From contig NZ_BRVP01000018.1 in the NCBI RefSeq assembly GCF_027924145.1, forward strand, positions 17,378 through 81,377: a DNA stretch of 64,000 bases. Reading direction: 5' to 3'. The notes below the pieces were generated by a model. The model was given only the letters and a program-made list of their open reading frames with translations, ran no database searches and was not told the origin of the DNA. This document shows, piece by piece, positions 1 to 64,000 of this stretch. Position numbers and translations under genes: made by a program. Each line of letters starts with the position of its first letter. Position 1 is the stretch's first letter. The stretch is from Neptunitalea chrysea. Lineage in GTDB: Bacteria; Bacteroidota; Bacteroidia; Flavobacteriales; Flavobacteriaceae.

Positions 1-238
1 GAAAACCTGATAGTACAACAGATAATCTTCTTTTTACTTTATACACCCCCCAATAACCTAAACCTAAAAGCCCCCATAGGAATATTAAAAATACCGTTGC
101 ATAATAATAAGGCATTACATAATAGGTATCATAAATATTTATGACCAAGTCTTTCCCAAAATTATAAAATACCAAAACCAGCGGTAACAGTAACATTATA
201 AAAAAGGGCAAGTGTGGTTTTTGAAGCAGCAGTTTCAT
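1..238 (-). CDS. Partial small membrane protein with COX1-like motif
   Basis: The reading frame opens at an ATG at 238 and runs off the left edge without a stop, giving 79 residues. It has two hydrophobic segments (about residues 11-24 and 43-62) and a basic stretch after the second. Between them sits INIYDTYYVM, which resembles the HDTYYVVAH motif of cytochrome c oxidase subunit I. The true histidines of COX1 are absent, so a haem-copper oxidase role is not supported. Small membrane proteins with this motif are, from memory, found in Bacteroidetes. The function is unknown and the C-terminus is outside the window. Confidence 0.6.
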   Translation of the reverse strand, partial: MKLLLQKPHLPFFIMLLLPLVLVFYNFGKDLVINIYDTYYVMPYYYATVFLIFLWGLLGLGYWGVYKVKRRLSVVLSGF

Positions 239-367
239 AAATAGTCAGGTTAATTTTAAAGACATAAAAATACATGAAAAACATATTTAGGTGTAAATTA
301 AATAATTAAATTTACCTCATACCATAAAAACGAATACATAACCCGTCAACCAGTACTTTAAAAGAAA

Positions 368-1663
368 ATGAGACCTCATACCCCTTTATATTGTGTACTC
401 CTTACAATATTGTGCACACCTGTTTTATTATTTTCTCAAAATTCATCTACAGACACCATATCAGGTATTTTCAAAGAACCTCTGCTATTCACAGAAGTAA
501 ATCCACTACATTCGTTTGGTATATTTACACTAGATGCTCCTTTATACGTTGGTACCTTTAAAGAAAAAGGAGGTAGATTCTCTGCTGGTTACTCTATGGG
601 GAATACATGGCACCCACAGGCTACTGTATATTATCCAAAAGGATTAACCCCAAATCAACGTACAGAAGTTAATAATTTATTCTACACCAAACGTCCTGCA
701 TATTTTGAAGAGCATAGTATAGAAACCGAAACCAAAACACTATCTACCGATGGTATTTTGCAAAATCTAAACCTTTCTTATCTATTGCAACTTGAAAGAA
801 AGGGAGCCTTTTTATTTACTTTAAATACACATCTTTTATCGGGTGGCGACTTCCCGCTGTTCTATTTAGCAGGGGATCATTTTATTGAACAATTTCATGA
901 TGTACTTGGACAAGTAGATAATTTTGGACGAAGACTATACCCATCTAACAAGGCCCATATTGAGTTTATTGACGAAAACAAAAATACCATTAGAATTAAT
1001 AAAGGGGATGCCTTTCTAGGCACATTAGACACACATTACTGGCTACCCATTTGGAGAAAATCTACGCCACTAGCATTTTATACCCTACAAGGTGGAGCAC
1101 ATTTGGGTATACCGCTAAATTCTTACTATCCTAAGGTATCGGGAGGTGTTTCTGCTGCTTTATTTACACGTCAACAAATTGGAGGTAAAACAACTTTAGA
1201 TATTGCTTTAGACGGACTTGTTACGCACCACTCCCTTATCAGTTTAAAAGAAACCGCTAATATCATAGACCGCGATGTAAGAAATAGTTTTAAATTCTAT
1301 TTTGGGTTTAATTTTTACAACCCTAAAAAAGACAAAACTTTTTTTGCTGGTATGTTAACCAACTACCAAGATGCTTATTTAAAAGGCTCTATTTTTAGTA
1401 CTAGTCAAGATGAATACCAAGATCTTGGTGTATCGTACTTAAGAGCTGGTGATGTTTGGGAAGGAGAGGAAATAACATCTTCCTATTTTCCTTTAACTAA
1501 ATTAACACCTGCCTCTATGTATTTCTTTTCTATAAAAACATATATTCTATTAGGTACCCGAACTAAAAATGGTGATTTTACATTTACTCTAGGAGAAGAT
1601 ATATTATCAGTTAATAATGCCCCCGATATACAATATGGTGTTAGTTATACATTTAAGATGTAG
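368..1663 (+). CDS. Exported protein of unknown function, probably outer membrane
   Basis: 431 residues with an N-terminal signal peptide (hydrophobic residues about 6-22, ending LLFSQ). The rest is rich in alternating hydrophobic and aromatic stretches and ends KM after an aromatic strand (YGVSYTFKM), as expected for a beta-rich outer-membrane or periplasmic protein. I do not recognise the family. It stands alone and is followed by a strong hairpin terminator shared with the convergent gene at 1773. The start ATG is the first in the frame and precedes the signal peptide directly. Confidence 0.7.
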   Translation: MRPHTPLYCVLLTILCTPVLLFSQNSSTDTISGIFKEPLLFTEVNPLHSFGIFTLDAPLYVGTFKEKGGRFSAGYSMGNTWHPQATVYYPKGLTPNQRTEVNNLFYTKRPAYFEEHSIETETKTLSTDGILQNLNLSYLLQLERKGAFLFTLNTHLLSGGDFPLFYLAGDHFIEQFHDVLGQVDNFGRRLYPSNKAHIEFIDENKNTIRINKGDAFLGTLDTHYWLPIWRKSTPLAFYTLQGGAHLGIPLNSYYPKVSGGVSAALFTRQQIGGKTTLDIALDGLVTHHSLISLKETANIIDRDVRNSFKFYFGFNFYNPKKDKTFFAGMLTNYQDAYLKGSIFSTSQDEYQDLGVSYLRAGDVWEGEEITSSYFPLTKLTPASMYFFSIKTYILLGTRTKNGDFTFTLGEDILSVNNAPDIQYGVSYTFKM

Positions 1664-1720
1664 CTGGTAACTTTGTAGTAAGCACACCAGATCATTTAGA
1701 AAAATAATAATTATAACAAA

Positions 1721-1752
1721 AAAACGCTTTTATATTTCTATAGAAGCGTTTT
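1721..1752. terminator. Bidirectional rho-independent terminator
   Basis: Two 14-base arms (1721-1734 and 1739-1752) pair with a single G-T wobble around a 4-base loop. The left arm starts with A-run and the right ends with T-run, so it can stop transcription of both convergent flanking genes. Confidence 0.85.
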
Positions 1753-1772
1753 TGTATAAGCAATTTATAAGT

Positions 1773-3041
1773 TTAGAATACTGTATACCCAACCATTAAG
1801 GTTAACGAGTTATAATTAGACCCTACACCAGCATAATCAACAAATAAGTTTCTATCAAACAAGTAGCGTACACTTACGGTATATTTATCATATTTAAAAC
1901 CGGTACCTACTGTATAACTTAAACTAGGTTTAATATCTAATTCTTCATAAACTTCCCCGTTACTTCTTTTTAAAACAAAGCTACTACCAAATTGAAAATC
2001 AAATGAAACGGCAGCATCAATAAATACTTTAGATTTAGAATTACCTCTTTTGTCTAAATACAGATAATATCTTGCACCTAAAGGTACTTCTAACGATTTG
2101 TAATCTATATCTGCATTTAACAAACCACCAGATACAAAACTAATATTTTTAGTATTAGTAGTAGTGCTTTTGTAGCTATTATACATTAACTCTGCAGTTA
2201 AGGCTACTTTATTTCTATGAAAAGGTAATACAAACTCCCCCTCTACCCCTACTCTTGGGGCAATCTCACTATCAAAGTCAATACCATAACTAGGATTTGA
2301 AAAACTAAGACTACTACTTTGGGCACCAAGTTTTACATTAAGGTTTACACTTTTACCTTTTTTCTTCTTTTTATTACTTGTAACTCTATTACCACTTTTA
2401 CATCTATTGTAAGCATTAAAAAAGTTTATTAGGGACTTCTCTTTATAATCTGTTTTTTTAATAAGGGCTAAATTATTACCGCATTTTAAATTGACATACA
2501 ATTGTTTTCTAAACTCGTTATTTTCAGCAATTTTATCATTATATTTCTTAATCATTTGAGAGTTATCATCTTTTTCTTGATCAAGATACTTCTTATAAAC
2601 AAGTAATTTTATAGGAGCTGAACCTACATTGTATAAATACGATTTAGGCACATATTTATCTTTATATAGATACAAGTTAGCTTCGCCTTCTACCAAAAAT
2701 TTTAAAAACGCTGTAATTGTTTTATACTTAGGTTCTTTATTTTCGTTTAAATTTTTAAGAATTGTACTAGAAGTATCAATAGCTACGGTTGCTCTCTGGT
2801 ATTTTACTCGGTTATATACACCAAACTCTTTTACATTGTCTATACCAATAGTTTTGGTATCACCTTTTAACGAACCTCTATAATTAAAATCAACCGGATT
2901 GTTATTCCACTCAACATATTTAATAAAGCATTCTACTTTTTCATCAGAATTGGTAATATAATACCCTTTTTCATAATTAATTTGGGCATTAACAACAGTT
3001 ACCGAAACTATTAATGCTAATAGTAAAAATAATTTTTTCAT
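1773..3041 (-). CDS. Outer-membrane beta-barrel protein
   Basis: 422 residues. A signal peptide (about 1-19, ending VNA) is followed by an N-terminal domain beginning INYEKGYYIT, which matches a common flavobacterial family of uncharacterised outer-membrane proteins. A lysine-rich linker (NKKKKKGKS, about 223-231) separates it from a C-terminal half of alternating strands ending in VGYTVF, typical of an outer-membrane beta-barrel of the OMP_b-brl type. Its ligand is unknown. It is transcribed alone toward the terminator at 1721-1752. Confidence 0.72.
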   Translation of the reverse strand: MKKLFLLLALIVSVTVVNAQINYEKGYYITNSDEKVECFIKYVEWNNNPVDFNYRGSLKGDTKTIGIDNVKEFGVYNRVKYQRATVAIDTSSTILKNLNENKEPKYKTITAFLKFLVEGEANLYLYKDKYVPKSYLYNVGSAPIKLLVYKKYLDQEKDDNSQMIKKYNDKIAENNEFRKQLYVNLKCGNNLALIKKTDYKEKSLINFFNAYNRCKSGNRVTSNKKKKKGKSVNLNVKLGAQSSSLSFSNPSYGIDFDSEIAPRVGVEGEFVLPFHRNKVALTAELMYNSYKSTTTNTKNISFVSGGLLNADIDYKSLEVPLGARYYLYLDKRGNSKSKVFIDAAVSFDFQFGSSFVLKRSNGEVYEELDIKPSLSYTVGTGFKYDKYTVSVRYLFDRNLFVDYAGVGSNYNSLTLMVGYTVF

Positions 3042-3149
3042 TTATTTCATTTATTTATTATGGTTATTAAACACTGTTAAAATAGCACTTTTATACTAAA
3101 AAAAATTTTTCACTTACATATTCAAGAAAAATATGTAATCCAAAATATA

Positions 3150-3959
3150 TTATTCAGTATGAGATAATTCCTTACGGTCTTTAGCAGAAGCATCCTCTGA
3201 TTTTCCATATTTCCAGTAAGAAAAAGCATACCAATTTTTACGTTCTAAGCCAGATACTTTTCTAAGCTTTTCTTGCAATTGTTTAACCACAGTAAACTCT
3301 GCCGCAGCATAAACAAACGTATTGGCATCTATTACTGCAGTAGCAAAAGCATCTAGTATATTAGTTGTTGTTCCCGGATTTGAATTTATTAACCAGTTTA
3401 AGGTAACCCCATTTGGCTTGGTTAATGGCAACATATCTTCTTTACTATACACCTCTAATAGAACTGTACCAATAGCATCTTCTGGTAACTTTTCCAATAA
3501 AACACTAATTACAGGTACAGCGGTATGGTCGCCTACTAAAACATATTTCTCTGCGGGTAAAAATAATGGTTTACTTTTAGCTTTCATTAATACTCCCAGT
3601 TCATCTCCCTTCTCTGCATGTATTGCCCAAGAAGATGCCGGTCCGGTTTCTCCGTGCATTACAAAGTCTATAGCCATTTCGCCTTTTTCTAAATCTAACG
3701 AGCGTAAAGTATAGGTACGTACCCAGAAATCATCACTATTAAGTCTGCCACCTCCCTTTTGTTCAGGTAACTCCAGTTTCTTGGTTTTATCTTTAGGTAT
3801 TAAAATTTTATTATTGTCGCCTACATTCGCCTCTGTAAAATTTTTTAAATCTGCTCCTTCTAACACAACACGTATATAATGTGGCGTACTATATTCTTTA
3901 TACTTTACAGTAAGTACACCTCTCATAAATTGTGGTTTCTGCATCATCTTAGTTTCCAT
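3150..3959 (-). CDS. Siderophore-interacting protein (FAD/NAD(P)H ferric reductase, ViuB family)
   Basis: 269 residues. The family reduces ferric siderophores in the cytoplasm with NAD(P)H and FAD to release iron. Visible here are the FAD-binding RTYT motif (about residue 87), the DFVMHG..GPASSWA segment (about 105-120) that contacts FAD phosphate and isoalloxazine, the nucleotide-binding GDHTAVP (about 149, usually GDETALP) and the C-terminal EFTVVKQLQEKLR...GLERKNWYAFSYWKYG signature. Length is usual for the family. The ATG at 3959 gives METKMMQKP; a second start at 3944 is possible. No siderophore receptor is adjacent. Confidence 0.9.
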   Translation of the reverse strand: METKMMQKPQFMRGVLTVKYKEYSTPHYIRVVLEGADLKNFTEANVGDNNKILIPKDKTKKLELPEQKGGGRLNSDDFWVRTYTLRSLDLEKGEMAIDFVMHGETGPASSWAIHAEKGDELGVLMKAKSKPLFLPAEKYVLVGDHTAVPVISVLLEKLPEDAIGTVLLEVYSKEDMLPLTKPNGVTLNWLINSNPGTTTNILDAFATAVIDANTFVYAAAEFTVVKQLQEKLRKVSGLERKNWYAFSYWKYGKSEDASAKDRKELSHTE

Positions 3960-4258
3960 ATACTTTTATTTTTTTACAAAGTTCGTAAAATCTTTTTTGT
4001 TGGCATGTTAATTTTACACTTCCACTTGGTACATTTACACTATGTACATACCCAACCACTTAACACATCCTATTTAAGTACATAAATTTACGACTGACCC
4101 CGTTGTAACTCCTAAAGAAACAAAAACCTTTAACGAGCTTATTTACATTTACCAAGGTAAAGAATGGCTAATAAAAGATGGAGTAACAAGCGAATTTACT
4201 GGGGTGTCCTATTTTCAATAATAAATACCAAAAATAAGTGCGCAAATGTAGTCTGATA
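3960..4258 (+). other. Intergenic stretch with a possible gene remnant
   Basis: No complete gene is visible. An open frame without a start codon runs from 4078 to 4219 on the + strand and reads TPKETKTFNELIYIYQGKEW in its middle, which looks protein-like. It could be the tail of a decayed gene, but there is no homology that I recognise. Confidence 0.3.
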
Positions 4259-4290
4259 TTGAATATGCCTGTCAAAAAAATGTACCTTTG
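4259..4290 (+). promoter_or_regulatory. Bacteroidetes-type promoter of queD
   Basis: TACCTTTG at 4283-4290 matches the TAnnTTTG -7 element exactly. TTG at 4259-4261 lies 21 bases upstream as a candidate -33 element. The start codon follows 22 bases after the -7 box. Confidence 0.6.
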
Positions 4291-4311
4291 CGGTTTAAAT
4301 ATTTTTAGACC

Positions 4312-4764
4312 ATGAGCACCATTAGAATTACCAAACAGTTTAGCTTTGAAACCGGACACGCATTATATGGATATGACGGAAAATGTAAAAATGTACACGG
4401 ACATAGTTATAAGCTATCGGTAACCGTAATTGGTACCCCTATAAGCGATACTACAAATGCAAAATGTGGGATGGTAATTGACTTTGGCGATCTTAAAAAG
4501 ATTGTAACCGAAGAGATTGTAGATGTATTTGATCATGCTACCGTTTTTAATAAAAATACCCCTCATGTAGAGTTAGCAGAGGAACTTGCAAAACGCGGAC
4601 ATAATGTATTATTGGTAGATTACCAACCTACCAGCGAAATGATGGTGATTGACTTTGCTAAAAAGATTAAGAGCCGTTTGCCAAAAAATATCAAATTATT
4701 TGCATTACGTTTACAAGAAACCGATTCGTCTTATGCAGAATGGGTAGCAAGTGATAATGCTTAA
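4312..4764 (+). CDS. queD: 6-carboxytetrahydropterin synthase QueD (6-pyruvoyl-tetrahydropterin synthase family)
   Basis: 150 residues. The enzyme converts 7,8-dihydroneopterin triphosphate to 6-carboxy-tetrahydropterin, the second step of queuosine precursor synthesis. Family motifs are in order: FSFETGHAL with the first zinc histidine, CKNVHGHSY with the catalytic Cys and two further zinc histidines (about residues 27-34), GMVIDFGDLK (about 54), DHATVF (about 74), PTSEMM and LQETDSSYAEW with the pterin-anchoring Glu. It is monocistronic here and no other queuosine gene is adjacent. A eukaryote-like PTPS role is less likely because of the CxxxHGH arrangement. Confidence 0.92.
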   Translation: MSTIRITKQFSFETGHALYGYDGKCKNVHGHSYKLSVTVIGTPISDTTNAKCGMVIDFGDLKKIVTEEIVDVFDHATVFNKNTPHVELAEELAKRGHNVLLVDYQPTSEMMVIDFAKKIKSRLPKNIKLFALRLQETDSSYAEWVASDNA

Positions 4765-5044
4765 TCACTGTCTAGATACCAAAATAACTAAAAAGGTACT
4801 TGAAAAATGAAACCAAGCGGAATTGTATTAAATATTATTTAGCTTTCTACAGTTGTGTATATTATTAAAATTACAACTCCCGAGGGTGGTGTGTATAACA
4901 AGAAGGTATTAAAAAGATAGACTGCCTAAGAATGATGCAATAATTATAATAATGCAAGTGCCATACCATGTGTAAAGTAGAAATAACTTACATTTATCTC
5001 GGATTATTATAAATAAAAAGTATATTTATAGTAGATTACCTACT

Positions 5045-5899
5045 ATGCGACTAACCATTATACTACTCACCCTTTTTGTTACTATAAATGTACAAAGCCA
5101 GGCAAATGATTTTGAAGGTGCCGCTTACAATATTGGTATAGGCTCAGTCTTTAGCTCCATCGGAGCCATTATAAATAAAAAAGAAGACGTAACTCTTGGG
5201 GCTACCATTAAAAAAAGTCTATGGCAAGGGGCTGTTGGCGGGTATATAAACTTTGAAGCTAAAAGACTCCTGCGTAAAAACATTTACAATGATCAATGGT
5301 ATTACTATTGGGCTGCTAATACCCTTAACTGTATAGGTTCCTCCATTACCGAAAATGCTGCTTATAACCGTGGCATGTTCGAACAACTCAACTGGCATAT
5401 TGCTTTTATGCGATTAGAATTTAAGCTAAAAAACAACCTGAAAGTACACCCTAAATTTATGCTAGTAGAAACGGGTAGCTTTCTTTACAATGCATCTAAA
5501 TTTAATTTTGAAGCTAAACAGAGTCTCAAAACAGGACATATGATCTTTTCTGCAGATTATTTAGGACATAACATTTATGCCCTACACAATGCCGGAAACA
5601 TTCTAGTCATAAAAAGTCAGCTTACCGATGAAAGAAACTATGTGCATGAAATTATTCACCGTTATCAGCGTGATAATTACATTGCTTTAAATTCTTATTA
5701 CACCCCATCTATAAAAAACTGGCTTAAGAATTATAAATGGGGGCGTTTTTTAAACAATCATACGTATTTAGATTTTCATAACCTTATTATATCTGCGGTG
5801 AGCTATTCATTATCTGAAAGTAACGACGAGTACTATGATAATATGTTTGAACATGAGGCGGGGTATTATTCTCATACGCTATATTTTTATAACAATTAA
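5045..5899 (+). CDS. Exported protein with an HEIIH zincin-like motif
   Basis: 284 residues with a clear signal peptide (1-18, ending VQSQ). A GAVGGYINFEAKRLL stretch near residues 60-74 is followed by an aromatic-rich body. Near residue 197 is YVHEIIHRYQR, which fits the HExxH zinc-binding signature. No clear third ligand of the gluzincin or metzincin type can be assigned by eye. I recall similar HELIHxFQ motifs in uncharacterised Bacteroidetes proteins, so the motif may be family-wide. Function unknown; a periplasmic or outer-membrane location is inferred. The 280 bp upstream contain no gene. Confidence 0.6.
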   Translation: MRLTIILLTLFVTINVQSQANDFEGAAYNIGIGSVFSSIGAIINKKEDVTLGATIKKSLWQGAVGGYINFEAKRLLRKNIYNDQWYYYWAANTLNCIGSSITENAAYNRGMFEQLNWHIAFMRLEFKLKNNLKVHPKFMLVETGSFLYNASKFNFEAKQSLKTGHMIFSADYLGHNIYALHNAGNILVIKSQLTDERNYVHEIIHRYQRDNYIALNSYYTPSIKNWLKNYKWGRFLNNHTYLDFHNLIISAVSYSLSESNDEYYDNMFEHEAGYYSHTLYFYNN

Positions 5900-5910
5900 T
5901 AGCTTTCACC

Positions 5911-5918
5911 TAATTTTG
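5911..5918 (+). promoter_or_regulatory. -7 promoter element (TAATTTTG)
   Basis: Exact match to TAnnTTTG, 29 bases ahead of the start codon at 5947. No clear -33 element is visible. Confidence 0.45.
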
Positions 5919-5946
5919 TATATTTAAAAGTTAAAAATGGCTGTAT

Positions 5947-6426
5947 ATGAAAACCAAAACAGGTAAATTTTTAATGAAATCGCTATTCGTGACCCCCTTT
6001 ACTTTTTTGATTCTCCTAATTAAGAATATGAACCACCCCAATAATTGGTGGATGTCTCTGCTATTTGGAATTCCGTTAGCGCTTGCCATTATGTTATGGC
6101 AATTATACTATTATGAAAAATTCAATTCTGTGAGTCAGACCGATTTATTAGAATCGGTACATCAGCACACACTAGATAATAACGAAGAAACCTGGGAAAC
6201 TATTAGAGCTAAAATACACAACGGTTTTGAAAAGTATACAATAGAGGAAGACCATGACGGATATATAGTAATAAACCTGAAACGCTTTTTAATTCCGTCT
6301 GTACTTAAAGTTATACGACAAGATAATTATATTAAAATTACCATAGAGCGTACCTTTTTTAACTTCATGCCCGACAGTGCTAAAAACTACAAGACGCTAA
6401 AAAAGCTACTGCATAAACTAAATTAG
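5947..6426 (+). CDS. Small membrane protein of unknown function
   Basis: 159 residues. Two hydrophobic segments (about 12-26 and 35-55) with a short NMNHPNNWW loop between them, followed by a soluble C-terminal domain of about 100 residues that is Lys- and Ile-rich. The arrangement is a hairpin in the inner membrane with a cytoplasmic tail. No family recognised. It has its own -7 promoter box and lies 59 bp before the AraC regulator, which also has its own box. Confidence 0.6.
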   Translation: MKTKTGKFLMKSLFVTPFTFLILLIKNMNHPNNWWMSLLFGIPLALAIMLWQLYYYEKFNSVSQTDLLESVHQHTLDNNEETWETIRAKIHNGFEKYTIEEDHDGYIVINLKRFLIPSVLKVIRQDNYIKITIERTFFNFMPDSAKNYKTLKKLLHKLN

Positions 6427-6461
6427 TAATTACTCATTTTTTAAGCGAAATATAGGCAGCT

Positions 6462-6469
6462 TAATTTTG
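6462..6469 (+). promoter_or_regulatory. -7 promoter element (TAATTTTG)
   Basis: Exact TAnnTTTG match 16 bases before the AraC-family gene, implying a very short leader of about 10 bases. Confidence 0.5.
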
Positions 6470-6485
6470 TAATTTTACAATTGCT

Positions 6486-7337
6486 ATGAAAAAGACACCC
6501 TTAAGAACCATAAAAGAACCCGAATATTCTGGTAGTTTTGATATTCGTGATGTGCAGAAGCTACTCCAAAATTCTGAAATGGTTCAGGATCTACATAGGC
6601 ATAACTTCTTTTTTATTTTGGTTTTAGAAGTAGGAATTGGGGAACACAGTATAGACTTTGTTTCATACCCCGTTGGTGATTATTCAATATTTTGCATGCG
6701 CCCGGGTCAAGTGCATCAACTCACTTTAAAAAAAGGAAGCAAGGGGTATCTAATCCGTTTTAATACCGACTTTTACAGTCCTAAAGAAAACTTAGGTCGC
6801 AAAATGTTTCTAAAAGCATGCAGCCATAATCATTGTAAGTTATCATTCAATAGTTTTAAACGTATAAACGCTATCGCATCAAATATTTTTATAGAACATA
6901 CCGATAAACCCGAGAACCACCAAAAAGTTATTGAATATTATCTAGATATCTTCTTTATAGAAATGGCCCGCCAACATGCCTATTTAGTTGCAAATAAAAA
7001 TAATAGCACCAATTATACTCAAGAACGATTACATGAATTTATGGTCTTATTAGAAACTCACATTTTAACTAAAAAGAAAGTAACAGACTATGCAGAAATG
7101 CTTCATTTAACCTCATATCAATTAAATACCATTACTAAAAACACCTTAGGCAAAACGTGCTCTACTATTATTAATGACCAAATTATTTTGGAAGCCAAAC
7201 GAAATCTATTAGCTACCACAAATCAGGTTAATACAATAGCCTACCAACTGGGTTATGAAGATACTTCTTATTTTATTCGGTTCTTTAAAAAACATACAGG
7301 ATACACCCCTGAAACATTTCGTCAAAATTTTAAATAA
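6486..7337 (+). CDS. AraC-family transcriptional regulator
   Basis: 283 residues. The N-terminal half is a cupin-like sensor (RHNFFFILVLEVGIGEHSIDF, about 38-58, then a FCMRPGQVHQL segment typical of AraC ligand pockets). The C-terminal 100 residues hold the two helix-turn-helices: the first around VTDYAEMLHLTSYQLNTITK, the second ending in the AraC signature IAYQLGYEDTSYFIRFFKK.TGYTPETFR. The following flavoprotein gene starts 78 bp downstream on the same strand with its own -7 box, so it is a plausible target. The ligand is unknown. Confidence 0.9.
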   Translation: MKKTPLRTIKEPEYSGSFDIRDVQKLLQNSEMVQDLHRHNFFFILVLEVGIGEHSIDFVSYPVGDYSIFCMRPGQVHQLTLKKGSKGYLIRFNTDFYSPKENLGRKMFLKACSHNHCKLSFNSFKRINAIASNIFIEHTDKPENHQKVIEYYLDIFFIEMARQHAYLVANKNNSTNYTQERLHEFMVLLETHILTKKKVTDYAEMLHLTSYQLNTITKNTLGKTCSTIINDQIILEAKRNLLATTNQVNTIAYQLGYEDTSYFIRFFKKHTGYTPETFRQNFK

Positions 7338-7386
7338 GTCCTGTTTAATTTTAAAGTTGTCCTATATCTTTCATATAAGCTTCTGC

Positions 7387-7394
7387 TACTTTTG
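7387..7394 (+). promoter_or_regulatory. -7 promoter element (TACTTTTG) of the flavoprotein operon
   Basis: Exact TAnnTTTG match 21 bases before the ATG at 7416. It gives the oxidoreductase-methyltransferase pair a promoter separate from the AraC gene. Confidence 0.5.
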
Positions 7395-7415
7395 ATACAC
7401 TAATATTTGTATCAA

Positions 7416-8324
7416 ATGAAAAGTAATAACAGTTACGATGTACTAATTATAGGAGGTAGCTATGCCGGACTTTCCGCTGCAATGTCATTAGGTAGAGCAT
7501 TAAGAAACGTTTTAGTAATAGACGGTGGTAAACCATGTAACAGGCAAACACCATACTCACATAATTTTTTAACCCATGATGGGAAAACACCTGCTGAGAT
7601 AGCAAAACTTGCGAAAACTCAAGTGAGTGCCTACCCTACCATATCATTTACTAACGCTATTGCTATTAACGGAAAAAAAACAGCAGTTGGTTTTGAAATT
7701 GAACTGGCATCGGGTAAAATTGTAAACGGACAAAAGCTTATTTTTTCTACAGGAATAAAAGATGTATTACCAGAAATAAAAGGAATACAAGAATGCTGGG
7801 GAATCTCTGTCTTACATTGCCCCTATTGTCATGGTTATGAGGTACGCAATATGCCTACCGGAATTTTAGGAGATGGAGATTATGCGTATGAGTTTGCTAG
7901 ATTTTTAACTAATTGGACACGTGAAATTACGATATATACCAATGGGAAGACCACGTTAAAAGAAGATCAACTGCACGTACTGCAACAGCACAAAATAACC
8001 ATTGAAGAGAATAAAATTGAAGCATTACTACACGAACAAGGACAATTAAAAGCCCTTCTATTTAAAGACGGAACTGAAAGCAGTTTACACGTTCTATATA
8101 CGCATGCTCCTTTTGAGCAACATTGTAGTATACCACAACAATTAGGATGCACGCTTACCGAGCAAGGATATATAGAGGTTGATGAAATGCAACGTACCAC
8201 TATAGCCAACGTTTACGCTTGCGGTGATAACTGCTCACCCAAAAGAACAGTAGCCAATGCCGTAGCATCTGGTGGAATTGCAGGAATGTTACTGAATAAG
8301 GAATTTGTTTTTGAAAACCTTTAA
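7416..8324 (+). CDS. Thioredoxin-reductase-like NAD(P)/FAD oxidoreductase
   Basis: 302 residues from the ATG at 7416; a TTG three codons earlier is possible but unnecessary. Class II pyridine nucleotide-disulfide oxidoreductase fold: FAD dinucleotide motif VLIIGGSYAGLSAAMSLGRA at the N-terminus, a redox-type HCPYCHGYE (CxxC, about residues 129-137), an NAD(P) motif around GILGDGDYAYEFA (degenerate GxGxxxxE) and the C-terminal FAD motif YACGDNC. The CPYCHGYE form is typical of small bacterial oxidoreductases in the TrxB-like group that are not always true thioredoxin reductases. The next gene follows 7 bp later, which suggests an operon. Confidence 0.85.
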   Translation: MKSNNSYDVLIIGGSYAGLSAAMSLGRALRNVLVIDGGKPCNRQTPYSHNFLTHDGKTPAEIAKLAKTQVSAYPTISFTNAIAINGKKTAVGFEIELASGKIVNGQKLIFSTGIKDVLPEIKGIQECWGISVLHCPYCHGYEVRNMPTGILGDGDYAYEFARFLTNWTREITIYTNGKTTLKEDQLHVLQQHKITIEENKIEALLHEQGQLKALLFKDGTESSLHVLYTHAPFEQHCSIPQQLGCTLTEQGYIEVDEMQRTTIANVYACGDNCSPKRTVANAVASGGIAGMLLNKEFVFENL

Positions 8325-8331
8325 AATAGAA

Positions 8332-8955
8332 ATGATGAATGATTGGTTAAAAAGATGGGAAACCCGATACAAACAACCCGAATATGCTTATGGTGTACTA
8401 CCTAATAAGTACTTGGAAAAACAACTTACGATAGTAGGTAAAGGACGTATTTTATTTGCTGCGGAAGGGGAGGGTAGAAATGCCGTGTATGCTGCAACTA
8501 AGGGCTATAAGGTTTCGTGTTTTGATATTAGTACTGAGGGAAAAAACAAGGCATTGCAACTTGCTAAAAACAACCAAGTACAAATAGAGTACAAGGTAGG
8601 AGAATTACCCGATTTGAATTTTGAGCCCGAATCTTTTGATGCCATAGTGCTTATTTATGCACATTTTCCTGTACAACTAAAATCACAATATCATAAACTA
8701 CTACACACCTATTTAAAAAAAGGAGGGATTGTCATTTTTGAAGCATTTAGCAAAGCACATGTAACATACAAAAAACAAAATCCTACTATTGGAGGACCTT
8801 CAGATGAAGAATCTTTATTCTCAATAGCGGAAATACAATCGGATTTTTTTAACTATGAAATTATGGAGCTAAAAGAAACCACTGTAGATCTTAATGAAGG
8901 AAGGTATCATAAAGGTAAAGGAAGTATTATACGCTTTTTAGGCAGAAAACTATAA
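8332..8955 (+). CDS. Class I SAM-dependent methyltransferase (TehB/TPMT-like)
   Basis: 207 residues from the ATG at 8332; the longer frame from TTG 8305 would overlap the upstream stop. It begins MNDWLKRWETRYKQPEYAYG, the usual W..RY..PEYAYG opening of small tellurite-resistance/thiopurine-type methyltransferases. Motif I is LFAAEGEGRNAVYAA (about residues 42-56), where AEGEGRN replaces the more common GxGxG. Motif II carries the acidic VSCFDIS. The substrate is unknown. It sits 7 bp behind the flavoprotein gene, so co-transcription is likely. A dispersed hairpin repeat and a terminator follow immediately. Confidence 0.83.
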   Translation: MMNDWLKRWETRYKQPEYAYGVLPNKYLEKQLTIVGKGRILFAAEGEGRNAVYAATKGYKVSCFDISTEGKNKALQLAKNNQVQIEYKVGELPDLNFEPESFDAIVLIYAHFPVQLKSQYHKLLHTYLKKGGIVIFEAFSKAHVTYKKQNPTIGGPSDEESLFSIAEIQSDFFNYEIMELKETTVDLNEGRYHKGKGSIIRFLGRKL

Positions 8956-8956
8956 A

Positions 8957-9010
8957 CTAAACTATTTCGAGATAAGTCTCGGAGTATTTAATCTCAATTA
9001 TTAAGTAAAT
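8957..9010. repeat. Dispersed two-hairpin repeat, copy 1
   Basis: 54 bp starting one base after the methyltransferase stop codon. It consists of CTAAACTATTTCGAGATAAG, a GTCTC arm, and then an ATCTCAATTATTAAGTAAAT end. Related copies are at 21783-21836, 33121-33174, 33262-33327 and 42489-42535, with a weak one near 14150. The first half can form a GAGAC/GTCTC hairpin and the second a CTCAAT/ATTGAG hairpin in the better copies. Confidence 0.7.
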
Positions 9011-9014
9011 AGAG

Positions 9015-9045
9015 AAAACAGCAGAGAGTTATCCCTGCTGTTTTT
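9015..9045. terminator. Bidirectional terminator
   Basis: AAAACAGCAG (9015-9024) pairs perfectly with CTGCTGTTTT (9035-9044) around a 10-base loop, between convergent genes. Confidence 0.85.
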
Positions 9046-9053
9046 AAGTATTA

Positions 9054-12000
9054 TTAAAACTTCACGAGTTGATGTGTTGAAGTTCCTTCTTCTGTAAACA
9101 CTTTTACAAAGTAATGTCCTTTTTGTAAAGCGTTTAAAGAGATGTTAGAAAATGCTTCGGTTACTACCAATACTTGTTGCCCTGTTACATTGTAGAGTAC
9201 TACTCTTTCAATACTAATAGATGACAATATAGCAATAGTAGTACGCGCCGGGTTAGGGTACAGCTTAATAGTACTGTCCAACGTATTCTTAGAAAGTAGT
9301 TCTTTCCCGCCTGAATTCATTTGCCTGGCTGAGGAACAACTTGCAGCACTTACACCATTTCCGGTAATTTCAAGATAATCAATATTACCCAACCCTCCCG
9401 ATGAAGTTGCCTCTAATACAATATCGTTAGTGCCAGAGGTTAAAGTAACCGTTGTAGATACAGTACTCCAGGTTGTCCAATTGGTAGTTGCCGGAAAACT
9501 AAGGCTACTAACAGCTGTAGCATTGTTAACTACAATATTTGCAGGTCGGTCTGTTCCACCACCATTGGCATAGCCAATAACCAGGGTGGCACTTCCACCT
9601 GATGCAGTAACGCTATAACTAATACTGTTTCCACTAGCATTGTCGGTATTCGCAAATCCGGTGCCGGTATAACCTGAGTTATTATTATCAACAGAGCCAT
9701 CTACACTACAAAATCCGCTAGCGTTTTCTTGTATGGTAATCGTAGTACTAGTGGTTGGTATTTCGCTAAACGTGGCAGTAATAGATTTATCAGCATCCAT
9801 TGTTATAGTAGTAGGATTACCCGTGTAACCACCACTCCATCCATCAAATTGCCAACCAGTATTAGGTGTTGCCGTGAGGGATACCGAAGTCCCTTCGTCA
9901 TACGTTCCACTAGAAGGAGATACCGATCCCTGCCCTGTAACAGCAGTAGTAAGATTATATGTTGTGGTGGTAGTACCGGCATATTCCAAACTCATATAGT
10001 AAAGGTTGGCTACATCGCCTTTAGTAAGGGTATGACTACCAGATGAAACAGTCGTAGTAATAATTCCAGATGCAGCAGCATAATTAGTTCCATCAATTTT
10101 AAAGTTACCGGTAAAAGTGTCATTAAATACAAGTGTTAATGTCCCTTCTTGAGATGCCGTAAAATTAACGCTCGTACTCGATTCAATTTTCATGCACTGC
10201 GTTAAGGTTAACCCTCCGTAATAAACAGTACCTTTAGAGGTAGACAGACTTCCGGAAATAGTATAGAAACTACTACTAGTTCCCGATTCGGTAAAATTAT
10301 GAATTTCATCTCCTCCGGTACCTCCTCCTCCATCTTGGGTAAAAACAGCAGTCACTGCTTTATCGTCATCCATGTATACCGTGGTAGTTGTGCTGGTACC
10401 GCTGGCATCTCCGCTCCAGTTACTAAAAGACCATCCACTTGCTGGGGTAGCTGTTAAAGTGGCTGTAGTACCATCATCATAGGTACCTCCTCCGCTCACC
10501 GTACCAGAGCCAGAAACCGTAACTGTTAGGGTATAATCTCCTCCCGGATTTACCACAACTCCACCATCACCTTGAACGCCCACTAAACTTGTCTGATAGT
10601 TTAATAAGGCCGATTTTAGAGCTGTATTAACATCAGAATCGGTATCATCTACACTATTATTAAATGTCCAGGTAAAGTCACCGCCATCCATACGTCCTGC
10701 ATATTGCATTACAGTAGTACGTGCATTGGCAGGTGTTTGGGCAGTATACGTGTACATTACAGAAGAGGTATTAAAATTGTTATGGCTGTTGCCTCCGTAA
10801 GAAGAAGTTACAGAACTAGGCATGTTATCAGTAGGATTGGTAACCACGTAAGCATCAAAGTCAACTGTAGAATTTGTATAGTTGGTATCTCCATATGCAA
10901 CAAATCGATGTTCACCAATCATGTAGTTATTCGCTGCTTTAATACTACCACCGTCTTCACTTGAAAAAGTGGCATTATCGGTATCATTAGCTTGCGTACT
11001 ATCATCATAAATATCAGATCCTTGCATAGAGGTAAGCATAGGAAACTTACAATTTCTAAAGTAGTTGCTTTCTACAAATAATGAAGAACCCTTTGTAGAA
11101 CCCGCCCCATATTTAGCATTCCCATCGTAGTAATTATTGTAAATATGAGCAGAGTAGAAACGTACTCTTGGATGTCTGGAATCGGAATGGTCATACCAGT
11201 TGTGGTGATAAGTAATATAAAGTCCGGTAGTAGTACCTTCGCTTAATCCAAGTAAGTTCGCTTTCCCTGAATCCCAAAAGTGATTATAAGAAAAGGTAAC
11301 ATAGGTAGATTTTTTACAATCTAATGCTCCGTCTCCTTTCGCCTGATCGGAGTCACCACCTGCATCTCCGTAAAAGAAATCACAATTATGTACCCAAATA
11401 TAATCGTTGTTTTGTTGCAGACCAATATTATCGCCTTCACCACTGTTACAATTCATTAAGCCAATGTTTCTAATTTCAATATTAGTTGCATTTTTAATAC
11501 GTATGCCCCAACCATCTGCAGTAGCATCGTCACCAATACCTTCTAAAGTAATATGGCTGCTTGCATTCTTATCGTTTTCAACCACAATATCACCGTTCGA
11601 CATGTATGAGAAATCCGTTATTTGTCCAATGAACCTAACAATGAGAGGACGATTGTCATCTCCTTTTTTAAAGCCCTCCAGAATTTCCTGCAAACCAACA
11701 CACGGATTGGAGTTAGCGCCTGTAACATTTAAGCTAATGACGTCTTTGGTATTTTCTGTAATGTATAGAATAACTGCTCCACTCATAGGAGTACCATCAA
11801 GATTATAAGCTCCCGGTATTCTACTATTATTGAATGAAAATCCGGTTCGGTCATGGGCTGTCACCGTAATAGAAGAAGTAGTTGCAGAAGTGCCTTCAGT
11901 ACCTGAGGTAACAGGTGCTACCGTAATGGTATAGGTTCCGGCCTGTAACCCAGGAATATCCACTCTATAATAAGTACCATAACTTCGTATTAGTTGGTCA

Positions 12001-12191
12001 TCAACAGGTTCATTAGTGTATCCTTGTCCGCTATAGTATACATTATAGCTATCGGCACCAGATACCGGTTGCCAAGTAGCAAAGGCGGTTTCCATCCAAC
12101 CAGAGGCTTCGTTAAAAGTAACAGATTGAGCATTGCTTATAGAAAAGGTTATAAGCAAAACAAATAAAATTTGGATTGGTAATTTACTCAT
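9054..12191 (-). CDS. Secreted modular pectate lyase (PL1) with InlB repeats, CBM and T9SS sorting domain
   Basis: 1045 residues. Domains in order: signal peptide (1-21); fibronectin-III-like module (about 22-112); PL1 pectate lyase beta-helix (about 115-430) with HHNWYDHSDSRHPRVR at 329-344 containing the catalytic and substrate-binding Arg/His cluster and stacked Asn ladders; a first divergent InlB B-repeat (about 553-618); a Ser/Thr-rich beta domain (about 630-738); a second InlB repeat (about 745-810, WQFDGWSGGYTGNP); a carbohydrate-binding module of CBM6/35 type (about 816-945); and a type IX sorting domain (about 972-1045, LYPNPARTTI at its start). It should cleave pectate outside the cell by beta-elimination. 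No SusC/D pair or other pectin gene is adjacent, so it stands alone. Confidence 0.93.
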   Translation of the reverse strand: MSKLPIQILFVLLITFSISNAQSVTFNEASGWMETAFATWQPVSGADSYNVYYSGQGYTNEPVDDQLIRSYGTYYRVDIPGLQAGTYTITVAPVTSGTEGTSATTSSITVTAHDRTGFSFNNSRIPGAYNLDGTPMSGAVILYITENTKDVISLNVTGANSNPCVGLQEILEGFKKGDDNRPLIVRFIGQITDFSYMSNGDIVVENDKNASSHITLEGIGDDATADGWGIRIKNATNIEIRNIGLMNCNSGEGDNIGLQQNNDYIWVHNCDFFYGDAGGDSDQAKGDGALDCKKSTYVTFSYNHFWDSGKANLLGLSEGTTTGLYITYHHNWYDHSDSRHPRVRFYSAHIYNNYYDGNAKYGAGSTKGSSLFVESNYFRNCKFPMLTSMQGSDIYDDSTQANDTDNATFSSEDGGSIKAANNYMIGEHRFVAYGDTNYTNSTVDFDAYVVTNPTDNMPSSVTSSYGGNSHNNFNTSSVMYTYTAQTPANARTTVMQYAGRMDGGDFTWTFNNSVDDTDSDVNTALKSALLNYQTSLVGVQGDGGVVVNPGGDYTLTVTVSGSGTVSGGGTYDDGTTATLTATPASGWSFSNWSGDASGTSTTTTVYMDDDKAVTAVFTQDGGGGTGGDEIHNFTESGTSSSFYTISGSLSTSKGTVYYGGLTLTQCMKIESSTSVNFTASQEGTLTLVFNDTFTGNFKIDGTNYAAASGIITTTVSSGSHTLTKGDVANLYYMSLEYAGTTTTTYNLTTAVTGQGSVSPSSGTYDEGTSVSLTATPNTGWQFDGWSGGYTGNPTTITMDADKSITATFSEIPTTSTTITIQENASGFCSVDGSVDNNNSGYTGTGFANTDNASGNSISYSVTASGGSATLVIGYANGGGTDRPANIVVNNATAVSSLSFPATTNWTTWSTVSTTVTLTSGTNDIVLEATSSGGLGNIDYLEITGNGVSAASCSSARQMNSGGKELLSKNTLDSTIKLYPNPARTTIAILSSISIERVVLYNVTGQQVLVVTEAFSNISLNALQKGHYFVKVFTEEGTSTHQLVKF

Positions 12192-13035
12192 GATAATTTA
12201 ATGTTTTTAAATGTTAATGTAATCATCTGTTGATGTGTCAGATGTTTACTTTACGGATTCACTACCGTATTGATTATAAAGGAAATATGTAATATAATCC
12301 TTGAGTAGGGGTGATAAACAGGGCGTATTAAACCTAGGCCAAAATACACCTATCGGTGTTGGCTATAATAAAATACAGGGCGTGTGTCCGCAACATATTA
12401 AAGGGTCCGGAGCAGCTGATGTAACAAAACCGTTTCGTATAAATTACGGTGGCGAGTTAGCAGAAGATATACATTTGTTCATGATTATAAATAATTTAAA
12501 GTTCGAAATATTTTGGCAATATATAACCTGCTGTAGCAATAGAAATTACCCAGAATAATAGACACTGTATAAGAGAAATTTACAACCTATTCAGGAGGTT
12601 CTAACAGTTTAAGATTTAATGTAATCGATTGCACAACTCTATAAAAGAAATGATAAGCGTCGGGGATTAAGTAAAATGAAGTTACTTTTTGAAGTACCAT
12701 AACATTATAATTTAAGATATGTGGCTATTAAATTGTTCAATATAATTTCACGAAATCGTTTTCGTTAATTGTTATTTTTTTTAGACCCAAATTGTCTTAT
12801 TTTTACCTCTATGTGATATAGTGAAGGATCAATGATTAACACGAAGTTAAAATTAATTTTTCGCAATTCAAAGAATTTATTTTTAAGGATATCACTTTTT
12901 TTATATAAAACCGTTCAAAACCCTTGTAAAGACTGAGTTGTTGTTGTCTAAATATTTTACTACGCTATTACATAGAAAAGGAATGTACAAAAAATGAGAC
13001 ATTAAATAATATCCTGTAAGATTTATTGTATATTT
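12192..13035. other. 844-bp gene-poor upstream region
   Basis: No convincing gene. An open frame of 85 codons on the + strand (12301-12558) starts only at TTG and shows no recognisable domain. The stretch carries AT-rich upstream sequence of the pectate lyase and a LacI-like palindrome at 12750-12765. The region may be gene debris. Confidence 0.5.
12750..12765. promoter_or_regulatory. LacI-type operator-like palindrome
   Basis: ACGAAATCGTTTTCGT is an even palindrome with a central CG and arms ACGAAA/TTTCGT, as in operators of LacI-family regulators of sugar genes. It lies about 560 bp upstream of the pectate lyase start; no LacI gene is in the window. The link is only suggestive. Confidence 0.3.
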
Positions 13036-13341
13036 ATGTCGAAATCAATCAAAAACATGCAAGAAATATTATTTTTTGACCTACCATGCTTTTATGGTTT
13101 TAGCAGTGCAAAACTTACTGGTGTTGTGGTAGACCATGCCTCTAAAGTAACCATTTCTTATGGTACTAGTTGGGCGGCAAACGGACAAGTCGGAACTACC
13201 TCATCAGAAACGGATTCCTATATACTGGAAGCAGCTACCAAACCAACTAATGAAAGTTCTTTGATGCACACCGCCGGCAAGCAGATACGTATACCTACAT
13301 ACACAGGTTTATTAGAACTATATAAAGAAAAATGCCATTGA
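13036..13341 (+). CDS. Doubtful small ORF, possible gene fragment
   Basis: 101 codons from an ATG. The middle (about residues 28-60) is rich in Ser/Thr/Gly and looks like a beta-rich extracellular or repeat protein fragment, while the ends do not resemble a natural N- or C-terminus. There is no signal peptide and no family match that I recognise. It ends 14 bp before the CPBP gene. It may be a remnant of a larger surface protein. Confidence 0.3.
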   Translation: MSKSIKNMQEILFFDLPCFYGFSSAKLTGVVVDHASKVTISYGTSWAANGQVGTTSSETDSYILEAATKPTNESSLMHTAGKQIRIPTYTGLLELYKEKCH

Positions 13342-13355
13342 ACTAACCATAACAG

Positions 13356-14147
13356 ATGAAACGCCCTATTATGAAAAACACCTATAGAATAATACTTATT
13401 GTAGCTATTGCTTTTATTGTTTATGTTACCGGATTCCGTACCTTTTTTAGTGCTTGGAAAAATAGTATTGATCTTACCATAGGCAGTATGGGTGTTAGCC
13501 ATATCATCTGCTATGTTTTGATGGGTATTCCACTGTTTACAGGCACCTTACTTATTACCAAAGGAAAAGGATTTTTTACCGGAATAGGACTAAAATCGAA
13601 CGCCATAAAAGGTATTTTAATCACCTTAGGATTTACCTTACCTATGGGCATTGGGAGTGCTATTTTTTTCAATTTTAATAACTATGTAAAACTCGATACT
13701 ATTTTGATAGGTGCCGTAGCAGCTGCTTTTTTTGAGGAGCTGTATTTTAGAGGATTCTTGTTCGGACTTATATTTAAAAATACTAAAATCGGATTTATTC
13801 CGGCTATATTTTTAGGGGCTGTGTTATTTGCTATGGGGCACCTTTACCAAAGCAACAATATGGAAACCTTAATAGGTATTTTTACTATGACCTTTATGGG
13901 GGCTATTTTATTTGCTTGGTTGTACTGCGAATGGAATTACAATTTGTGGGTAGCCATAGGAATGCACTTTTGGATGAACCTGTTCTGGATGTTATTCTCG
14001 GTTTCTGAAGATGCCTTAGGTGATACTATGGCAAATGTATTTAGATTCACTACCATTGCACTAGCAATAGGATTTACCGTCATCTACAAACTCAAAAAAG
14101 GAAAAAAACTAGAAATAAACAGGTACACTATCTGGATGAAAAAGTAA
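13356..14147 (+). CDS. CPBP-family intramembrane glutamic protease
   Basis: 263 residues with about seven or eight hydrophobic helices. The three ABI/CPBP signatures are present: EELYFRG (about residues 127-133, the EExxxR active-site motif), FAMGH (FxxxH, about 165) and HFWMN (HxxxN, about 207). Members cleave within membranes and include CAAX-type proteases and bacteriocin self-immunity proteins. Two ATGs are possible (13356 and 13371); the second gives MKNTYRIILI, with the first helix directly following. Monocistronic. Substrate unknown. Confidence 0.88.
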   Translation: MKRPIMKNTYRIILIVAIAFIVYVTGFRTFFSAWKNSIDLTIGSMGVSHIICYVLMGIPLFTGTLLITKGKGFFTGIGLKSNAIKGILITLGFTLPMGIGSAIFFNFNNYVKLDTILIGAVAAAFFEELYFRGFLFGLIFKNTKIGFIPAIFLGAVLFAMGHLYQSNNMETLIGIFTMTFMGAILFAWLYCEWNYNLWVAIGMHFWMNLFWMLFSVSEDALGDTMANVFRFTTIALAIGFTVIYKLKKGKKLEINRYTIWMKK

Positions 14148-14242
14148 CCCTCCTCGGCATAAGCCCAAGAAGCATTTATTAAGTGTCCCATTGCTATTGA
14201 GAGACAAATTGCAAAGCATGTACTCAGTCAGCTATGAACTAG

Positions 14243-14416
14243 CTACTCTTTACGTCTTTTCTTAAAGTACGAAAACATAAGGTAGGCAAACGCCGCAATA
14301 ATAGTGATAGGTAATAAATACCCTATAAGTACCCCTATAACATACGAGTTATCGGGGGCACTTTTTATTTTCTCATCAATATTTGGCTGCTGCAGTAAGA
14401 TAATAATCAAATTCAT
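14243..14416 (-). CDS. 57-residue membrane micro-protein coupled to enoyl-CoA hydratase
   Basis: The start codon overlaps the stop of the enoyl-CoA hydratase gene by one base (TGATG), which indicates translational coupling. The product has one strong transmembrane helix (about residues 27-50, YVIGVLIGYLLPITIIAAFA) and a very basic end (FKKRRKE), so an N-out, C-in single-pass protein is expected. No known function; the small size and coupling make it a likely real gene that automatic callers could miss. Confidence 0.65.
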   Translation of the reverse strand: MNLIIILLQQPNIDEKIKSAPDNSYVIGVLIGYLLPITIIAAFAYLMFSYFKKRRKE

Positions 14417-15174
14417 CACTTATTATTTTTAATTTTGGCCAATGCATTTTTGGTATATGGTGAAAGTACCAATCTTGCCGAAATTTCAGCATTATATACT
14501 AGCATTTCTTCCCAATCTTCTGTACCCTTCCATAATGTATGTTTCATAGCACGTAACGCCTTTATGTTATACACTGCTAATTGCTCACTTAACATAGCTA
14601 TTTCCTTATCGGCATCTGCTAAAGTAGGCACTACCTTTGTGTAGAGTCCTTTTTCTAAAGCCCATTGTGCACTTTTCCATTCCAAGGCATTTAAGGTAAG
14701 CTCTGCTAAAGCCGTTTTTCCAATTTTTCGATCTACCGCAGGGGCAATTACAAACGGACCGATACCTATGGTAAACTCCGATAGTTTTACATGGGCAGCC
14801 TCGGTAGCAATCACATAATCACAAGCAGCAATAATACCCACTCCGCCACCAACAGTTTTCCCTTGTACTTTACCAATAATAAGCTTTGTACTGGTACGCA
14901 TCGCATTCAATACCCCGGCAAAACCACTAAAAAATGCAATCGCATCTTCTAGAGTATTCAATGCTAATAATTCATCAAAGGAAGCTCCTCCACAAAACGC
15001 ACGGTCGCCTTCACTTTGTAAAATAAGTACAGAAATCGTTTTATCTATAGACACATCTTCAATAGCACTGATAAGTCTCTTTAGCAATGCTATAGGAAAC
15101 GAGTTCCCCGCAGGATGCCCAAAGGTTATGGTTGCAATGGTATTTTCTACTGTTGTTGTTACGGTTCCATTCAT
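14416..15174 (-). CDS. Enoyl-CoA hydratase/isomerase family protein
   Basis: About 252 residues from the ATG at 15174 (MNGTVTTTVENTIATITFGH). An upstream ATG at 15213 would add 13 residues that do not fit the family. Crotonase-fold features: the oxyanion-hole segment FCGGASFDELLAL (about residues 60-72) and KVQGKTVGGGVGIIAACDYVIA (about 105-126). The usual first catalytic Glu of hydratases is not obvious, and the second region reads LSEFTIGIGP. It may act as a methylglutaconyl-CoA hydratase-like or isomerase enzyme. The downstream membrane micro-protein overlaps its stop. Confidence 0.8.
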   Translation of the reverse strand: MNGTVTTTVENTIATITFGHPAGNSFPIALLKRLISAIEDVSIDKTISVLILQSEGDRAFCGGASFDELLALNTLEDAIAFFSGFAGVLNAMRTSTKLIIGKVQGKTVGGGVGIIAACDYVIATEAAHVKLSEFTIGIGPFVIAPAVDRKIGKTALAELTLNALEWKSAQWALEKGLYTKVVPTLADADKEIAMLSEQLAVYNIKALRAMKHTLWKGTEDWEEMLVYNAEISARLVLSPYTKNALAKIKNNK

Positions 15175-15392
15175 AAATAGTAAGATTTGCGTGGTATTCT
15201 TAAATTTCTTCAAAACACATTGTAAAGAAACTTCATTAATGAGTAAAAATAAAAAATAAACCTATACGAATGACACTATCAAAAGTTAATACCTATTACT
15301 AATAGCTATTTTAGGAATATAATTAACTACTAATAAAACAAATAGACCGCATTTAAATGGTCTCAAAAAAACAAAAAAAACATTTTTTTATA

Positions 15393-16733
15393 CTAAGAAA
15401 CCTGCAAATATTTGCTTCTAAACTTTAGTACCGGCCCTACCGAACGTACCAGCATCCATACCGTAAAGGCTATCCAAATACCATATAATTGTAAGCCCAT
15501 ATAATGTCCTATAAGTACGGTAGGTATAAATCCTAATGAGGTTGCTATCACCAATACGTTTCTCAGAAACTTAGCCTCGCCCAAACCTTTAAAAATACCA
15601 TCGAACATAAAGGCTATGGTATTAATAGGCTGCATAAGCAATACTATCCAAAACACAGAGTAAAACTGACTAAGTACTAGTGGTTCTTTGGTAAACAGCT
15701 CCCCTATTTCGTTATACACCAACGCACAAACGGCAATTAATATAGCAGCCACTAGTAAGGCATTTTTACAAATATCAATACTTAGGTTCCATAACTTTTT
15801 ATAGGCTTTTTCACCCAATAATCTGCCCGATATAGCATTTCCGGCATTGGCATAGCCATCAATAAAAAAGGAAAAAAAAAACCATACCTGCATTAAAATA
15901 CTTTGTGCGGCAATTACGTTTTTACCGTATCCTGTTGCCAGCCTACTAGCCACCACCATTGCCACATTTAAAAAGAAGGTACGTATAAACAAATTAGCAC
16001 TCATAACAATAAGTGGCTTTAAATTTGGATTAAACACCCTACGGACTTTAAAATTAAAGGGAGTTCTATACACAAAAAACAACACTGCTATAACCAGCAT
16101 AATCAATTGCGAAATAACACTAGCAATGGCAGCTCCCTGCAAATGCATGGCGGGTACATAGCCCTCTATGCCGTACACCAACAAAAAATCGAGTCCTATG
16201 TTTACGGTAGCGCCGGTAATACTGCAAATCATAGCCCAATGCGTATTTTGCATTCCTCTAAAAACTCCAAAAATAGCAAAGGTGACTAAGGTTAACGGAT
16301 ACCCCAACGCACGTATTAAGTAATAGCTTTTTGCATACTCCAATACCAGTCCGTTGGCTTCAAAAATATAGGAGAAAATAAAATGCGCACCCACAGTGGT
16401 AATTACCAATAACACCAAACTCAATACCAAATTAAGTGCTATAACCTGCGGCACCAAGGTTTTTACAGCATGCAAACGTTTCTCGCCATAATGACGTGCC
16501 ACCATAGCCGAAATAGCGGTTTTGGTTTGTGCCAAAATCCAGATAAGAGCCGATAAAAATGAACCCACAATACCTGCCGCTGCCAACGCCTCTACCGGAT
16601 GTTCTTTTACATTGCCAATAACAGCAATATCGGTAATAGAAATCAATGGTTCTGCAATACCCGCCGCAATAGCCGGTAGCGCCAGTTTATTAATCTCAAG
16701 AAAGCTAACTCTATTGGGGTGTGTTTTAATCAT
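15393..16733 (-). CDS. MATE-family efflux transporter (DinF-like)
   Basis: 446 residues with about twelve hydrophobic segments in two similar halves. The N-terminal half has LALPAIAAGIAEPLISITDI and the second half NAGNAISGRLLGEKAYKKLW, the position and wording of the conserved MATE repeats. The family exports drugs or metabolites in exchange for Na+ or H+. The DinF subgroup is suggested by the EINKLALPAI start. Substrate unknown. It is transcribed alone; the decayed IS982 lies directly upstream. Confidence 0.9.
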   Translation of the reverse strand: MIKTHPNRVSFLEINKLALPAIAAGIAEPLISITDIAVIGNVKEHPVEALAAAGIVGSFLSALIWILAQTKTAISAMVARHYGEKRLHAVKTLVPQVIALNLVLSLVLLVITTVGAHFIFSYIFEANGLVLEYAKSYYLIRALGYPLTLVTFAIFGVFRGMQNTHWAMICSITGATVNIGLDFLLVYGIEGYVPAMHLQGAAIASVISQLIMLVIAVLFFVYRTPFNFKVRRVFNPNLKPLIVMSANLFIRTFFLNVAMVVASRLATGYGKNVIAAQSILMQVWFFFSFFIDGYANAGNAISGRLLGEKAYKKLWNLSIDICKNALLVAAILIAVCALVYNEIGELFTKEPLVLSQFYSVFWIVLLMQPINTIAFMFDGIFKGLGEAKFLRNVLVIATSLGFIPTVLIGHYMGLQLYGIWIAFTVWMLVRSVGPVLKFRSKYLQVS

Positions 16734-16921
16734 ACCGGCAAAGGTCGGGATTTTTAAATCCCATTTACAAAAACAACAAACAGAAATAGCCCAAATGTTG
16801 ACAAAATCAGAGCCAAAAACATTAAAAAACCTGATCGTTCAAGTAAACTCAACATTCTTAAAATGAATTTCAAAACATCCGCTTTATTATTCTAAAAATT
16901 TGGTAAACAGCATATTGTAAA

Positions 16922-17737
16922 ATGGATTATTTACATCAAATACGCAAACCTAAATTGAGAGATAAACAACTCATTGCCATGGATCTAACATCAGAGTATA
17001 TGGGTATTGATAGCGAATGTCAACTTTTTCGAATTTTACCTGCTAGTTTATCCAGCAAAATAGAGCAGAGTGTCTACAACAGAAGAAAGCGTAAGTTATT
17101 TTCATTTAGAGAATCACTTCGCAAAGCATTGGTAAAGAGGCTGAATAAATCTGAGCATTGTTATATTGTTGACAGTATGCCTTTAGAGGTCTGTAAATTA
17201 TCAAGAAGCTCCAGAAGTAAGATATGTAAAGAACAGGACTACAGTCTGCCCGAAAAAGGATATTGTGCGAGTCAATCAAGTCATTATTATGGATATAAAC
17301 TGCATGCTGTCTGTTCTGCACAGGGTGTTATAGAAAGTATGGATATTAGTCCGGCATGTGTGCACGATATCAATTACTTAAAGGATATAAAGCACCAATT
17401 ACGTGATTGTACATTGCTTGGTGATAGAGGGTATTTGTAGGCAGAATACCAATTAAATCTATTTGAATATCATAATATTAGGCTTGAAACTCCTATGAGA
17501 ACAAACCAGCATAACTATAGGGAACAGCCGTAGGTTTTCAAGAAATCCAGAAAACGTATTGAAACATTATTTTCTCAGCTCTGTGACCAATTTATGATTC
17601 GAAGGAATTATGCTAAATCTTTTGAGGGGTTCAAAAATAGAATCTTATCCAAGATTACAGCAATGACAGTCATTCAATATATAAACATGTTTGAATTCAA
17701 CAGAAATATCAATAATCTAAAAATCAATATTGCTTAA
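16922..17737 (+). pseudogene. IS982-family transposase with two in-frame stop codons
   Basis: Reading straight through gives 272 codons to a TAA at 17735, near the usual 290-residue length. TAG codons interrupt it at 17438-17440 and 17531-17533. Family blocks are intact around them: MDLTSEYMGIDSE, YIVDSMPLEVCK, SSHYYGYKLHAVCS, LLGDRGYL, then RKRIETLFSQLCDQFMIRRN and NRILSKITAM. From family memory the stops replace Ser (GYL-S) and Tyr (QP-Y-F). The catalytic Asp/Glu framework is split, so the element is immobile unless complemented. The N-terminus may lack about 15 residues. No inverted repeats were identified. Confidence 0.88.
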
Positions 17738-17833
17738 ATGCACAACGCATAAAAGTAGTATATTATTTGATTACAACAAACAGTATTTTTTTGTTTTTAT
17801 ACGTATTTTTATGCGAAATAAATACTGATTATT

Positions 17834-19012
17834 ATGAAAAAAATATTTTATTTACTGTTATTATCGGTCATTACATTTTATAGCTGTAGCGATACTTCTC
17901 AAAATTCAGAAGTTTTTAACAATACAGCTTTGGAAATTTTCGGAAGAAGTTATGATTTTTATAATTACAATAATTTTAACTACGATCTTACCTATACCTC
18001 TTCTGATAAAAGTATTAACTCTCATATTTTAACCGTTAAGAATGAGTTTTCGTCTATAGTTCAATCCTTGAACAAAACTTATAACTTGGGATTAGATTCT
18101 ACTCAAGTTTGGGCTGTAACATTTTATGGTAAAGGTATAAATCAGAAAATCGATAAAAATATTACAGGCTTATCGGTTTTGGAATATTCTGAAGGTGGGT
18201 TCTATCAAAGAATGTATAATATAGATCAAGAAATTGTAAATCCGGTAACTGATTTTACAAGAAGCTATATTGGTCCCGTATTTATAGAAAGTTTTGGTTA
18301 TTTTGGTTATGAGTCTAACGATCAAATTAATTCGTTACTTGTTGTTTTTAGGGGGGGTGAAATAGAGGATTCTTCTGAATTTTTGAGTAAACAAAATGAG
18401 GTAGAAGAAGTCGATTATGATTTTCACATGGCAATATTGGAGCAATATCCAATAATTTTCACAGAAAAATATTATATACCTCACTATTGTTCGGTTGCCG
18501 ATTGTGATTCAAGTAATAATGGTTTTTGTGGGATATATTCTGGAGAACCTGATGTGAGTTGTAAAAAAAGTTCATATATCGATGATTGTTGTTGTGCAAA
18601 ATCTTATGCGGATAGCAATTTACCTATAGATCCTACGATATCTGCTTTTGGGGTTGATATGTATGATATTCGAGATAATGTACTATCTTTATCTTCAAGG
18701 GGGAGCGATTATAAGGATTTTTACGAGAAAATCGGATATGTTTTGAGGGTTACCCAAGAATTTGATAATAACCCGCAGCGTACACAAGATGTAATTGAAT
18801 TTTTATTGCAAAAGTCTCATTCATTTACTCAGGCATTATCAAATAATGTTGTTATTACTTCTTCTGACTCAGCGTACATATTATCGATTATTAGTTCATA
18901 TAGAAATTTAACAACAAATCATGAGTTCCAGAGGATATTGAATACTATAGAGGCTGATGTTACATATTTAACTAATAAAAAGAAATCTGAAATAATAACT
19001 TATTTTATGTAA
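17834..19012 (+). CDS. Cysteine-rich lipoprotein of unknown function
   Basis: 392 residues. Lipoprotein signal (residues 1-18, lipobox FYSC at 15-18), so outer-membrane or periplasmic anchoring is expected. The N-terminal half is Asn/Tyr-rich. A compact cysteine cluster lies around residues 215-257 (CSVADC, FCGIY, SCKK, DDCCCAKSY; nine Cys within about 40 residues), suggesting disulfides or metal binding. The C-terminal 130 residues appear helical. I do not recognise the family. The next gene overlaps its stop by one base. The pair sits between two decayed transposons, so transfer is possible. Confidence 0.6.
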   Translation: MKKIFYLLLLSVITFYSCSDTSQNSEVFNNTALEIFGRSYDFYNYNNFNYDLTYTSSDKSINSHILTVKNEFSSIVQSLNKTYNLGLDSTQVWAVTFYGKGINQKIDKNITGLSVLEYSEGGFYQRMYNIDQEIVNPVTDFTRSYIGPVFIESFGYFGYESNDQINSLLVVFRGGEIEDSSEFLSKQNEVEEVDYDFHMAILEQYPIIFTEKYYIPHYCSVADCDSSNNGFCGIYSGEPDVSCKKSSYIDDCCCAKSYADSNLPIDPTISAFGVDMYDIRDNVLSLSSRGSDYKDFYEKIGYVLRVTQEFDNNPQRTQDVIEFLLQKSHSFTQALSNNVVITSSDSAYILSIISSYRNLTTNHEFQRILNTIEADVTYLTNKKKSEIITYFM

Positions 19013-19461
19013 TGCATAAAATTATGATAAAGAAAAATCTTAAATTATTCTTCTTTTTGCTATTCATAGTATTCATACTCATTTGCTTTACTGTTAATAA
19101 GAAAGCTTTGGATTTACCAGGTATTTATGTAAGCAAGAAACCTAGTTTGGGAGAAAAAATGTCTATTATGTATTCTAAGGGATATTATAATTTTGTCTAT
19201 ACTCCTGAAGAGAATGATACGCTAACGATAGAAGAGAACGGAAAATTTAAATATTCTTCGGATTTTTGTAAAGTAGGACTTAAAGGTTATGATGGTGATT
19301 GGGAATTAAGAAGTGATAGTTTGTTTTTAGATTTTTCGTATAAAACTCATAATTCTAGAATTTTTATTAGTCAAGGAAATTTACTTTATACAATCGAAGA
19401 TTTTAGTCTGTCCGGTAGCAATGAAACAATGAAATGTATAACACTACTAGAGAAAAGGTGA
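19012..19461 (+). CDS. Small exported or membrane-anchored protein
   Basis: 149 residues. The start at 19012 overlaps the upstream stop (TAATG); a second ATG at 19024 gives MIKKNLKLFFFLLFIVFILI, a strongly hydrophobic N-terminal anchor. The remaining 110 residues contain LPGIYVSKKP and LTIEENGKFKYSS...GYDGDWELRSDSL, a pattern of small lipocalin-like or copper-resistance-like beta proteins that respond to ligand or stress. No definite family. It is co-transcribed with the Cys-rich lipoprotein and ends in a strong terminator. Confidence 0.6.
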   Translation: MHKIMIKKNLKLFFFLLFIVFILICFTVNKKALDLPGIYVSKKPSLGEKMSIMYSKGYYNFVYTPEENDTLTIEENGKFKYSSDFCKVGLKGYDGDWELRSDSLFLDFSYKTHNSRIFISQGNLLYTIEDFSLSGSNETMKCITLLEKR

Positions 19462-19481
19462 TTATAAAGATTTGATAGAAG

Positions 19482-19506
19482 GGAGAGTTTAATACTCTCC
19501 TTTTTT
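19482..19506 (+). terminator. Rho-independent terminator
   Basis: GGAGAGT (19482-19488) pairs with ACTCTCC (19494-19500) around a 5-base loop and is followed by six T residues. Confidence 0.85.
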
Positions 19507-19650
19507 ATCTAAAATCGTCAACCTATTTAGGGCGACTCAAATTTTTTATTTAATAGGTTAATTTATAATTTATGTATCAATATTAACCTAAAGATGTTGT
19601 TTTGAAAATGAGGATAATTAATTCATTTAAAATTGTTATTGTATATCCGT

Positions 19651-20117
19651 TTAATGTCCATTAGCTGTAACGCTTGCCATGACTAGCCTATCGAAGATTC
19701 TATCGCCAAAATATCTTCTGTTGAGCTTATAAACGAACTCATTGAGATATAACTGTAGGTATTTAGCCTTTATTTTGTGGTATGTTCCTGCAAAATTCCG
19801 TTTTGCATTGCCGATAGCTATATGTACCCACTTTAAAGTATCTTTGGTGGTTTGAGGGCTGGACTTTTCACTGATGTGAATCTCCACATAATCCGCAATG
19901 TCTACATAAGATGTGCTGTCATCCGTAAAAACAATAGAACCTTCATTTTCAATGGCTTTTTGCAAAGCATCGTCCACTCCTGCTGCTTTATGGTTACCAA
20001 GTACTTTAGCCTTAAAATACCTGCATTGTCGCTCTACTTTTCCGGTAGCTACATCTTCCAATACCGTACTCTCGGCCATAATCATTACATTTGATTTGGT
20101 CTTGCTTCCACGTCCTG
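19651..20117 (-). mobile_element. IS1595-family transposase fragment (C-terminal half)
   Basis: On the minus strand the frame from about 20117 to the stop at 19651 reads RGSKTKSNVMIMAESTVLED, then VFTDDSTSYVDIADYVE, KWVHIAIGNAKRNFAGTYH and LYLNEFVYKLNRRYF. These are the C-terminal blocks of ISXO2/IS1595 DDE transposases, including the second Asp (TDDSTSY) and the NEFVYKLNRR tail. The N-terminal zinc ribbon and the first catalytic Asp are missing. Homology stops at about 20113-20117, exactly where zinc-protease sequence starts on the other strand, so the fragment replaced the front of that gene. Confidence 0.85.
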
Positions 20118-20663
20118 CTTATTGCACATGAGGTAGGGCATGCGTTCGGTTTAAGACATACATTTGAATATAATCAGACGGCTATTGATGAAGATTACCA
20201 AAAAGCAATTCAAAAATTAGAAAATGATAAAAAGGAACAGCTCTCGTCTAAGAAAAAAAATGTAGATGGCAAGAAAAACAATTTGAAAGCAATATTATAT
20301 GATAGATTAGAAAAAGAATTCATAGACGCAAAAAATAATTTTAAATTCGTCAAGAATAGTAGCCTTTCGGATATTGATAGAATTATTTCAACAGATTATA
20401 AAAACAGGAAAATTGATTTTGAAAATCAAGGACGTGAAAAGGCTGTATTAACAAATGAACAGAAAGAGCTTAAGTTTAAAAATATGAGAGAGGCTCTTGA
20501 TAATAAAAGACTAAGAGAATTAGAAAAAACTTTAAACCTTGAGCAGAGTTCAACTGAAGAAAATTTTATGGATTATAAACTTGGCCAACGCAAAAGCTTT
20601 TGGTATTGGCAATGGATTGAAATGCATTGCAATAAACAACCATTAAAAGAACATATATTATGA
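20091..20663 (+). pseudogene. 5'-truncated zinc metalloprotease domain, possible C-terminal toxin
   Basis: The open frame starts at 20091 inside IS1595 sequence, so the first dozen residues are not native. From residue 11 it reads LIAHEVGHAFGLRHTFEY, a full metzincin HExGHxxGLxH motif. A charged, Lys/Glu-rich region (about 30-150, likely coiled coil) follows, then ENFMDYK (Met-turn-like NxMDY) and SFWYWQWIEMH, an ending known from Bacteroidetes proteases and toxin metallopeptidase domains. The pro-region, or the carrier part of a polymorphic toxin, is lost. The downstream lipoprotein gene overlaps by 4 bases (ATGA), which fits a toxin-immunity pair, though this is inference. Confidence 0.65.
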
Positions 20664-21472
20664 ACAATAAAATAATCGGATTAATATCAATTTGCTTAAT
20701 TCTTATTTCGTGCAATTCTGTAAAACAAATATCAAAAAATAATAGCACAAAAATTCTTTTTAAAAACATTAATGAAGATGTTGAGGAATTTGACGGATGT
20801 GAAGTTACGGTTTATAGAAGTTTGAATACAGATAGTCTACTTAATGGTAAGTATCAAATTTGTTACAAAAAAAGGAAAACAATATTCGCCAATTTTTTAG
20901 ACGGAAAATTAAACGGATTAGTTGAAACATATGAAAAGAGGGAGTTGATACATATTTGCGAATATAAAGATGGCTTAAAGAATGGCTTACAAGTGAATTA
21001 TTACAAGTCTTATTCTTCTAATGAAAAAAAAGAAACTGTACATAAAACAATTACCAGTTATAGAAATGGTTTGATAAATGGGATACAGAAATGGTATTTT
21101 GATAATGTTTTAACTATAACGCAGGCTTATTCAAACGGTATTCAAGAGGGTAAAAGCTATTTTTTTGATAATAAGGGGGACACTCTCGATATAATGACAT
21201 TTTCCCCTATTAAACCATTAGAAGGTAAATACAGAGTAGTAAACCATAAAGAGTATGATGATTCCTACCCTTTTAGAGGTAGTATTGAAGTTATCTCTAA
21301 AAATGAAACTATAAATGAACTTAGTCTTTTTCTTTCAGTTGATCCAGGAGTAGACAATTGCTGTAGGGAGAAGTTAAAAGGAGCATATTTATTTTTAACT
21401 ATCTCAGGTGATTTTGTTTTCTGTTTTAATGCTTCTTCTAGTATTCCTGACGATGTCTTTAAACTTGACTAA
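20660..21472 (+). CDS. MORN-repeat lipoprotein (YwqK-type antitoxin family)
   Basis: 270 residues. Lipoprotein signal (lipobox ILISC at residues 15-19). Four MORN_2-type repeats follow: NFLDGKLNGLVETYEK, EYKDGLKNGLQVNYYK, SYRNGLINGIQKWYF and AYSNGIQEGKSYFF (about residues 75-175). The C-terminal 90 residues form a different domain with a DNCC motif. Proteins of this type are annotated as YwqK-family antitoxins in Bacteroidetes, usually beside toxin genes. The start overlaps the protease stop, so the two were translated together. Immunity is a guess; other MORN lipoproteins are structural. Confidence 0.75.
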   Translation: MNNKIIGLISICLILISCNSVKQISKNNSTKILFKNINEDVEEFDGCEVTVYRSLNTDSLLNGKYQICYKKRKTIFANFLDGKLNGLVETYEKRELIHICEYKDGLKNGLQVNYYKSYSSNEKKETVHKTITSYRNGLINGIQKWYFDNVLTITQAYSNGIQEGKSYFFDNKGDTLDIMTFSPIKPLEGKYRVVNHKEYDDSYPFRGSIEVISKNETINELSLFLSVDPGVDNCCREKLKGAYLFLTISGDFVFCFNASSSIPDDVFKLD

Positions 21473-21510
21473 AAAAATTTATTATAAATACTCTGAAAAT
21501 GGCAGGCATT

Positions 21511-21584
21511 TAGGAAGTAGTTAAGTTGGTTAGAGCTCTTGGCTGGCAGTCAAGAGGTCGTGGGTTCGACTCCCATCTTCTCCA
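21511..21584 (+). pseudogene. Degenerate tRNA-Ala (GGC) copy
   Basis: 74 bases aligning without gaps to the intact tRNA-Ala at 22780-22853. The last 42 bases, from the anticodon loop to the discriminator base, are identical, while the first 32 differ at nine positions. Mismatches at acceptor positions 1 and 2 and in the D-stem should prevent folding and processing. The sharp change at the anticodon loop is the point where tRNA-integrating elements often recombine. Confidence 0.88.
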
Positions 21585-21588
21585 TAGT

Positions 21589-21627
21589 ATACAAAACCTC
21601 TACACCTTGCGTATGGAGGTTTTGTAT
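21589..21627 (+). terminator. Terminator behind the tRNA-Ala pseudogene
   Basis: ATACAAAACCTC (21589-21600) pairs perfectly with GAGGTTTTGTAT (21616-21627) around a 15-base loop. Confidence 0.75.
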
Positions 21628-21630
21628 TTC

Positions 21631-21712
21631 AGGTACACCATTTTTTTAAAAAACTATCTTCTTTCTCTTTTCTGTTAATTTCTAATTTTAGAGATATGGA
21701 AAATAATTGACA
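21631..21712. repeat. Shared 3' flank of the two tRNA-Ala copies
   Basis: About 82 bp beginning AGGTACACCATTTTTTTAAA and ending GGAAAATAATT are clearly homologous to 22914-22992 behind the intact tRNA. Together with the tRNA and fic similarities this shows that a whole tRNA-flank-fic module was duplicated. Confidence 0.75.
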
Positions 21713-21715
21713 ACA

Positions 21716-21788
21716 TAAAACCGACCTCAATTTGAGTATAATTCATACTATTATACTTGAATTTGCATCAGAAACCGGAGAACTAAAC
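21716..21788 (+). pseudogene. Relic of a fic gene 5' end
   Basis: The stretch matches the start of the intact fic gene (about 23365-23452): CTCAATTTGAGTATAATTCA against CTCAGTTTGAGTATGATGCA, then a gap of roughly a dozen bases, then CTTGAATTTGCATCAGAAAC against the fic equivalent. A dispersed repeat starts at 21783 and no further fic sequence follows. The fic promoter and operators are absent from this copy. Confidence 0.8.
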
Positions 21789-21836
21789 CACTTCGGGGCA
21801 AGCTCACGAAGCATTTAATCTTAATTATGGAGTAAA
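21783..21836. repeat. Dispersed two-hairpin repeat, copy 2
   Basis: CTAAACCACTTCGGGGCAAG starts the element and GGAGTAAA ends it; it fits the family described at 8957-9010. It begins at the point where the fic relic breaks off, and is followed at 21840-21883 by a single degenerate copy of the unit repeated in tandem after rodA. Confidence 0.6.
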
Positions 21837-21975
21837 AGTAGCACGTGAGTCACTTGTGTGATGCTGAAACACCTCTAGCATGCATATTTTATGATAATTC
21901 ATAATACAGAATTGTTAGATTTCACCTCTTGAAAATTAAAAATAAAATACTACTTTTATTGAAAACTAGCCAATT

Positions 21976-22770
21976 ATGAAAAACATTCTGGTTCCCGTAG
22001 GTACTTCGCCTAATGCCGTGAAAACGTTGCAATATGCTATTGATTTTGCGACCGATTTTTACTGTGATGTGTATGTTATGCAAGCCTATACTGTATTTGC
22101 AACTATGGGTATGAACTCATCTCACGAGGCGGTGTCTAAAAGTAGTACCTACCAATTAGACGAGGTGATTTCAGCAATAGATACCAAAGATGTGCAAATA
22201 AAAAAACTCACCTTTGAAGGCGGCGTTTTAGAGGCGATACAGAAAATAGACCAAGAGCTTTGGGTAGATCTTATTGTAATTGAACCTAAAAGTATCGATA
22301 TACGAGACGAGGTGTACCTTGGTAAAACCACCGGTAGCATTATTAAACAAACCAATATACCTACTTTAATTGTGCCCGAAGATTACAAACACCACCCTAT
22401 TACGTCTATACTCACTGCGTTTAAATCGGGCATTGTAAAAAACCGTATTCAGTTGGTGCCGTTAAAGGAAGTAAAAGAAAAATACGATGCCACGGTTGAA
22501 CTGCTATTGGTAAAAACGCCTGGGTATGAAGAGGAAGATTTATTGGTAGATAGCGGACTTAAAGAACTAGGAAACGGTTTAACCACAGTAGAAAGTGCTA
22601 CTACTTTTCAGGGGATACTACAACACATTCAGCAACTTAACCCCGAAATGCTTTGCGTGTTTAGAAGAAAACGCGGATTTTTTAGCAAATTATTGGAAAA
22701 AAATGTAATATTGAAGCGTGAATTTCACTGCAGTATTCCGCTGTTGGTATTACCAGTGAAAAAGTACTAA
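21976..22770 (+). CDS. Universal stress protein, two UspA domains
   Basis: 264 residues. The N-terminal domain begins MKNILVPVGTSPNAVKTLQY, the beta1-alpha1 segment of UspA proteins, and contains LIVIEP near residue 98 and GSIIKQTNIPTLIVPE (about 122-137). The second, shorter half (about 145-264) repeats the fold less clearly and ends HCSIPLLVLPVKKY. The usual G-2x-G-9x-G-S/T ATP site is only partly visible (GKTTGSIIK). Cytoplasmic stress function is presumed. It lies between the broken and intact tRNA-Ala copies, so it may have been carried along when that segment was rearranged. Confidence 0.85.
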   Translation: MKNILVPVGTSPNAVKTLQYAIDFATDFYCDVYVMQAYTVFATMGMNSSHEAVSKSSTYQLDEVISAIDTKDVQIKKLTFEGGVLEAIQKIDQELWVDLIVIEPKSIDIRDEVYLGKTTGSIIKQTNIPTLIVPEDYKHHPITSILTAFKSGIVKNRIQLVPLKEVKEKYDATVELLLVKTPGYEEEDLLVDSGLKELGNGLTTVESATTFQGILQHIQQLNPEMLCVFRRKRGFFSKLLEKNVILKREFHCSIPLLVLPVKKY

Positions 22771-22779
22771 GAACTTATT

Positions 22780-22853
22780 GGGGATGTAGCTCAGCTGGCT
22801 AGAGCGCTTGACTGGCAGTCAAGAGGTCGTGGGTTCGACTCCCATCTTCTCCA
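22780..22853 (+). tRNA. tRNA-Ala (anticodon GGC)
   Basis: 74 bases. Acceptor GGGGATG pairs with CTTCTCC apart from one U-U mismatch. D-stem GCTC/GAGC, anticodon stem CTTGA/TCAAG with loop CTGGCAG (anticodon GGC, purine after it), and T-arm GTGGG/CCCAT around TTCGACT. The CCA end is not encoded. A terminator follows. A degenerate copy lies 1.27 kb upstream. Confidence 0.95.
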
Positions 22854-22864
22854 CCTTTATTATG

Positions 22865-22897
22865 AAGCACTTACATGTTTATTGTGAGTGCTTTTTT
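22865..22897 (+). terminator. Terminator behind tRNA-Ala
   Basis: AAGCACTTACA (22865-22875) pairs with TGTGAGTGCTT (22883-22893) with one wobble, followed by a T-run. Confidence 0.8.
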
Positions 22898-23099
22898 GTT
22901 TTAGGCACAACATAGGTACACTATTTTTTAAAAAATTATCTTCTTTCTATTCTCTATTAATTTCTATTTTAGATACATGGAAAATAATTTACACTCTCCT
23001 TCAGCTTATTTTAAGCATATTATAAAATACTCATAAATGAGTAAAACTTAATCAGATTTATTTGATTAAATTTAGTGTTCATGTCTCATAATAAGAAAT

Positions 23100-23267
23100 A
23101 TGATTCATGCAAAACAGGCTTTTTTTAGTCGTTTAAGAGACGGCTTTTAATCGCACCATATTGGAATTGAGACTTTTGATGCTAAGTATGGACCTAAAAA
23201 GGTAAATGAATTAAAGCCTTTAGGAACTTTAATTAAGAAACATGAAAACAAGAATACTTCTCTGTAA
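23100..23267 (+). pseudogene. Small ORF remnant with an internal stop
   Basis: From ATG 23100 the frame reads MIHAKQAFFSRLRDGF, a TAA at 23148-23150, then continues in frame with SHHIGIETFDAKYGPKKVNE and LKPLGTLIKKHE to a second stop at 23265. Both halves look like protein and keep frame, so this is probably a small gene with a nonsense change. I cannot name the family. It separates the shared tRNA flank from the fic operators. Confidence 0.4.
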
Positions 23268-23273
23268 TAGCAA

Positions 23274-23349
23274 ATGAGCCAATTAAACCTATTAATCGGC
23301 TCATTTTTTTATTATATTTGAGCCGATTAGCTAAAATAATCGGCTCATG
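23274..23349 (+). promoter_or_regulatory. Twin palindromic operators around the fic promoter
   Basis: Operator 1: ATGAGCCAATTA (23274-23285) and TAATCGGCTCAT (23293-23304), one mismatch. Operator 2: TGAGCCGATTA (23319-23329) and TAATCGGCTCA (23337-23347), perfect. Both have 7-base spacers and their centres are 44 bp apart. A perfect -7 box TATATTTG (23313-23320) lies between and overlaps operator 2. The fic ATG (23347) begins at the last base of operator 2, so a bound protein would cover the -7 box, the start of the RNA and the start codon. Confidence 0.85.
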
Positions 23350-24447
23350 ATGTACAACTGGCAATATAAAAACTGGCCTCAGTTTGAGTATGATGCATCA
23401 GCCATAGATGCTATTGTACTTGAATTTGCAGCGGAAACCGGAGAAGTAAAGGGTATTATAGATTCCTTACCATCCGATTTTCAGCAGGAAACTGTATTGC
23501 AGTTTATGATAGATGAGGCGATAAAGACTTCTGAAATTGAGGGGGAATATTACAGCCGTAAAGATGTAATGTCGTCTATTAAGAATCGTTTGGGAATGGG
23601 TGAAACCACTCAAATTAGAGACATCAATGCCAAAGGTATTGCCGAACTTATGGTAAAAGTTCGTGAGCATTTTGCCACTCCACTAACGGAAGGATTGCTT
23701 AAAGATTGGCATGGGGTATTATTTGCGAAATCTAGAGCTATACATGGAGGTGCTTACCGAATTGGAGATGAACCCATGGTTATTGTTTCCGGCGGCTACG
23801 GTAAAGAAGTAGTGCATTATGAAGCACCACCTTCTAAAGGTATTCCAATTGAAATGGAACAATTTGTAGCTTGGTATACAAGTTTTACTACTTCTCCAAA
23901 TAATATAAAAGCAGCACTGATAAAAACTGCCATAGCGCATTTGTATTTTGAAAGTATACATCCGTTTGAAGATGGTAACGGACGTATTGGTAGAGCCATT
24001 GCTGACAAATGTTTATCGGAATCTTTAGGCCGACCTTTAGCAATTAGTCTGTCTACAACCATAGAGCAAAATAATAAAGCCTATTATGATGCTTTACAAT
24101 TGGCGCAACAGTCTTTAGAAATTACCGACTGGATTGTATACTTCTGTGAAACTATGTTAGCGGCACAGCAGTATGCGAAACAATTGATTCGATTTACACT
24201 AAGTAAAGCAAAATTTTTAGATGTTCACAGAGACCAATTGAATGAGCGCCAACTAAAAGTAGTGCTTAAAATGCTAGACAAAAGAATAGAAGGTTTTGAA
24301 GGAGGTATGACTGCCAAAAAGTACATGGCAATTACCAAAACCTCTAAAGCAACCGCCACCCGTGATTTACAAGATTTAGTAGATAAAGAAGTGTTTACTT
24401 CTATAGGAGCCGGTAGGGGTGTTAGGTATGAGTTAGTGATTGATTAG
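23347..24447 (+). CDS. Fic-family AMP transferase with DUF4172 and C-terminal winged helix
   Basis: 366 residues. An N-terminal DUF4172-like domain (about 1-90, opening MMYNWQYKNWPQFEYD) is followed by the Fic core with HPFEDGNGRIGR at 205-216, the complete HPFxxGN motif that transfers AMP from ATP to a hydroxyl on a target protein. TSEIEG at 61-66 fits the inhibitory (S/T)xxxE(G/N) helix motif, so the enzyme is probably autoinhibited from its N-terminal side. The C-terminus (about 295-366) is a winged helix (TAKKYMAITKTSKATATRDL) that could bind the two palindromes at its own promoter. Two adjacent ATGs (23347, 23350) are possible. It acts in the cytoplasm; target unknown. Confidence 0.9.
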   Translation: MMYNWQYKNWPQFEYDASAIDAIVLEFAAETGEVKGIIDSLPSDFQQETVLQFMIDEAIKTSEIEGEYYSRKDVMSSIKNRLGMGETTQIRDINAKGIAELMVKVREHFATPLTEGLLKDWHGVLFAKSRAIHGGAYRIGDEPMVIVSGGYGKEVVHYEAPPSKGIPIEMEQFVAWYTSFTTSPNNIKAALIKTAIAHLYFESIHPFEDGNGRIGRAIADKCLSESLGRPLAISLSTTIEQNNKAYYDALQLAQQSLEITDWIVYFCETMLAAQQYAKQLIRFTLSKAKFLDVHRDQLNERQLKVVLKMLDKRIEGFEGGMTAKKYMAITKTSKATATRDLQDLVDKEVFTSIGAGRGVRYELVID

Positions 24448-24519
24448 GCAGCAATTACAGTTGTTATAGCTCTTCTTTTAATAGTCAACTTTAAAATAGT
24501 ACTACTGCTAAAAACAACA

Positions 24520-24539
24520 AAGTCGCTCTAAAGCGACTT
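24520..24539. terminator. Weak hairpin after fic
   Basis: AAGTCGCT and AGCGACTT pair around CTAA. No T-run follows, so termination is uncertain. Confidence 0.4.
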
Positions 24540-24592
24540 GTATAATTGATCTTTTGCCGTTATTCAGGTGTTGTGCAACGGTTACCATTGTT

Positions 24593-26020
24593 CTACGCAG
24601 TTTTTTCTTTTTTAATTTTATACTTTACTTTATTTATCAATTCTTGATACTCTGCTAAACTCATTTTATTTTGGATTACATCATAAGCGTTTAATTTCCC
24701 TTTAAGTTCATTAATAATAGAAGTCTTTTTTGTGATTAGGAATTTACCTTTTAAGAATCTACCAATTTCTCTCAAATTATCATTTTCTTCCTGATGGAAA
24801 TTTCCTTTATCATCCATATATATTCGTTCTTCGTTTTCGTAAACTCTTTTATTAAATAACGGTTCAATTTCATCACACTCTAAGATAAAGTAACTAAAAT
24901 CTAAATCTCCAATTGATTCGAAATAAAGCGCTTTAGGTTTTAAGAAAATGTCATTTTCAATGAATAAATAATCTTGTTTAATCTCGATTTTATTAAAATC
25001 ATTGCCACCACTTTTTGGGTAAAAGCAATGATTTAAATTGTCATATGATTCAAATATTATTTTTAAAACATTATAAATCTCCTTCAAGTCATTCCATTGA
25101 CAACACAATGGAATTGAAACAGGAAAAATTCTAGTCAGTGCATCTTCCCACTCATATGGATTCCTCTCGTAATAATCATCATTGCTAGAATGCCAATATC
25201 TGAATTTTTCATTGAACTCTGAAGCTGTAGGTCTTTTTTGAGGGTCGTTATCTGTGGATTGTTCAAGAAGTCTATTTAATAACACAATTGAAAAATAATA
25301 CCAATCTCCGATGTAATGCATTTTATTGATATTCACTTCTACAAAATTATCGATTGATATATTGCTATTTGAAATATACTGACCATCAAAGCCCAACCAT
25401 TGTTCAGTTAAAATCATCCAAACAGTTTTTGCAAAAGAGTATATATCAGCTCTTTTAAATTCTGCGACAGACGAAATCCTTTTCATTTCTGGTGCTATTG
25501 TCCACCTTGGCCCGATAGATTCGTTTAATGCAGAAACCTTTTTTTCTTGGGAAAATTAGCTAATCTAAAATCTGAAAATACAGGTTTTCCGTCTATAATT
25601 AAAATATTATCAGGCTTTATGTCTCTATGGGTTATATCTTGTGAATGTAGATATTCAATAGCATCACAAAGTTCAAATATGATTTCAAATACTTCTTCTA
25701 TTGTAGCAGTTTTGATAAATTCTTTGAAAGGGATGCCAATTGGCATTATATAGTATGGATAATCGTCTTTATTTAATTCCGTTGGAAAGTGATGTTCAAT
25801 AATTTCAATTATCCCTTTTTTCTTTTTTAAACTGTTTAAAACTTCTATTTCACTTTTAAATCTTTCGTATTTTTTTTGATTTGATATTTTTTTAAACTTT
25901 TTTAGCAAAAAAATTACCTTCAGCATCTTCTACTTTGTAAACTATACCGTTACCACCTTTTCCAAGTTTTTTTTTTGATTTGATATTTCTTTTTTTCCAA
26001 GTTTTGTGTGGTTTTTCAAA
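24593..26020 (-). pseudogene. Serine/threonine protein kinase broken by two frameshifts
   Basis: Three reading-frame pieces on the minus strand make one kinase. Piece 1 (about 26020-25895): KLGKGGNGIVYKVEDAEG, the glycine-rich loop, and FFAKKV with the ATP-binding Lys. Piece 2 (to about 25540): EVLNSL, HRDIKPDNILI catalytic loop, then SDFRLANF where DFG should stand. Piece 3 (to 24593): IGPRWTIAPEM with the APE motif, RADIYSFAKTVWMIL and a 200-residue C-terminal region. Each frame change fits loss of one base in or beside a homopolymer (near 25895 and 25540). The DFG glycine is Arg, which should disable Mg binding even without the frameshifts. No start ATG was found. Confidence 0.85.
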
Positions 26021-26149
26021 TTGCGTAGAACGGTAAATTGTATGAATAGTGGCAGATTTCGGGCTTCTTTCCTGTCAAACCGCTACAAAGATTGAGCGGG
26101 GTATAAACATTGATATTTAGCACTTTGCCTGCCATTACTTATACAAAAT

Positions 26150-26783
26150 GTGTGTACCCAGCATGGGCATCTTTATCCTATCAAATATAGGATATTCATC
26201 TAGAGGATGCAAGTCCCTTATGGGCAGGGGTAACGCCTTGAACCATTAGCAAGTCGCAAGGTCGCTAGTTGTGAAGCTGGGACTGAAGGAAGCGAGCCTG
26301 CAAATTTCGGTACTGAGGAACACGAACCATATACCGAGGCTATGAGGTCGGATGAGTAGGCACATAACTGCGAAGTCCAAAATATCACTTTTAGATAAGT
26401 ACCGAAGTAGTAGATATGGCAGGAATTGAAAGAAAGAAGATGTTCTTACCTGGGGAGGTCTCTATAGCTACGGGTTGGCATAGTGGAGAAGTCAGCAGCG
26501 GTCATAGTACTCGCAGTAAACGAGGTGTAATATTTTACACAGGTCTCACAAACGAGGAAGGACCGAACAATAACCTCTTTGAAATGTACTTAGGAGCTGA
26601 ACTTGTGAATGGCTGTCCGAATCCCAATTAAGTTTGGTAGCCTAAGAATAAACTAGAAGATAGTTCAATTTGGTGTAAAGAGCGAGTTGAAAGATGGTTA
26701 TTGAACCGCCGTATACGCGACCCTTACGTACGGTGGTGTGAGAGGCGCACCGTGGACTCATCGTTCACGGCCGTCTACTCGAT
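26150..26783 (+). mobile_element. Group II intron lacking its maturase ORF
   Basis: The 5' end GTGTG (26150-26154) and the following GCATGGGCATC region, the GCAAGTCGCAAGGTCGCTAG and AAGGAAGCGAGCC blocks of domain I, the GAAGTCAGCAGCGGTCATAG block before domain IV, the domain V hairpin (CCGCCGTA 26706-26713 with TACGGTGG 26729-26736) and the domain VI end GGCCGTCTACTCGAT (to 26783) are all standard for bacterial group II introns. A full element carries a reverse transcriptase of about 420-600 residues in domain IV; here only some tens of bases remain. A frame at 26416-26631 is intron structure rather than a protein gene. It lies antisense to the HEPN remnant. Confidence 0.88.
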
Positions 26784-27052
26784 TGGGCAACGTACTTTCT
26801 CTCGTTTACATAGTTTTCAAATACCGAAATGACATAAGAACAATATCCGCTAAGTTCTTCATATCTGCGATACAGATCGGATAAAGAAACCCTACTTCCA
26901 ATCTCTGAAGCTGAAGAATTCCCATGAGCAATTGCATTCCTATTATCTACAATATCCTTTATTCTACCACCAATAGATACTTCATTTAAAATAGGAGCAT
27001 CAATTCCAAAAGTTGTCCATATGCTTTCCAATTGTGCATATCTTATATTTTT
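26784..27052 (-). pseudogene. HEPN-domain protein fragment (RiboL-PSP-HEPN-like)
   Basis: About 89 codons without a start (a stop precedes at about 27053; the first near-start is TTG 27031). It reads YAQLESIWTTFGIDAPILNE, then GGRIKDIVDNRNAIAHGNSS with RNAIAH matching the Rx4-6H catalytic motif of HEPN ribonucleases, then a helical tail to NERKYVAQ. The group II intron starts directly at that end. HEPN domains of this type occur in abortive-infection and toxin systems. The N-terminal half of the gene is lost, so it is a remnant. Confidence 0.7.
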
Positions 27053-27115
27053 TTAATCAGCAGGAAATAAACCACTTAATTAGTAGGAGATTTGGTTATT
27101 AATGAAAGACAAAAA

Positions 27116-29986
27116 CTAATCTTGTTGTTTGCTTTCAGGAGGCCCTAAATAACTTGGTTTTAAACCACCTGCATTTATTACAAATTTTTGTATTACTACG
27201 CCAGGGTCTATGGCATATATTTTTAAAACATGAATACCGGCTTTTATATTTTTATGCTCAGACACCCGTTTCTTAATATGATCTGCTACCGATTTTGTCC
27301 ACCATCCCGCATATTGCCAATCGGGTTTCATTTCGTCTTTATTCACGTTTACTATTTGTGGCTGTTCATCATCAATAGCAATAGCAAATTTTAACCCTTC
27401 CGTTTTCTGATAATTTTGTGTTGGTGAAAGATACGTCTCAACTCGTAGATCTCCATCTTCAAAAGTGGTGAATTGATATTCAGCCAAAGCCGTATTTTTA
27501 TTTAGTTTCTGACGGTCTGCATTCATAGGCGTTACAACTATTGAAGAACCCGTTCGTCCTAAATTAGGTATCACTTCCCATGAAACGTATTTCCCTTTAG
27601 TATTGTTAGTGAAATGCTCGGCTTCAATAGCTACAATTCCGTTATTTTCTAAAAAACCAGAAGCTTTTGGCATTGCTGTTATAACAGGAACTTCTACCAA
27701 ATAACGTTGGCCTTTACTCAAAATCTCTATATGCCCCATAGATACCCCTTTGGGAATAAGTGCCCAATCTATATGTACGGCTATTTTTTCGTTATATTGA
27801 ATGGTTCCTTTAAATTCGGAAAGCTTAATCCATTTGTCTTTACTTTTAATTTGGTAGTTAAGTTCTTTATTTCCTCTATTAAAGATTTCTATATAATAAG
27901 TTTGATTATTCAATTGATCAAAAGGTGAAAAAGATTTACTATATAAACCATCACCCTCTACGCTAAAGCCACCCCATGCTGGTTCCGACCCGTATTCAAT
28001 ATAAAACCCAAGGGTAGCGGTATCCCGTACTTGAATATAAGAAACCAGCGGCATTTTATTTGCAGGCGGATGATTCCAACTGGTATATCCTATATGTGTT
28101 TGCGACATCATATGATTCCATTTTCCGTTCATCAACTCGGTATGAAATTTTTCTGTTAGCAATGCATCTTTTTCAAATAACTCAATAACTTCTTTTGCGT
28201 ACCTATTAGCAACAGTAGCACCCAATTCTGAGTAAAATTTATTTTTAGCAGCGGCTATATACATTTCATTTAAATTGGCAGACATTTCTATAGGGTAATG
28301 AACAAGTTGTAAGTAAGCAGCTTTATAAACATCGGGTAACCTTGCCAATACGGCTTCGCTTTTCTGTGTCAATTCCTTAAACTCATTTAAAATTCTATCT
28401 GCCTCCCTGTAATTTTCCAGACTATACGTTTCTGGACTTAACATTTCAGGTGTTCTTCTTGCGTTATATTTAGTATACAAAGAAAGTAGTTCAGCTATTT
28501 CTGTAGATTGCATACCGCCAAACTGCTGTGTTGCCCATTCAAGGTAATAATTAGGAAGGTTTTGTGATGTTATACTCTTAACATCCCATGCCATGTCTAA
28601 AAAAAAGTTTATAGGGAGTTCCATAGGCTTTATGTCTCCCACATTTATTAACCACAACTCATCCACGCCCCAATCATAAGACAATCGCATCTGTTCCCAT
28701 ATCCGCTCTATTTGGCTTACGTTTTGCCATCTATAAGATACAGGAGACCCTACATAGTCTAAATGGTAATACATACCAAATTTACCGTTATGATCTTTCT
28801 TACTAGGAAGCATCCTAACATTTCCCCAATTATCATCACTAAGCAGTATAATAATATCATCATCTACACGCATCCCTTTCTCATAATACTCCTGAACTTC
28901 TTTATAAATTGCCCAGACTTGTGGAGTTTGTTTTGCCGGTTTTCCTGTAACGTCAGCAATAATATTGCGCTGGTCTTCAATAATAGTTTTAAGCAAGTCT
29001 ATAGAAGCATCCTCACTCATGGCCTCATCACCATCTCCACGCATTCCTACCGTAACCACGGTTTCATAATTATTCATTCGCTTAATACCATTCTTCCAGA
29101 ATTCTCGGAGCTGTTTTTTATTCGTTACATAATTCCATTCTCCCCCATCAAACCTGCCCCATTCGTCATGGGCTCGCATCATAGGTTCGTGATGACTGGT
29201 AGAAATTACGATTCCATATTCATCTGCTACTTTAGGATTTAACGGATCATCTTCAGCAAAAACTGTAGGTAACCACATGGCCGGCCATAAAAAATTAGCT
29301 TTGTTCCGGAGTAAAAGTTCATAAACCTTTTCATAGAACTTATGATTAAATCCTCCAAAATTTTCCTTTGCCCAATTTCTTAAAGCAGGAGATTCATCAT
29401 TTAAGAATATTCCTCTGTATTTTACTGAGGGAGCATCTGAAATATATAAAAGAGGTTTTAAACTAATAAATTTACTTTTTAGGGGAGGCACATCTGCCCA
29501 CCAATACCAAGGAGAAACGCCCATTTTTTCAGAAAGACTAAAGGTTCCAAAAGCAGCCCCTCTTCTATCGCTTCCTAAAATAACCAAAGCATTTTTAACT
29601 CCGGGGAATGGATTTTCAATCGTTTGAATAATAAAACGCTCCCATTCTCCTTTAATAGCATTAGCATCTATTTTACCCTGCTGAACCAACTTGTTGATTA
29701 ATTCATTATTCCCTACAGTAGCTATAATAATTATGTTTTCGCTTTTAGGCATATCTGAAATTGTAGCTACCTGTGGTTTTATACCCGTAATTTTTTCAAT
29801 ATCACTCGAAAAAAATTCAGCAGATTTTTTCACCAGTATATTTTCAGATGAGTCGTACAAAATAGTTGCTTCTTCCGATGTAGTACTAATTGGAAAATAA
29901 TTTTTTTCCTTTTCAGACGTACTTATAGTTATCTGAGCATAAAAAAGAGTAGGAAGTATAAGAAAAATGAATAAAAAATATTTCAT
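27116..29986 (-). CDS. GH115 xylan alpha-1,2-glucuronidase
   Basis: 956 residues with a signal peptide (1-18, ending FYAQ). Family blocks: VILGSDRRGAAFGTFSLSEK (about 135-155), SPWYWWADVPPLKSKF, KYRGIFLNDESPALRNWAKE, NKANFLWPAMWLPTVFAEDD, STSHHEPMMRAHDEWGRF and RGDGDEAMSEDASIDLLKTI. A C-terminal beta domain of about 300 residues (GH115_C type, from about 650) ends the protein. GH115 enzymes remove glucuronic or 4-O-methylglucuronic acid from the xylan backbone. Secretion into the periplasm or to the surface is expected; there is no T9SS tail. It lies in the same orientation as the DUF1593 genes, opposite an AraC regulator. Confidence 0.93.
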   Translation of the reverse strand: MKYFLFIFLILPTLFYAQITISTSEKEKNYFPISTTSEEATILYDSSENILVKKSAEFFSSDIEKITGIKPQVATISDMPKSENIIIIATVGNNELINKLVQQGKIDANAIKGEWERFIIQTIENPFPGVKNALVILGSDRRGAAFGTFSLSEKMGVSPWYWWADVPPLKSKFISLKPLLYISDAPSVKYRGIFLNDESPALRNWAKENFGGFNHKFYEKVYELLLRNKANFLWPAMWLPTVFAEDDPLNPKVADEYGIVISTSHHEPMMRAHDEWGRFDGGEWNYVTNKKQLREFWKNGIKRMNNYETVVTVGMRGDGDEAMSEDASIDLLKTIIEDQRNIIADVTGKPAKQTPQVWAIYKEVQEYYEKGMRVDDDIIILLSDDNWGNVRMLPSKKDHNGKFGMYYHLDYVGSPVSYRWQNVSQIERIWEQMRLSYDWGVDELWLINVGDIKPMELPINFFLDMAWDVKSITSQNLPNYYLEWATQQFGGMQSTEIAELLSLYTKYNARRTPEMLSPETYSLENYREADRILNEFKELTQKSEAVLARLPDVYKAAYLQLVHYPIEMSANLNEMYIAAAKNKFYSELGATVANRYAKEVIELFEKDALLTEKFHTELMNGKWNHMMSQTHIGYTSWNHPPANKMPLVSYIQVRDTATLGFYIEYGSEPAWGGFSVEGDGLYSKSFSPFDQLNNQTYYIEIFNRGNKELNYQIKSKDKWIKLSEFKGTIQYNEKIAVHIDWALIPKGVSMGHIEILSKGQRYLVEVPVITAMPKASGFLENNGIVAIEAEHFTNNTKGKYVSWEVIPNLGRTGSSIVVTPMNADRQKLNKNTALAEYQFTTFEDGDLRVETYLSPTQNYQKTEGLKFAIAIDDEQPQIVNVNKDEMKPDWQYAGWWTKSVADHIKKRVSEHKNIKAGIHVLKIYAIDPGVVIQKFVINAGGLKPSYLGPPESKQQD

Positions 29987-30138
29987 GTTACAATAGTATT
30001 TTTTTATGTATAACCTTTACTTAGTAAAATATATATCACAAACGTTAAAGCATTGCTATTAGCTGTACCCTATAACTCTTTAAAAAGCTATAATTGAATA
30101 TGGATGTTACCCCATGCTACTTGGCTATTAAGTAATCA

Positions 30139-31530
30139 TTATTTCGTAGGTTTAAACAAAATTCTACGATAACTCGTTAAACTTGGGACTCCACTATCTG
30201 TGACTTCGCAAATAATATGAAATGTTTTATCTGCTGAATCGGCAGGAATACTAACCGTAGGTGTGGCAGTGTTACTATTGAGTATTTTAATATTTTTAGT
30301 ATACGTTCCTGCCTCTGTTAAAACCCACCATTTAAAGGTTAAATTATCCCCATCAGGGTCAAATGACTCCGATGCGTTCAATGTAATTTGAGAACCTGCT
30401 ATAGGCGTTTTTTGAATACATTGCAGCCCCTTTATTTTATCTACAATAACTATGGGATTTCTATTTCCGATTCCATCTTTTGCCCAATCCATACGGGCAG
30501 AAAAATTATTAAAAATAGCCGGATAAAAATATGCTTCGTATCTGCCCGAAATTTGGTTAGCTAAACTTGGAGAGTAATTTGTGTAAGCATACGTTTTTTT
30601 ATCATCACTTATCATCCATTCAAAGTAGCCTCCCCAACCACCATATTGAGGATTTTCAGGATTGTTTAGTCCATTAGGTAGTACGTACAAAAAGGAAGGT
30701 GTATCTCCTTCTACACCATATTTATATTTTGGATATACATTCCCAAGATTCCCATGACCTTGAATATGGGCAGCATATTGATCCCAGTTTTGTCTTCCGG
30801 TTCCGTTCTGATAGCCCCAGGCAGATTCATCCCAAATAAAGAATAAGTTTTTGCCAAAAGTTTTACGCATCCATTGATGAGAGCTGATTTCATAAGAAGT
30901 CTTTTGCTCCCTATCCTGATCTGTAATTGTATAAAAGCGTATTTTTGCTAAAACTTTTTGAAGATATTCTGGGCTTAATGTATGTTTTGCTTTCCAAAGA
31001 GCCTGAGCCAATGTATTGCCACCACCCCAAGCCAATACCCAAAGAGGACGATCATCATTTTCCTGTGCCAATTTTAAAATTAAATCACTCCCATCAGAAT
31101 CGTTTCCTTCACCTATAAACTCAAGCCCTCGATTCTTACTACCTTTAACAGTACGAGATCTTAGATAATCTGCGCTAGGCCAATACCCCAGAAACTGCTT
31201 TTCTTCATGCTTTTTGAACTTTTTTTGACCTGAACGTTTTATAAGGTTTGGAAAGTCTTTTTCATATGCATCAATAGCCTCATGGATTAAACCAAAAAAA
31301 TCATCACGAGTTTTATCCAAACTCCACCCCGTTGTATATACAATGCCCTCAATTTCGAAAAGATCTGCATGAACTAACAACCTAACCAAAGACTCACTGT
31401 CATCTGTTTCCCAAGTAGATACATCTGTCAGTACAATAATTCTGGGTTTTAAGGAAGTTGTTTTAGAAATCGTTTGCGCATGAGAAGTGCCAATAATACA
31501 TATGATGAAGAAGGAAAAAATGAATTTCAT
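30139..31530 (-). CDS. DUF1593 nucleoside-hydrolase-like protein
   Basis: 463 residues from the ATG at 31530 (MKFIFSFFIICIIGTSHAQ, a good signal peptide). The open frame reaches back to 31656 but the extra residues precede the signal. Nucleoside-hydrolase-like domain: RIIVLTDVSTWETDDSESLV (about 28-48), LVHADLFEIEGIVYTTGWS, and WVLAWGGGNTLAQALWKAK. A C-terminal beta module (about 365-463) has ASESFDPDGDNLTFKWWVLT, a PKD/cadherin-like fold. DUF1593 proteins are frequent in polysaccharide loci and are thought to act on glycosides; the exact reaction is unknown. It precedes GH115 by 150 bp. Confidence 0.88.
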   Translation of the reverse strand: MKFIFSFFIICIIGTSHAQTISKTTSLKPRIIVLTDVSTWETDDSESLVRLLVHADLFEIEGIVYTTGWSLDKTRDDFFGLIHEAIDAYEKDFPNLIKRSGQKKFKKHEEKQFLGYWPSADYLRSRTVKGSKNRGLEFIGEGNDSDGSDLILKLAQENDDRPLWVLAWGGGNTLAQALWKAKHTLSPEYLQKVLAKIRFYTITDQDREQKTSYEISSHQWMRKTFGKNLFFIWDESAWGYQNGTGRQNWDQYAAHIQGHGNLGNVYPKYKYGVEGDTPSFLYVLPNGLNNPENPQYGGWGGYFEWMISDDKKTYAYTNYSPSLANQISGRYEAYFYPAIFNNFSARMDWAKDGIGNRNPIVIVDKIKGLQCIQKTPIAGSQITLNASESFDPDGDNLTFKWWVLTEAGTYTKNIKILNSNTATPTVSIPADSADKTFHIICEVTDSGVPSLTSYRRILFKPTK

Positions 31531-31597
31531 AGTTGAATAATTATTTACTAAAAAGTTTAATGAAAGAGTAAAGTTATTTATTTGAAGGCATCCTATC

Positions 31598-31960
31598 TTA
31601 ACCGTGTGCAAAATTGTCATGAACAACTTTTCTCCATTTGTAAACAGACTGACCATACGTGCCTGAATACCTTTGCTGTGCTATATGCCGTAAATCACTT
31701 ATAGAGCGATTATTTTTATTTTGCTTATTCGCCATATTTGCAGATGTTACAGTAAGTTCTTTAGAACATAGCAAAGATGTAATCATTGATTGAACATCAT
31801 CTGAATCACTACGTTTCTCATTAGGTATATAACCTAGGTCACCCGAAATGATATCAATTGTAGAAAAATCTGTTAACATCACCATATGATTTTGCGAAAA
31901 ACAGGCTCCACTCGTAATGATAAACATGAAAAATATCAACACTATCTTGTGAGAATTCAT
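31598..31960 (-). pseudogene. Truncated DUF1593-like paralogue
   Basis: 120 residues. A signal peptide (1-22, ending CFSQ) is followed by VMLTDFSTIDI and KRSDSDDVQSMITSLL, which match the SDPDDVQSM opening of nucleoside-hydrolase-like DUF1593 domains. After about residue 75 the sequence (NKQNKNNRSISDL...) no longer matches and it stops about 300 residues short. It could be a degraded tandem copy of the following gene or a frameshifted gene. It is the first in the run divergent from the AraC regulator. Confidence 0.55.
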
Positions 31961-32043
31961 ATAATTAGGATGTCATAAATAAATTATTTATAAATTTAAG
32001 CTCTATATTTTATATATAATCACTATATTACTATTAAAAAACA

Positions 32044-32889
32044 TTGTATTCCGAGATTTATAGTACTTTTGACCATAACTGTGAAGATTTTAGTTCTTAT
32101 GGTTATACATGTGAGTTGTGGAACCCTCGCCGGATGAGCAAACCAGATAGGCATAATGAGATTGAGATAAATTTTCTTGTTAAGGGCTCTTTAACCTATC
32201 TATTTCAAGACAAAAAGATTGTAATTCCGGCCGGTAGATTTACTGTATTTTGGGGACTGATACCACATCAGATTATTGATTTTAAAGAATTAAACCCCTA
32301 TTATGTATGCACTGTACCCTTAGCCGAATTTCTTGATTGGAGACTTCCTGATAATTTTGTGGAACGAATATTACAAGGAGAGGTTTTAATTGAAGAGTCG
32401 GAACATTACGCTAAATTTGATGAGTTTCTTTATAAAAATTGGGTTTTGGATACTACTACAAAAACAGATAAAAGTGTAAGTCTGTTGGAAATACAGGCAA
32501 GATTAAACCGATTTGCTCAGGGAAATTTAGCCGCTAGCTCTAACAACCTCTCTGTTAACTCAAAAGGTATTTCCAAAATAGAAAAAATGGTTATTTATAT
32601 TGCCCAAAATTATAACCGACAGATTAAAGTTTCGGATATTGGTGAAATAGTAGGTTTGCATCCTGATTATGCGAACTCGATATTTAAAAAAGCATTTGGA
32701 CTAACACTTACAGCGTATATTATTGAAGAAAGAATTTCTCATATTAAACGAAGATTGATTACAACGAATCATCCTATTACTGAAATAGCTTTTGAAGGGG
32801 GTTTTAGTTCATTAGGTCATTTTAATACAATGTTTTTTAAAATCAATAAATGTACCCCAAGAGAATTCCGAAGAAGATACAAGAATTAA
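32044..32889 (+). CDS. AraC-family regulator of the GH115 locus
   Basis: 281 residues. The frame has no ATG at its front: a stop lies 9 bases before the TTG at 32044, and the first ATG (about 32134) would cut the cupin domain, so TTG is the likely start. A cupin sensor with RHNEIEINFLVKGSLTYLF (about 35-53) and AGRFTVFWGLIPHQI is followed by two helix-turn-helices ending IAFEGGFSSLGHFNTMFFKI and TPREFRRRY. It is divergent from the DUF1593-GH115 genes with only 83 bp between, so it likely controls them in response to a xylan-derived sugar. Confidence 0.88.
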   Translation: MYSEIYSTFDHNCEDFSSYGYTCELWNPRRMSKPDRHNEIEINFLVKGSLTYLFQDKKIVIPAGRFTVFWGLIPHQIIDFKELNPYYVCTVPLAEFLDWRLPDNFVERILQGEVLIEESEHYAKFDEFLYKNWVLDTTTKTDKSVSLLEIQARLNRFAQGNLAASSNNLSVNSKGISKIEKMVIYIAQNYNRQIKVSDIGEIVGLHPDYANSIFKKAFGLTLTAYIIEERISHIKRRLITTNHPITEIAFEGGFSSLGHFNTMFFKINKCTPREFRRRYKN

Positions 32890-33120
32890 AATAAAGTAGC
32901 ATCACGCCGTTGTATATGCTATTTATATTTAGTGAATGTTAGTAGCTTCCCCTTAAGGTGTACAAATACCCTCGTTGTAACCTATCGGTTAATCTATAAT
33001 AAGTTCTATGCATGGTTTTAAAATGTGCTGTTCTTTCTCTATTTTACATACTGCTAACCAATAGATTTTTCTATCTTTCAATTAAATCTGAGAAGTACAG
33101 AGTTTAATTGCGATTGTAGA

Positions 33121-33174
33121 CTAAACTATTTCTAGACAAGTCTTGGAGCATTTCATCTCAATTATTGAGTAAAC
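33121..33174. repeat. Dispersed two-hairpin repeat, copy 3
   Basis: CTAAACTATTTCTAGACAAG, then TCTTGGAGCATTTCATCTCA and ATTATTGAGTAAAC. This is the best match to copy 1. The two internal palindromes (AGACAAGTCT and CTCAATTATTGAG) are clear. Confidence 0.75.
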
Positions 33175-33261
33175 ATAATCTTTTATTAACTTAATATAAT
33201 TGGGTAATACTGTTGTCTTATATAATTTTAAAACAAACTACTAGCTGGTAAAACCGTCAAG

Positions 33262-33327
33262 TAGTTTAATAATAATTGTTATTTCAAGACAAGTCTTGAA
33301 ATATGTAATCTCGAGGATCGAGTAAAC
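33262..33327. repeat. Dispersed two-hairpin repeat, copy 4
   Basis: TTATTTCAAGACAAGTCTTG with a perfect TTTCAAGAC/GTCTTGAAA palindrome, followed by ATCTCGAGGATCGAGTAAAC, where the second hairpin has changed both arms (CTCGA/TCGAG). The paired changes indicate that the hairpins are conserved as structures. Confidence 0.7.
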
Positions 33328-33335
33328 ACCCAACA

Positions 33336-33773
33336 ATGGCAACCATACTTAAACGAAGAGTCACCAATAATGATAATGTAATAAAGTGCTACGATAAACT
33401 AGATACACTTTTAACATCTATCAATGAAAAAGAAATACCCGAAAAGCTACAGAACGTTTTCAATAAAAAAATAACTACCATTAATAATTTCTCTGGAGAC
33501 GATAAAAAGTTTATCAAAATAATGAACACATCGTACGTAGAAATAGTACAACTGCTAAAAACCGAGCTTAAGATGGTACCTAAAAACTATTATATGACTA
33601 TAGGTATATCATTGGGTATAGCTGCTTCTAGCTTACTCATCGGTATTATAACTTATAAGGCTAGCAGCAATCCGTTGGGTATTGCATTAGGTGTGCCATT
33701 TGGACTCATAATAGGTATGGTCATTGGCATGTACTTTGATAAAAAAGTAAAAGCAAAAAACCGACAACTGTAA
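33336..33773 (+). CDS. Membrane protein with glycine-rich helices
   Basis: 145 residues. The first 80 are charged and helical (KEIPEKLQNVFNKKIT, KFIKIMNTSYVEIVQLLK). Then two transmembrane helices follow (about 88-107 and 113-133) rich in Gly at regular spacing (GISLGIAASSLLIGI; GIALGVPFGLIIGMVIGM), a glycine-zipper pattern, and a basic end. Function unknown. It has no obvious partner. Confidence 0.6.
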   Translation: MATILKRRVTNNDNVIKCYDKLDTLLTSINEKEIPEKLQNVFNKKITTINNFSGDDKKFIKIMNTSYVEIVQLLKTELKMVPKNYYMTIGISLGIAASSLLIGIITYKASSNPLGIALGVPFGLIIGMVIGMYFDKKVKAKNRQL

Positions 33774-33919
33774 AAATAGATCCCTATCCTTAAACCTCTC
33801 ATTTCAGCAATAACAAATGTTTGTATGTTTTACAGATATCATTTGAAGTAGTATTGACAAATACAACAACTTCAAAATTGTTGAAAAATATAGTATCTTA
33901 GACATAAAATAAATTCGCC

Positions 33920-34591
33920 ATGGAATTATCTAAAAGAGCAAAAAAATATCTAGACTCTTTAAAAAGAGATAAAAATTATTCTTCAGGAAAAAAATCTACT
34001 ACTGCCTATTTAGAAGCGCAATTAGGTTCTGATTTCGAAGAATTTATAAAGTTTCAGGTTAACTACTCGGGCTATAAATTCACCATTAAAAAGGCGAAAC
34101 ACCATAATTTTTCGGCAGAGTTATTTACCAGAAAACAGGTTAAAAAAAACAAACCTATTGAAGTTGAAAAAATGGGCGACAGACTAATTGCTATGTGTGG
34201 GTATCACCTATCTGCGCCTTTTAGTTTTTTTATAACTGATAAAGGCGAATTCTGTACGCTAGACGATACCGATATGCCCCACATTATCCACTCGTCATTC
34301 GAAAAATTTATTGAAACATACGCTCTAAAAAACAAACATTATAAGTATACCGAAACACCATACTACACCGTTAAAAACAGCAAACTGTTAGAAGAAGTAA
34401 TGAGTGAAGACTTTAAAGTACTACCTGAATGTTCTGATGACTATTCCACTTGGTGGAAAAAAGGTAAAATTATTGCTGTTAAAGGAATTTGGTTAGACCA
34501 GCCTGTTTCGTATTTTCATGTATATAGCGAAGATTCAGACGCCGGTGAAGCACTTGTTCAGCTTTTAAAGGATAAAGAAATATTGGAATAA
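33920..34591 (+). CDS. Cytosolic protein resembling SUKH-type immunity proteins
   Basis: 223 residues with no signal or membrane segment. The stretch AQLGSDFEEFIKFQVNYSGY (about 34-53), then MGDRLIAMCGYHLSAPFSFF, DKGEFCTLDD and IIHSSFEKFIETYAL resembles the layout of SMI1/KNR4 (SUKH) proteins, which bind and neutralise toxins. The match is by pattern only. The following lipoprotein gene lies 56 bp downstream on the same strand. No toxin gene is next to it. Confidence 0.5.
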   Translation: MELSKRAKKYLDSLKRDKNYSSGKKSTTAYLEAQLGSDFEEFIKFQVNYSGYKFTIKKAKHHNFSAELFTRKQVKKNKPIEVEKMGDRLIAMCGYHLSAPFSFFITDKGEFCTLDDTDMPHIIHSSFEKFIETYALKNKHYKYTETPYYTVKNSKLLEEVMSEDFKVLPECSDDYSTWWKKGKIIAVKGIWLDQPVSYFHVYSEDSDAGEALVQLLKDKEILE

Positions 34592-34647
34592 ATATATCTT
34601 CCTTTTATAAAACAACGTTAATTTTATAACCTTCCCAATTTTTTAAA

Positions 34648-35127
34648 ATGAAATACCTATTTATACTTTGTTGTCTGCTGATAGTTTCTTGTAAAAATCA
34701 GGAAGAAAAAGTTACTACAGTAGCACCTCCTGTTCACTTTAAAGTTCCGGATTCTAATTATGTAATCCTACCATACAATAACAAAGAAAGCTTTCCATTT
34801 AAAAACGCTACCACATCCTCGTTAACTACAGAAGAACTCATTACTACTGAAGAAATTCTAGAAAAGGCCGTAAAGAAATATAACCGAAATGCTTCTAAAG
34901 AATATAATACATTCCCTCTAAAAAAATACAAAAGACAGTATATTTCGGTACTTACTAACCAAGGTGAAAAAGAGGTATACATAAACTTTTTTTGCGATGA
35001 CCGGGAATCAGAAGATTGGAAATCTCAGCATATAATGGTTCATGATGGTGGTCCTTGTTACTTTAGTATTAAAATAAACCTTACTACTAAGAGATATAAA
35101 GATCTTATGGTTAATGGCCATGCATAA
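34648..35127 (+). CDS. Lipoprotein of unknown function
   Basis: 159 residues. Lipobox IVSC at residues 12-15 after a short hydrophobic signal (MKYLFILCCLL). The mature protein has a short Pro-rich linker, a central TTEELITTEEILEKAVKKYN helix and a C-terminal beta domain with QYISVLTNQGEKEVYINFFC (two Cys around 130-148). No family recognised; probable membrane-anchored periplasmic protein. Confidence 0.65.
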   Translation: MKYLFILCCLLIVSCKNQEEKVTTVAPPVHFKVPDSNYVILPYNNKESFPFKNATTSSLTTEELITTEEILEKAVKKYNRNASKEYNTFPLKKYKRQYISVLTNQGEKEVYINFFCDDRESEDWKSQHIMVHDGGPCYFSIKINLTTKRYKDLMVNGHA

Positions 35128-35315
35128 ATAGTTTAACTAAAACCCACCTTTTTATTACTAACTAATCAATAAATTAAAAATATAACAATAAGATTACCCT
35201 ATTTTTAGTTATAATTATTATATTCAGCTGCTAAGTAAATTTTCCCTGTCCTCTTCAAACTAAAAGCCGCATAATGCAGCTATAAAATGGTTTGTTATAT
35301 TTTAAAATATAACCT

Positions 35316-35582
35316 ATGGAAATACATACATGTTTAGCATCTATACACATCGATAAAACGTATATAACTAACACATATTGGACAGCTCCTAAATACGAGC
35401 TGCTATATAAATGTGCCATCCAAACTTCTGTAAAAAACCGTACTTTTATACCTCGCTATGAGAATTATTGTACATCCCATATAGTAAATCTGATGCCTTT
35501 TATTTTAGAACAATCTAATATCAGCTATATAAACAACAACAACGTAATTAAATCAATTAAACACAAACACTATTACGTATGA
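35316..35582 (+). CDS. Possible small protein upstream of a membrane micro-protein
   Basis: 88 codons from ATG. No signal peptide, membrane helix or known motif; composition is Tyr-, Asn- and Ile-rich with three Cys. The only support for a real gene is that its stop overlaps the next start by ATGA, which suggests translational coupling. Treat as tentative. Confidence 0.4.
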   Translation: MEIHTCLASIHIDKTYITNTYWTAPKYELLYKCAIQTSVKNRTFIPRYENYCTSHIVNLMPFILEQSNISYINNNNVIKSIKHKHYYV

Positions 35583-35755
35583 AAAATAAAAGTTTTCTAT
35601 TCCTAACAATGTTCCTTGGCTTTTGCTCGGTTATTTTGTTAACCAATCGTACCTTACCGCTTCCCGATTGGACGGCGGCATTATGTATGTTATTAGCAGT
35701 AGCTTCTTTAGTAGCTCACTTTATTTTCTTTGTAAAAGATAAAGAGTCATCTTAA
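35579..35755 (+). CDS. 58-residue two-helix membrane protein
   Basis: The start overlaps the preceding stop (ATGA). It has two hydrophobic helices (SFLFLTMFLGFCSVILL, about 5-21, and ALCMLLAVASLVAHFIFFV, about 34-52), joined by NRTLPLPDW, and a charged tail (KDKESS). Such small two-helix proteins are often missed. Function unknown. A hairpin formed by sequence around its stop follows. Confidence 0.65.
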   Translation: MKNKSFLFLTMFLGFCSVILLTNRTLPLPDWTAALCMLLAVASLVAHFIFFVKDKESS

Positions 35756-35769
35756 CTGTTATCTTTTAC
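35732..35769 (+). terminator. Hairpin around the micro-protein stop codon
   Basis: GTAAAAGATAA near 35731-35742 pairs with TTATCTTTTAC near 35758-35769; the loop contains the stop codon. It is AT-rich and so a weak terminator. Confidence 0.45.
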
Positions 35770-35811
35770 AAAAGAAAACATACCAACACCACATCTTTTA
35801 AAACAAACACT

Positions 35812-35856
35812 AACGCTACTTTTTGGCAATTATAAGTTGTCAAAAAATAGCGTTTT
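35812..35856 (+). terminator. Long hairpin terminator
   Basis: AACGCTACTTTTTGGCAA (35812-35829) and TTGTCAAAAAATAGCGTT (35837-35854) pair over 18 positions with one mismatch and one wobble, loop of 7 bases. Confidence 0.7.
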
Positions 35857-35973
35857 ATATCCCGTTACTCACGCCCACTAATATTTCAAATCTAGTTTCA
35901 AGTATTTTACCAAAAGTTGTAAAACCAAAGCCTATAAAAAATAGTATCTTTAGCCCGTAATTAAACCATAGTT

Positions 35974-36726
35974 ATGCAATTACCCGAAGGTAAAAAAATA
36001 TATTTTGCTTCCGACAATCATTTAGGAGCACCTAACAAAAAAGATAGTATCGTACGTGAACATAAATTTGTTCAGTGGTTAGATGAAGTTAAAAAGGATG
36101 CTGCCGCAATTTTCTTATTAGGTGATTTATTCGACTTTTGGTTTGAGTATAAAACAGTGGTTCCTAAAGGCTTTGTTAGGGTATTGGGTAAACTTGCCGA
36201 GATTTCAGATGCGGGTATTCCTATCCATTTTTTTGTTGGTAATCATGACTTATGGATGAACAACTATTTTGAAGAAGAGCTAAACATCCCTGTATATCAT
36301 ACGCCGCAAATTTTTACCTTTAACAATACTTCCTTCTTTATAGGACATGGCGATGGATTAGGCCCTGGAGATAAGGGGTATAAACGTATGAAAAAGGTAT
36401 TTACCCATCCGTTTTCTAAATGGTTATACCGCTGGCTACACCCAGATATTGGGGTACGCTTAGCGCAATACCTATCGGTAAAAAACAAACTCATTAGTGG
36501 CGATGATGACGTTGTATTTTTAGGGGAAGAAAACGAATGGCTGGTACAATACTGCAAACGTAAATTAGAAACCAACCATTACGATTATTTTGTATTTGGG
36601 CACCGCCATTTACCTATGGAAATTCAGCTTAAAGACACTTCTAAATATGTAAATTTAGGCGACTGGATTTCGTACTACACCTATGCCGTATACGATGGTA
36701 CAACACTAGCATTAAAAGAATACTAG
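35974..36726 (+). CDS. lpxH: UDP-2,3-diacylglucosamine diphosphatase (LpxH-like)
   Basis: 250 residues, calcineurin-like metallophosphoesterase. Metal motifs: FASDNHLG (D and H, residues 11-18; the first pair is D-N-H instead of D-x-H), GDLFDFW (about 48-54), GNHDLW (about 89-94), GHGDGLG (about 120) and FGHRHLP (about 208-214). The enzyme removes UMP from UDP-2,3-diacylglucosamine to give lipid X in lipid A synthesis at the inner membrane. No other lpx gene is adjacent. Its stop shares CTAG with the stop of the convergent response regulator gene. Confidence 0.9.
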   Translation: MQLPEGKKIYFASDNHLGAPNKKDSIVREHKFVQWLDEVKKDAAAIFLLGDLFDFWFEYKTVVPKGFVRVLGKLAEISDAGIPIHFFVGNHDLWMNNYFEEELNIPVYHTPQIFTFNNTSFFIGHGDGLGPGDKGYKRMKKVFTHPFSKWLYRWLHPDIGVRLAQYLSVKNKLISGDDDVVFLGEENEWLVQYCKRKLETNHYDYFVFGHRHLPMEIQLKDTSKYVNLGDWISYYTYAVYDGTTLALKEY

Positions 36727-37334
36727 AAGTCGTACTTACGCTCTATTGCAAACCGTAGTAAATCTGTTTTACCATGTACATTTATTTTTCTAAGTATATT
36801 TCTACGGTGGGTATCTACGGTACTTTTACTTATAAATAGCACTTCCGCTATTTCATACGAAGTTTTGCCCTGCCCTATTAATCCTAAAATCTCCTTTTCA
36901 CGTCTGCTTAGAATAATTTTTTCCTCAGAGTTTTCATCTCCAATAATTATTTTATCGTCAAAGAAATGCTTTCCTTCATTCACACTAAAAATAGCGCTTA
37001 GCAGCGTTTTTAAAGATGAGTTTTTCATTACATAGCCAGAGGCACCTGCGGCTTTCATTTGCGTAATAGCCTCACGCTGATCGAACATACTAAAAGCAAT
37101 CACTTTTACCTCTGGATATAATTCTTTAATTTTCTGAGTAGCTGTAATACCATCACACTTAGGCATACGTATATCGGTTATAACCATGTCGGGTTTTAAT
37201 TTAACCACAAGGTCTATAAGCATTTCCCCGTCATTGGCTTCACCAATAACCTTAATTTCTTTTTCGTATTCTAACGATAACTTTACGCCATCTATAAGTG
37301 CCTGATGATCTTCGGCGATTACAATTCGTATCAT
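36723..37334 (-). CDS. LuxR/NarL-type response regulator
   Basis: 203 residues. Receiver domain opens MIRIVIAEDHQALIDGV, with the phospho-acceptor Asp in KPDMVITDIRMP (about residue 55) and FSMFDQ and KNSS further on. C-terminal LuxR helix-turn-helix: LSRREKEILGLIGQGKTSYE and AEVLFISKSTVDTHRRNILR. Partner of the overlapping histidine kinase upstream (4 bp overlap). Targets unknown. The 3' end overlaps the convergent lpxH by 4 bases. Confidence 0.93.
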   Translation of the reverse strand: MIRIVIAEDHQALIDGVKLSLEYEKEIKVIGEANDGEMLIDLVVKLKPDMVITDIRMPKCDGITATQKIKELYPEVKVIAFSMFDQREAITQMKAAGASGYVMKNSSLKTLLSAIFSVNEGKHFFDDKIIIGDENSEEKIILSRREKEILGLIGQGKTSYEIAEVLFISKSTVDTHRRNILRKINVHGKTDLLRFAIERKYDF

Positions 37335-39130
37335 AACGGAATATCTATTATAATAGTAGTACCTTTATTTTTAGAAGAGTCAATTGTAAAAGTTCCCCCT
37401 AATTGTTCTACTTTCTTTTCTATATTTTTTAAACCAATACCCGAACTTTCTTTATTCAATAACTGAGGATCAAAACCTACACCATCATCCTCAATAATAA
37501 TATTTAGCTGGTGATTATCATGCTGTGTTAAGTATATATTAACCTCGTTTGCTCTAGAGTGTTTAATAATATTAGAGCACAGCTCCTGTATCATTCTAAA
37601 CAATACAATCTCTAAACTACTCTCTAATCGGTTATTTAATCCAAACGGAATTACACTAAATTCCAACTCATTAATCACGCTCATTTTTTCGGCCATTTTC
37701 TTAACGGCTATCAACAATCCTTCTTTACCTATAACCCCTAAATTTTTAAGGTGCGATATATTACGTACCTGCACATAGGTTTCGTTAATCAGTTCTTCTG
37801 TTTTCTCAAAAAGCTTTTTAGAACTATTATCTTGTATCTCGCGTTTCCCGAGTGTATTAAAATTAAGTTTTAAAGCCGATAATAAACTTCCTAAATTATC
37901 ATGTAAATCGTTTGCTATTCGCTGGCGTTCTTTCTCTTGGCTTTCTAACATTACATCTATCTCGTTAAGTTCTTGCTCCCGTAACATGGTTTGCATCTTC
38001 TGGGTTTCAATCGCTTTTTCCTGCTCTGCAATTTTTCGTTTTTTGGTAGTATAATTATACCCAAGGAAACTAATAATAAGTAATAGCAATAAAGCAATAG
38101 CAGTACTCACTAAAAAGATTCTATTTATTTTTAAATCACTTGCCAACATCTGATTCTCCAGTTCCTTTTCAGCTGTTTTGTATTTGGTTTCAATATCTTT
38201 TATAGCTTTTTTCTGTTCATCAACTTTTATAGAGTCCATATATATTTTCTCTACCTCATAAGACTCAAGCGCTTTTTTATAATCACCCATAGCTCTATAG
38301 GTATCCCCCCAATGTCTATATAAATATGACTTTACAGCTAATTTAAATTCATCTAACTTTGAGGTATCTACAATTGCATATTGATCAAGTGCCTTTTGAT
38401 ACTTTTTCTGCTTTGTATACACTACCGCTCTATTCTGTCTTATCACAGCCTGCCACGATTTTCTATCGTATTTTTTATAGATACGCATAGCTTTATCATA
38501 CATAATCATCGCAGAATCTAATTCCATAACCTCATCATCACTTGCTAACACCGCTCCCAATCCATTATATATCCTGCCTTTCAAAAATTCATCATCAGTA
38601 TACTCAACTTCTTTTAAAGCTTTTTTAAAATACTCTAATGCCAATTCAGGTTGCTCATTGTAATATATACTTCCTAATTCTCTATAAGCCCTACTCAGTA
38701 TCACATGATTATTTTCTTTTTCAATACTCTTCAAAAATTCATCAAAATAAATACGAGCCTCATCAATATCATCCGTATTATTAGCTATGACAGAAACAAT
38801 AGTTAAATTAATATCCTCTACTTTATTAAGACTATCTATACTCTTAAATAGATCTCTAGAACGCATGAGATGATGTATCTCATTTGACTGTTCATTTTTT
38901 GACCTATAAATTTTTGATAACAAATAATTGTACTCCGCTCGCTCTGAAACCGTAAAATCAATAGTGTCTATAGATTTAGATATTTCTATAGCTTCTTTAT
39001 AATGACCATTATTTATAATTTGATCAAGCTCCTCTAACTCTACCCTCTGACCAAAACACGAAATGGCAATGATACCTAGTACCATTGCCATATAATATTT
39101 TATACAAATTACGTTACTTAAAACGTGCAT
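37331..39130 (-). CDS. TPR-containing sensor histidine kinase (HisKA_3 type)
   Basis: 599 residues. Hydrophobic N-terminus with MVLGIIAISCFGQ as a signal peptide; the ATG at 39130 overlaps the upstream stop by 13 bases, a later start at 39091 is possible. Periplasmic TPR repeats (about 30-310), one transmembrane helix (about 335-355, FLVSTAIALLLLLIISFLGY), a coiled coil, the HisKA_3 box ERQRIANDLHDNLGSLLSAL with phospho-His (about 408), and an ATPase domain with IIKHSRA, DDGVGFD and GIGLKNI. It phosphorylates the adjacent LuxR-type regulator. The signal is unknown. Confidence 0.92.
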   Translation of the reverse strand: MHVLSNVICIKYYMAMVLGIIAISCFGQRVELEELDQIINNGHYKEAIEISKSIDTIDFTVSERAEYNYLLSKIYRSKNEQSNEIHHLMRSRDLFKSIDSLNKVEDINLTIVSVIANNTDDIDEARIYFDEFLKSIEKENNHVILSRAYRELGSIYYNEQPELALEYFKKALKEVEYTDDEFLKGRIYNGLGAVLASDDEVMELDSAMIMYDKAMRIYKKYDRKSWQAVIRQNRAVVYTKQKKYQKALDQYAIVDTSKLDEFKLAVKSYLYRHWGDTYRAMGDYKKALESYEVEKIYMDSIKVDEQKKAIKDIETKYKTAEKELENQMLASDLKINRIFLVSTAIALLLLLIISFLGYNYTTKKRKIAEQEKAIETQKMQTMLREQELNEIDVMLESQEKERQRIANDLHDNLGSLLSALKLNFNTLGKREIQDNSSKKLFEKTEELINETYVQVRNISHLKNLGVIGKEGLLIAVKKMAEKMSVINELEFSVIPFGLNNRLESSLEIVLFRMIQELCSNIIKHSRANEVNIYLTQHDNHQLNIIIEDDGVGFDPQLLNKESSGIGLKNIEKKVEQLGGTFTIDSSKNKGTTIIIDIPL

Positions 39131-39618
39131 CCTCCAGTTCTTAATGGACCTCCACTCCCATCTTTTGGGTATACCATTGATGCAAAGTCATTACTTTCAA
39201 TATTAGTTAAAATGTTTGTACGTATTGTACTTAAAGTAGTTAATCCTCCTTCGTTAATATCAAAATTATCTTCATGTAAAGAAATCATATATACATCTGT
39301 TGCAGGAGTAATTCCTTTTAAGCTAATACCAACTCCAAGAGGGTCTGATACATCTTTAATATAATCAATTTTATTTCCAGACACCGACTTTAAATCTATT
39401 TTATCTGTACAATATTGATTTAATTTACCCACAGTTTCTCCAGTCACTTTTAATACTCCTAAAAGTACATAATAAGTATTAATACCATTGGATACACTTA
39501 AATTATAAAAATCTTCATATACATAACTTCCTCCACTTTTTAAATCAGGAAGCATTGTTTTTACATCTACCGTAGTAAGTGAAGCGTCTAATAATCCGCA
39601 AACTTGTAAAACTTTCAT
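39118..39618 (-). CDS. Small protein encoded directly ahead of the kinase-regulator pair
   Basis: 166 residues, no signal peptide (opens MKVLQVCGLLDASLTTVDVK). The body is polar with repeated Lys/Asp/Val patterns and ends GSGGPLRTGGCTF, an unusual Gly-rich tail with a near-terminal Cys. Its stop overlaps the kinase start region by 13 bases, so the three genes form one operon. It may be a ligand, adaptor or precursor peptide for the two-component system, but nothing in the sequence proves this. No family recognised. Confidence 0.65.
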   Translation of the reverse strand: MKVLQVCGLLDASLTTVDVKTMLPDLKSGGSYVYEDFYNLSVSNGINTYYVLLGVLKVTGETVGKLNQYCTDKIDLKSVSGNKIDYIKDVSDPLGVGISLKGITPATDVYMISLHEDNFDINEGGLTTLSTIRTNILTNIESNDFASMVYPKDGSGGPLRTGGCTF

Positions 39619-39735
39619 AATTTTTTTATTTTATTTATTAAAATGATTGCCTTAAAATTATATAACACAAGTATCTAAAAATATTATCATTAAAAAAATA
39701 CCTATAAATAGGTATTTTTTATACTTTTTAAGATA

Positions 39736-40245
39736 TCACTTTTTTCTTATTTTAACACTAGGCAACCAAATATTTATTTCTTTGGCAGAATTTCTACGAG
39801 TTATAAGCATAGGAGCAAAAACCCCTACAGATAAGGCTAGTAATACAAACATAGTTTTTAAACCATAACTAACCGTACTATACAATAACTCATTAAACAT
39901 ATTAGTATTTACCATGTTACTTAAATTAATTACGCCTTTCATGGTATGATAAGCATACGAGCCCGGTACCATAGGTATTACCGCTGGTATAGCAAACACA
40001 AACGGAGGCGAATGTCTAAAATGCGCTGCATAAATACTTAGAAAACCTACCAATACCGCTGCGCAGAGCGTACACAACACTACATTTAATTGATATTGTA
40101 ACAATACTAGTTTAATGGTTCCTCCAAGCGCTGCCATCACAAATATAGGTAGTAATGTTCTGCGCGGTACATTAAACAAAATAGCAAAACCAACGGCAGC
40201 AATACCAAACCAAATCCAATTTTCTGATACTATCGAAACATCCAT
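39736..40245 (-). CDS. Threonine/serine exporter, C-terminal subunit (ThrE_2 type)
   Basis: 169 residues with about five hydrophobic helices. PRRTLLPIFVMAALGGTIKL and PFVFAIPAVIPMVPGSYAYH (the PxxPGSxxY signature) identify the small half of the ThrE/YjjB exporter family. With the larger YjjP-like half encoded 2 bp upstream it should form a two-part inner-membrane exporter for small metabolites or amino acids. Last gene of the pair. Confidence 0.88.
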   Translation of the reverse strand: MDVSIVSENWIWFGIAAVGFAILFNVPRRTLLPIFVMAALGGTIKLVLLQYQLNVVLCTLCAAVLVGFLSIYAAHFRHSPPFVFAIPAVIPMVPGSYAYHTMKGVINLSNMVNTNMFNELLYSTVSYGLKTMFVLLALSVGVFAPMLITRRNSAKEINIWLPSVKIRKK

Positions 40246-40247
40246 AC

Positions 40248-41021
40248 CTACACTAAATTATAAATAAACAATCCTAGTATTAATCCGGCCGCAATGGCAA
40301 AAGAGATGGCAAAACCATTTATACCTCTTATTACTCCGTTTAAAGAATTACCATCCAAAATATCGGAGGTACAATTGATAAACGGAATTCCGGGTATTAA
40401 ATAAAGTATGGCGGTTATATATGCCATATTATCGTTTTTATATGTAAATAAATTAGCTAACCCTCCGGTTATTAATGTTGTAGTTAACGCTGCAAAAAAT
40501 ACTCCAAAATAGGCATTCACTTGCTTTTTACCCATTTCTTGTTTTACAAACAAACCAACAAATGCTGCCAAAAATACAACGCTCATTTCTATCACTCCAC
40601 CACCCGACAATCTGCAAAAAGAACTACATGCCAGAGCAACTACACCTAGTATTAATAACCTAGGATAATGGGGTAACACTTTTAATCGTTCTACTTCCTC
40701 GCCTGCTTCCGCTAACGATAACTGCTCTTGAACAATTTGCCAGCTTAACCTACTAATACCACTTACAATTCTAAAGTTTGGCACAAAATTATAGGTTTGT
40801 TTTAATTGGTTAAACACCTGTTCTTCTGCTTTGTTATGCAGCGTAAGCATAATAGCTCGGTGTGTAATAAGGTAATCTGCTTTGTAACCGTAACTGTCGG
40901 CAACTCTTTTAATGGTAAGTCTAATACGGTTGGTATTAGCACCACTACTCATTAATAGGGCTCCTATTTCCAACAACAACGTACCCGTTACTAGAGGTTC
41001 ATTTTTATTCATTATAAACAA
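40248..41021 (-). CDS. Threonine/serine exporter, N-terminal subunit (ThrE/YjjP type)
   Basis: 257 residues. A cytoplasmic N-terminal part with LLEIGALLMSSGANTNRIRL (the typical G.LL..G..T.R......) is followed by at least four helices, including FAALTTTLITGGLANLF and ILYLIPGIPFINCTSDILDG, which carries the PGIPxIN motif. It pairs with the following small subunit. A second ATG four residues in (MNKNEP) is possible. Confidence 0.88.
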   Translation of the reverse strand: MFIMNKNEPLVTGTLLLEIGALLMSSGANTNRIRLTIKRVADSYGYKADYLITHRAIMLTLHNKAEEQVFNQLKQTYNFVPNFRIVSGISRLSWQIVQEQLSLAEAGEEVERLKVLPHYPRLLILGVVALACSSFCRLSGGGVIEMSVVFLAAFVGLFVKQEMGKKQVNAYFGVFFAALTTTLITGGLANLFTYKNDNMAYITAILYLIPGIPFINCTSDILDGNSLNGVIRGINGFAISFAIAAGLILGLFIYNLV

Positions 41022-41191
41022 TAAAATTTATGTACGTTAAATCGCTTATGAAGTATGTGCCTATAAGCTCGTTGTGTTAAGAATTGATGGTAAAATTACG
41101 CCTAAATTTACTATTGAAATAGTACTAAAATCATATTCTATTAGATAAACTCAATAATCAAGATTAAATGGTTCGTGGGCTTACCAATAGT

Positions 41192-42472
41192 TTATGCTTC
41201 TTTATGATGTTCTTCTACATCCTTACGTAAATCTAATTTCCCTAATGAAGGCACCGCCCCTAAAGTAGCCAAGACAGTAACCAACGTCATACATCCTCCA
41301 AAAACAACCGCCGTAACCGTTCCCATTAGTTTTGCTGTAAATCCGCTTTCAAAAGAACCTAATTCGTTAGACGAACTAATAAAAATGGAATTCACAGAAG
41401 CTACACGACCCCGCATATGATCGGGTGTACGTAACTGTAAAATGGTTTGACGAATGACCATGGAAATCCCATCGGTAACACCACTTAAAAACATTGCAAA
41501 AACAGATACATAGAAGTTGGTTGATAAGCCGAATAGTATAATACTTATTCCGAAACCAAAAACGGCTATTAGTAATTTCTTTCCGGTGTCTTTATATAAC
41601 GGAATAAAGGCACTGATAAACATTGTTATTAGCGCTCCAACTGCAGGTGCTGCCTCCAATATACCAAAGCCTTTAGAGCCCACATGTAATATATCTTCTG
41701 CAAATACAGGTAATAAAGCCTTTGCTCCACCAAAAAGCACCGCAAACATATCTAAGGCTAAAACCCCTAAAATAATTTTGTTCCTAAGTACAAAACGTAG
41801 CCCCTCTGCTAACGATTCGAATACCGATTCTTGTTTCCCTTCTGTCTTTTCTTTACGCTCAACGGGGCGTCTTTGAATTCCAAATGCAGCAAACAATCCT
41901 ATTAAAATAAATCCTAACACAGCTGCTAACGACCAATGTGTTCCTATTCCATGAATAAGCAGCCCTCCTAATGCGGCTCCGCAAAGTAAACTCACCTGCC
42001 GTGTAGAACTATTCCATGTGGCAGCATTGGGATATAATTTTCTAGGAACAATTAAACCTAATAAGGAAAATACAGTAGGACCAATAAAGGAGCGTACAAA
42101 ACCCCCTAAAAAAACAAAGAAATAAATTCCGTACAGTTTAATTTCTCCAATCCATGTATCGGAAAACGAAGGCAAGGTTAACAAAAATAATCCAGCACTT
42201 ATAAAAGCAAAGCCTAAAATTACTTTAATTAGTAAGTTGCGTTTCTCACTTCTATCTACTACAGACCCAGCAAAAAGCGCCATTAAAATAGCCGGCACAA
42301 CTTCTACAAAACCAACAAAGCCAAGTGATAATGGATCTTTAGTAAATTGATATACCTCCCACTGGATAATCACAAACTGCATTGTCCAAGCAAAAATTAG
42401 CGCAAAACGTACCAATAAAAATAAATTGAACTCTTTATAGCGAAGCGCCGCCCAGGCATCATGTTTTTCCAT
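41192..42472 (-). CDS. MFS exporter (EntS/MFS_3 type)
   Basis: 426 residues with twelve hydrophobic helices. The MFS loop motif appears as GSVVDRSEKRNLL (about 70-82). A long charged cytoplasmic loop lies in the middle (RRPVERKEKTEGKQESVFES, about 203-222), and TPDHMRGRVASVNSIFISSS follows in the second half, typical of the MFS_3/EntS group that exports siderophores or drugs. Substrate unknown. A dispersed repeat copy sits just upstream of its start. Confidence 0.88.
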   Translation of the reverse strand: MEKHDAWAALRYKEFNLFLLVRFALIFAWTMQFVIIQWEVYQFTKDPLSLGFVGFVEVVPAILMALFAGSVVDRSEKRNLLIKVILGFAFISAGLFLLTLPSFSDTWIGEIKLYGIYFFVFLGGFVRSFIGPTVFSLLGLIVPRKLYPNAATWNSSTRQVSLLCGAALGGLLIHGIGTHWSLAAVLGFILIGLFAAFGIQRRPVERKEKTEGKQESVFESLAEGLRFVLRNKIILGVLALDMFAVLFGGAKALLPVFAEDILHVGSKGFGILEAAPAVGALITMFISAFIPLYKDTGKKLLIAVFGFGISIILFGLSTNFYVSVFAMFLSGVTDGISMVIRQTILQLRTPDHMRGRVASVNSIFISSSNELGSFESGFTAKLMGTVTAVVFGGCMTLVTVLATLGAVPSLGKLDLRKDVEEHHKEA

Positions 42473-42488
42473 AGTGTAACATAACAGA

Positions 42489-42535
42489 GTAAACTACTTC
42501 GGGGAAATTCTACGAAGCATTATTAAGAATTATCT
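42489..42535. repeat. Dispersed two-hairpin repeat, copy 5
   Basis: GTAAACTACTTCGGGGAAAT, then TCTACGAAGCATTATTAAGA. It fits the family but with several changes (the first palindrome is weakened). It lies 17 bases upstream of the MFS start, within its likely leader. Confidence 0.55.
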
Positions 42536-42594
42536 AATCAAAAATACTGAATATCTTACGGAAAAAATGAACCAATTATATTTTTGTAGAATTA

Positions 42595-42951
42595 CTAATT
42601 TTTACATATTTTTTTTAAATATACCTCTAAATCTACCTTAAATAAAGCACCCTCTATCAAGTCTGCTATATCGGTTAATTCTTCATAACTTACAGCTATA
42701 TCTAACTGTTCTACAGGAGTATGTAATAGCATCGACCTACAATCATTCATACAATCGAATGAGTAATCGTTAATAGTTGAAAAGGCATCATCTACACATT
42801 TTTTAAAATGATTTAACTCATCATAGGTAAGATAAAAACCTAAATCTCTAAAAATTACTTGAATTTTTTCTGTGATAATATGTTGTGGCTTTTCCCACAT
42901 AAAGGCAATGCCTAAATCATTTCTGTGAAGTATATGTATATTCTTATTCAT
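42595..42951 (-). CDS. Small protein of unknown function
   Basis: 118 residues, no signal or membrane helix. A Cys-containing middle (CVDDAFSTINDYSFDCMNDC, about 51-70) and an acidic helix-rich C-terminus. The RHNDLGIAFM-like opening reads ILHRNDLGIAFMWEKPQHII. It resembles small DUF-type flavobacterial proteins, but I cannot name a family. Monocistronic. Confidence 0.6.
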   Translation of the reverse strand: MNKNIHILHRNDLGIAFMWEKPQHIITEKIQVIFRDLGFYLTYDELNHFKKCVDDAFSTINDYSFDCMNDCRSMLLHTPVEQLDIAVSYEELTDIADLIEGALFKVDLEVYLKKICKN

Positions 42952-43030
42952 ATGCTCTAGTATCTCATCAGATTCAAATATACAAATTATTTAAAATCAT
43001 TCTAAATAATTAACATATCTTATGTAGTCA

Positions 43031-44800
43031 TTATTCCACCAGTACTTTACGAATAACTACTGTGTCATCAAACTCTAGCTTTAACATATAAATTCCTTTA
43101 GTAACACTATTAAGTCCCATAATATTTACATCCTTTTTGCTACTATTGGTAACTTGGATTACTAATCTGCCATTAACATCGTACAACGACACCTGTTTGC
43201 AAATTTTACCTTGATCATTTGAAATGAATAATTTATTAGTAGCCGGATTCGGGTAAATATCTACCATAAAAGTATCCACTTTATCTATTCCGTAAGTGCA
43301 GCCTTTATTTGTCATAGAAGGTTGCGAACAATACGAACCTGAAATACTTCTTGCATGTATATCGTTGCCACAATCAACATCGTATGCACTTAATACCCTA
43401 CTAACTTCTCCCTGCCCTAAATTATAATGCATTACCTCATTCGTATTTATTACATGACTCAATAGTCTGCCATGACCTAATTCGTGCAATGCTATACTTT
43501 CAAAATCGTATTGAGATGAAGATGGTTCTGAATTACCAAAATACCAATAAGCCCCATCATCAAAACGTAAATCTATTTCGCTTACATACCACTGTAGCGT
43601 GGATCCTACATAACAACCTGAACTACGTACTGTGGTTCTACCTAGTATACCAACCGGGAGTTCAAAATCAGCATCAAAGCGCACTACATTCACCCCGTCA
43701 GAAGAGGTTGCGTCTATAGTACTGGTCCCTCCTAATTTCCAATTCATATCGGTTTGGCATGTCCAAATATTCATAGCCTTAGTAAATGCACTTACAGCAT
43801 CAGTATTCATAGCAAACATACTGCTAAACATAAACTCATATCCACCTGTACCATTATCATTTATATGCTGATTGGGATATGCTATAGGTAAACCAGGACT
43901 CAAAACATCATTTAAAATAGTCGTTTCAGCATAATTTACATTTAGCGTCTCCGAAGAATTAATAGCAGTTCCATTATTTCTTACCACCTGCACCACTCCA
44001 TCACCTGCACGTGTTGGCACCTCCACTTTTATCTCGTTGTTAGACCAACTTATTATTTGAGAATCTAAAGCAGCATATGTAGTATTTCCCCCTGTATCAG
44101 CATCTTTAAATCTAATCTGTCCTTTATTAGACCCAAAACCAGAACCCGATATAGTAATTGCAGATTGTGTACCTGCAGTAACAAATTGAGGTGCTACTCC
44201 ATTTATTGCAAGGGCGTCAAAATTATCATCAGGGGTTTCAGCAAAAGAGCCACCAATAGTGTGTCCAAAAGTTCTGAAACCAATACCTTGCTTTCCCGTA
44301 AATTTATTAATATCAGCCGTCAACCCTTCAATGCTATATTGTTTAACCGAATTACAAGCTAATTCTGTAACCGCATCAAACTGATAATATCCTTGCAAAT
44401 CACTATACGCATAAAATACATCTTCATTAAAATTCTCTGTTAACTCTAAATCACTAGGAATCAACATAAAAATACCATAATCCAATTTATTTAAGGAAAG
44501 AGAAGGCGAAACCGTTTCTGCTTCTAAGCCAACGCTACCACCGGCAGTAATAACTTTAACTTTTACTACATTTTTTCCCTTATACACTTTGGAAACCTGA
44601 ACCGTATGAACCGTGTAAATATTAGCATAATTAGCATCCCATATACCTTTACTATCCAATACTTTACCTTCTACTATAACAACCGCCTTATCTAACTGCT
44701 CTCTTAAACCTACCTCATAGGTAAGCTGAGCATTACTATACTGCACTAACAATACAGTTAAAGCCATTGAGAAGAATATGGTATAGCGAGTAAAGTTCAT
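43031..44800 (-). CDS. Secreted metalloprotease with IPT/TIG domain and T9SS sorting domain
   Basis: About 589 residues from the ATG at 44800 (MNFTRYTIFF, a signal peptide ending SNAQ); an earlier ATG at 44821 adds seven residues. Numbered from that earlier start: an N-terminal beta domain (about 35-190), an IPT/TIG module (about 208-297, ITISGSGFGSNKGQI), a protease domain (about 305-490) with HELGHGRLLSH at 446-456, where the usual Gly-Leu pair of HExGHxxGLxH is altered, and a Met-turn EVMHY at 462-466, then a T9SS sorting domain (about 518-596). It should act outside the cell or on its surface. Substrate unknown. Confidence 0.85.
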   Translation of the reverse strand: MNFTRYTIFFSMALTVLLVQYSNAQLTYEVGLREQLDKAVVIVEGKVLDSKGIWDANYANIYTVHTVQVSKVYKGKNVVKVKVITAGGSVGLEAETVSPSLSLNKLDYGIFMLIPSDLELTENFNEDVFYAYSDLQGYYQFDAVTELACNSVKQYSIEGLTADINKFTGKQGIGFRTFGHTIGGSFAETPDDNFDALAINGVAPQFVTAGTQSAITISGSGFGSNKGQIRFKDADTGGNTTYAALDSQIISWSNNEIKVEVPTRAGDGVVQVVRNNGTAINSSETLNVNYAETTILNDVLSPGLPIAYPNQHINDNGTGGYEFMFSSMFAMNTDAVSAFTKAMNIWTCQTDMNWKLGGTSTIDATSSDGVNVVRFDADFELPVGILGRTTVRSSGCYVGSTLQWYVSEIDLRFDDGAYWYFGNSEPSSSQYDFESIALHELGHGRLLSHVINTNEVMHYNLGQGEVSRVLSAYDVDCGNDIHARSISGSYCSQPSMTNKGCTYGIDKVDTFMVDIYPNPATNKLFISNDQGKICKQVSLYDVNGRLVIQVTNSSKKDVNIMGLNSVTKGIYMLKLEFDDTVVIRKVLVE

Positions 44801-45025
44801 TTCTTGGAGTTTGAAACCCATCTATACAGAAAGGCCTTTGCTTTAGTTAGTATTGGTTATCAGGTTCTTAACAAATATAAGATTTTTTTTATACCACCCT
44901 ATACATATTTTGTTATAAAACACGAATTAACATTATGACAATACCACAACACTCTTGTTAAAACACTAGATTTAAGGCAAATAATTATAAAATATTTTCA
45001 AAAAACACTCTAGAAATCTGAAGTT

Positions 45026-46723
45026 TTATTTTAAATCCTTAACCCGTAACTGCAAACTTACTGCCCCCTGCCATTCATTTTCATCAATGGTATAGGCCAA
45101 GGAAAAAGGCCGTTTGTTGGTAATTAAAGAATACTTATCACCCAATCCAAAACCTATAGCAGTCAAGCTTTTACGTTCGTTGGGCAAAGGTGCATCTAAT
45201 ACTAAACGTAAATGGTCTCCGGTTTCTCCTACGGGTTTCCCCCAGCCGGTATCCGTTACTTGTTCGGTCATAAACACAGGCGTCATGTTCATAGGACCGA
45301 AAGGGGCAAATTGTTTTAGGATACGGTAGAATTTAGCCGTTACTGCTTCTAATGGCAACACGGCATCAATTTTAATTTCGGGGGTTACTAATTTGGCATC
45401 AATAGTAGCTTTTACCACTGCTTCAAATTTAGCTTTAAACGCCTCGTATTTTTCGGGTAATAAAGTAAGTCCTGCAGCATATTTATGCCCCCCAAACTGC
45501 TCTATACAATCGGCACACGCCTCTAGTGCATTATACACATCAAATCCAGGAACGGAGCGCGCCGAAGCCGCTAACTTTTCCCCGCTTTTAGTGAACACCA
45601 AGGTAGGTCTAAAATAGGTTTCGGTTAACCTGCTGGCCACAATACCAATAACTCCCTTGTGCCAGCTTTCATTGTATACTACAGTAGTGCTATGGTTTTC
45701 CTCCTCTAATTCGATTATCTGAGCCAGGGCTTCCTGTGTAATTTGTTCATCTAAACTACGGCGGTTCGCATTGTACTCTTCTATATCTTTGGCAAAAAAA
45801 GCAGCCTGTGCCGCATCGGTTTCGGTAAGTAAGTTTACCGCATGCTGACCATGCTCCATACGTCCGGCAGCATTAATGCGGGGTGCTATTATAAACACCA
45901 CATCAGTAACGGTAAGTTCTTTTTTCTTTAATTCGCCAATAAGTGCTTTAATACCAACTCTCGGAAAACTGTTAATTACCTTCAGCCCATAATAACAAAG
46001 CACACGATTTTCTCCTGTGATAGGTACAATATCGGCAGCAATAGCGGTAGCTACCAAATCAAGATACGGAATTAAATCATCTATAGTTTGATTTCTATTA
46101 GCTGCTAGGGCTTGTATAAGTTTAAACCCTACACCACAACCACACAACTCGTCATAGGGATAATTACAATCCTCCTGCTTAGGATCTAAAACCGCCACTG
46201 CATTTGGTACAGTATCTCCTGGTCGGTGGTGATCACAGATTACAAAGTCGATTCCTCTTTCGTTGGCATATGCCACTTTCTCTACAGCTTTAATACCACA
46301 GTCTAAAGCTATAATTAAAGAGATATCATTATCATACGCAAAATCTATTCCCAGATAACTTACACCATACCCTTCATTATATCTATCTGGAATATATGTT
46401 GCCACATTAGGATAAATACTCAGTAGATAGCTACTCATTAACGATACCGCCGTGGTACCATCTACATCATAATCGCCATACACTAATATATTCTCACCAT
46501 TTGCTATGGCTTGTTCTACACGGTTTACAGCTTTTTCCATATCCTTCATCAAATATGGATTGTGTAAATGACTTAACTGAGGTCGAAAAAAATCACGAGC
46601 CTCCTCAAAGGTTTCAATACCACGTTGCACTAAAAGAGTAGCTACAAAAGTAGATACTCCTAGAGCTTCTTGTATGTGTTGTACTTTGTTAACATCAGCT
46701 TTAGGTTGCAACGTCCAGCGCAT
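45026..46723 (-). CDS. recJ: Single-stranded-DNA-specific exonuclease RecJ
   Basis: 565 residues. DHH-family motifs: VYGDYDVDGTTAVSLM (about 81-96), ALDCG (about 138), VICDHHRPGD (about 159), APRINAAGRMEHG (DHHA1 region, about 284) and the GG-HKYAAG motif (about 401-407). A C-terminal OB-like domain follows (from about 450). RecJ degrades single-stranded DNA 5' to 3' in recombination and mismatch repair. It lies 12 bp behind the OsmC gene on the same strand, so it is probably its operon partner. Confidence 0.95.
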   Translation of the reverse strand: MRWTLQPKADVNKVQHIQEALGVSTFVATLLVQRGIETFEEARDFFRPQLSHLHNPYLMKDMEKAVNRVEQAIANGENILVYGDYDVDGTTAVSLMSSYLLSIYPNVATYIPDRYNEGYGVSYLGIDFAYDNDISLIIALDCGIKAVEKVAYANERGIDFVICDHHRPGDTVPNAVAVLDPKQEDCNYPYDELCGCGVGFKLIQALAANRNQTIDDLIPYLDLVATAIAADIVPITGENRVLCYYGLKVINSFPRVGIKALIGELKKKELTVTDVVFIIAPRINAAGRMEHGQHAVNLLTETDAAQAAFFAKDIEEYNANRRSLDEQITQEALAQIIELEEENHSTTVVYNESWHKGVIGIVASRLTETYFRPTLVFTKSGEKLAASARSVPGFDVYNALEACADCIEQFGGHKYAAGLTLLPEKYEAFKAKFEAVVKATIDAKLVTPEIKIDAVLPLEAVTAKFYRILKQFAPFGPMNMTPVFMTEQVTDTGWGKPVGETGDHLRLVLDAPLPNERKSLTAIGFGLGDKYSLITNKRPFSLAYTIDENEWQGAVSLQLRVKDLK

Positions 46724-46735
46724 GAAAAGAAAATC

Positions 46736-47167
46736 TTATTTATTTTTGGCAGGATAATAATGAATATTAATGGTAACCTCAGCAAACTGACGAAACATTT
46801 CCATTACTCCACAATATTTTTCTACCGATAAATCTACGGCTTTCTTTAACTTTTTCTCGTCTAAATTGCTCCCAAAAAACTCATAGTTTACGGCAACAGT
46901 TTTATAATATTTAGGGTGTTCTTCGGTTAGTTCGGCTTCGGTCACAATATCAAACGCTTCTACTTCTAACTTCATTTTTTTAATTAACGAAGCAATATCT
47001 AATCCACTGCACCCTGCCAACGCAGATAGCATTAACGCTTTTGGTCGGTACCCCTCTCCATGTCCGCCACTTTCTTCTCCTGCATCAATGGTTAAGTTCA
47101 ACCCGCTTGGGTTATCACTTTCAAACTTCATTTCGCCTAACCACTTTGTTGTTACTATATTTTTCAT
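46736..47167 (-). CDS. OsmC-family peroxiredoxin-like protein
   Basis: 143 residues from the ATG at 47167 (MKNIVTTKWLGEMKFES); an ATG nine codons earlier gives an unlikely extension. Family Cys pair: ALAGCSGLDI (about residue 52) and KYCGVMEMF (about 116). OsmC/Ohr proteins reduce organic hydroperoxides with these cysteines. The ALMLSALAGCSGLDIASLIK segment is the typical OsmC helix. Located directly upstream of recJ. Confidence 0.9.
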   Translation of the reverse strand: MKNIVTTKWLGEMKFESDNPSGLNLTIDAGEESGGHGEGYRPKALMLSALAGCSGLDIASLIKKMKLEVEAFDIVTEAELTEEHPKYYKTVAVNYEFFGSNLDEKKLKKAVDLSVEKYCGVMEMFRQFAEVTINIHYYPAKNK

Positions 47168-47435
47168 ACGTATTTTTATGTTTTGGTAGTACAAAGTTAC
47201 GGAAGTATTACGAGATTAAAAGCAATAGAAACCATAAGCTCTTTTTGTTAAAAAAGCCCCCAACACCTTCAAATTAACTAATTAACAATCTAAACTAAAG
47301 AAAAAACGTATCTTTAAGTACTTTAATAAAATACGATCTAGAGCATTCCCTCATTGAAAAGGGGTGTTCACTAACTATAGCTTTTAAAATATAGGTATTA
47401 CTACTAGCTTTATGGTAACAAAAAATATCAGTATT

Positions 47436-47864
47436 ATGAAAACATTATCTATTTCTAAAAGTATGCAAATATGTATGGCAGCAATACTATTTGTTATTAC
47501 AGTGCTTTACACCAATAAGGCACAAGCACAAACTACCACTGCGGAGGAACATACCATTGAACGTACCGTTAAAGGTATTATTAGTGGTACCGATGGTCCG
47601 CTAAAAGATGTCAATGTATTTTTAAAAGGCACCATCACAGGAACCACTACTAATGGCAAAGGCGAATTCACATTTCCTACTCCATTAAATACTGGAGATG
47701 TTTTAACATTTAGTTATTTAGGGTACACTACTAAGAACGTTAAAATTAAAAAAGACACTACATTTATAGCGTTATCACTAACCGAAGAGTATGTAGAGTT
47801 TGTTGGGGCACCTAATAGCAACCAGCCGTATAAATCGAAACAACAAAAATCTCTTGAGGAATAA
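47436..47864 (+). CDS. Exported carboxypeptidase-like regulatory domain protein
   Basis: 142 residues from the ATG at 47436 (MKTLSISKSM, then a hydrophobic signal ending NKAQAQ). One CarboxypepD_reg-like beta-sandwich: VKGIISGTDGPLKDVNVFLK, GTTTNGKGEFTF and DVLTFSYLGYTTKNV, the domain that opens TonB-dependent receptors, here standing alone. The acidic tail after about 120 ends KSLEE. The transglutaminase-like gene starts 3 bases later, so the two form an operon. A periplasmic adaptor role is possible. Confidence 0.82.
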   Translation: MKTLSISKSMQICMAAILFVITVLYTNKAQAQTTTAEEHTIERTVKGIISGTDGPLKDVNVFLKGTITGTTTNGKGEFTFPTPLNTGDVLTFSYLGYTTKNVKIKKDTTFIALSLTEEYVEFVGAPNSNQPYKSKQQKSLEE

Positions 47865-47867
47865 ATT

Positions 47868-48887
47868 TTGACAACAAAAATACTCTTCTACCTTAGTCTG
47901 TTCGTTTTTGTATGCAGTATTCAGGCACAACAGTCCGATTTTGCAACTATCGACTTTACCAAAGCCGATAGCCTGGCCAAAGCTTACAAAAACGAACAGC
48001 TTACTAATATTCCTGAACTTACCAAAAAACTCACCTCCGGACTCACCACCGATGTAGAGAAATTTAGAGCTGTTTACAAATGGATTTGCACCAACATAGC
48101 TAACGATTATGGCTTGTACGAGCAAAACATGCATAAAAGAAATAAGTTTAAAAACGATAGCAGTAAACTAAAGCAATGGAACCGTAAGTTTTCGGCAATT
48201 TCTTTTAAAAAGCTTAGCAAACACCAACGGGCAATTTGTACCGGATATGCGTATTTACTACAGCAATTTTCTTTAGAAATTGGCATCCCCTGCAACATCG
48301 TACATGGCTACGCGCGTACTAGCACTACCTTTATTGATAAAGACAGTTCTCCTAACCATTCATGGAATGCAGTATGGCTAAATAACCAATGGTATTTGTG
48401 CGACCCTACATGGGCTTCGGGTGTACCCGACCCTAAAACCGGCACCTTCTCTTTTTATTATAATAATGGCTTTTTTATGGCCGAACCTCAACTCATGGCT
48501 ATCAATCATTTTCCGGTAGATACGCAATGGCTTTTACTTAAGGAAAACCCTCCTACTTTTACTAACTTTCTAGAGGCTCCTATTTTATATGGTAATACTT
48601 TTGAGTATCTCTCCAATTACAATACACCTGCTAAAATGCATTACGAAATTGAGAAAAACGACTCTATTGTGTATCAGTTTACGCTTAAAAAACAAGTGAA
48701 CTCCAAAGACATTAGACTGTTTATAGATGGAGGTAATGGCCCCAAAGAAGTAACACCAGAACACATCTCTATACACAACAATACCGTTACCCTAACACAC
48801 TCCTTTAACAAAAAAAGTTTTTACGATGTACATCTATATATAGAAGACCATATTATCTCTACTCATACCATTAAGGTTCATAAATAA
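47868..48887 (+). CDS. Exported transglutaminase-like protein
   Basis: 339 residues starting at TTG 47868 (no ATG fits before the signal peptide TKILFYLSLFVFVCSIQAQ). The transglutaminase/protease core has the catalytic Cys in QRAICTGYAYLLQQF (about residue 125), the His in SSPNHSWNAVWLNNQWYLCD (about 163) and the Asp in YLCDPTW (about 176), so the triad is complete. A C-terminal beta domain follows. Such proteins cross-link or cleave proteins in the periplasm. It follows the regulatory-domain gene by 3 bp. Confidence 0.85.
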   Translation: MTTKILFYLSLFVFVCSIQAQQSDFATIDFTKADSLAKAYKNEQLTNIPELTKKLTSGLTTDVEKFRAVYKWICTNIANDYGLYEQNMHKRNKFKNDSSKLKQWNRKFSAISFKKLSKHQRAICTGYAYLLQQFSLEIGIPCNIVHGYARTSTTFIDKDSSPNHSWNAVWLNNQWYLCDPTWASGVPDPKTGTFSFYYNNGFFMAEPQLMAINHFPVDTQWLLLKENPPTFTNFLEAPILYGNTFEYLSNYNTPAKMHYEIEKNDSIVYQFTLKKQVNSKDIRLFIDGGNGPKEVTPEHISIHNNTVTLTHSFNKKSFYDVHLYIEDHIISTHTIKVHK

Positions 48888-48897
48888 AAAACAAAAA

Positions 48898-49013
48898 TAT
48901 GGGAAGACGTAATTTGGTAGTATTAAAATAATGTAACGTATACATAGGTTTATGTTCCTAAATAAAAACCTGTATCCCAACTTAAAATGTAACGTTACCT
49001 ACGTCTTCCCATA
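48898..49013. repeat. 116-bp element with perfect 14-bp inverted ends
   Basis: TATGGGAAGACGTA (48898-48911) and TACGTCTTCCCATA (49000-49013) are perfect reverse complements. The interior has AAACCT/AGGTTT-type and GTAACGTTAC palindromes and could fold as one arm. No ORF. It may be a small MITE-like insertion or a structured RNA. The rest of the 337-bp gap shows nothing else. Confidence 0.55.
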
Positions 49014-49224
49014 AAGTCAAGCAATTAATGCTCTTCCTTTAACCAACTAAGCAATTTGTTCCCTCCTAAACGTTAAGAATCAATTATAAGCCTACACACC
49101 CCAGTTTAAGCCGATTGATTCTAACTGAATTAGGAGATAGTAAGGTAGTAAACTAACACCTATTTTGCAGATTTATTTGTGGTACTTTTTACTTTTTACA
49201 CTGTTTTATTTACTGGTATAAATA

Positions 49225-49683
49225 CTACAACCAACGCCTTACGTCTATCATATACTGAAGATACTCTTTGCCAAAAGTAGCTGCTAACATACGTTCTTCT
49301 ATTCGAATTACTCCAAAACGTAACGCCACTAAAAACAACCCTACTAATGGTAAGGCTAATACATTACGAGAATACACCGACAGACCAAAAATCAAAAAGG
49401 CCAAACCTATATAAATTGGATTTCTACTATATTTATAAAAACCTGTTTTAAGCAAGGTTCTAGAGGTCTTCCACTCTAAGGTGGTTTTATGTTTTCTAAA
49501 CAAATACACCGTACTAACCATAATGATTAAACCAATTAGCACAAATAAAAACCCTGCATAATTATACGGATACGGCAACAGGTTATACGCTGGCAAATAC
49601 CGTCGTAAAAAATACATAGCAACCACACAGTAGGTAGTTAACACCGGAGGAATATAGAATATTTTTAAATAAGAGCTTTTCAC
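49225..49683 (-). CDS. Isoprenylcysteine carboxyl methyltransferase family membrane protein
   Basis: 152 residues with about four helices. The C-terminal signature reads [20 protein letters not shown] (about 94-113), then [20 protein letters not shown], as in the ICMT/PEMT family of small membrane methyltransferases. These use SAM to methylate lipids or prenylated groups. Substrate unknown. Monocistronic, divergent from ade. Confidence 0.85.
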
Positions 49684-49786
49684 TTTAGAAAGATACGTCT
49701 ATATTTTAAAAATTCTAAATTTAGAAAGTAGTACCTACTCGCTTTCTCCATCATTTTTGTTACTTTTAATCTTTAAATATAAGATT

Positions 49787-51412
49787 ATGTACACCGTTAC
49801 CGGAAATTTTGTAGACATCCCTAATAAAGCCATATATCCGGCACAAGTAACCACTGAAGACGGTATTATTCAATCTATAGAAAAAATAGACGCTACCGTA
49901 ACTAATTACATTTTACCCGGCTTTATAGATGCCCATATTCATATTGAAAGCTCTATGCTGGTTCCTTCTGAATTTGCACGCCTGGCAGTACTTCACGGTA
50001 CGGTAGGCACCATTTCTGATCCGCATGAAATTGCCAATGTATTGGGTACCGAAGGGGTTCATTTTATGATTGAAAACGGGAAAAAAGTGCCGTTTAAATT
50101 TCATTTTGGAGCCCCGTCTTGCGTACCAGCTACCAATTTTGAAACAGCAGGCGCAGTAATTGATTCCGATGGTATTAAAGAATTATTGGAATCTCCAGAT
50201 ATTTACTATTTGGCGGAAATGATGAACTATCCTGGTGTTTTGTTTGACGATGAAGAGGTACTTAAAAAAATAGCATGGGCTAAACAGTATAACAAACCTG
50301 TAGACGGACATGCACCCGGACTTATGGGAGCCGATGCTAAAAAATATGCATCTGCCGGTATTACTACAGATCATGAATGTTTTACACTGGAAGAAGCACA
50401 AGGCAAATTAGATCTAGGCATGAAAATATTAATACGCGAAGGTAGTGCCGCTAAAAACTTTAATGCCCTGATTCCTTTATTAAATAACAACTATAAACAC
50501 ATGATGTTTTGTTCTGACGACAAACACCCAGACGATTTAGTAGTAGGACATATAAATGAGGTGTGTGCCCGAGCAGTGGATTATGGTATAGATGTTTTTA
50601 AAGTATTACAAGCAGCCTGTATTAATCCGGTGAAACATTACAACATGAATATTGGGTTACTAAATGTAGGCGATGCTGCCGACTTTATTATGGTAGAAAA
50701 CCTAATAGATTTTAAAGTATTGAAAACCTATATAAACGGAACTTTAGTAGCCAAAGAAGGTACTTCTAACATACAACCGGTAGCGTTTAACACCCCTAAT
50801 AATTTTCATACCTCTAAAAAATCGGTAACCGATTTTGAACTTGAAGCTATCGCATCTACTAACATAAGAGTTATTGAAGCTTTGGATGGTGAACTTATTA
50901 CCAATGAAATTCACTGTACCCCCAAAATTGTAAACGGTAAATTAGTTTCTGATACCGATACCGATGTCTTAAAAATGGCAGTGGTTAACAGGTATTCCGA
51001 TGCACCACCTGCTATTGCGTTTATTAAAAATTTCGGACTTAAAGAAGGGGCTATTGCAGGTTCTGTAGGACATGATAGTCATAATATTATTGCGGTAGGC
51101 ACTAGCGACGAAGCCCTTTGCAAAGCCGTAAATACCATCATAGAAAACACAGGAGGCATTTGTGCCACCGATGCCGAAAAAACAACTATACTACCGTTAC
51201 CCGTTGCCGGAATTATTAGCGATAAAAATGGCTGGGAAACCGGCAAGCTTTACGAAACCGCCGATGCACATGCCAAAGCATTGGGCAGCACTCTTAAAGC
51301 TCCGTTTATGACATTATCATTCATGGCGCTATTAGTAATACCCGATCTTAAGTTATCGGACAAAGGGTTGTTTAGTGGTAAAAAATTTGAATTTACTTCG
51401 GTAAGTTTATAA
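49787..51412 (+). CDS. ade: Adenine deaminase
   Basis: 541 residues from the ATG at 49787 ([14 protein letters not shown]). Amidohydrolase motifs: [15 protein letters not shown] (HxH metal ligands, about 46-60), [14 protein letters not shown] (about 81-94), the DGHAPGL (about 165), TTDHECF (about 188) and [10 protein letters not shown] (about 249). The C-terminal half carries the [17 protein letters not shown] and [20 protein letters not shown] family ending. It deaminates adenine to hypoxanthine in purine salvage. The length matches Ade. Confidence 0.95.
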
Positions 51413-51572
51413 AAACACCAACCAACGGATTATAAAACTAACAATCCAATGAATTGCGAAAAACTGTAACACACCTGTTTCTAAATTACCTTTGGTATAC
51501 AACCACTGTTAGTCTCTGTATAACGAAACTGATATTGAAAAAACGTTTTTATGACAGCGTTACTACTCATAA

Positions 51573-51610
51573 AAAAATCCCTTTTCCGAACATTCAGAAA
51601 AGGGATTTTT
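51573..51610. terminator. Bidirectional terminator between ade and the ABC permease
   Basis: AAAAATCCCTTTTC (51573-51586) pairs perfectly with GAAAAGGGATTTTT (51597-51610), loop of 10 bases. Confidence 0.9.
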
Positions 51611-51641
51611 CATATAAAAACTAAACAAGATACAATTTACA

Positions 51642-52895
51642 TTACATTCCGGTACGTATAGCTTCTACAGGATCTAGACGAGAAGCTCTCCATGCAGGCA
51701 AAATTCCGGCTATTACCCCAATTACAGCTGCTACTACTCCACCAAAAATAACGTTTCCTGCAGAAAGAATAAACTCAAAATCTTCTCCTATTGCAGAATT
51801 CGCTATCAAGGTTCCTATCCAAACAAAAAAGATACCGACAGCTCCTCCTATTAAACACAACACAATTGCCTCAAATAAAAACTGAAACAAAATAAATTGT
51901 CGTTTTGCTCCCAAAGATTTCTGTATACCAATAAGGTTTGTACGCTCTTTAACACTCACAAACATTATATTGGCAATACCAAAGCCACCTACCAATATAG
52001 AGAACCCACCAATTACCACTCCTACTAAAGTTAGCATAGCAATAATACCATCTATAACCTGAGTAAACGTAGATATTTTATTGATAAAGAAATTATCATC
52101 ATCCTCATACTTCAACCCACGCTTGGCACGTATTTTTTGCTTAAGCACCTGTTCAAAAGCATCTATATCAATATTTTTTTTAGGCTTAATCATAATAGCA
52201 GCAGGAATTCCTTCAGAGCCACCGCTGGTAAAGCTTCTTACAAAGTTAGCAGGCACATAGGCTTTAGCATCGGGAGAGTCTCCCATAGATTCACCATATT
52301 TTCTAAGCACTCCTATAACCGTAAGCTTACGTCCGAAGATTCGTAATTGAGTTCCCAACGGATTCATACCGCCATATAGGTTTTCTGCCAACTCATACCC
52401 TAACACCACTACAGGCGATCCGGTTACCGACTCAATTTCAGAAAAAAACCTTCCCGATTCCACCCCCACATTTTCAATCTCAACTACCTCATGAGTCCCC
52501 GGTACTATAGGCACACTAGTAATGGTTTTCCCTTCATACTTTAAAGTTTCAGAGCTTCCAAAAATAACATAGGCTACTGCTTCCACATCGCCAACATTAT
52601 TTTTAATGTATTCATACTCTTCATAGGTTACCTGTGGAAAATTATCGCGTTTCCACCTAGGCACATCGGTAGGTCCAAAACTATATTTGGTCAGGTACAT
52701 GGTATTTTTATCTATACCCTCTAAGTTTTTCTTTATTTTGTGCTCTAACGAATCTACCGCAGCCAAAACCGCTATAATAGAGAAAATACCAATAGTTACT
52801 CCTAACAACGACAAAAAAGTACGTAACTTATTATTTCGCAATGCATTAATTGCAAAATTAAAGCTCTCTTTAAAAACCCGAAAATATATTAACAT
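51642..52895 (-). CDS. MacB/FtsX-type ABC transporter permease
   Basis: 417 residues. First helix within ALRNNKLRTFLSLLGVTIGI (residues 17-36), then a long periplasmic MacB_PCD domain (about 40-270) and three C-terminal helices around VGVVIGGFSILVGGFGIANI, IVLCLIGGAVGIFFVWIG and VIGVIAGILPAWRASRLDPV, with the conserved ..PA.RA..LDP.EA.R end. Such permeases work with an ATPase; none is encoded next to it, so the partner must be elsewhere. Monocistronic here. Confidence 0.9.
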   Translation of the reverse strand: MLIYFRVFKESFNFAINALRNNKLRTFLSLLGVTIGIFSIIAVLAAVDSLEHKIKKNLEGIDKNTMYLTKYSFGPTDVPRWKRDNFPQVTYEEYEYIKNNVGDVEAVAYVIFGSSETLKYEGKTITSVPIVPGTHEVVEIENVGVESGRFFSEIESVTGSPVVVLGYELAENLYGGMNPLGTQLRIFGRKLTVIGVLRKYGESMGDSPDAKAYVPANFVRSFTSGGSEGIPAAIMIKPKKNIDIDAFEQVLKQKIRAKRGLKYEDDDNFFINKISTFTQVIDGIIAMLTLVGVVIGGFSILVGGFGIANIMFVSVKERTNLIGIQKSLGAKRQFILFQFLFEAIVLCLIGGAVGIFFVWIGTLIANSAIGEDFEFILSAGNVIFGGVVAAVIGVIAGILPAWRASRLDPVEAIRTGM

Positions 52896-53014
52896 TGGTT
52901 ATATGTATTACGCTGACAAGCAGCTGCTAATTAAAAAACGTTTTTTTATTCTTTAAAGTTCCTGTTATCTTATACTTACCTACTATAACAGCTATATTAT
53001 TCATTAAAAAAAAT

Positions 53015-53022
53015 TACTTTTG
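53015..53022 (+). promoter_or_regulatory. -7 promoter element of purH
   Basis: TACTTTTG matches TAnnTTTG exactly, 20 bases before the start codon. Confidence 0.55.
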
Positions 53023-53042
53023 CACTTTATTATTAATTACAA

Positions 53043-54578
53043 ATGGATACAAATAAAAAAATAACATCAGCTTTAATTTCAGTATTTAACAAAGACGGTT
53101 TAGCACCGATTGTACAAAAGTTAGACGAACTTGGCGTAACCATCTATTCTACAGGTGGTACCGAAAAATTCATCTCTGACCTTGGTATAAGTGTGGTTCC
53201 TGTAGAAAATGTTACAAGTTATCCTTCAATTTTAGGTGGAAGAGTAAAAACTTTACATCCTAAAGTTTTTGGAGGTATACTTAACAGACAAGATAACCCA
53301 AAAGACATTAAGGAAATTGTTAAATATCAAATCCCGCAAATTGATGTTGTGATTGTTGATTTATACCCGTTTGAGAAAACTGTAGCAAGCGGAGCTCCTG
53401 AACAAGATATTATCGAGAAAATTGACATAGGTGGTATCTCGCTTATTCGTGCCGCTGCTAAAAACTTTAAAGACACCGTATGTATTGCTTCTATGGAGGA
53501 ATATGCTGAGTTTTTAGATGTTATTACTACTAACGAAGGTAGTACTACAATTGCAGAAAGAAAACGTTTTGCTACCAAGGCATTTGGTGTTTCTTCTCAT
53601 TATGACACAGCCATCTTTAATTACTTTAACTCTGAAAAAGAAGAAGAGATTGTATTTAAAGTTAGTGAGCATAAAGGACAATCATTACGTTATGGAGAAA
53701 ACCCGCACCAAAAAGGATATTTCTTCGGAGAGTTTGACGCAATGTTTGATAAACTTCACGGAAAAGAATTATCATACAATAACTTATTAGATGTAGATGC
53801 TGCTGTTAACTTAATTAACGAGTTTACAAATGATGCGCCTACATTTGCTATATTAAAACACAACAACGCGTGTGGTGTAGCTACTAGACCTACTATTAAG
53901 CAAGCCTATGTAGATGCTTTAGCAGGTGACCCTGTTTCTGCTTTTGGTGGTATTTTAATTGCCAATACCGAAATTGACAAAGAAACTGCTGAAGAAATTC
54001 ACAGCTTATTCTGTGAGGTAGTTATTGCACCATCATACACAGAAGAGGCTTTAGAAATTTTAAAAGGTAAAAAGAACCGTATTATCTTAGTACAAAAAAC
54101 AAATGAGTTACCACAATCTAATGTGCGTACTTGTTTAAATGGTGTATTAGTACAAGACAAAGACACCATTACAGACACTAAAGATATTTTAACATACCGA
54201 ACCAACAATAAACCAACCGATACGGAGTTAGATGATTTAATGTTTGCCTCTAAAATATGCAAGCACACCAAATCTAATACCATTGTATTGGTTAAAAATG
54301 GTCAGTTATGTGCTAGCGGAACCGGACAAACCAGTCGTGTAGATGCTTTAAGACAGGCTATTGAAAAGGCTAAATCTTTTGAGTTTGACTTAAATGGTGC
54401 TGTAATGGCAAGTGATGCATTCTTCCCATTCCCAGATTGTGTGGAGATTGCCGGGAACGAAGGTATCACAAGTGTAATACAACCAGGTGGGTCTATTAAA
54501 GATGAACTTAGTATTGCATATTGTAACGACCATAATATTTCTATGGTATTTACAGGTGTAAGACACTTTAAACACTAA
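53043..54578 (+). CDS. purH: Bifunctional IMP cyclohydrolase / AICAR formyltransferase
   Basis: 511 residues. The N-terminal MGS-like cyclohydrolase domain has SALISVFNKDGL, STGGTEKFI and LGGRVKTLHPKVFGGIL (about 60-76). The formyltransferase domain has LRYGENPHQKGYFF (about 218), LKHNNACGVA (catalytic KH, about 275), DPVSAFGGI (about 298) and ASDAFFPFPDCVE near the end. It performs the last two steps of IMP synthesis. It is followed after 54 bp by mreB on the same strand; readthrough into the shape genes is possible. Confidence 0.97.
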   Translation: MDTNKKITSALISVFNKDGLAPIVQKLDELGVTIYSTGGTEKFISDLGISVVPVENVTSYPSILGGRVKTLHPKVFGGILNRQDNPKDIKEIVKYQIPQIDVVIVDLYPFEKTVASGAPEQDIIEKIDIGGISLIRAAAKNFKDTVCIASMEEYAEFLDVITTNEGSTTIAERKRFATKAFGVSSHYDTAIFNYFNSEKEEEIVFKVSEHKGQSLRYGENPHQKGYFFGEFDAMFDKLHGKELSYNNLLDVDAAVNLINEFTNDAPTFAILKHNNACGVATRPTIKQAYVDALAGDPVSAFGGILIANTEIDKETAEEIHSLFCEVVIAPSYTEEALEILKGKKNRIILVQKTNELPQSNVRTCLNGVLVQDKDTITDTKDILTYRTNNKPTDTELDDLMFASKICKHTKSNTIVLVKNGQLCASGTGQTSRVDALRQAIEKAKSFEFDLNGAVMASDAFFPFPDCVEIAGNEGITSVIQPGGSIKDELSIAYCNDHNISMVFTGVRHFKH

Positions 54579-54632
54579 AATTTTATTACCTTTATAGAAG
54601 GTATATACAATATTAAAATTTGAAAAACTTAC

Positions 54633-55661
54633 ATGGGATTTTTTGATTTCTTTACCGAGGAAATTGCTATTGACCTTGGTACAGCAAACACCTTGATTAT
54701 TCATAACGATAAAGTTGTGGTAGATAGTCCGTCTATTGTTGCACGGGACAGAGTTACGGGAAAAATAATTGCGGTTGGTAAAGAAGCCAATCTAATGCAA
54801 GGTAAAACCCATGAAAATATTAAAACCATAAGGCCTTTAAAGGATGGTGTAATTGCCGATTTTGATGCTTCGGAACAAATGATGAACCAATTAATCAAAA
54901 GTATTCCGGCACTTAAAAAACGTATTTTACCTCCTTCGCTTCGTATGGTTATCTGTATTCCTTCTGGTATTACAGAGGTTGAGATGCGTGCGGTACGAGA
55001 TTCTGCAGAGCGTGTTAACGGAAAAGAAGTATTCCTTATCCATGAACCTATGGCTGCGGCCATAGGTATCGGGATTGATATTATACAGCCTAAGGGTAAT
55101 ATGATTGTAGACATAGGTGGTGGTACTACTGAAATTGCCGTAATTGCCCTTGGTGGTATTATATGTGATAAATCGGTTAAAATTGCTGGTGACGTGTTTA
55201 CCAACGATATTATTTATTACATGCGTACACAGCATAATTTATACATTGGTGAATCTACCGCAGAAAAAGTAAAAATTAATATTGGATCGGCTACCGATGA
55301 CTTAGAAATGCCACCGGAAGAAATGTCTATTCAAGGTAGAGACTTGTTAACAGGGAAACCAAAACAAGTATTAATCTCTTACCGTGAGATAGCCAAAGCT
55401 TTAGACAAGTCTATCCTTCGTATAGAAGATGCGGTTATGGAAACTTTATCGCAAACACCACCAGAACTTGCTGCCGATATTTACAATACCGGTATCTACC
55501 TTGCGGGAGGTGGCTCTATGTTACGCGGATTAGACAAACGTATTTCTCAAAAAACAGATCTTCCTGTATACATTGCAGAAGACCCGTTAAGAGCGGTCGT
55601 TAGGGGTACAGGTATTGCACTTAAAAATTTAGATAAATTCAAGAATATTCTAAAAAAATAA
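54633..55661 (+). CDS. mreB: Rod shape-determining actin homologue MreB
   Basis: 342 residues. Actin-fold ATP motifs: AIDLGTANTLI (about 10-20), GNMIVDIGGGTTEIAVI (about 154) and LAGGGSMLRGLDKRI (about 289). A short DFFTEEIAIDLG opening suits the membrane-binding N-terminus. MreB polymerises along the inner membrane and directs elongation synthesis. First of five cell-shape genes in order B-C-D-mrdA-rodA. Confidence 0.97.
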   Translation: MGFFDFFTEEIAIDLGTANTLIIHNDKVVVDSPSIVARDRVTGKIIAVGKEANLMQGKTHENIKTIRPLKDGVIADFDASEQMMNQLIKSIPALKKRILPPSLRMVICIPSGITEVEMRAVRDSAERVNGKEVFLIHEPMAAAIGIGIDIIQPKGNMIVDIGGGTTEIAVIALGGIICDKSVKIAGDVFTNDIIYYMRTQHNLYIGESTAEKVKINIGSATDDLEMPPEEMSIQGRDLLTGKPKQVLISYREIAKALDKSILRIEDAVMETLSQTPPELAADIYNTGIYLAGGGSMLRGLDKRISQKTDLPVYIAEDPLRAVVRGTGIALKNLDKFKNILKK

Positions 55662-55671
55662 AAATAACTAA

Positions 55672-56505
55672 ATGCGGCAGATAGTTCTTTTTGTTGTTAA
55701 AAATAAAAACTTTTTGCTTTTTCTGCTGCTCTTTTGTTTTTCTTTAGGCACTACCATTCAGTCACATATTTTTCACCGGAATTCATTTATCAATTCAGCG
55801 AACTGGCTTACGGGAGGTATTTATGGTACAGTTGCAGATATTTCTGGTTATTTCTCATTACAGACTTATAACGAAAGACTGATTGATGAAAACGCCCGAT
55901 TAAGAGAACAACTCATAAATACTGCTGGAACAGCTACAGATAGCCTTGTAATTGATACTATTGGACAGCAAGAAAAATATAGGCTTTACAAAGCCAACGT
56001 TTATAAAAATAGTTATGTAGCTGCAAAAAACTATTTACTTATAAACAAAGGTGCAACGGCAGGTATTAAGAAAGACATGGGAGTAATTACCTCATTAGGT
56101 ATTGTAGGAATTGTAGAGAATACCTCGGATAATTATGCCATGGTACAATCGGTTCTTAATACCAATTCACAGGTAAATGCTTCGTTAAAAAACACCAGGC
56201 ATTTTGGTACCCTTTCATGGAATCCATATGAGGACGATTATCAACATGTACAACTAACAGATATTCCGCGTCAGGCGCCTGTAAAGGTTGGAGATACCAT
56301 TATTACAGGAGGAATGTCATCCATTTTCCCAAAAGGAATTTTAATTGGTACCATTAGTAGCTTCTCGCTAACAGAATCTAAAAATGCGTACATTATAGAT
56401 GTAAAATTATCGAACGACATGACCAACGTAGGATACGTTTACATTATTAACAATGCCGACAAAAAAGAAATTGAAGAATTAGAAGATACGTTACAAAATG
56501 AATAA
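55672..56505 (+). CDS. mreC: Rod shape-determining protein MreC
   Basis: 277 residues. An N-terminal membrane helix (about 12-30), a coiled coil (about 58-90, LIDENARLREQL) and two beta-barrel domains with NKGATAGIKKDMGVITSLGI (about 124-143), then VGDTIITGGMSSIFPKGILI (about 205-224). This is the usual layout of MreC, which links MreB to the synthases in the periplasm. 10 bp after mreB; the 3' end overlaps mreD by 8 bases. Confidence 0.95.
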   Translation: MRQIVLFVVKNKNFLLFLLLFCFSLGTTIQSHIFHRNSFINSANWLTGGIYGTVADISGYFSLQTYNERLIDENARLREQLINTAGTATDSLVIDTIGQQEKYRLYKANVYKNSYVAAKNYLLINKGATAGIKKDMGVITSLGIVGIVENTSDNYAMVQSVLNTNSQVNASLKNTRHFGTLSWNPYEDDYQHVQLTDIPRQAPVKVGDTIITGGMSSIFPKGILIGTISSFSLTESKNAYIIDVKLSNDMTNVGYVYIINNADKKEIEELEDTLQNE

Positions 56506-57013
56506 TGCTGTAGTAACGCTAACCATACGTTTTTTGGTTTTGGTACTGTTTCAAGTAGCACTACTAAACCACATGACCGTACACATTCTAGGGGATACTA
56601 ACCCCTACCTTTATATTTTATTTATTATTTGGTATCCTATTACCGACTCCGATGACCGATTAATTTTTATTTTCTTGTCGTTTTTAATAGGATTATCTAT
56701 TGACCTTTTTAGCGATAGTGGCGGTATACATGCTGCTTCAAGTGTGCTTATTGGCTACTTGCGTAAACCATACATGCGCCTCTCTTTTGGAGTAGGGTAT
56801 GAACAGCAAGCGCAAAAATTATCTCAGTCCTCGTATGCTCAACGCTTCATTTACTTGTCGCTAATGATTGTTACACATCATTTAACCATGTATTCGTTAG
56901 AAAGCTTCAGCTTTGCCAGCATGGGTTATGTGTTACAAAAAACACTACTCACAAGTTTATTCACGCTTATTTTGGTGCTTTTAACCATTTCTATTTTTAG
57001 TAAAAAACAGTAG
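56498..57013 (+). CDS. mreD: Rod shape-determining membrane protein MreD
   Basis: 171 residues with five hydrophobic helices and short loops. FIIWYPI, then FLIGLSIDLFSDSGGIHAAS (about 67-86, the conserved D-F..S..G.HA motif) identifies it. MreD anchors the elongasome in the inner membrane. It begins inside the end of mreC and is followed 3 bp later by the penicillin-binding protein gene. Confidence 0.92.
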   Translation: MNNAVVTLTIRFLVLVLFQVALLNHMTVHILGDTNPYLYILFIIWYPITDSDDRLIFIFLSFLIGLSIDLFSDSGGIHAASSVLIGYLRKPYMRLSFGVGYEQQAQKLSQSSYAQRFIYLSLMIVTHHLTMYSLESFSFASMGYVLQKTLLTSLFTLILVLLTISIFSKKQ

Positions 57014-57016
57014 CGC

Positions 57017-58897
57017 ATGAGAAGAGTGTTCTTATCGGCTTTTGTAATTTTTATAGCACTTATAATGCTAAGTAGGCTATTATACTTACAATTATTAGAC
57101 GAAGAAATATCGTATAGTTTCTTAGATGACAACGCTATTGATGCTAAATATCATTATCCGGAACGTGGGTACATTTACGACAGAAAGGGCAAGCTTATAG
57201 TAAGTAACGCCCCCGCCTACGATATTATGGTAATCCCAAGAAAGGTTACCAAACTAGATACGCTAGAATTTTGCCAATTATTAGATATTACCCAAGAAGA
57301 ATTTGAACATAAAATGCAAAAGGCAATTACCTATTCGCCTCGTTTGCCGTCGGTAATTGTACAACAACTTAGCAAAAAAGAATATGCCGCTATACAAGAG
57401 AAAATGCGCAAATACCCTGGTTTCTATGTGCAAAAACGTATGCTTAGAGAATACCAAACCAAATCGGGTGCCAATGTACTTGGGTACATTTCTGAGGTAA
57501 ACGAATGGGAAGCCGGTAATAAAAAAGGATATCAACAAGGAGAACTTATTGGGCGTAGTGGTGTAGAAAAGGTATATGAAAATGAGCTTAGAGGTAAAAA
57601 GGGGGTAAATTATATTCAGAAAGATATTTACAACCGGGTTATGGGACCTTTTAAAAATGGCAGATACGACACCTTACCTACCCCGGGTAAAGACCTTAAA
57701 ATTACCATTGATAAAGAGTTAGAAGCCTACGGAGAACAACTTATGGTAAACAAACGTGGTGGTATTGTGGCTATAGAACCCAAAACAGGCGAAATACTAG
57801 CATTGGTAAGTGCCCCTTACTACGACCCTGCATTGTTGGTAGGTAGAAAACGTTCTAAAAACTACAATAAATTGGCATTAGATACCATTGCTAAACCTTT
57901 ATACGATCGTGGTTTATTAGCCGAATATCCACCAGGTTCACCATTTAAACTTATTAACGGACTTATAGCGCTAGAAGAGGGTGTTATTAACGAAAAAACC
58001 AAAGTTACTTGTTACCACGGATACCATTATGGTAGAAATGGTTTTATGGCGTGTCACTGTCCCAGTGGTACCGTTAACAATCTTAAAAGTGGTATTACCC
58101 GTAGTTGCAATGCCTACTTTTCTAATGCTTACCGAAAAATTATTGAAAAGTATCCTACCCCAGCAGAAGGCATGCAGGTATGGTCTGATTATGTAAAAAG
58201 TTTCGGACTTGGTAATTACTTGCACAACGACCTTGCTACAGGTAAACGTGGCTATATACCCGATAGTAGTTTTTACAACAGAAGTTATGGTAGAAACCGA
58301 TGGTTTGCTACCAATACCATTTCTAATGCTATTGGGCAAGGAGAGGTATTAACCACCCCTATACAATTAGCCAATGTAGCGGCTATTATTGCCAATAGAG
58401 GTTTTTATTACACCCCTCACATCATAAAAGAAATTGACAACCAACCTATAACAGACGAAAATTTTACTAAACCCAAATACACCAATATTGCGCCTGAGAA
58501 TTATGAGAAAATAATTGAGGGAATGTTTGAAGTATATAACAACTCTGAAATTGGTACTGCACGTCGTACCCGTATTGCCGGAATTAACATTGGGGGTAAA
58601 ACAGGTACCGCTGAAAACTTTGCCATAATAGAAGGTAAACGATACCAGTTAAAAGATCATTCTATCTTTATTGCGTTTGCGCCTATTGAAAATCCGCAAA
58701 TTGTGGTAGCGGTGTTTGTAGAAAACGGATATTGGGGATCTACATATGCAGCCCCGATTGCATCGTTAATGATTGAGAAATTTATTAGAGGTGAAATTTC
58801 ACGAACTGATTTAGAAAAACGAATGCTGAACAGCAGCCTGCAAGACGAATATGACAAAGCGTTGAATCCTGAACAACTTTCCGACAAAAAAGAATGA
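57017..58897 (+). CDS. mrdA: Penicillin-binding protein 2 (elongation transpeptidase)
   Basis: 626 residues. One N-terminal helix (about 7-25), PBP dimerisation domain with RGYIYDRKGKLIVSN (about 50-64), and transpeptidase with SPFK at 308-311 (SxxK nucleophile; PPGSPFK rather than the common PGSTFK), SCN at 363-365 and GGKTGTAE (about 535). It cross-links peptidoglycan during elongation, working with RodA, MreC and MreD. The stop overlaps the rodA start by 4 bases. Confidence 0.95.
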   Translation: MRRVFLSAFVIFIALIMLSRLLYLQLLDEEISYSFLDDNAIDAKYHYPERGYIYDRKGKLIVSNAPAYDIMVIPRKVTKLDTLEFCQLLDITQEEFEHKMQKAITYSPRLPSVIVQQLSKKEYAAIQEKMRKYPGFYVQKRMLREYQTKSGANVLGYISEVNEWEAGNKKGYQQGELIGRSGVEKVYENELRGKKGVNYIQKDIYNRVMGPFKNGRYDTLPTPGKDLKITIDKELEAYGEQLMVNKRGGIVAIEPKTGEILALVSAPYYDPALLVGRKRSKNYNKLALDTIAKPLYDRGLLAEYPPGSPFKLINGLIALEEGVINEKTKVTCYHGYHYGRNGFMACHCPSGTVNNLKSGITRSCNAYFSNAYRKIIEKYPTPAEGMQVWSDYVKSFGLGNYLHNDLATGKRGYIPDSSFYNRSYGRNRWFATNTISNAIGQGEVLTTPIQLANVAAIIANRGFYYTPHIIKEIDNQPITDENFTKPKYTNIAPENYEKIIEGMFEVYNNSEIGTARRTRIAGINIGGKTGTAENFAIIEGKRYQLKDHSIFIAFAPIENPQIVVAVFVENGYWGSTYAAPIASLMIEKFIRGEISRTDLEKRMLNSSLQDEYDKALNPEQLSDKKE

Positions 58898-60180
58898 GTA
58901 GTACTGTAGCAAGAAAAATAGACTGGATTAGTATTTTAATATATGTTGCCCTAGTATTGTTTGGCTGGGTAAACATCTATTCGGCATCGGTACCCCTAGA
59001 GGAGATCAATCATTTTAATTTTAATACCGAGTATGGTAAGCAGCTTATCTTTATAGGTCTTAGCTTTCTTCTCATCCTATTTATATTAGCCATAGAAGCC
59101 AAATTTTACGAACGCTTTGCAAGTATCATTTATTTGGTATCTATAGTTACACTACTGGGACTCTTTGTCTTCGGAAAAAACATAAACGGAGCCCGTGCTT
59201 GGTATAGCATTGGTTCCTTTACCATTCAGCCAGCAGAGTTTGCCAAAATAGCTACTTCATTGGCCTTCGCAAAGTTTTTAAGCGATATACAAACCAATAT
59301 AACGCATTGGCAAGATCAATTAAAAACCATGCTTATTATTGGGATACCTGCCCTACTTATATTACTTCAACCCGATCCGGGGAGTACATTGGTATACTCC
59401 GTTTTCATCTTTGTAATGTATAGAGAAGAGTTACCCGGTATTTATATTATTATTCTGTTATCGGTTGCCATTCTGTTTATAGCCACTATAAAATTTGGTA
59501 CCACCATAACATTAGTAGCGCTAGCAGTACTACTTATAGCTTATTACTTTATAGCCAAACGCAGTCCACGAAGAAAAGCTAAAATACTCCCATTAATCTT
59601 GTTTTTCATGTGTAGTTCAGTACTTTCTGCAGGTACACCATTTGTGTATCACAAGGTATTTAAACAACACCATAGAGACCGTTTTGTACTTTGGTTGCGT
59701 TTAGAGCAAGATCCTGTTAAAGTAAAACAACTTAAAAGAGATATTGGTTACAACACCTACCAGTCTGAAACCGCCATTGCCCTTGGAGGACTAACCGGAA
59801 AAGGATTTTTAGAAGGCACCCGAACCCGTGGCCATTATGTACCCGAACAGCACACCGATTATATTTTCTCGGCAATTGGTGAAGAATGGGGATTTGTAGG
59901 CACCTCTGCTGTAGTTATTCTATTTACCATTCTTATTTTACGACTGATATACCTTGCCGAACGGCAAAAAGGACAATTTAGTAGAGTATATGGCTACTGT
60001 GTAGCGGCTATTTTAACCATTCACTTTATGGTAAACATTGGCATGGTTATAGGTCTACTGCCCACCATTGGCATACCATTACCCTTCTTTAGCTACGGTG
60101 GTTCTGGTTTATGGAGCTACACTATCTTATTATTTATCTTCCTAAAACTAGACGCCAACAGAATTAATGAGTGGATGTAG
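58894..60180 (+). CDS. rodA: Rod-shape SEDS glycosyltransferase RodA
   Basis: 428 residues with about ten membrane helices. SEDS motifs: NGARAWYSIGSFTIQPAEFA (about 106-125), LLQPDPGSTLVY (about 155), FLEGTRTRGHYVPEQHTDYI (about 307-326) and FFSYGGSGLWSY near the end. It polymerises glycan strands and pairs with PBP2. It closes the elongasome operon. The tandem-repeat array starts 34 bp after its stop. Confidence 0.95.
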   Translation: MSSTVARKIDWISILIYVALVLFGWVNIYSASVPLEEINHFNFNTEYGKQLIFIGLSFLLILFILAIEAKFYERFASIIYLVSIVTLLGLFVFGKNINGARAWYSIGSFTIQPAEFAKIATSLAFAKFLSDIQTNITHWQDQLKTMLIIGIPALLILLQPDPGSTLVYSVFIFVMYREELPGIYIIILLSVAILFIATIKFGTTITLVALAVLLIAYYFIAKRSPRRKAKILPLILFFMCSSVLSAGTPFVYHKVFKQHHRDRFVLWLRLEQDPVKVKQLKRDIGYNTYQSETAIALGGLTGKGFLEGTRTRGHYVPEQHTDYIFSAIGEEWGFVGTSAVVILFTILILRLIYLAERQKGQFSRVYGYCVAAILTIHFMVNIGMVIGLLPTIGIPLPFFSYGGSGLWSYTILLFIFLKLDANRINEWM

Positions 60181-60213
60181 TTTATTTATACTGAATTATT
60201 TTAATAGGGGGCT

Positions 60214-60728
60214 GTGAGCTACTTGTGAGATGCTGAAATAAATTCAGCATGACGAGCAAAACCCGCACCGTCACCCTGAAATTTGTTCAGGGTCTCATCT
60301 GAGTAAGCCAAACAGCACGTGAGCTACTTCTGAGATGCTGAAATAAATTCAGCATGACGAGCAAAACCTGTACCGTCACCCTGAAATCTGTTCAGGGTCT
60401 CATCTGAGTGAGCCAAACAGCACGTGAGCTACTTCTGAAATGCTGAAATAAATTCAGCATGACGAGCTAAACCCGTACCGTCACACTGAATTTAGTTCAG
60501 GGTCTCATCTGAGTAAGCCAAACAGCACGTGAGCTACTTGTGAGATGCTGAAATAAATTCAGCATGACGAGCTAAACCCGTACCGTCACACTGAAATCTG
60601 TTCAGGGTCTCATCTGAGTAAGCCAAACAGCACGTGAGCTACTTGTGAGATGCTGAAATAAATTCAGCATGACGAGTAAAACCCGTACCGTCACCCTGAA
60701 ATCTGTTCAGGGTCTCATCTGAGTGAGC
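60214..60728. repeat. Five tandem copies of a 105-bp double-hairpin unit
   Basis: Units start at 60214, 60319, 60424, 60529 and 60634, exactly 105 bp apart; the last is cut at about 60728. Each opens GTGAGCTACTT and holds two hairpins: ATGCTGAA-ATAAA-TTCAGCAT and CCCTGAA-n5-TTCAGGG. Copies differ at a few bases, for instance CACCCTGAA against CACACTGAA in units 3 and 4. No ORF and no unique spacers, so it is not a CRISPR array. A single degenerate unit lies at 21840-21883. Confidence 0.92.
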
Positions 60729-60796
60729 AAGTTCAACCACAATATCGGCATTATTTTTGATACCCTATTTTACATCGTATCAAAAAACAACACGTT

Positions 60797-61333
60797 ATGA
60801 AACAATTAGTTTCCCTTACATTTTTTTTATTTTTTCTCTCTCTGCACGCTCAAAGCACCAACGACTCTTTGCCTAAAGAAGAACCTAAAATACCCTATGA
60901 CAAGGCTTTTTCTCCAGGTATTATTTTTCAAGATGATGTTTTTGCTGATATTAACCTTTTTATAGGTTCAACCATAGCCAATAAAAAAAATTACATCCCT
61001 ATTGCTGGTGCAATTGGTACCCGAATGGGATTTGAAACTAATTTTTCCAAAGATAATTTTACCATTGCCCCTAAGATTGGTTATGAACTTTCTGTGGAAA
61101 TTATATCTTTACGCCTATCAGCTCTTAACTATTTTCAACAAGAGAAATCGGAGTTTCGTGTACTCCCGGAAATTGGACTAACTTTAGGGGGTTGGGCAGA
61201 TCTTACCTATGGATATGGTATTCAAATAAACGATGCTAACTTGCACAATGTAGCGCAACATCGGGTAGCGCTTACATTTAACCTCAACAAACAGTTTACA
61301 AAAGATGTTTTTGATTATTTCTTTAAAAACTAA
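60797..61333 (+). CDS. Exported protein, outer-membrane-like
   Basis: 178 residues with a signal peptide (1-18, ending LHAQ). The mature part has alternating strands: PIAGAIGTRMGFETNF, FTIAPKIGYELSVEIISLRL, VLPEIGLTLGGWADLTYGYG and HRVALTFNLNKQF. It ends in aromatic residues (DYFFKN), which suggests a small beta-barrel. No family recognised. It follows the repeat array. Confidence 0.65.
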   Translation: MKQLVSLTFFLFFLSLHAQSTNDSLPKEEPKIPYDKAFSPGIIFQDDVFADINLFIGSTIANKKNYIPIAGAIGTRMGFETNFSKDNFTIAPKIGYELSVEIISLRLSALNYFQQEKSEFRVLPEIGLTLGGWADLTYGYGIQINDANLHNVAQHRVALTFNLNKQFTKDVFDYFFKN

Positions 61334-61410
61334 CCAACCGCTTTTAAGGTAAATCTAACGCTAAATCAATATCAGAATCTGTTACAAATGACTGTATCGT
61401 TATTTCAAGA

Positions 61411-61854
61411 CTAGTCATTTATTTTTTTATTATTTGGCACTTTCATAATACTATCCATGTGCTTCTTTGCATCTTCAACAGACTTATATTTCTTGAATTT
61501 AGATAAATCTTCATTTCTAATAAATTCTGAAGGCTCAGCACCTAATGCAATGGTACTTCTATCCATTTTAAACATAAACAATAGCTCCTCCCTACTATAA
61601 TTATTTTCTAGTAACGAATCTACCCGTCTTGCTATTAACTCAGATGGCACATCGCTTTTTATAGAAGTTGTAACCTCTTTTAAAATTTCACCATCTTTAG
61701 TAACTAAATCTAAGGCTTCACGTGACAAGTTTATTTTATCTGCAACTTTTTTCTTAGCAATTTTCATATCGTTTCTAGACTCAAAAGGCTCAAAAGAAGC
61801 ACAAGAAGTGACTAAAAAAATTATACTTAAAATTAGATAAATTTGATTTTTCAT
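61411..61854 (-). CDS. Lipoprotein of unknown function
   Basis: 147 residues from the ATG at 61854 (MKNQIYLILSIIFLVTSCAS, lipobox VTSC). The frame extends 71 codons upstream but that part is not signal-like. The mature protein is helical and charged, with EVTTSIKSDVPSELIARRVD (about 59-78) and a basic C-terminus. Function unknown. Confidence 0.65.
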   Translation of the reverse strand: MKNQIYLILSIIFLVTSCASFEPFESRNDMKIAKKKVADKINLSREALDLVTKDGEILKEVTTSIKSDVPSELIARRVDSLLENNYSREELLFMFKMDRSTIALGAEPSEFIRNEDLSKFKKYKSVEDAKKHMDSIMKVPNNKKIND

Positions 61855-62080
61855 GTTTTTATAAAATAGTATGGAATTCAAAAAATTATATACGCTATCT
61901 AAAAATAATAAATGAATCGTTTCATTTTGCTCATAAAAACCATTTACTATTTTAAATAATTTTCGCACGAACATACCAAATAAAAATAACATTATTTTAG
62001 TAGAAACCGTAATTACGTATAAATACGCAATCTTACACCCCCATTCTAAGGGCAAACTTAAAGGCACTGCAAAAAATAAA

Positions 62081-62119
62081 AAAACCAGCGTATGCTCTAT
62101 TTATGCACACACTGGTTTT
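62081..62119 (-). terminator. Terminator of the gene cluster ending at 62138
   Basis: AAAACCAG (62081-62088) pairs with CTGGTTTT (62112-62119) and the arms continue inward with small interruptions (GTATGC/GCACAC). On the minus strand a T-run follows. Confidence 0.7.
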
Positions 62120-62137
62120 ATAAAATACGTTAACTAC

Positions 62138-62512
62138 CTACTGTTTATTATAAACAAAGATTTTCCCATTACCTAAATAACGCATAGACAACACCCCACT
62201 ACCATTTGCATCTGCACCATACAATTCATAGCAAAATTCTTGACCTGAAGCATCTGTTGATTTTAAAAATTGTGCATTAAAATCAGTTTCATCACCACAT
62301 TGAGGGCCAATCATATATCCAAAAGTCTCAAGTAATTCACCATCATAATACTCACTATATGTAGTATTACCTATAACTAATTTTAATTTAGTATCGTCTT
62401 CACTTACCCAAGTCCCTATTAATTTTTGAGCCATATTTGGCTGCGTCTGCTGCGCACTAAGTTTAAAACTTAGCATCATAATTACTACTCCTACAATGTA
62501 TTTTAATTTCAT
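62138..62512 (-). CDS. Exported lipocalin-like small protein
   Basis: 124 residues with a signal peptide (1-20, ending LSAQ). The mature part starts QTQPNMAQKLIGTWVSEDDT, the GTW opening of lipocalin-like proteins, and contains two Cys (GPQCGDE and QEFCYEL) that may pair. It ends GNGKIFVYNKQ. Last gene of a run of three on the minus strand. Confidence 0.6.
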   Translation of the reverse strand: MKLKYIVGVVIMMLSFKLSAQQTQPNMAQKLIGTWVSEDDTKLKLVIGNTTYSEYYDGELLETFGYMIGPQCGDETDFNAQFLKSTDASGQEFCYELYGADANGSGVLSMRYLGNGKIFVYNKQ

Positions 62513-62531
62513 ATTACTTTATTATGCTTGT

Positions 62532-63143
62532 TTACTGCTTCACCAACACCAAATCTTGCATTACAGGCAACTTATAGGGAACAAAATCATCTGGAGAATC
62601 TATAAAACTTCCCTGAACGGAACCGTACATATAAATTTTAATCACCTCTTGCCCATTAACCGTAGCTCTCCGTATAGTCAAGTCTGCCCAATCTCCATTT
62701 GATGTATCTTTTATGGATAAATCTAACCACACCTCATTATCTCCATAATCCTCGTTGGACTCCTGAAAATAATTCCCCACATAAAACATATTTCCATGTA
62801 TCGGATAAAGTCCCCCTTCAGTATAAGAATTACTAATCTCATTCAACGTATTGATAACATCGGTATTATTTACCGTAAGTTGATAACCACCAATAAGCAA
62901 ATCTTCATAAAAACTATTATTGTTTCTAGAAGACATAAGCTTCTTTTGCAACACCACTTTAAAAATAGTATCGTTAGACGTATATACATACGTACCTACA
63001 AATGGGTCTAACACCCCAAACACATCTTTGTAGTAATATCTTTCCTGTAAAGGTTCTCCACTTCCCAAGGGAACTTCGGTCAATTGAGAAAAACCAAGTT
63101 GACCAAACAAAATAACACAGTATAATAATATATATTTTTTCAT
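62532..63143 (-). CDS. DUF6705-like exported protein
   Basis: 203 residues with a signal peptide (1-19, ending LGFSQ). YYYKDVFGVLDPFVGTYVYT (about 36-55) and NNSFYEDLLIGGYQLTVN match the DPFVGTW and YEDLLVGEY blocks that I associate with DUF6705 of flavobacteria; the name is from memory. The role is unknown. It lies between the lipocalin-like gene (19 bp) and the JAMM-like gene (10 bp), so the three form an operon. Confidence 0.6.
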   Translation of the reverse strand: MKKYILLYCVILFGQLGFSQLTEVPLGSGEPLQERYYYKDVFGVLDPFVGTYVYTSNDTIFKVVLQKKLMSSRNNNSFYEDLLIGGYQLTVNNTDVINTLNEISNSYTEGGLYPIHGNMFYVGNYFQESNEDYGDNEVWLDLSIKDTSNGDWADLTIRRATVNGQEVIKIYMYGSVQGSFIDSPDDFVPYKLPVMQDLVLVKQ

Positions 63144-63153
63144 ATTTTTCTAT

Positions 63154-64000
63154 TTAATTAGCACAAGGTATGCTAACCACGGCATTTGTTTCATTTAATG
63201 TTAATTCACTCCAATTTAAGTTGCTATCAGCTCTATACAAATCTAGCCCCGCATCTCCATATTTTTCTAAAAAATACTTTTCTAAATCATTTTTATTCTT
63301 TTTATACGCATCGGCGTCATCTCTAAGAATAGCTTTCTCTCTATCCTTACCATCTGTAAATCCTGAATATTCCAAAGAATCATAAATACCATTAACTTTA
63401 TTTTCCAATGCACTAATATCATCAACTTTTATAGCATATATAAAGGGATTAGCAGAATCGGACGGATTATTTGAAACCACTAAAAGGGTTACATAAGGTT
63501 GATTAGGAACAAAACAATTGTTATACAGCACTACAAGTTTCTTAACATCAACATACGAAAATATAGGATAGCCCTTTTTCTTATGTGTATGCGCAGCAGC
63601 GTAATAGTACCCTCCTACGCTTATATTGGAAGTCCCACCTACACCTTCTTCCATAGTATTACTATAGTTATAATAGTCCTGATTATTATAATCAGTTCCT
63701 TGTGCAACTGAAGTATCATATTTCTTTTTTAAAGACGCAAACCATTCTGTCTTCGGGCTTGACACTAATTTTCCCTTTAGAGTATCAATTATTGGATCTA
63801 TATTCTGTCTATGCCTATTAGACAATTCTTTCAAATCTTCACAATCATCTATATAAACAATCTCTTCTTCTAAAACAGGCTCAGTATCTATTTCAGAATC
63901 TTCATTTTCATTGTCAGAGCCATCACTTGACCCACCTCCGCTAGAAGAGTCATCTCCAGAACTTCCATCACCAGAAGATCCATCTCCAGAACTTCCATCA
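63154..64000 (-). CDS. 3' part of a gene with a Ser-Gly-Asp linker and JAMM-like motif (runs off the window)
   Basis: The frame is open from 64000 down to the stop at 63154 (about 281 codons visible); its N-terminus is outside. The first 30 visible residues are repeats of DGSSG, then an acidic linker (NENEDSEIDTEPVLEEEIVY). A folded domain follows, with AAAHTHKKKGYPIFSYVDVK, an HxH...SxxD pattern of JAMM/Mov34 metalloproteases (a suitable upstream Glu is not certain: EEGVGG lies nearby). The C-terminus ends VVSIPCAN. Similar linker-plus-JAMM ends occur on large surface proteins. The 63834 start seen inside the frame is a TTG and not the real start. Confidence 0.6.
   Translation of the reverse strand, partial: DGSSGDGSSGDGSSGDDSSSGGGSSDGSDNENEDSEIDTEPVLEEEIVYIDDCEDLKELSNRHRQNIDPIIDTLKGKLVSSPKTEWFASLKKKYDTSVAQGTDYNNQDYYNYSNTMEEGVGGTSNISVGGYYYAAAHTHKKKGYPIFSYVDVKKLVVLYNNCFVPNQPYVTLLVVSNNPSDSANPFIYAIKVDDISALENKVNGIYDSLEYSGFTDGKDREKAILRDDADAYKKNKNDLEKYFLEKYGDAGLDLYRADSNLNWSELTLNETNAVVSIPCAN

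Follow-up and report, generated by a model that had tools for sequence, protein, structure and literature searches.

Behind a tRNA-Ala(GGC) gene lies an intact fic gene, probably the cargo that remains of a small integrase-carried element integrated at the 3' end of this tRNA; a second, decayed tRNA-Ala copy, with a piece of fic behind it, is probably one half, now truncated, of a tandem duplication that took place locally. Both lie in the window, a stretch of 64,000 nucleotides from Neptunitalea chrysea (contig NZ_BRVP01000018.1; genome G000). An arrival on a small mobile element is likely because in several related bacteria fic sits behind a tRNA gene, in some of them beside an integrase or between repeats of the tRNA end. 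A tandem duplication accounts for the decayed copy (A) better than a second arrival would.

The two tRNA-Ala copies and their surroundings

ARAGORN finds two tRNA-Ala(GGC) genes 1.27 kb apart, copy A (21511..21584), decayed in its 5' half, and the intact copy B (22780..22853); these and all features below are on the + strand. Ungapped comparison of the two reproduced the pattern reported in the earlier note: nine differences (tRNA positions 1, 2, 6, 11, 13, 16, 20, 27 and 32), all within the first 32 bases, and identity over the last 42 (p = 2.5e-4 under random placement, uncorrected for the choice of breakpoint). Copy A is a weak tRNA: at 43.4 bits, against 65.4 for B, only one of the genome's 52 matches scores lower, and the first two pairs of its acceptor stem are broken.

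The earlier note had also described a module of tRNA, terminator, flank and fic 5' end present twice. The tRNA, the flank and the fic 5' end do recur in both copies, but the terminators are not homologous. The hairpin of A (21593..21623) resembles the terminator of the genus mate G001, where 21513-21623 finds an 86% match (L143:9686-9795) behind the single tRNA-Ala(GGC) gene, and the hairpin of B (22867..22897) is unrelated to that of A. The flank of A (21631..21712, 82 bp) and that of B (22914..22993) are 88% identical. It is followed in B by about 350 bp (22994-23346) before fic that are absent from A. The fic 5' fragment of A (21705..21788), with internal gaps and abutting a dispersed repeat, matches 23356-23450. 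That this similarity might be due to chance, a reservation attached to the original reading, is ruled out, since 300 shuffles reach a local score of no more than 28, compared with 75 for the real pair, and the search of the own genome gave E = 3e-10. Ending as it does at 21788 against the dispersed repeat, the fragment may at no time have been a complete gene, which undercuts the suggestion that A is an older copy that lost its fic.

Between the two copies lies a universal stress protein (USP) gene (21976..22770; Pfam Usp), which adjoins tRNA-Ala(GGC) in 28 of 30 loci; the pairing is native. The sequences upstream of A and of B share no similarity beyond chance and hence hold no trace of a lost USP copy. 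A CRISPR leader piece with one degenerate repeat (23112..23173, the repeat at 23144-23173) is debris. The lone repeat was rejected as part of a guide silencing fic in the manner of CreTA, the 37 bases behind it matching 23001-23500 at no more than 19 of 37 positions, no better than elsewhere, and no spacer of the C24 or C40 array came within 8 mismatches of any window sequence. The idea that a GIY-YIG gene begins in the flank was also dropped: the three matches of the PF01541 search in this genome were all on other contigs.

The fic gene and its predicted operators

The intact fic gene (23347..24447) begins 492 bp behind tRNA B, on its 3' side, and codes for 366 aa with DUF4172 and Fic domains (both above the Pfam cut-offs) and a winged-helix-like C-terminus (25.4 bits against DIP2311-like_C, cut-off 27). 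The class II Fic motif HxFx(D/E)(A/G)N(G/K)R and the N-terminal inhibitory motif (S/T)xxxE(G/N) (PMC10628234) are present as HPFEDGNGRIGR and, in the DUF4172 region, as TSEIEG. By domains and by both the catalytic and the inhibitory motif, the predicted product is therefore a class II DUF4172-Fic protein. PDB entry 8cil aligns over its residues 4-363.

Two predicted operator palindromes, 44 bp apart, cover the promoter and the start codon of fic. The first (23275..23303) has half-sites at 23275 and 23293, the second (23319..23347) extends to the start codon, and between them TATATTTG (23313..23320) is a candidate -7-like promoter element (consensus TAnnTTTG). This layout, in two sequence classes, recurs at 76 of the 80 named fic loci (the best 80 of at least 546 relatives), allowing at most 12 mismatches in 44 positions, and at none of 8000 control windows, from which the fic operators themselves were excluded. 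A first scan with the class 1 core, with two of the same best 80 of at least 546 dropped for too short an upstream sequence, had given two palindromes in 35 of 78 loci, one in 4 and none in 39, and the loci without class 1 palindromes mostly carry another core. Operators are unclassified at three of these best 80 named loci (L072, which comes without upstream sequence, L079, with two palindromes at a different spacing, and L105) and at 9 of 35 family loci. By analogy with a known autorepressor discussed below, Fic is predicted to repress its own gene via this conserved pair of DNA sites.

Fic elements at tRNA-Ala(GGC) in relatives

The orthologous locus in another genus (L204, genome G149) has the same MATE and USP genes and tRNA-Ala(GGC) (7651-7725), behind which come a tyrosine integrase (7976-9193; Arm-DNA-bind_5, Phage_int_SAM_5 and Phage_integrase), a lipoprotein gene and then fic (10028-11128), whose product is 94% identical to the window Fic. 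The tRNA end then recurs over 9 bp, as CTTCTCCAC at 11325-11333, with a terminator behind; this repeat does not exceed shuffles, so that it rests on its position and on the terminator behind it. The fic DNA shared by the two genomes, from the first fic palindrome to just past the stop codon, is 91.7% identical over 1198 bp. Elsewhere the identity is 71.2% for USP-tRNA, 69.8% for MATE, 70.4% for enoyl-CoA hydratase, and 74.4% and 81.2% for two further stretches. Given 91.7% for fic against 70-81% for the other matching chromosomal stretches, we infer that fic moved between the two lineages more recently than their split.

G410 has the same left end at the same tRNA, with a truncated integrase, McrBC-like cargo and a right end of 25 bases that recurs in G001. 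The latter genome, although without fic, retains a remnant of the fic operator and sequence from behind fic, 93% identical to G149, so that the window locus has a relative with remnants, and clean empty sites are found only at a tRNA-Arg gene treated below; the genus of G149 is represented by a single genome. The tRNA-end repeats of G149, G001 and G410 measure 9-15 bp. The examination of tRNA-Ala(GGC) loci in relatives that the earlier note had proposed gave a mixed outcome: G149 and G184 have fic at this tRNA and G276 has it 5 kb behind, but most loci are without it: at 29 loci from relatives there is no fic within about 1.5 kb of tRNA-Ala(GGC), and of 30 USP loci the window alone has one. 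The integrase that it had proposed to look for is present in the orthologous G149 locus, but no integrase similarity was found within the window, nor a displaced tRNA end behind its fic.

Fic behind other tRNA genes

Within the family, 34 of 299 genomes carry fic. The 36 fic loci considered are all the matches listed in the family-genome search; a tRNA is present in 11 of them, and the other 25 are without one in the stretch examined. In every tRNA-bearing locus fic lies on the 3' side of the tRNA (11/11, or 10/10 without the window; one-sided sign test, 0.001), the other hosts being tRNA-Arg, -Asp, -Pro and -Met. In G140, G267, G176 and G103 fic has the tRNA on one side and a repeat of the tRNA 3' end on the other, and no such repeat clearly above shuffles was found in six of the ten tRNA-bearing family loci other than the window (G149, G184, G232, G082, G276 and G134). 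An integrase adjoins the tRNA in G149, G176, G134 and G232.

The genus of G267 (nine genomes) has fic at one tRNA-Arg in two members, G267 and G433, with Fic proteins 88% identical, and lacks it in others, of which G429 and G418 are empty sites at this same tRNA-Arg. The right repeat of G267 is missing in G433, and there is no tyrosine-integrase match near fic in either genome or in the islands of G431 and G432.

Among the named loci (best 80 of at least 546 relatives), 75 of 80 are without a tRNA in the stretch examined. Of the five that bear one, L097 is the one in which fic is 5' of the tRNA, and L106 and L061 have a repeat of the tRNA 3' end on the far side of fic. In the same best 80, an integrase match lies within 2 kb of fic at five loci and beyond 2 kb at none (binomial p 0.007). 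Linkage to tRNA genes as a general rule was rejected, only one of these best 80 having a tRNA that starts 1.5 kb or less from where fic starts. When the element ends of G184, G267, G140, G149, G176 and the window were compared, only the pair G149-G176 exceeded shuffles (37 vs 27) besides the operators, and so no common left end ties the window to the other elements. The small tRNA-targeted Fic module proposed earlier is supported in kind, but elsewhere (G149, G184, other tRNAs, the empty sites), the window itself being without integrase and right end.

Origin of the two copies

In the explanation that we prefer, a small integrase-carried element would have inserted at the 3' end of tRNA-Ala(GGC), bringing fic, and its integrase and right end would now be missing from the window. 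A duplication may then have copied the DNA from a point before USP to a point within fic; once the first USP copy was lost, tRNA A and the piece of fic would remain on the upstream side of USP. Copy A would have decayed later because B was still functional, and a later event at B may have altered its terminator.

The identical 3' halves of the tRNAs had been seen as a mark of integration; against this, the tRNA-end repeats of G149, G001 and G410 are 9-15 bp, not 42. A 42-base tract longer than those repeats, in homologous copies 1.27 kb apart, could instead reflect ordinary gene conversion between A and B, uninformative on integration and compatible with the preferred explanation. We regard this as quite possible, if somewhat short of probable, the tract stopping exactly at the tRNA end with unrelated terminators behind.

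It is unlikely that the element arrived twice, at tRNA A and at tRNA B, each arrival supplying a new tRNA 3' half and the older copy losing its fic. The identity break at the anticodon loop, the 42 identical bases in front of a flank only 88% identical, and the landing of fic elements at tRNA-Ala(GGC) in other genera all fit such a history. However, integration would stack behind the native tRNA, and copy A precedes the native USP gene, which is the wrong side; the tRNA-end repeats are too short, as noted; A has no integrase or right end; and its 5' half is still recognisable, so that it was once a whole tRNA gene. A similarly unlikely reading, a plain segmental duplication of vertically inherited USP-tRNA-fic with no mobile element in the history of this genome, agrees with a window lacking integrase and right end, with the native USP-tRNA-Ala pair and with the fic remnants kept by G001 in the same neighbourhood, but not with the excess identity of fic to that of G149, the integrase and short tRNA-end repeat of G149 at the same site, or the restriction of fic to just 34 of 299 family genomes.

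Comparison with known systems

The elements resemble tRNA-integrated genomic islands with tyrosine integrases (Islander, PMC4383910) in the position of fic at the tRNA 3' end, the integrase beside the tRNA (G149, G176, G134, G232), the far-side repeat of the tRNA 3' end (G140, G267, G176, G103, L106, L061) and the empty sites in relatives of G267. Unlike these islands, they are very small (1.6-3.6 kb in G267, G140 and G149) and centred on fic, those of G267 and G140 are without an integrase match, and the window copy has neither integrase nor right end.

CccR of Yersinia pseudotuberculosis, both Fic toxin and autorepressor (PMC9755527), likewise combines a Fic domain with a C-terminal DNA-binding domain (predicted here) and inverted repeats over its own promoter. 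It protects AGATAATCAT-N26-ATGATAATCT, whereas the window fic has four half-sites of other sequence, forming two palindromes 44 bp apart, as candidate operators; the likeness does not imply secretion of the window Fic. The window fic is complete in itself, its promoter being flanked by the two palindromes and its enzyme carrying a winged-helix-like tail, and by analogy with CccR the protein would bind both palindromes and repress its own gene. Released Fic would AMPylate a cell target and halt growth, plausibly in phage defence; both roles, self-repression and defence, are assigned by analogy.

CbFic2, a DUF4172-Fic-HTH enzyme, has the same domain order and motif kinds; it was studied as an effector on histones and non-specific DNA, and the parts of that report consulted, unlike the window fic, present no operator (PMC10628234). 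Sofic, which acts against phages, consists of one Fic protein and is reported to be toxic in the course of abortive infection (PMC12249575). The PADLOC SoFic profile matches the window Fic at 1.1e-44, but the NCBIfam SoFic equivalog NF046030 gives 62.1 bits against a cut-off of 550, and the frames behind fic (24440-24720) are of 26-34 aa, without the 47-aa frame.

A possible portable Fic cassette

Tentatively, and with less confidence than for the local history, we suggest that a self-contained Fic cassette, with its double-palindrome promoter and repressor-tailed enzyme, spreads across several phyla behind tRNAs, on tiny integrase elements or as a 1.6-kb fic-only unit (G267) that would need outside recombination, the operator classes (cores CCGA and TATA) being matched by changes in the tail, e.g., Lys/Asn at residue 325. 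Toxins, effectors and phage-defence proteins are all known among the Fic enzymes that have DNA-binding tails; to our knowledge, their spread and silencing are little described. In the literature covered (titles and abstract openings, few subscription journals), neither Fic as a recurrent cargo of tRNA elements nor the double operator was described. If true, the fic family would be a portable, self-silencing gene that settles repeatedly behind tRNAs, and the two operator classes would form a testable code between the winged-helix tail and its DNA. The tRNA-Ala(GGC) gene behind USP would, besides, be a place to look for defence cargo in this bacterial family, the cargo there being Fic in G000, G149 and G184 and the McrBC-like pair in G410.

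The duplicated tRNA-Ala

The genome of N. chrysea (3.78 Mb in 88 contigs; G+C of the window 34.7%) carries in the window two tRNA-Ala(GGC) genes, copy A (21511-21584) and copy B (22780-22853). A gene for a universal stress protein (USP) separates them, and an intact fic (23347-24447) lies behind B. The two tRNAs differ at nine positions, all within the first 32, and score 43.4 (A) and 65.4 bits (B) with Rfam, A being the second lowest among the 52 tRNA matches of the genome. Their last 42 bases are identical, the flanks behind them share 88% identity across 82 bp and the fic piece behind A resembles fic above chance, so the earlier observation of a tRNA-Ala, flank and fic module present twice, once decayed, stands. 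The terminators of A and B are mutually unrelated, that of A being similar to the terminator at the tRNA-Ala of the genus mate (G001), the one other genome of the genus that was compared.

The earlier note had suggested repeated arrival or duplication of a fic-bearing element at this tRNA, perhaps a tRNA-targeted mobile module, the older copy A having lost its fic. For copy A, an older arrival stripped of its fic is less likely than a truncated duplication. In the genus mate the order is MATE, USP, tRNA-Ala, with short repeats separating MATE from USP, and no second tRNA-Ala was found in the 19 kb examined. Compared with it, the window has an insertion of ca. 5 kb between MATE and USP (roughly 16760-21920); besides tRNA A and the fic piece it contains transposase pieces and frames that match no Pfam family. 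The fic piece stops at 21788, at the start of a dispersed repeat with many genome copies, and its end adjoins a stretch that in the genus mate leads into USP. This arrangement would fit a tandem duplication that began upstream of USP and ended inside fic, the first USP copy being lost. A comparison of the sequences upstream of A and of B showed no similarity above chance. The dispersed repeat (21789-21850) is REP-like and has dozens of genomic matches; at 60214-60728 about five copies of a related unit of 105 bp stand in tandem.

The same locus in relatives

The proposal of a mobile fic was right in kind and is supported by relatives. A USP match was present in 241 of 397 Flavobacteriaceae genomes, and USP adjoins tRNA-Ala(GGC) in 28 of the best 30 of these loci, for which adjacency was scored. 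In G149, from another genus, the tRNA-Ala precedes genes for a tyrosine integrase, a lipoprotein and a Fic 94% identical to that of the window, and then come CTTCTCCAC and a terminator. The DNA match at fic spans 23272 to 24469 with 91.7% identity, versus 71.2% for USP-tRNA, 69.8% for MATE, 70.4% for enoyl-CoA hydratase and 74.4% and 81.2% for two more stretches. Another relative (G410) has a left end of the same kind, a truncated integrase and a McrBC-like pair (both under curated cut-offs); its right end, TTTTGGATAGTCCCATCTTCTCCAC, is common to the genus mate. The genus mate, which lacks fic, also has a remnant of the fic operator and, at 93% identity to G149, sequence from behind fic. The order USP, tRNA-Ala(GGC), fic recurs in G184 (Fic 45% identical), and in G276 the tRNA-Ala(GGC) lies beside a MATE gene with fic 5 kb behind it, at the end of a gene set that, judged by eye, is primase- and mobilisation-like. 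Counting against a mobile fic at this tRNA, no fic was found in about 1.5 kb examined at the tRNA-Ala(GGC) loci of 29 relatives.

fic at other tRNA genes

With a threshold of E up to 1e-60, fic was present in 34 of 299 family genomes, in 36 copies, whose loci were enlarged to 10-20 kb for the tRNA search. A tRNA was present in 11, always with fic on its 3' side, and absent from the other 25. In four of these loci fic is flanked by the tRNA on one side and by a repeated tRNA 3' end on the other, the repeat extending beyond the tRNA: G140 (tRNA-Asp, 59/59 bases), G267 (tRNA-Arg, 146/149), G176 (tRNA-Pro, 68/76) and G103 (tRNA-Met, 54/57); six others tested, G149 included, gave no tRNA-end repeat clearly above shuffles. 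The stretch in G267 is 1.6 kb long, fic being its sole wholly contained frame of at least 90 aa. In the tRNA-Asp element of G140 a 636-aa protein without Pfam match (L245, 4349-6259) accompanies fic. Among the best 80 of at least 546 fic relatives ("named loci"), a tRNA was present in five, with fic on the 3' side in four; fic lies between tRNA-Leu and a repeat of the tRNA end in L106 (35 exact bases) and likewise at tRNA-Asn in L061 (16 bases). The two sets were not pooled because species may be common to both. One in-frame stop was seen in each of two fic copies (L261 of G003, L274 of G247).

Nine genomes of the genus of G267 were compared at tRNA-Arg. The downstream flank lies directly behind the tRNA in G429; G418 is alike but for a single copy of the repeated tail. 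At the same tRNA G433 has a Fic 88% identical, without the right repeat, and G432 and G431 carry other islands, both without a tyrosine-integrase match. Searches of the loci of G429, G418, G432, G431, G428, G002 and G430 found no fic. A genus mate of G140 (G338) gave no DNA match to the fic that lies at the tRNA-Asp of G140. In the tRNA-Arg region of G432 (L312) the last 16 tRNA bases are repeated four times behind the tRNA with a 174-bp spacing.

An integrase match lay within 2 kb of fic in five of the 80 named loci (best 80 of at least 546), with none farther out, and anywhere in the examined stretch in 10 of the 36 family loci. Four family loci (G149, G176, G134 and G232) have both a tRNA and an integrase, the two lying 196-251 bp apart as measured from the 3' end of the tRNA.

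The predicted fic operator and function

Two palindromes precede fic, one at 23275-23303 and another, extending to the start codon, at 23319-23347. Searched alone, the class 1 motif (TGAGCCGAwTA) gave no double match in 18768 random windows. Another scan used two motif classes of fixed geometry, class 2 being TGAGyTATArA; among the best 80 of at least 546 relatives 38 loci were class 1, 39 class 2 and three unclassified. Of these 80, 76 had at most 12 mismatches in 44 positions. In 8000 control windows no case came within this limit, and one has 14. Bacteroidetes, Nitrospirota, Verrucomicrobia and Proteobacteria appear in the record titles of these relatives, which are in many cases metagenome bins. 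The family set has 13 operators of each class and neither in 9/35. Residues of the Fic tail set the classes apart: residue 325, for instance, is Lys in 38/38 class 1 rows (window included; L053 is too short) and Asn in 37/39 class 2 rows. Shared descent may explain this separation, since residues far from the tail (3, 24, 55, 75, 106 and 192) split the classes as sharply. Self-repression via inverted repeats has experimental precedent in CccR (PMC9755527), and DNA binding is reported for CbFic2, a Fic enzyme with a similar tail, removal of which did not abolish binding (PMC10628234).

In the window Fic the class II motifs for catalysis and for inhibition are both present, and the PADLOC SoFic model matches it; against the curated SoFic equivalog it stays below the cut-off. 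Phage protection by AMPylation has been reported for Sofic (PMC12249575). A growth-stopping, phage-linked role of the predicted enzyme would be plausible.

CRISPR debris and other neighbours

An isolated piece of CRISPR leader and a single degenerate repeat (23112-23173) lie between the tRNA flank and fic. A long array is found on contig C24 (L141, 11841-14070); inspection by eye of 20 kb at this array revealed no cas-like gene. Contig C40 has its own array (L142, 511-1620) and a type I-B-like cas set (Cas1b, Cas3, Cas6, Cas7-like). This cas island may itself be tRNA-integrated, since next to it are an integrase-like frame (E 4.7e-17) and, together with a terminator, an apparent fragment of a tRNA 3' end (L142, 301-337 and 11022-11600). 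Farther along the window, a group II intron RNA (Rfam RF02001, 110.8 bits) occupies 26265-26444 of the region 26265-26770, and the sequence from 26698 onward is found again in the genus mate (L143, 13634-13729) next to the fic remnant. Behind fic are two opposite-strand frames (24593-25926), one of which (25525-25926) has a protein kinase match and is apparently part of a broken kinase gene.
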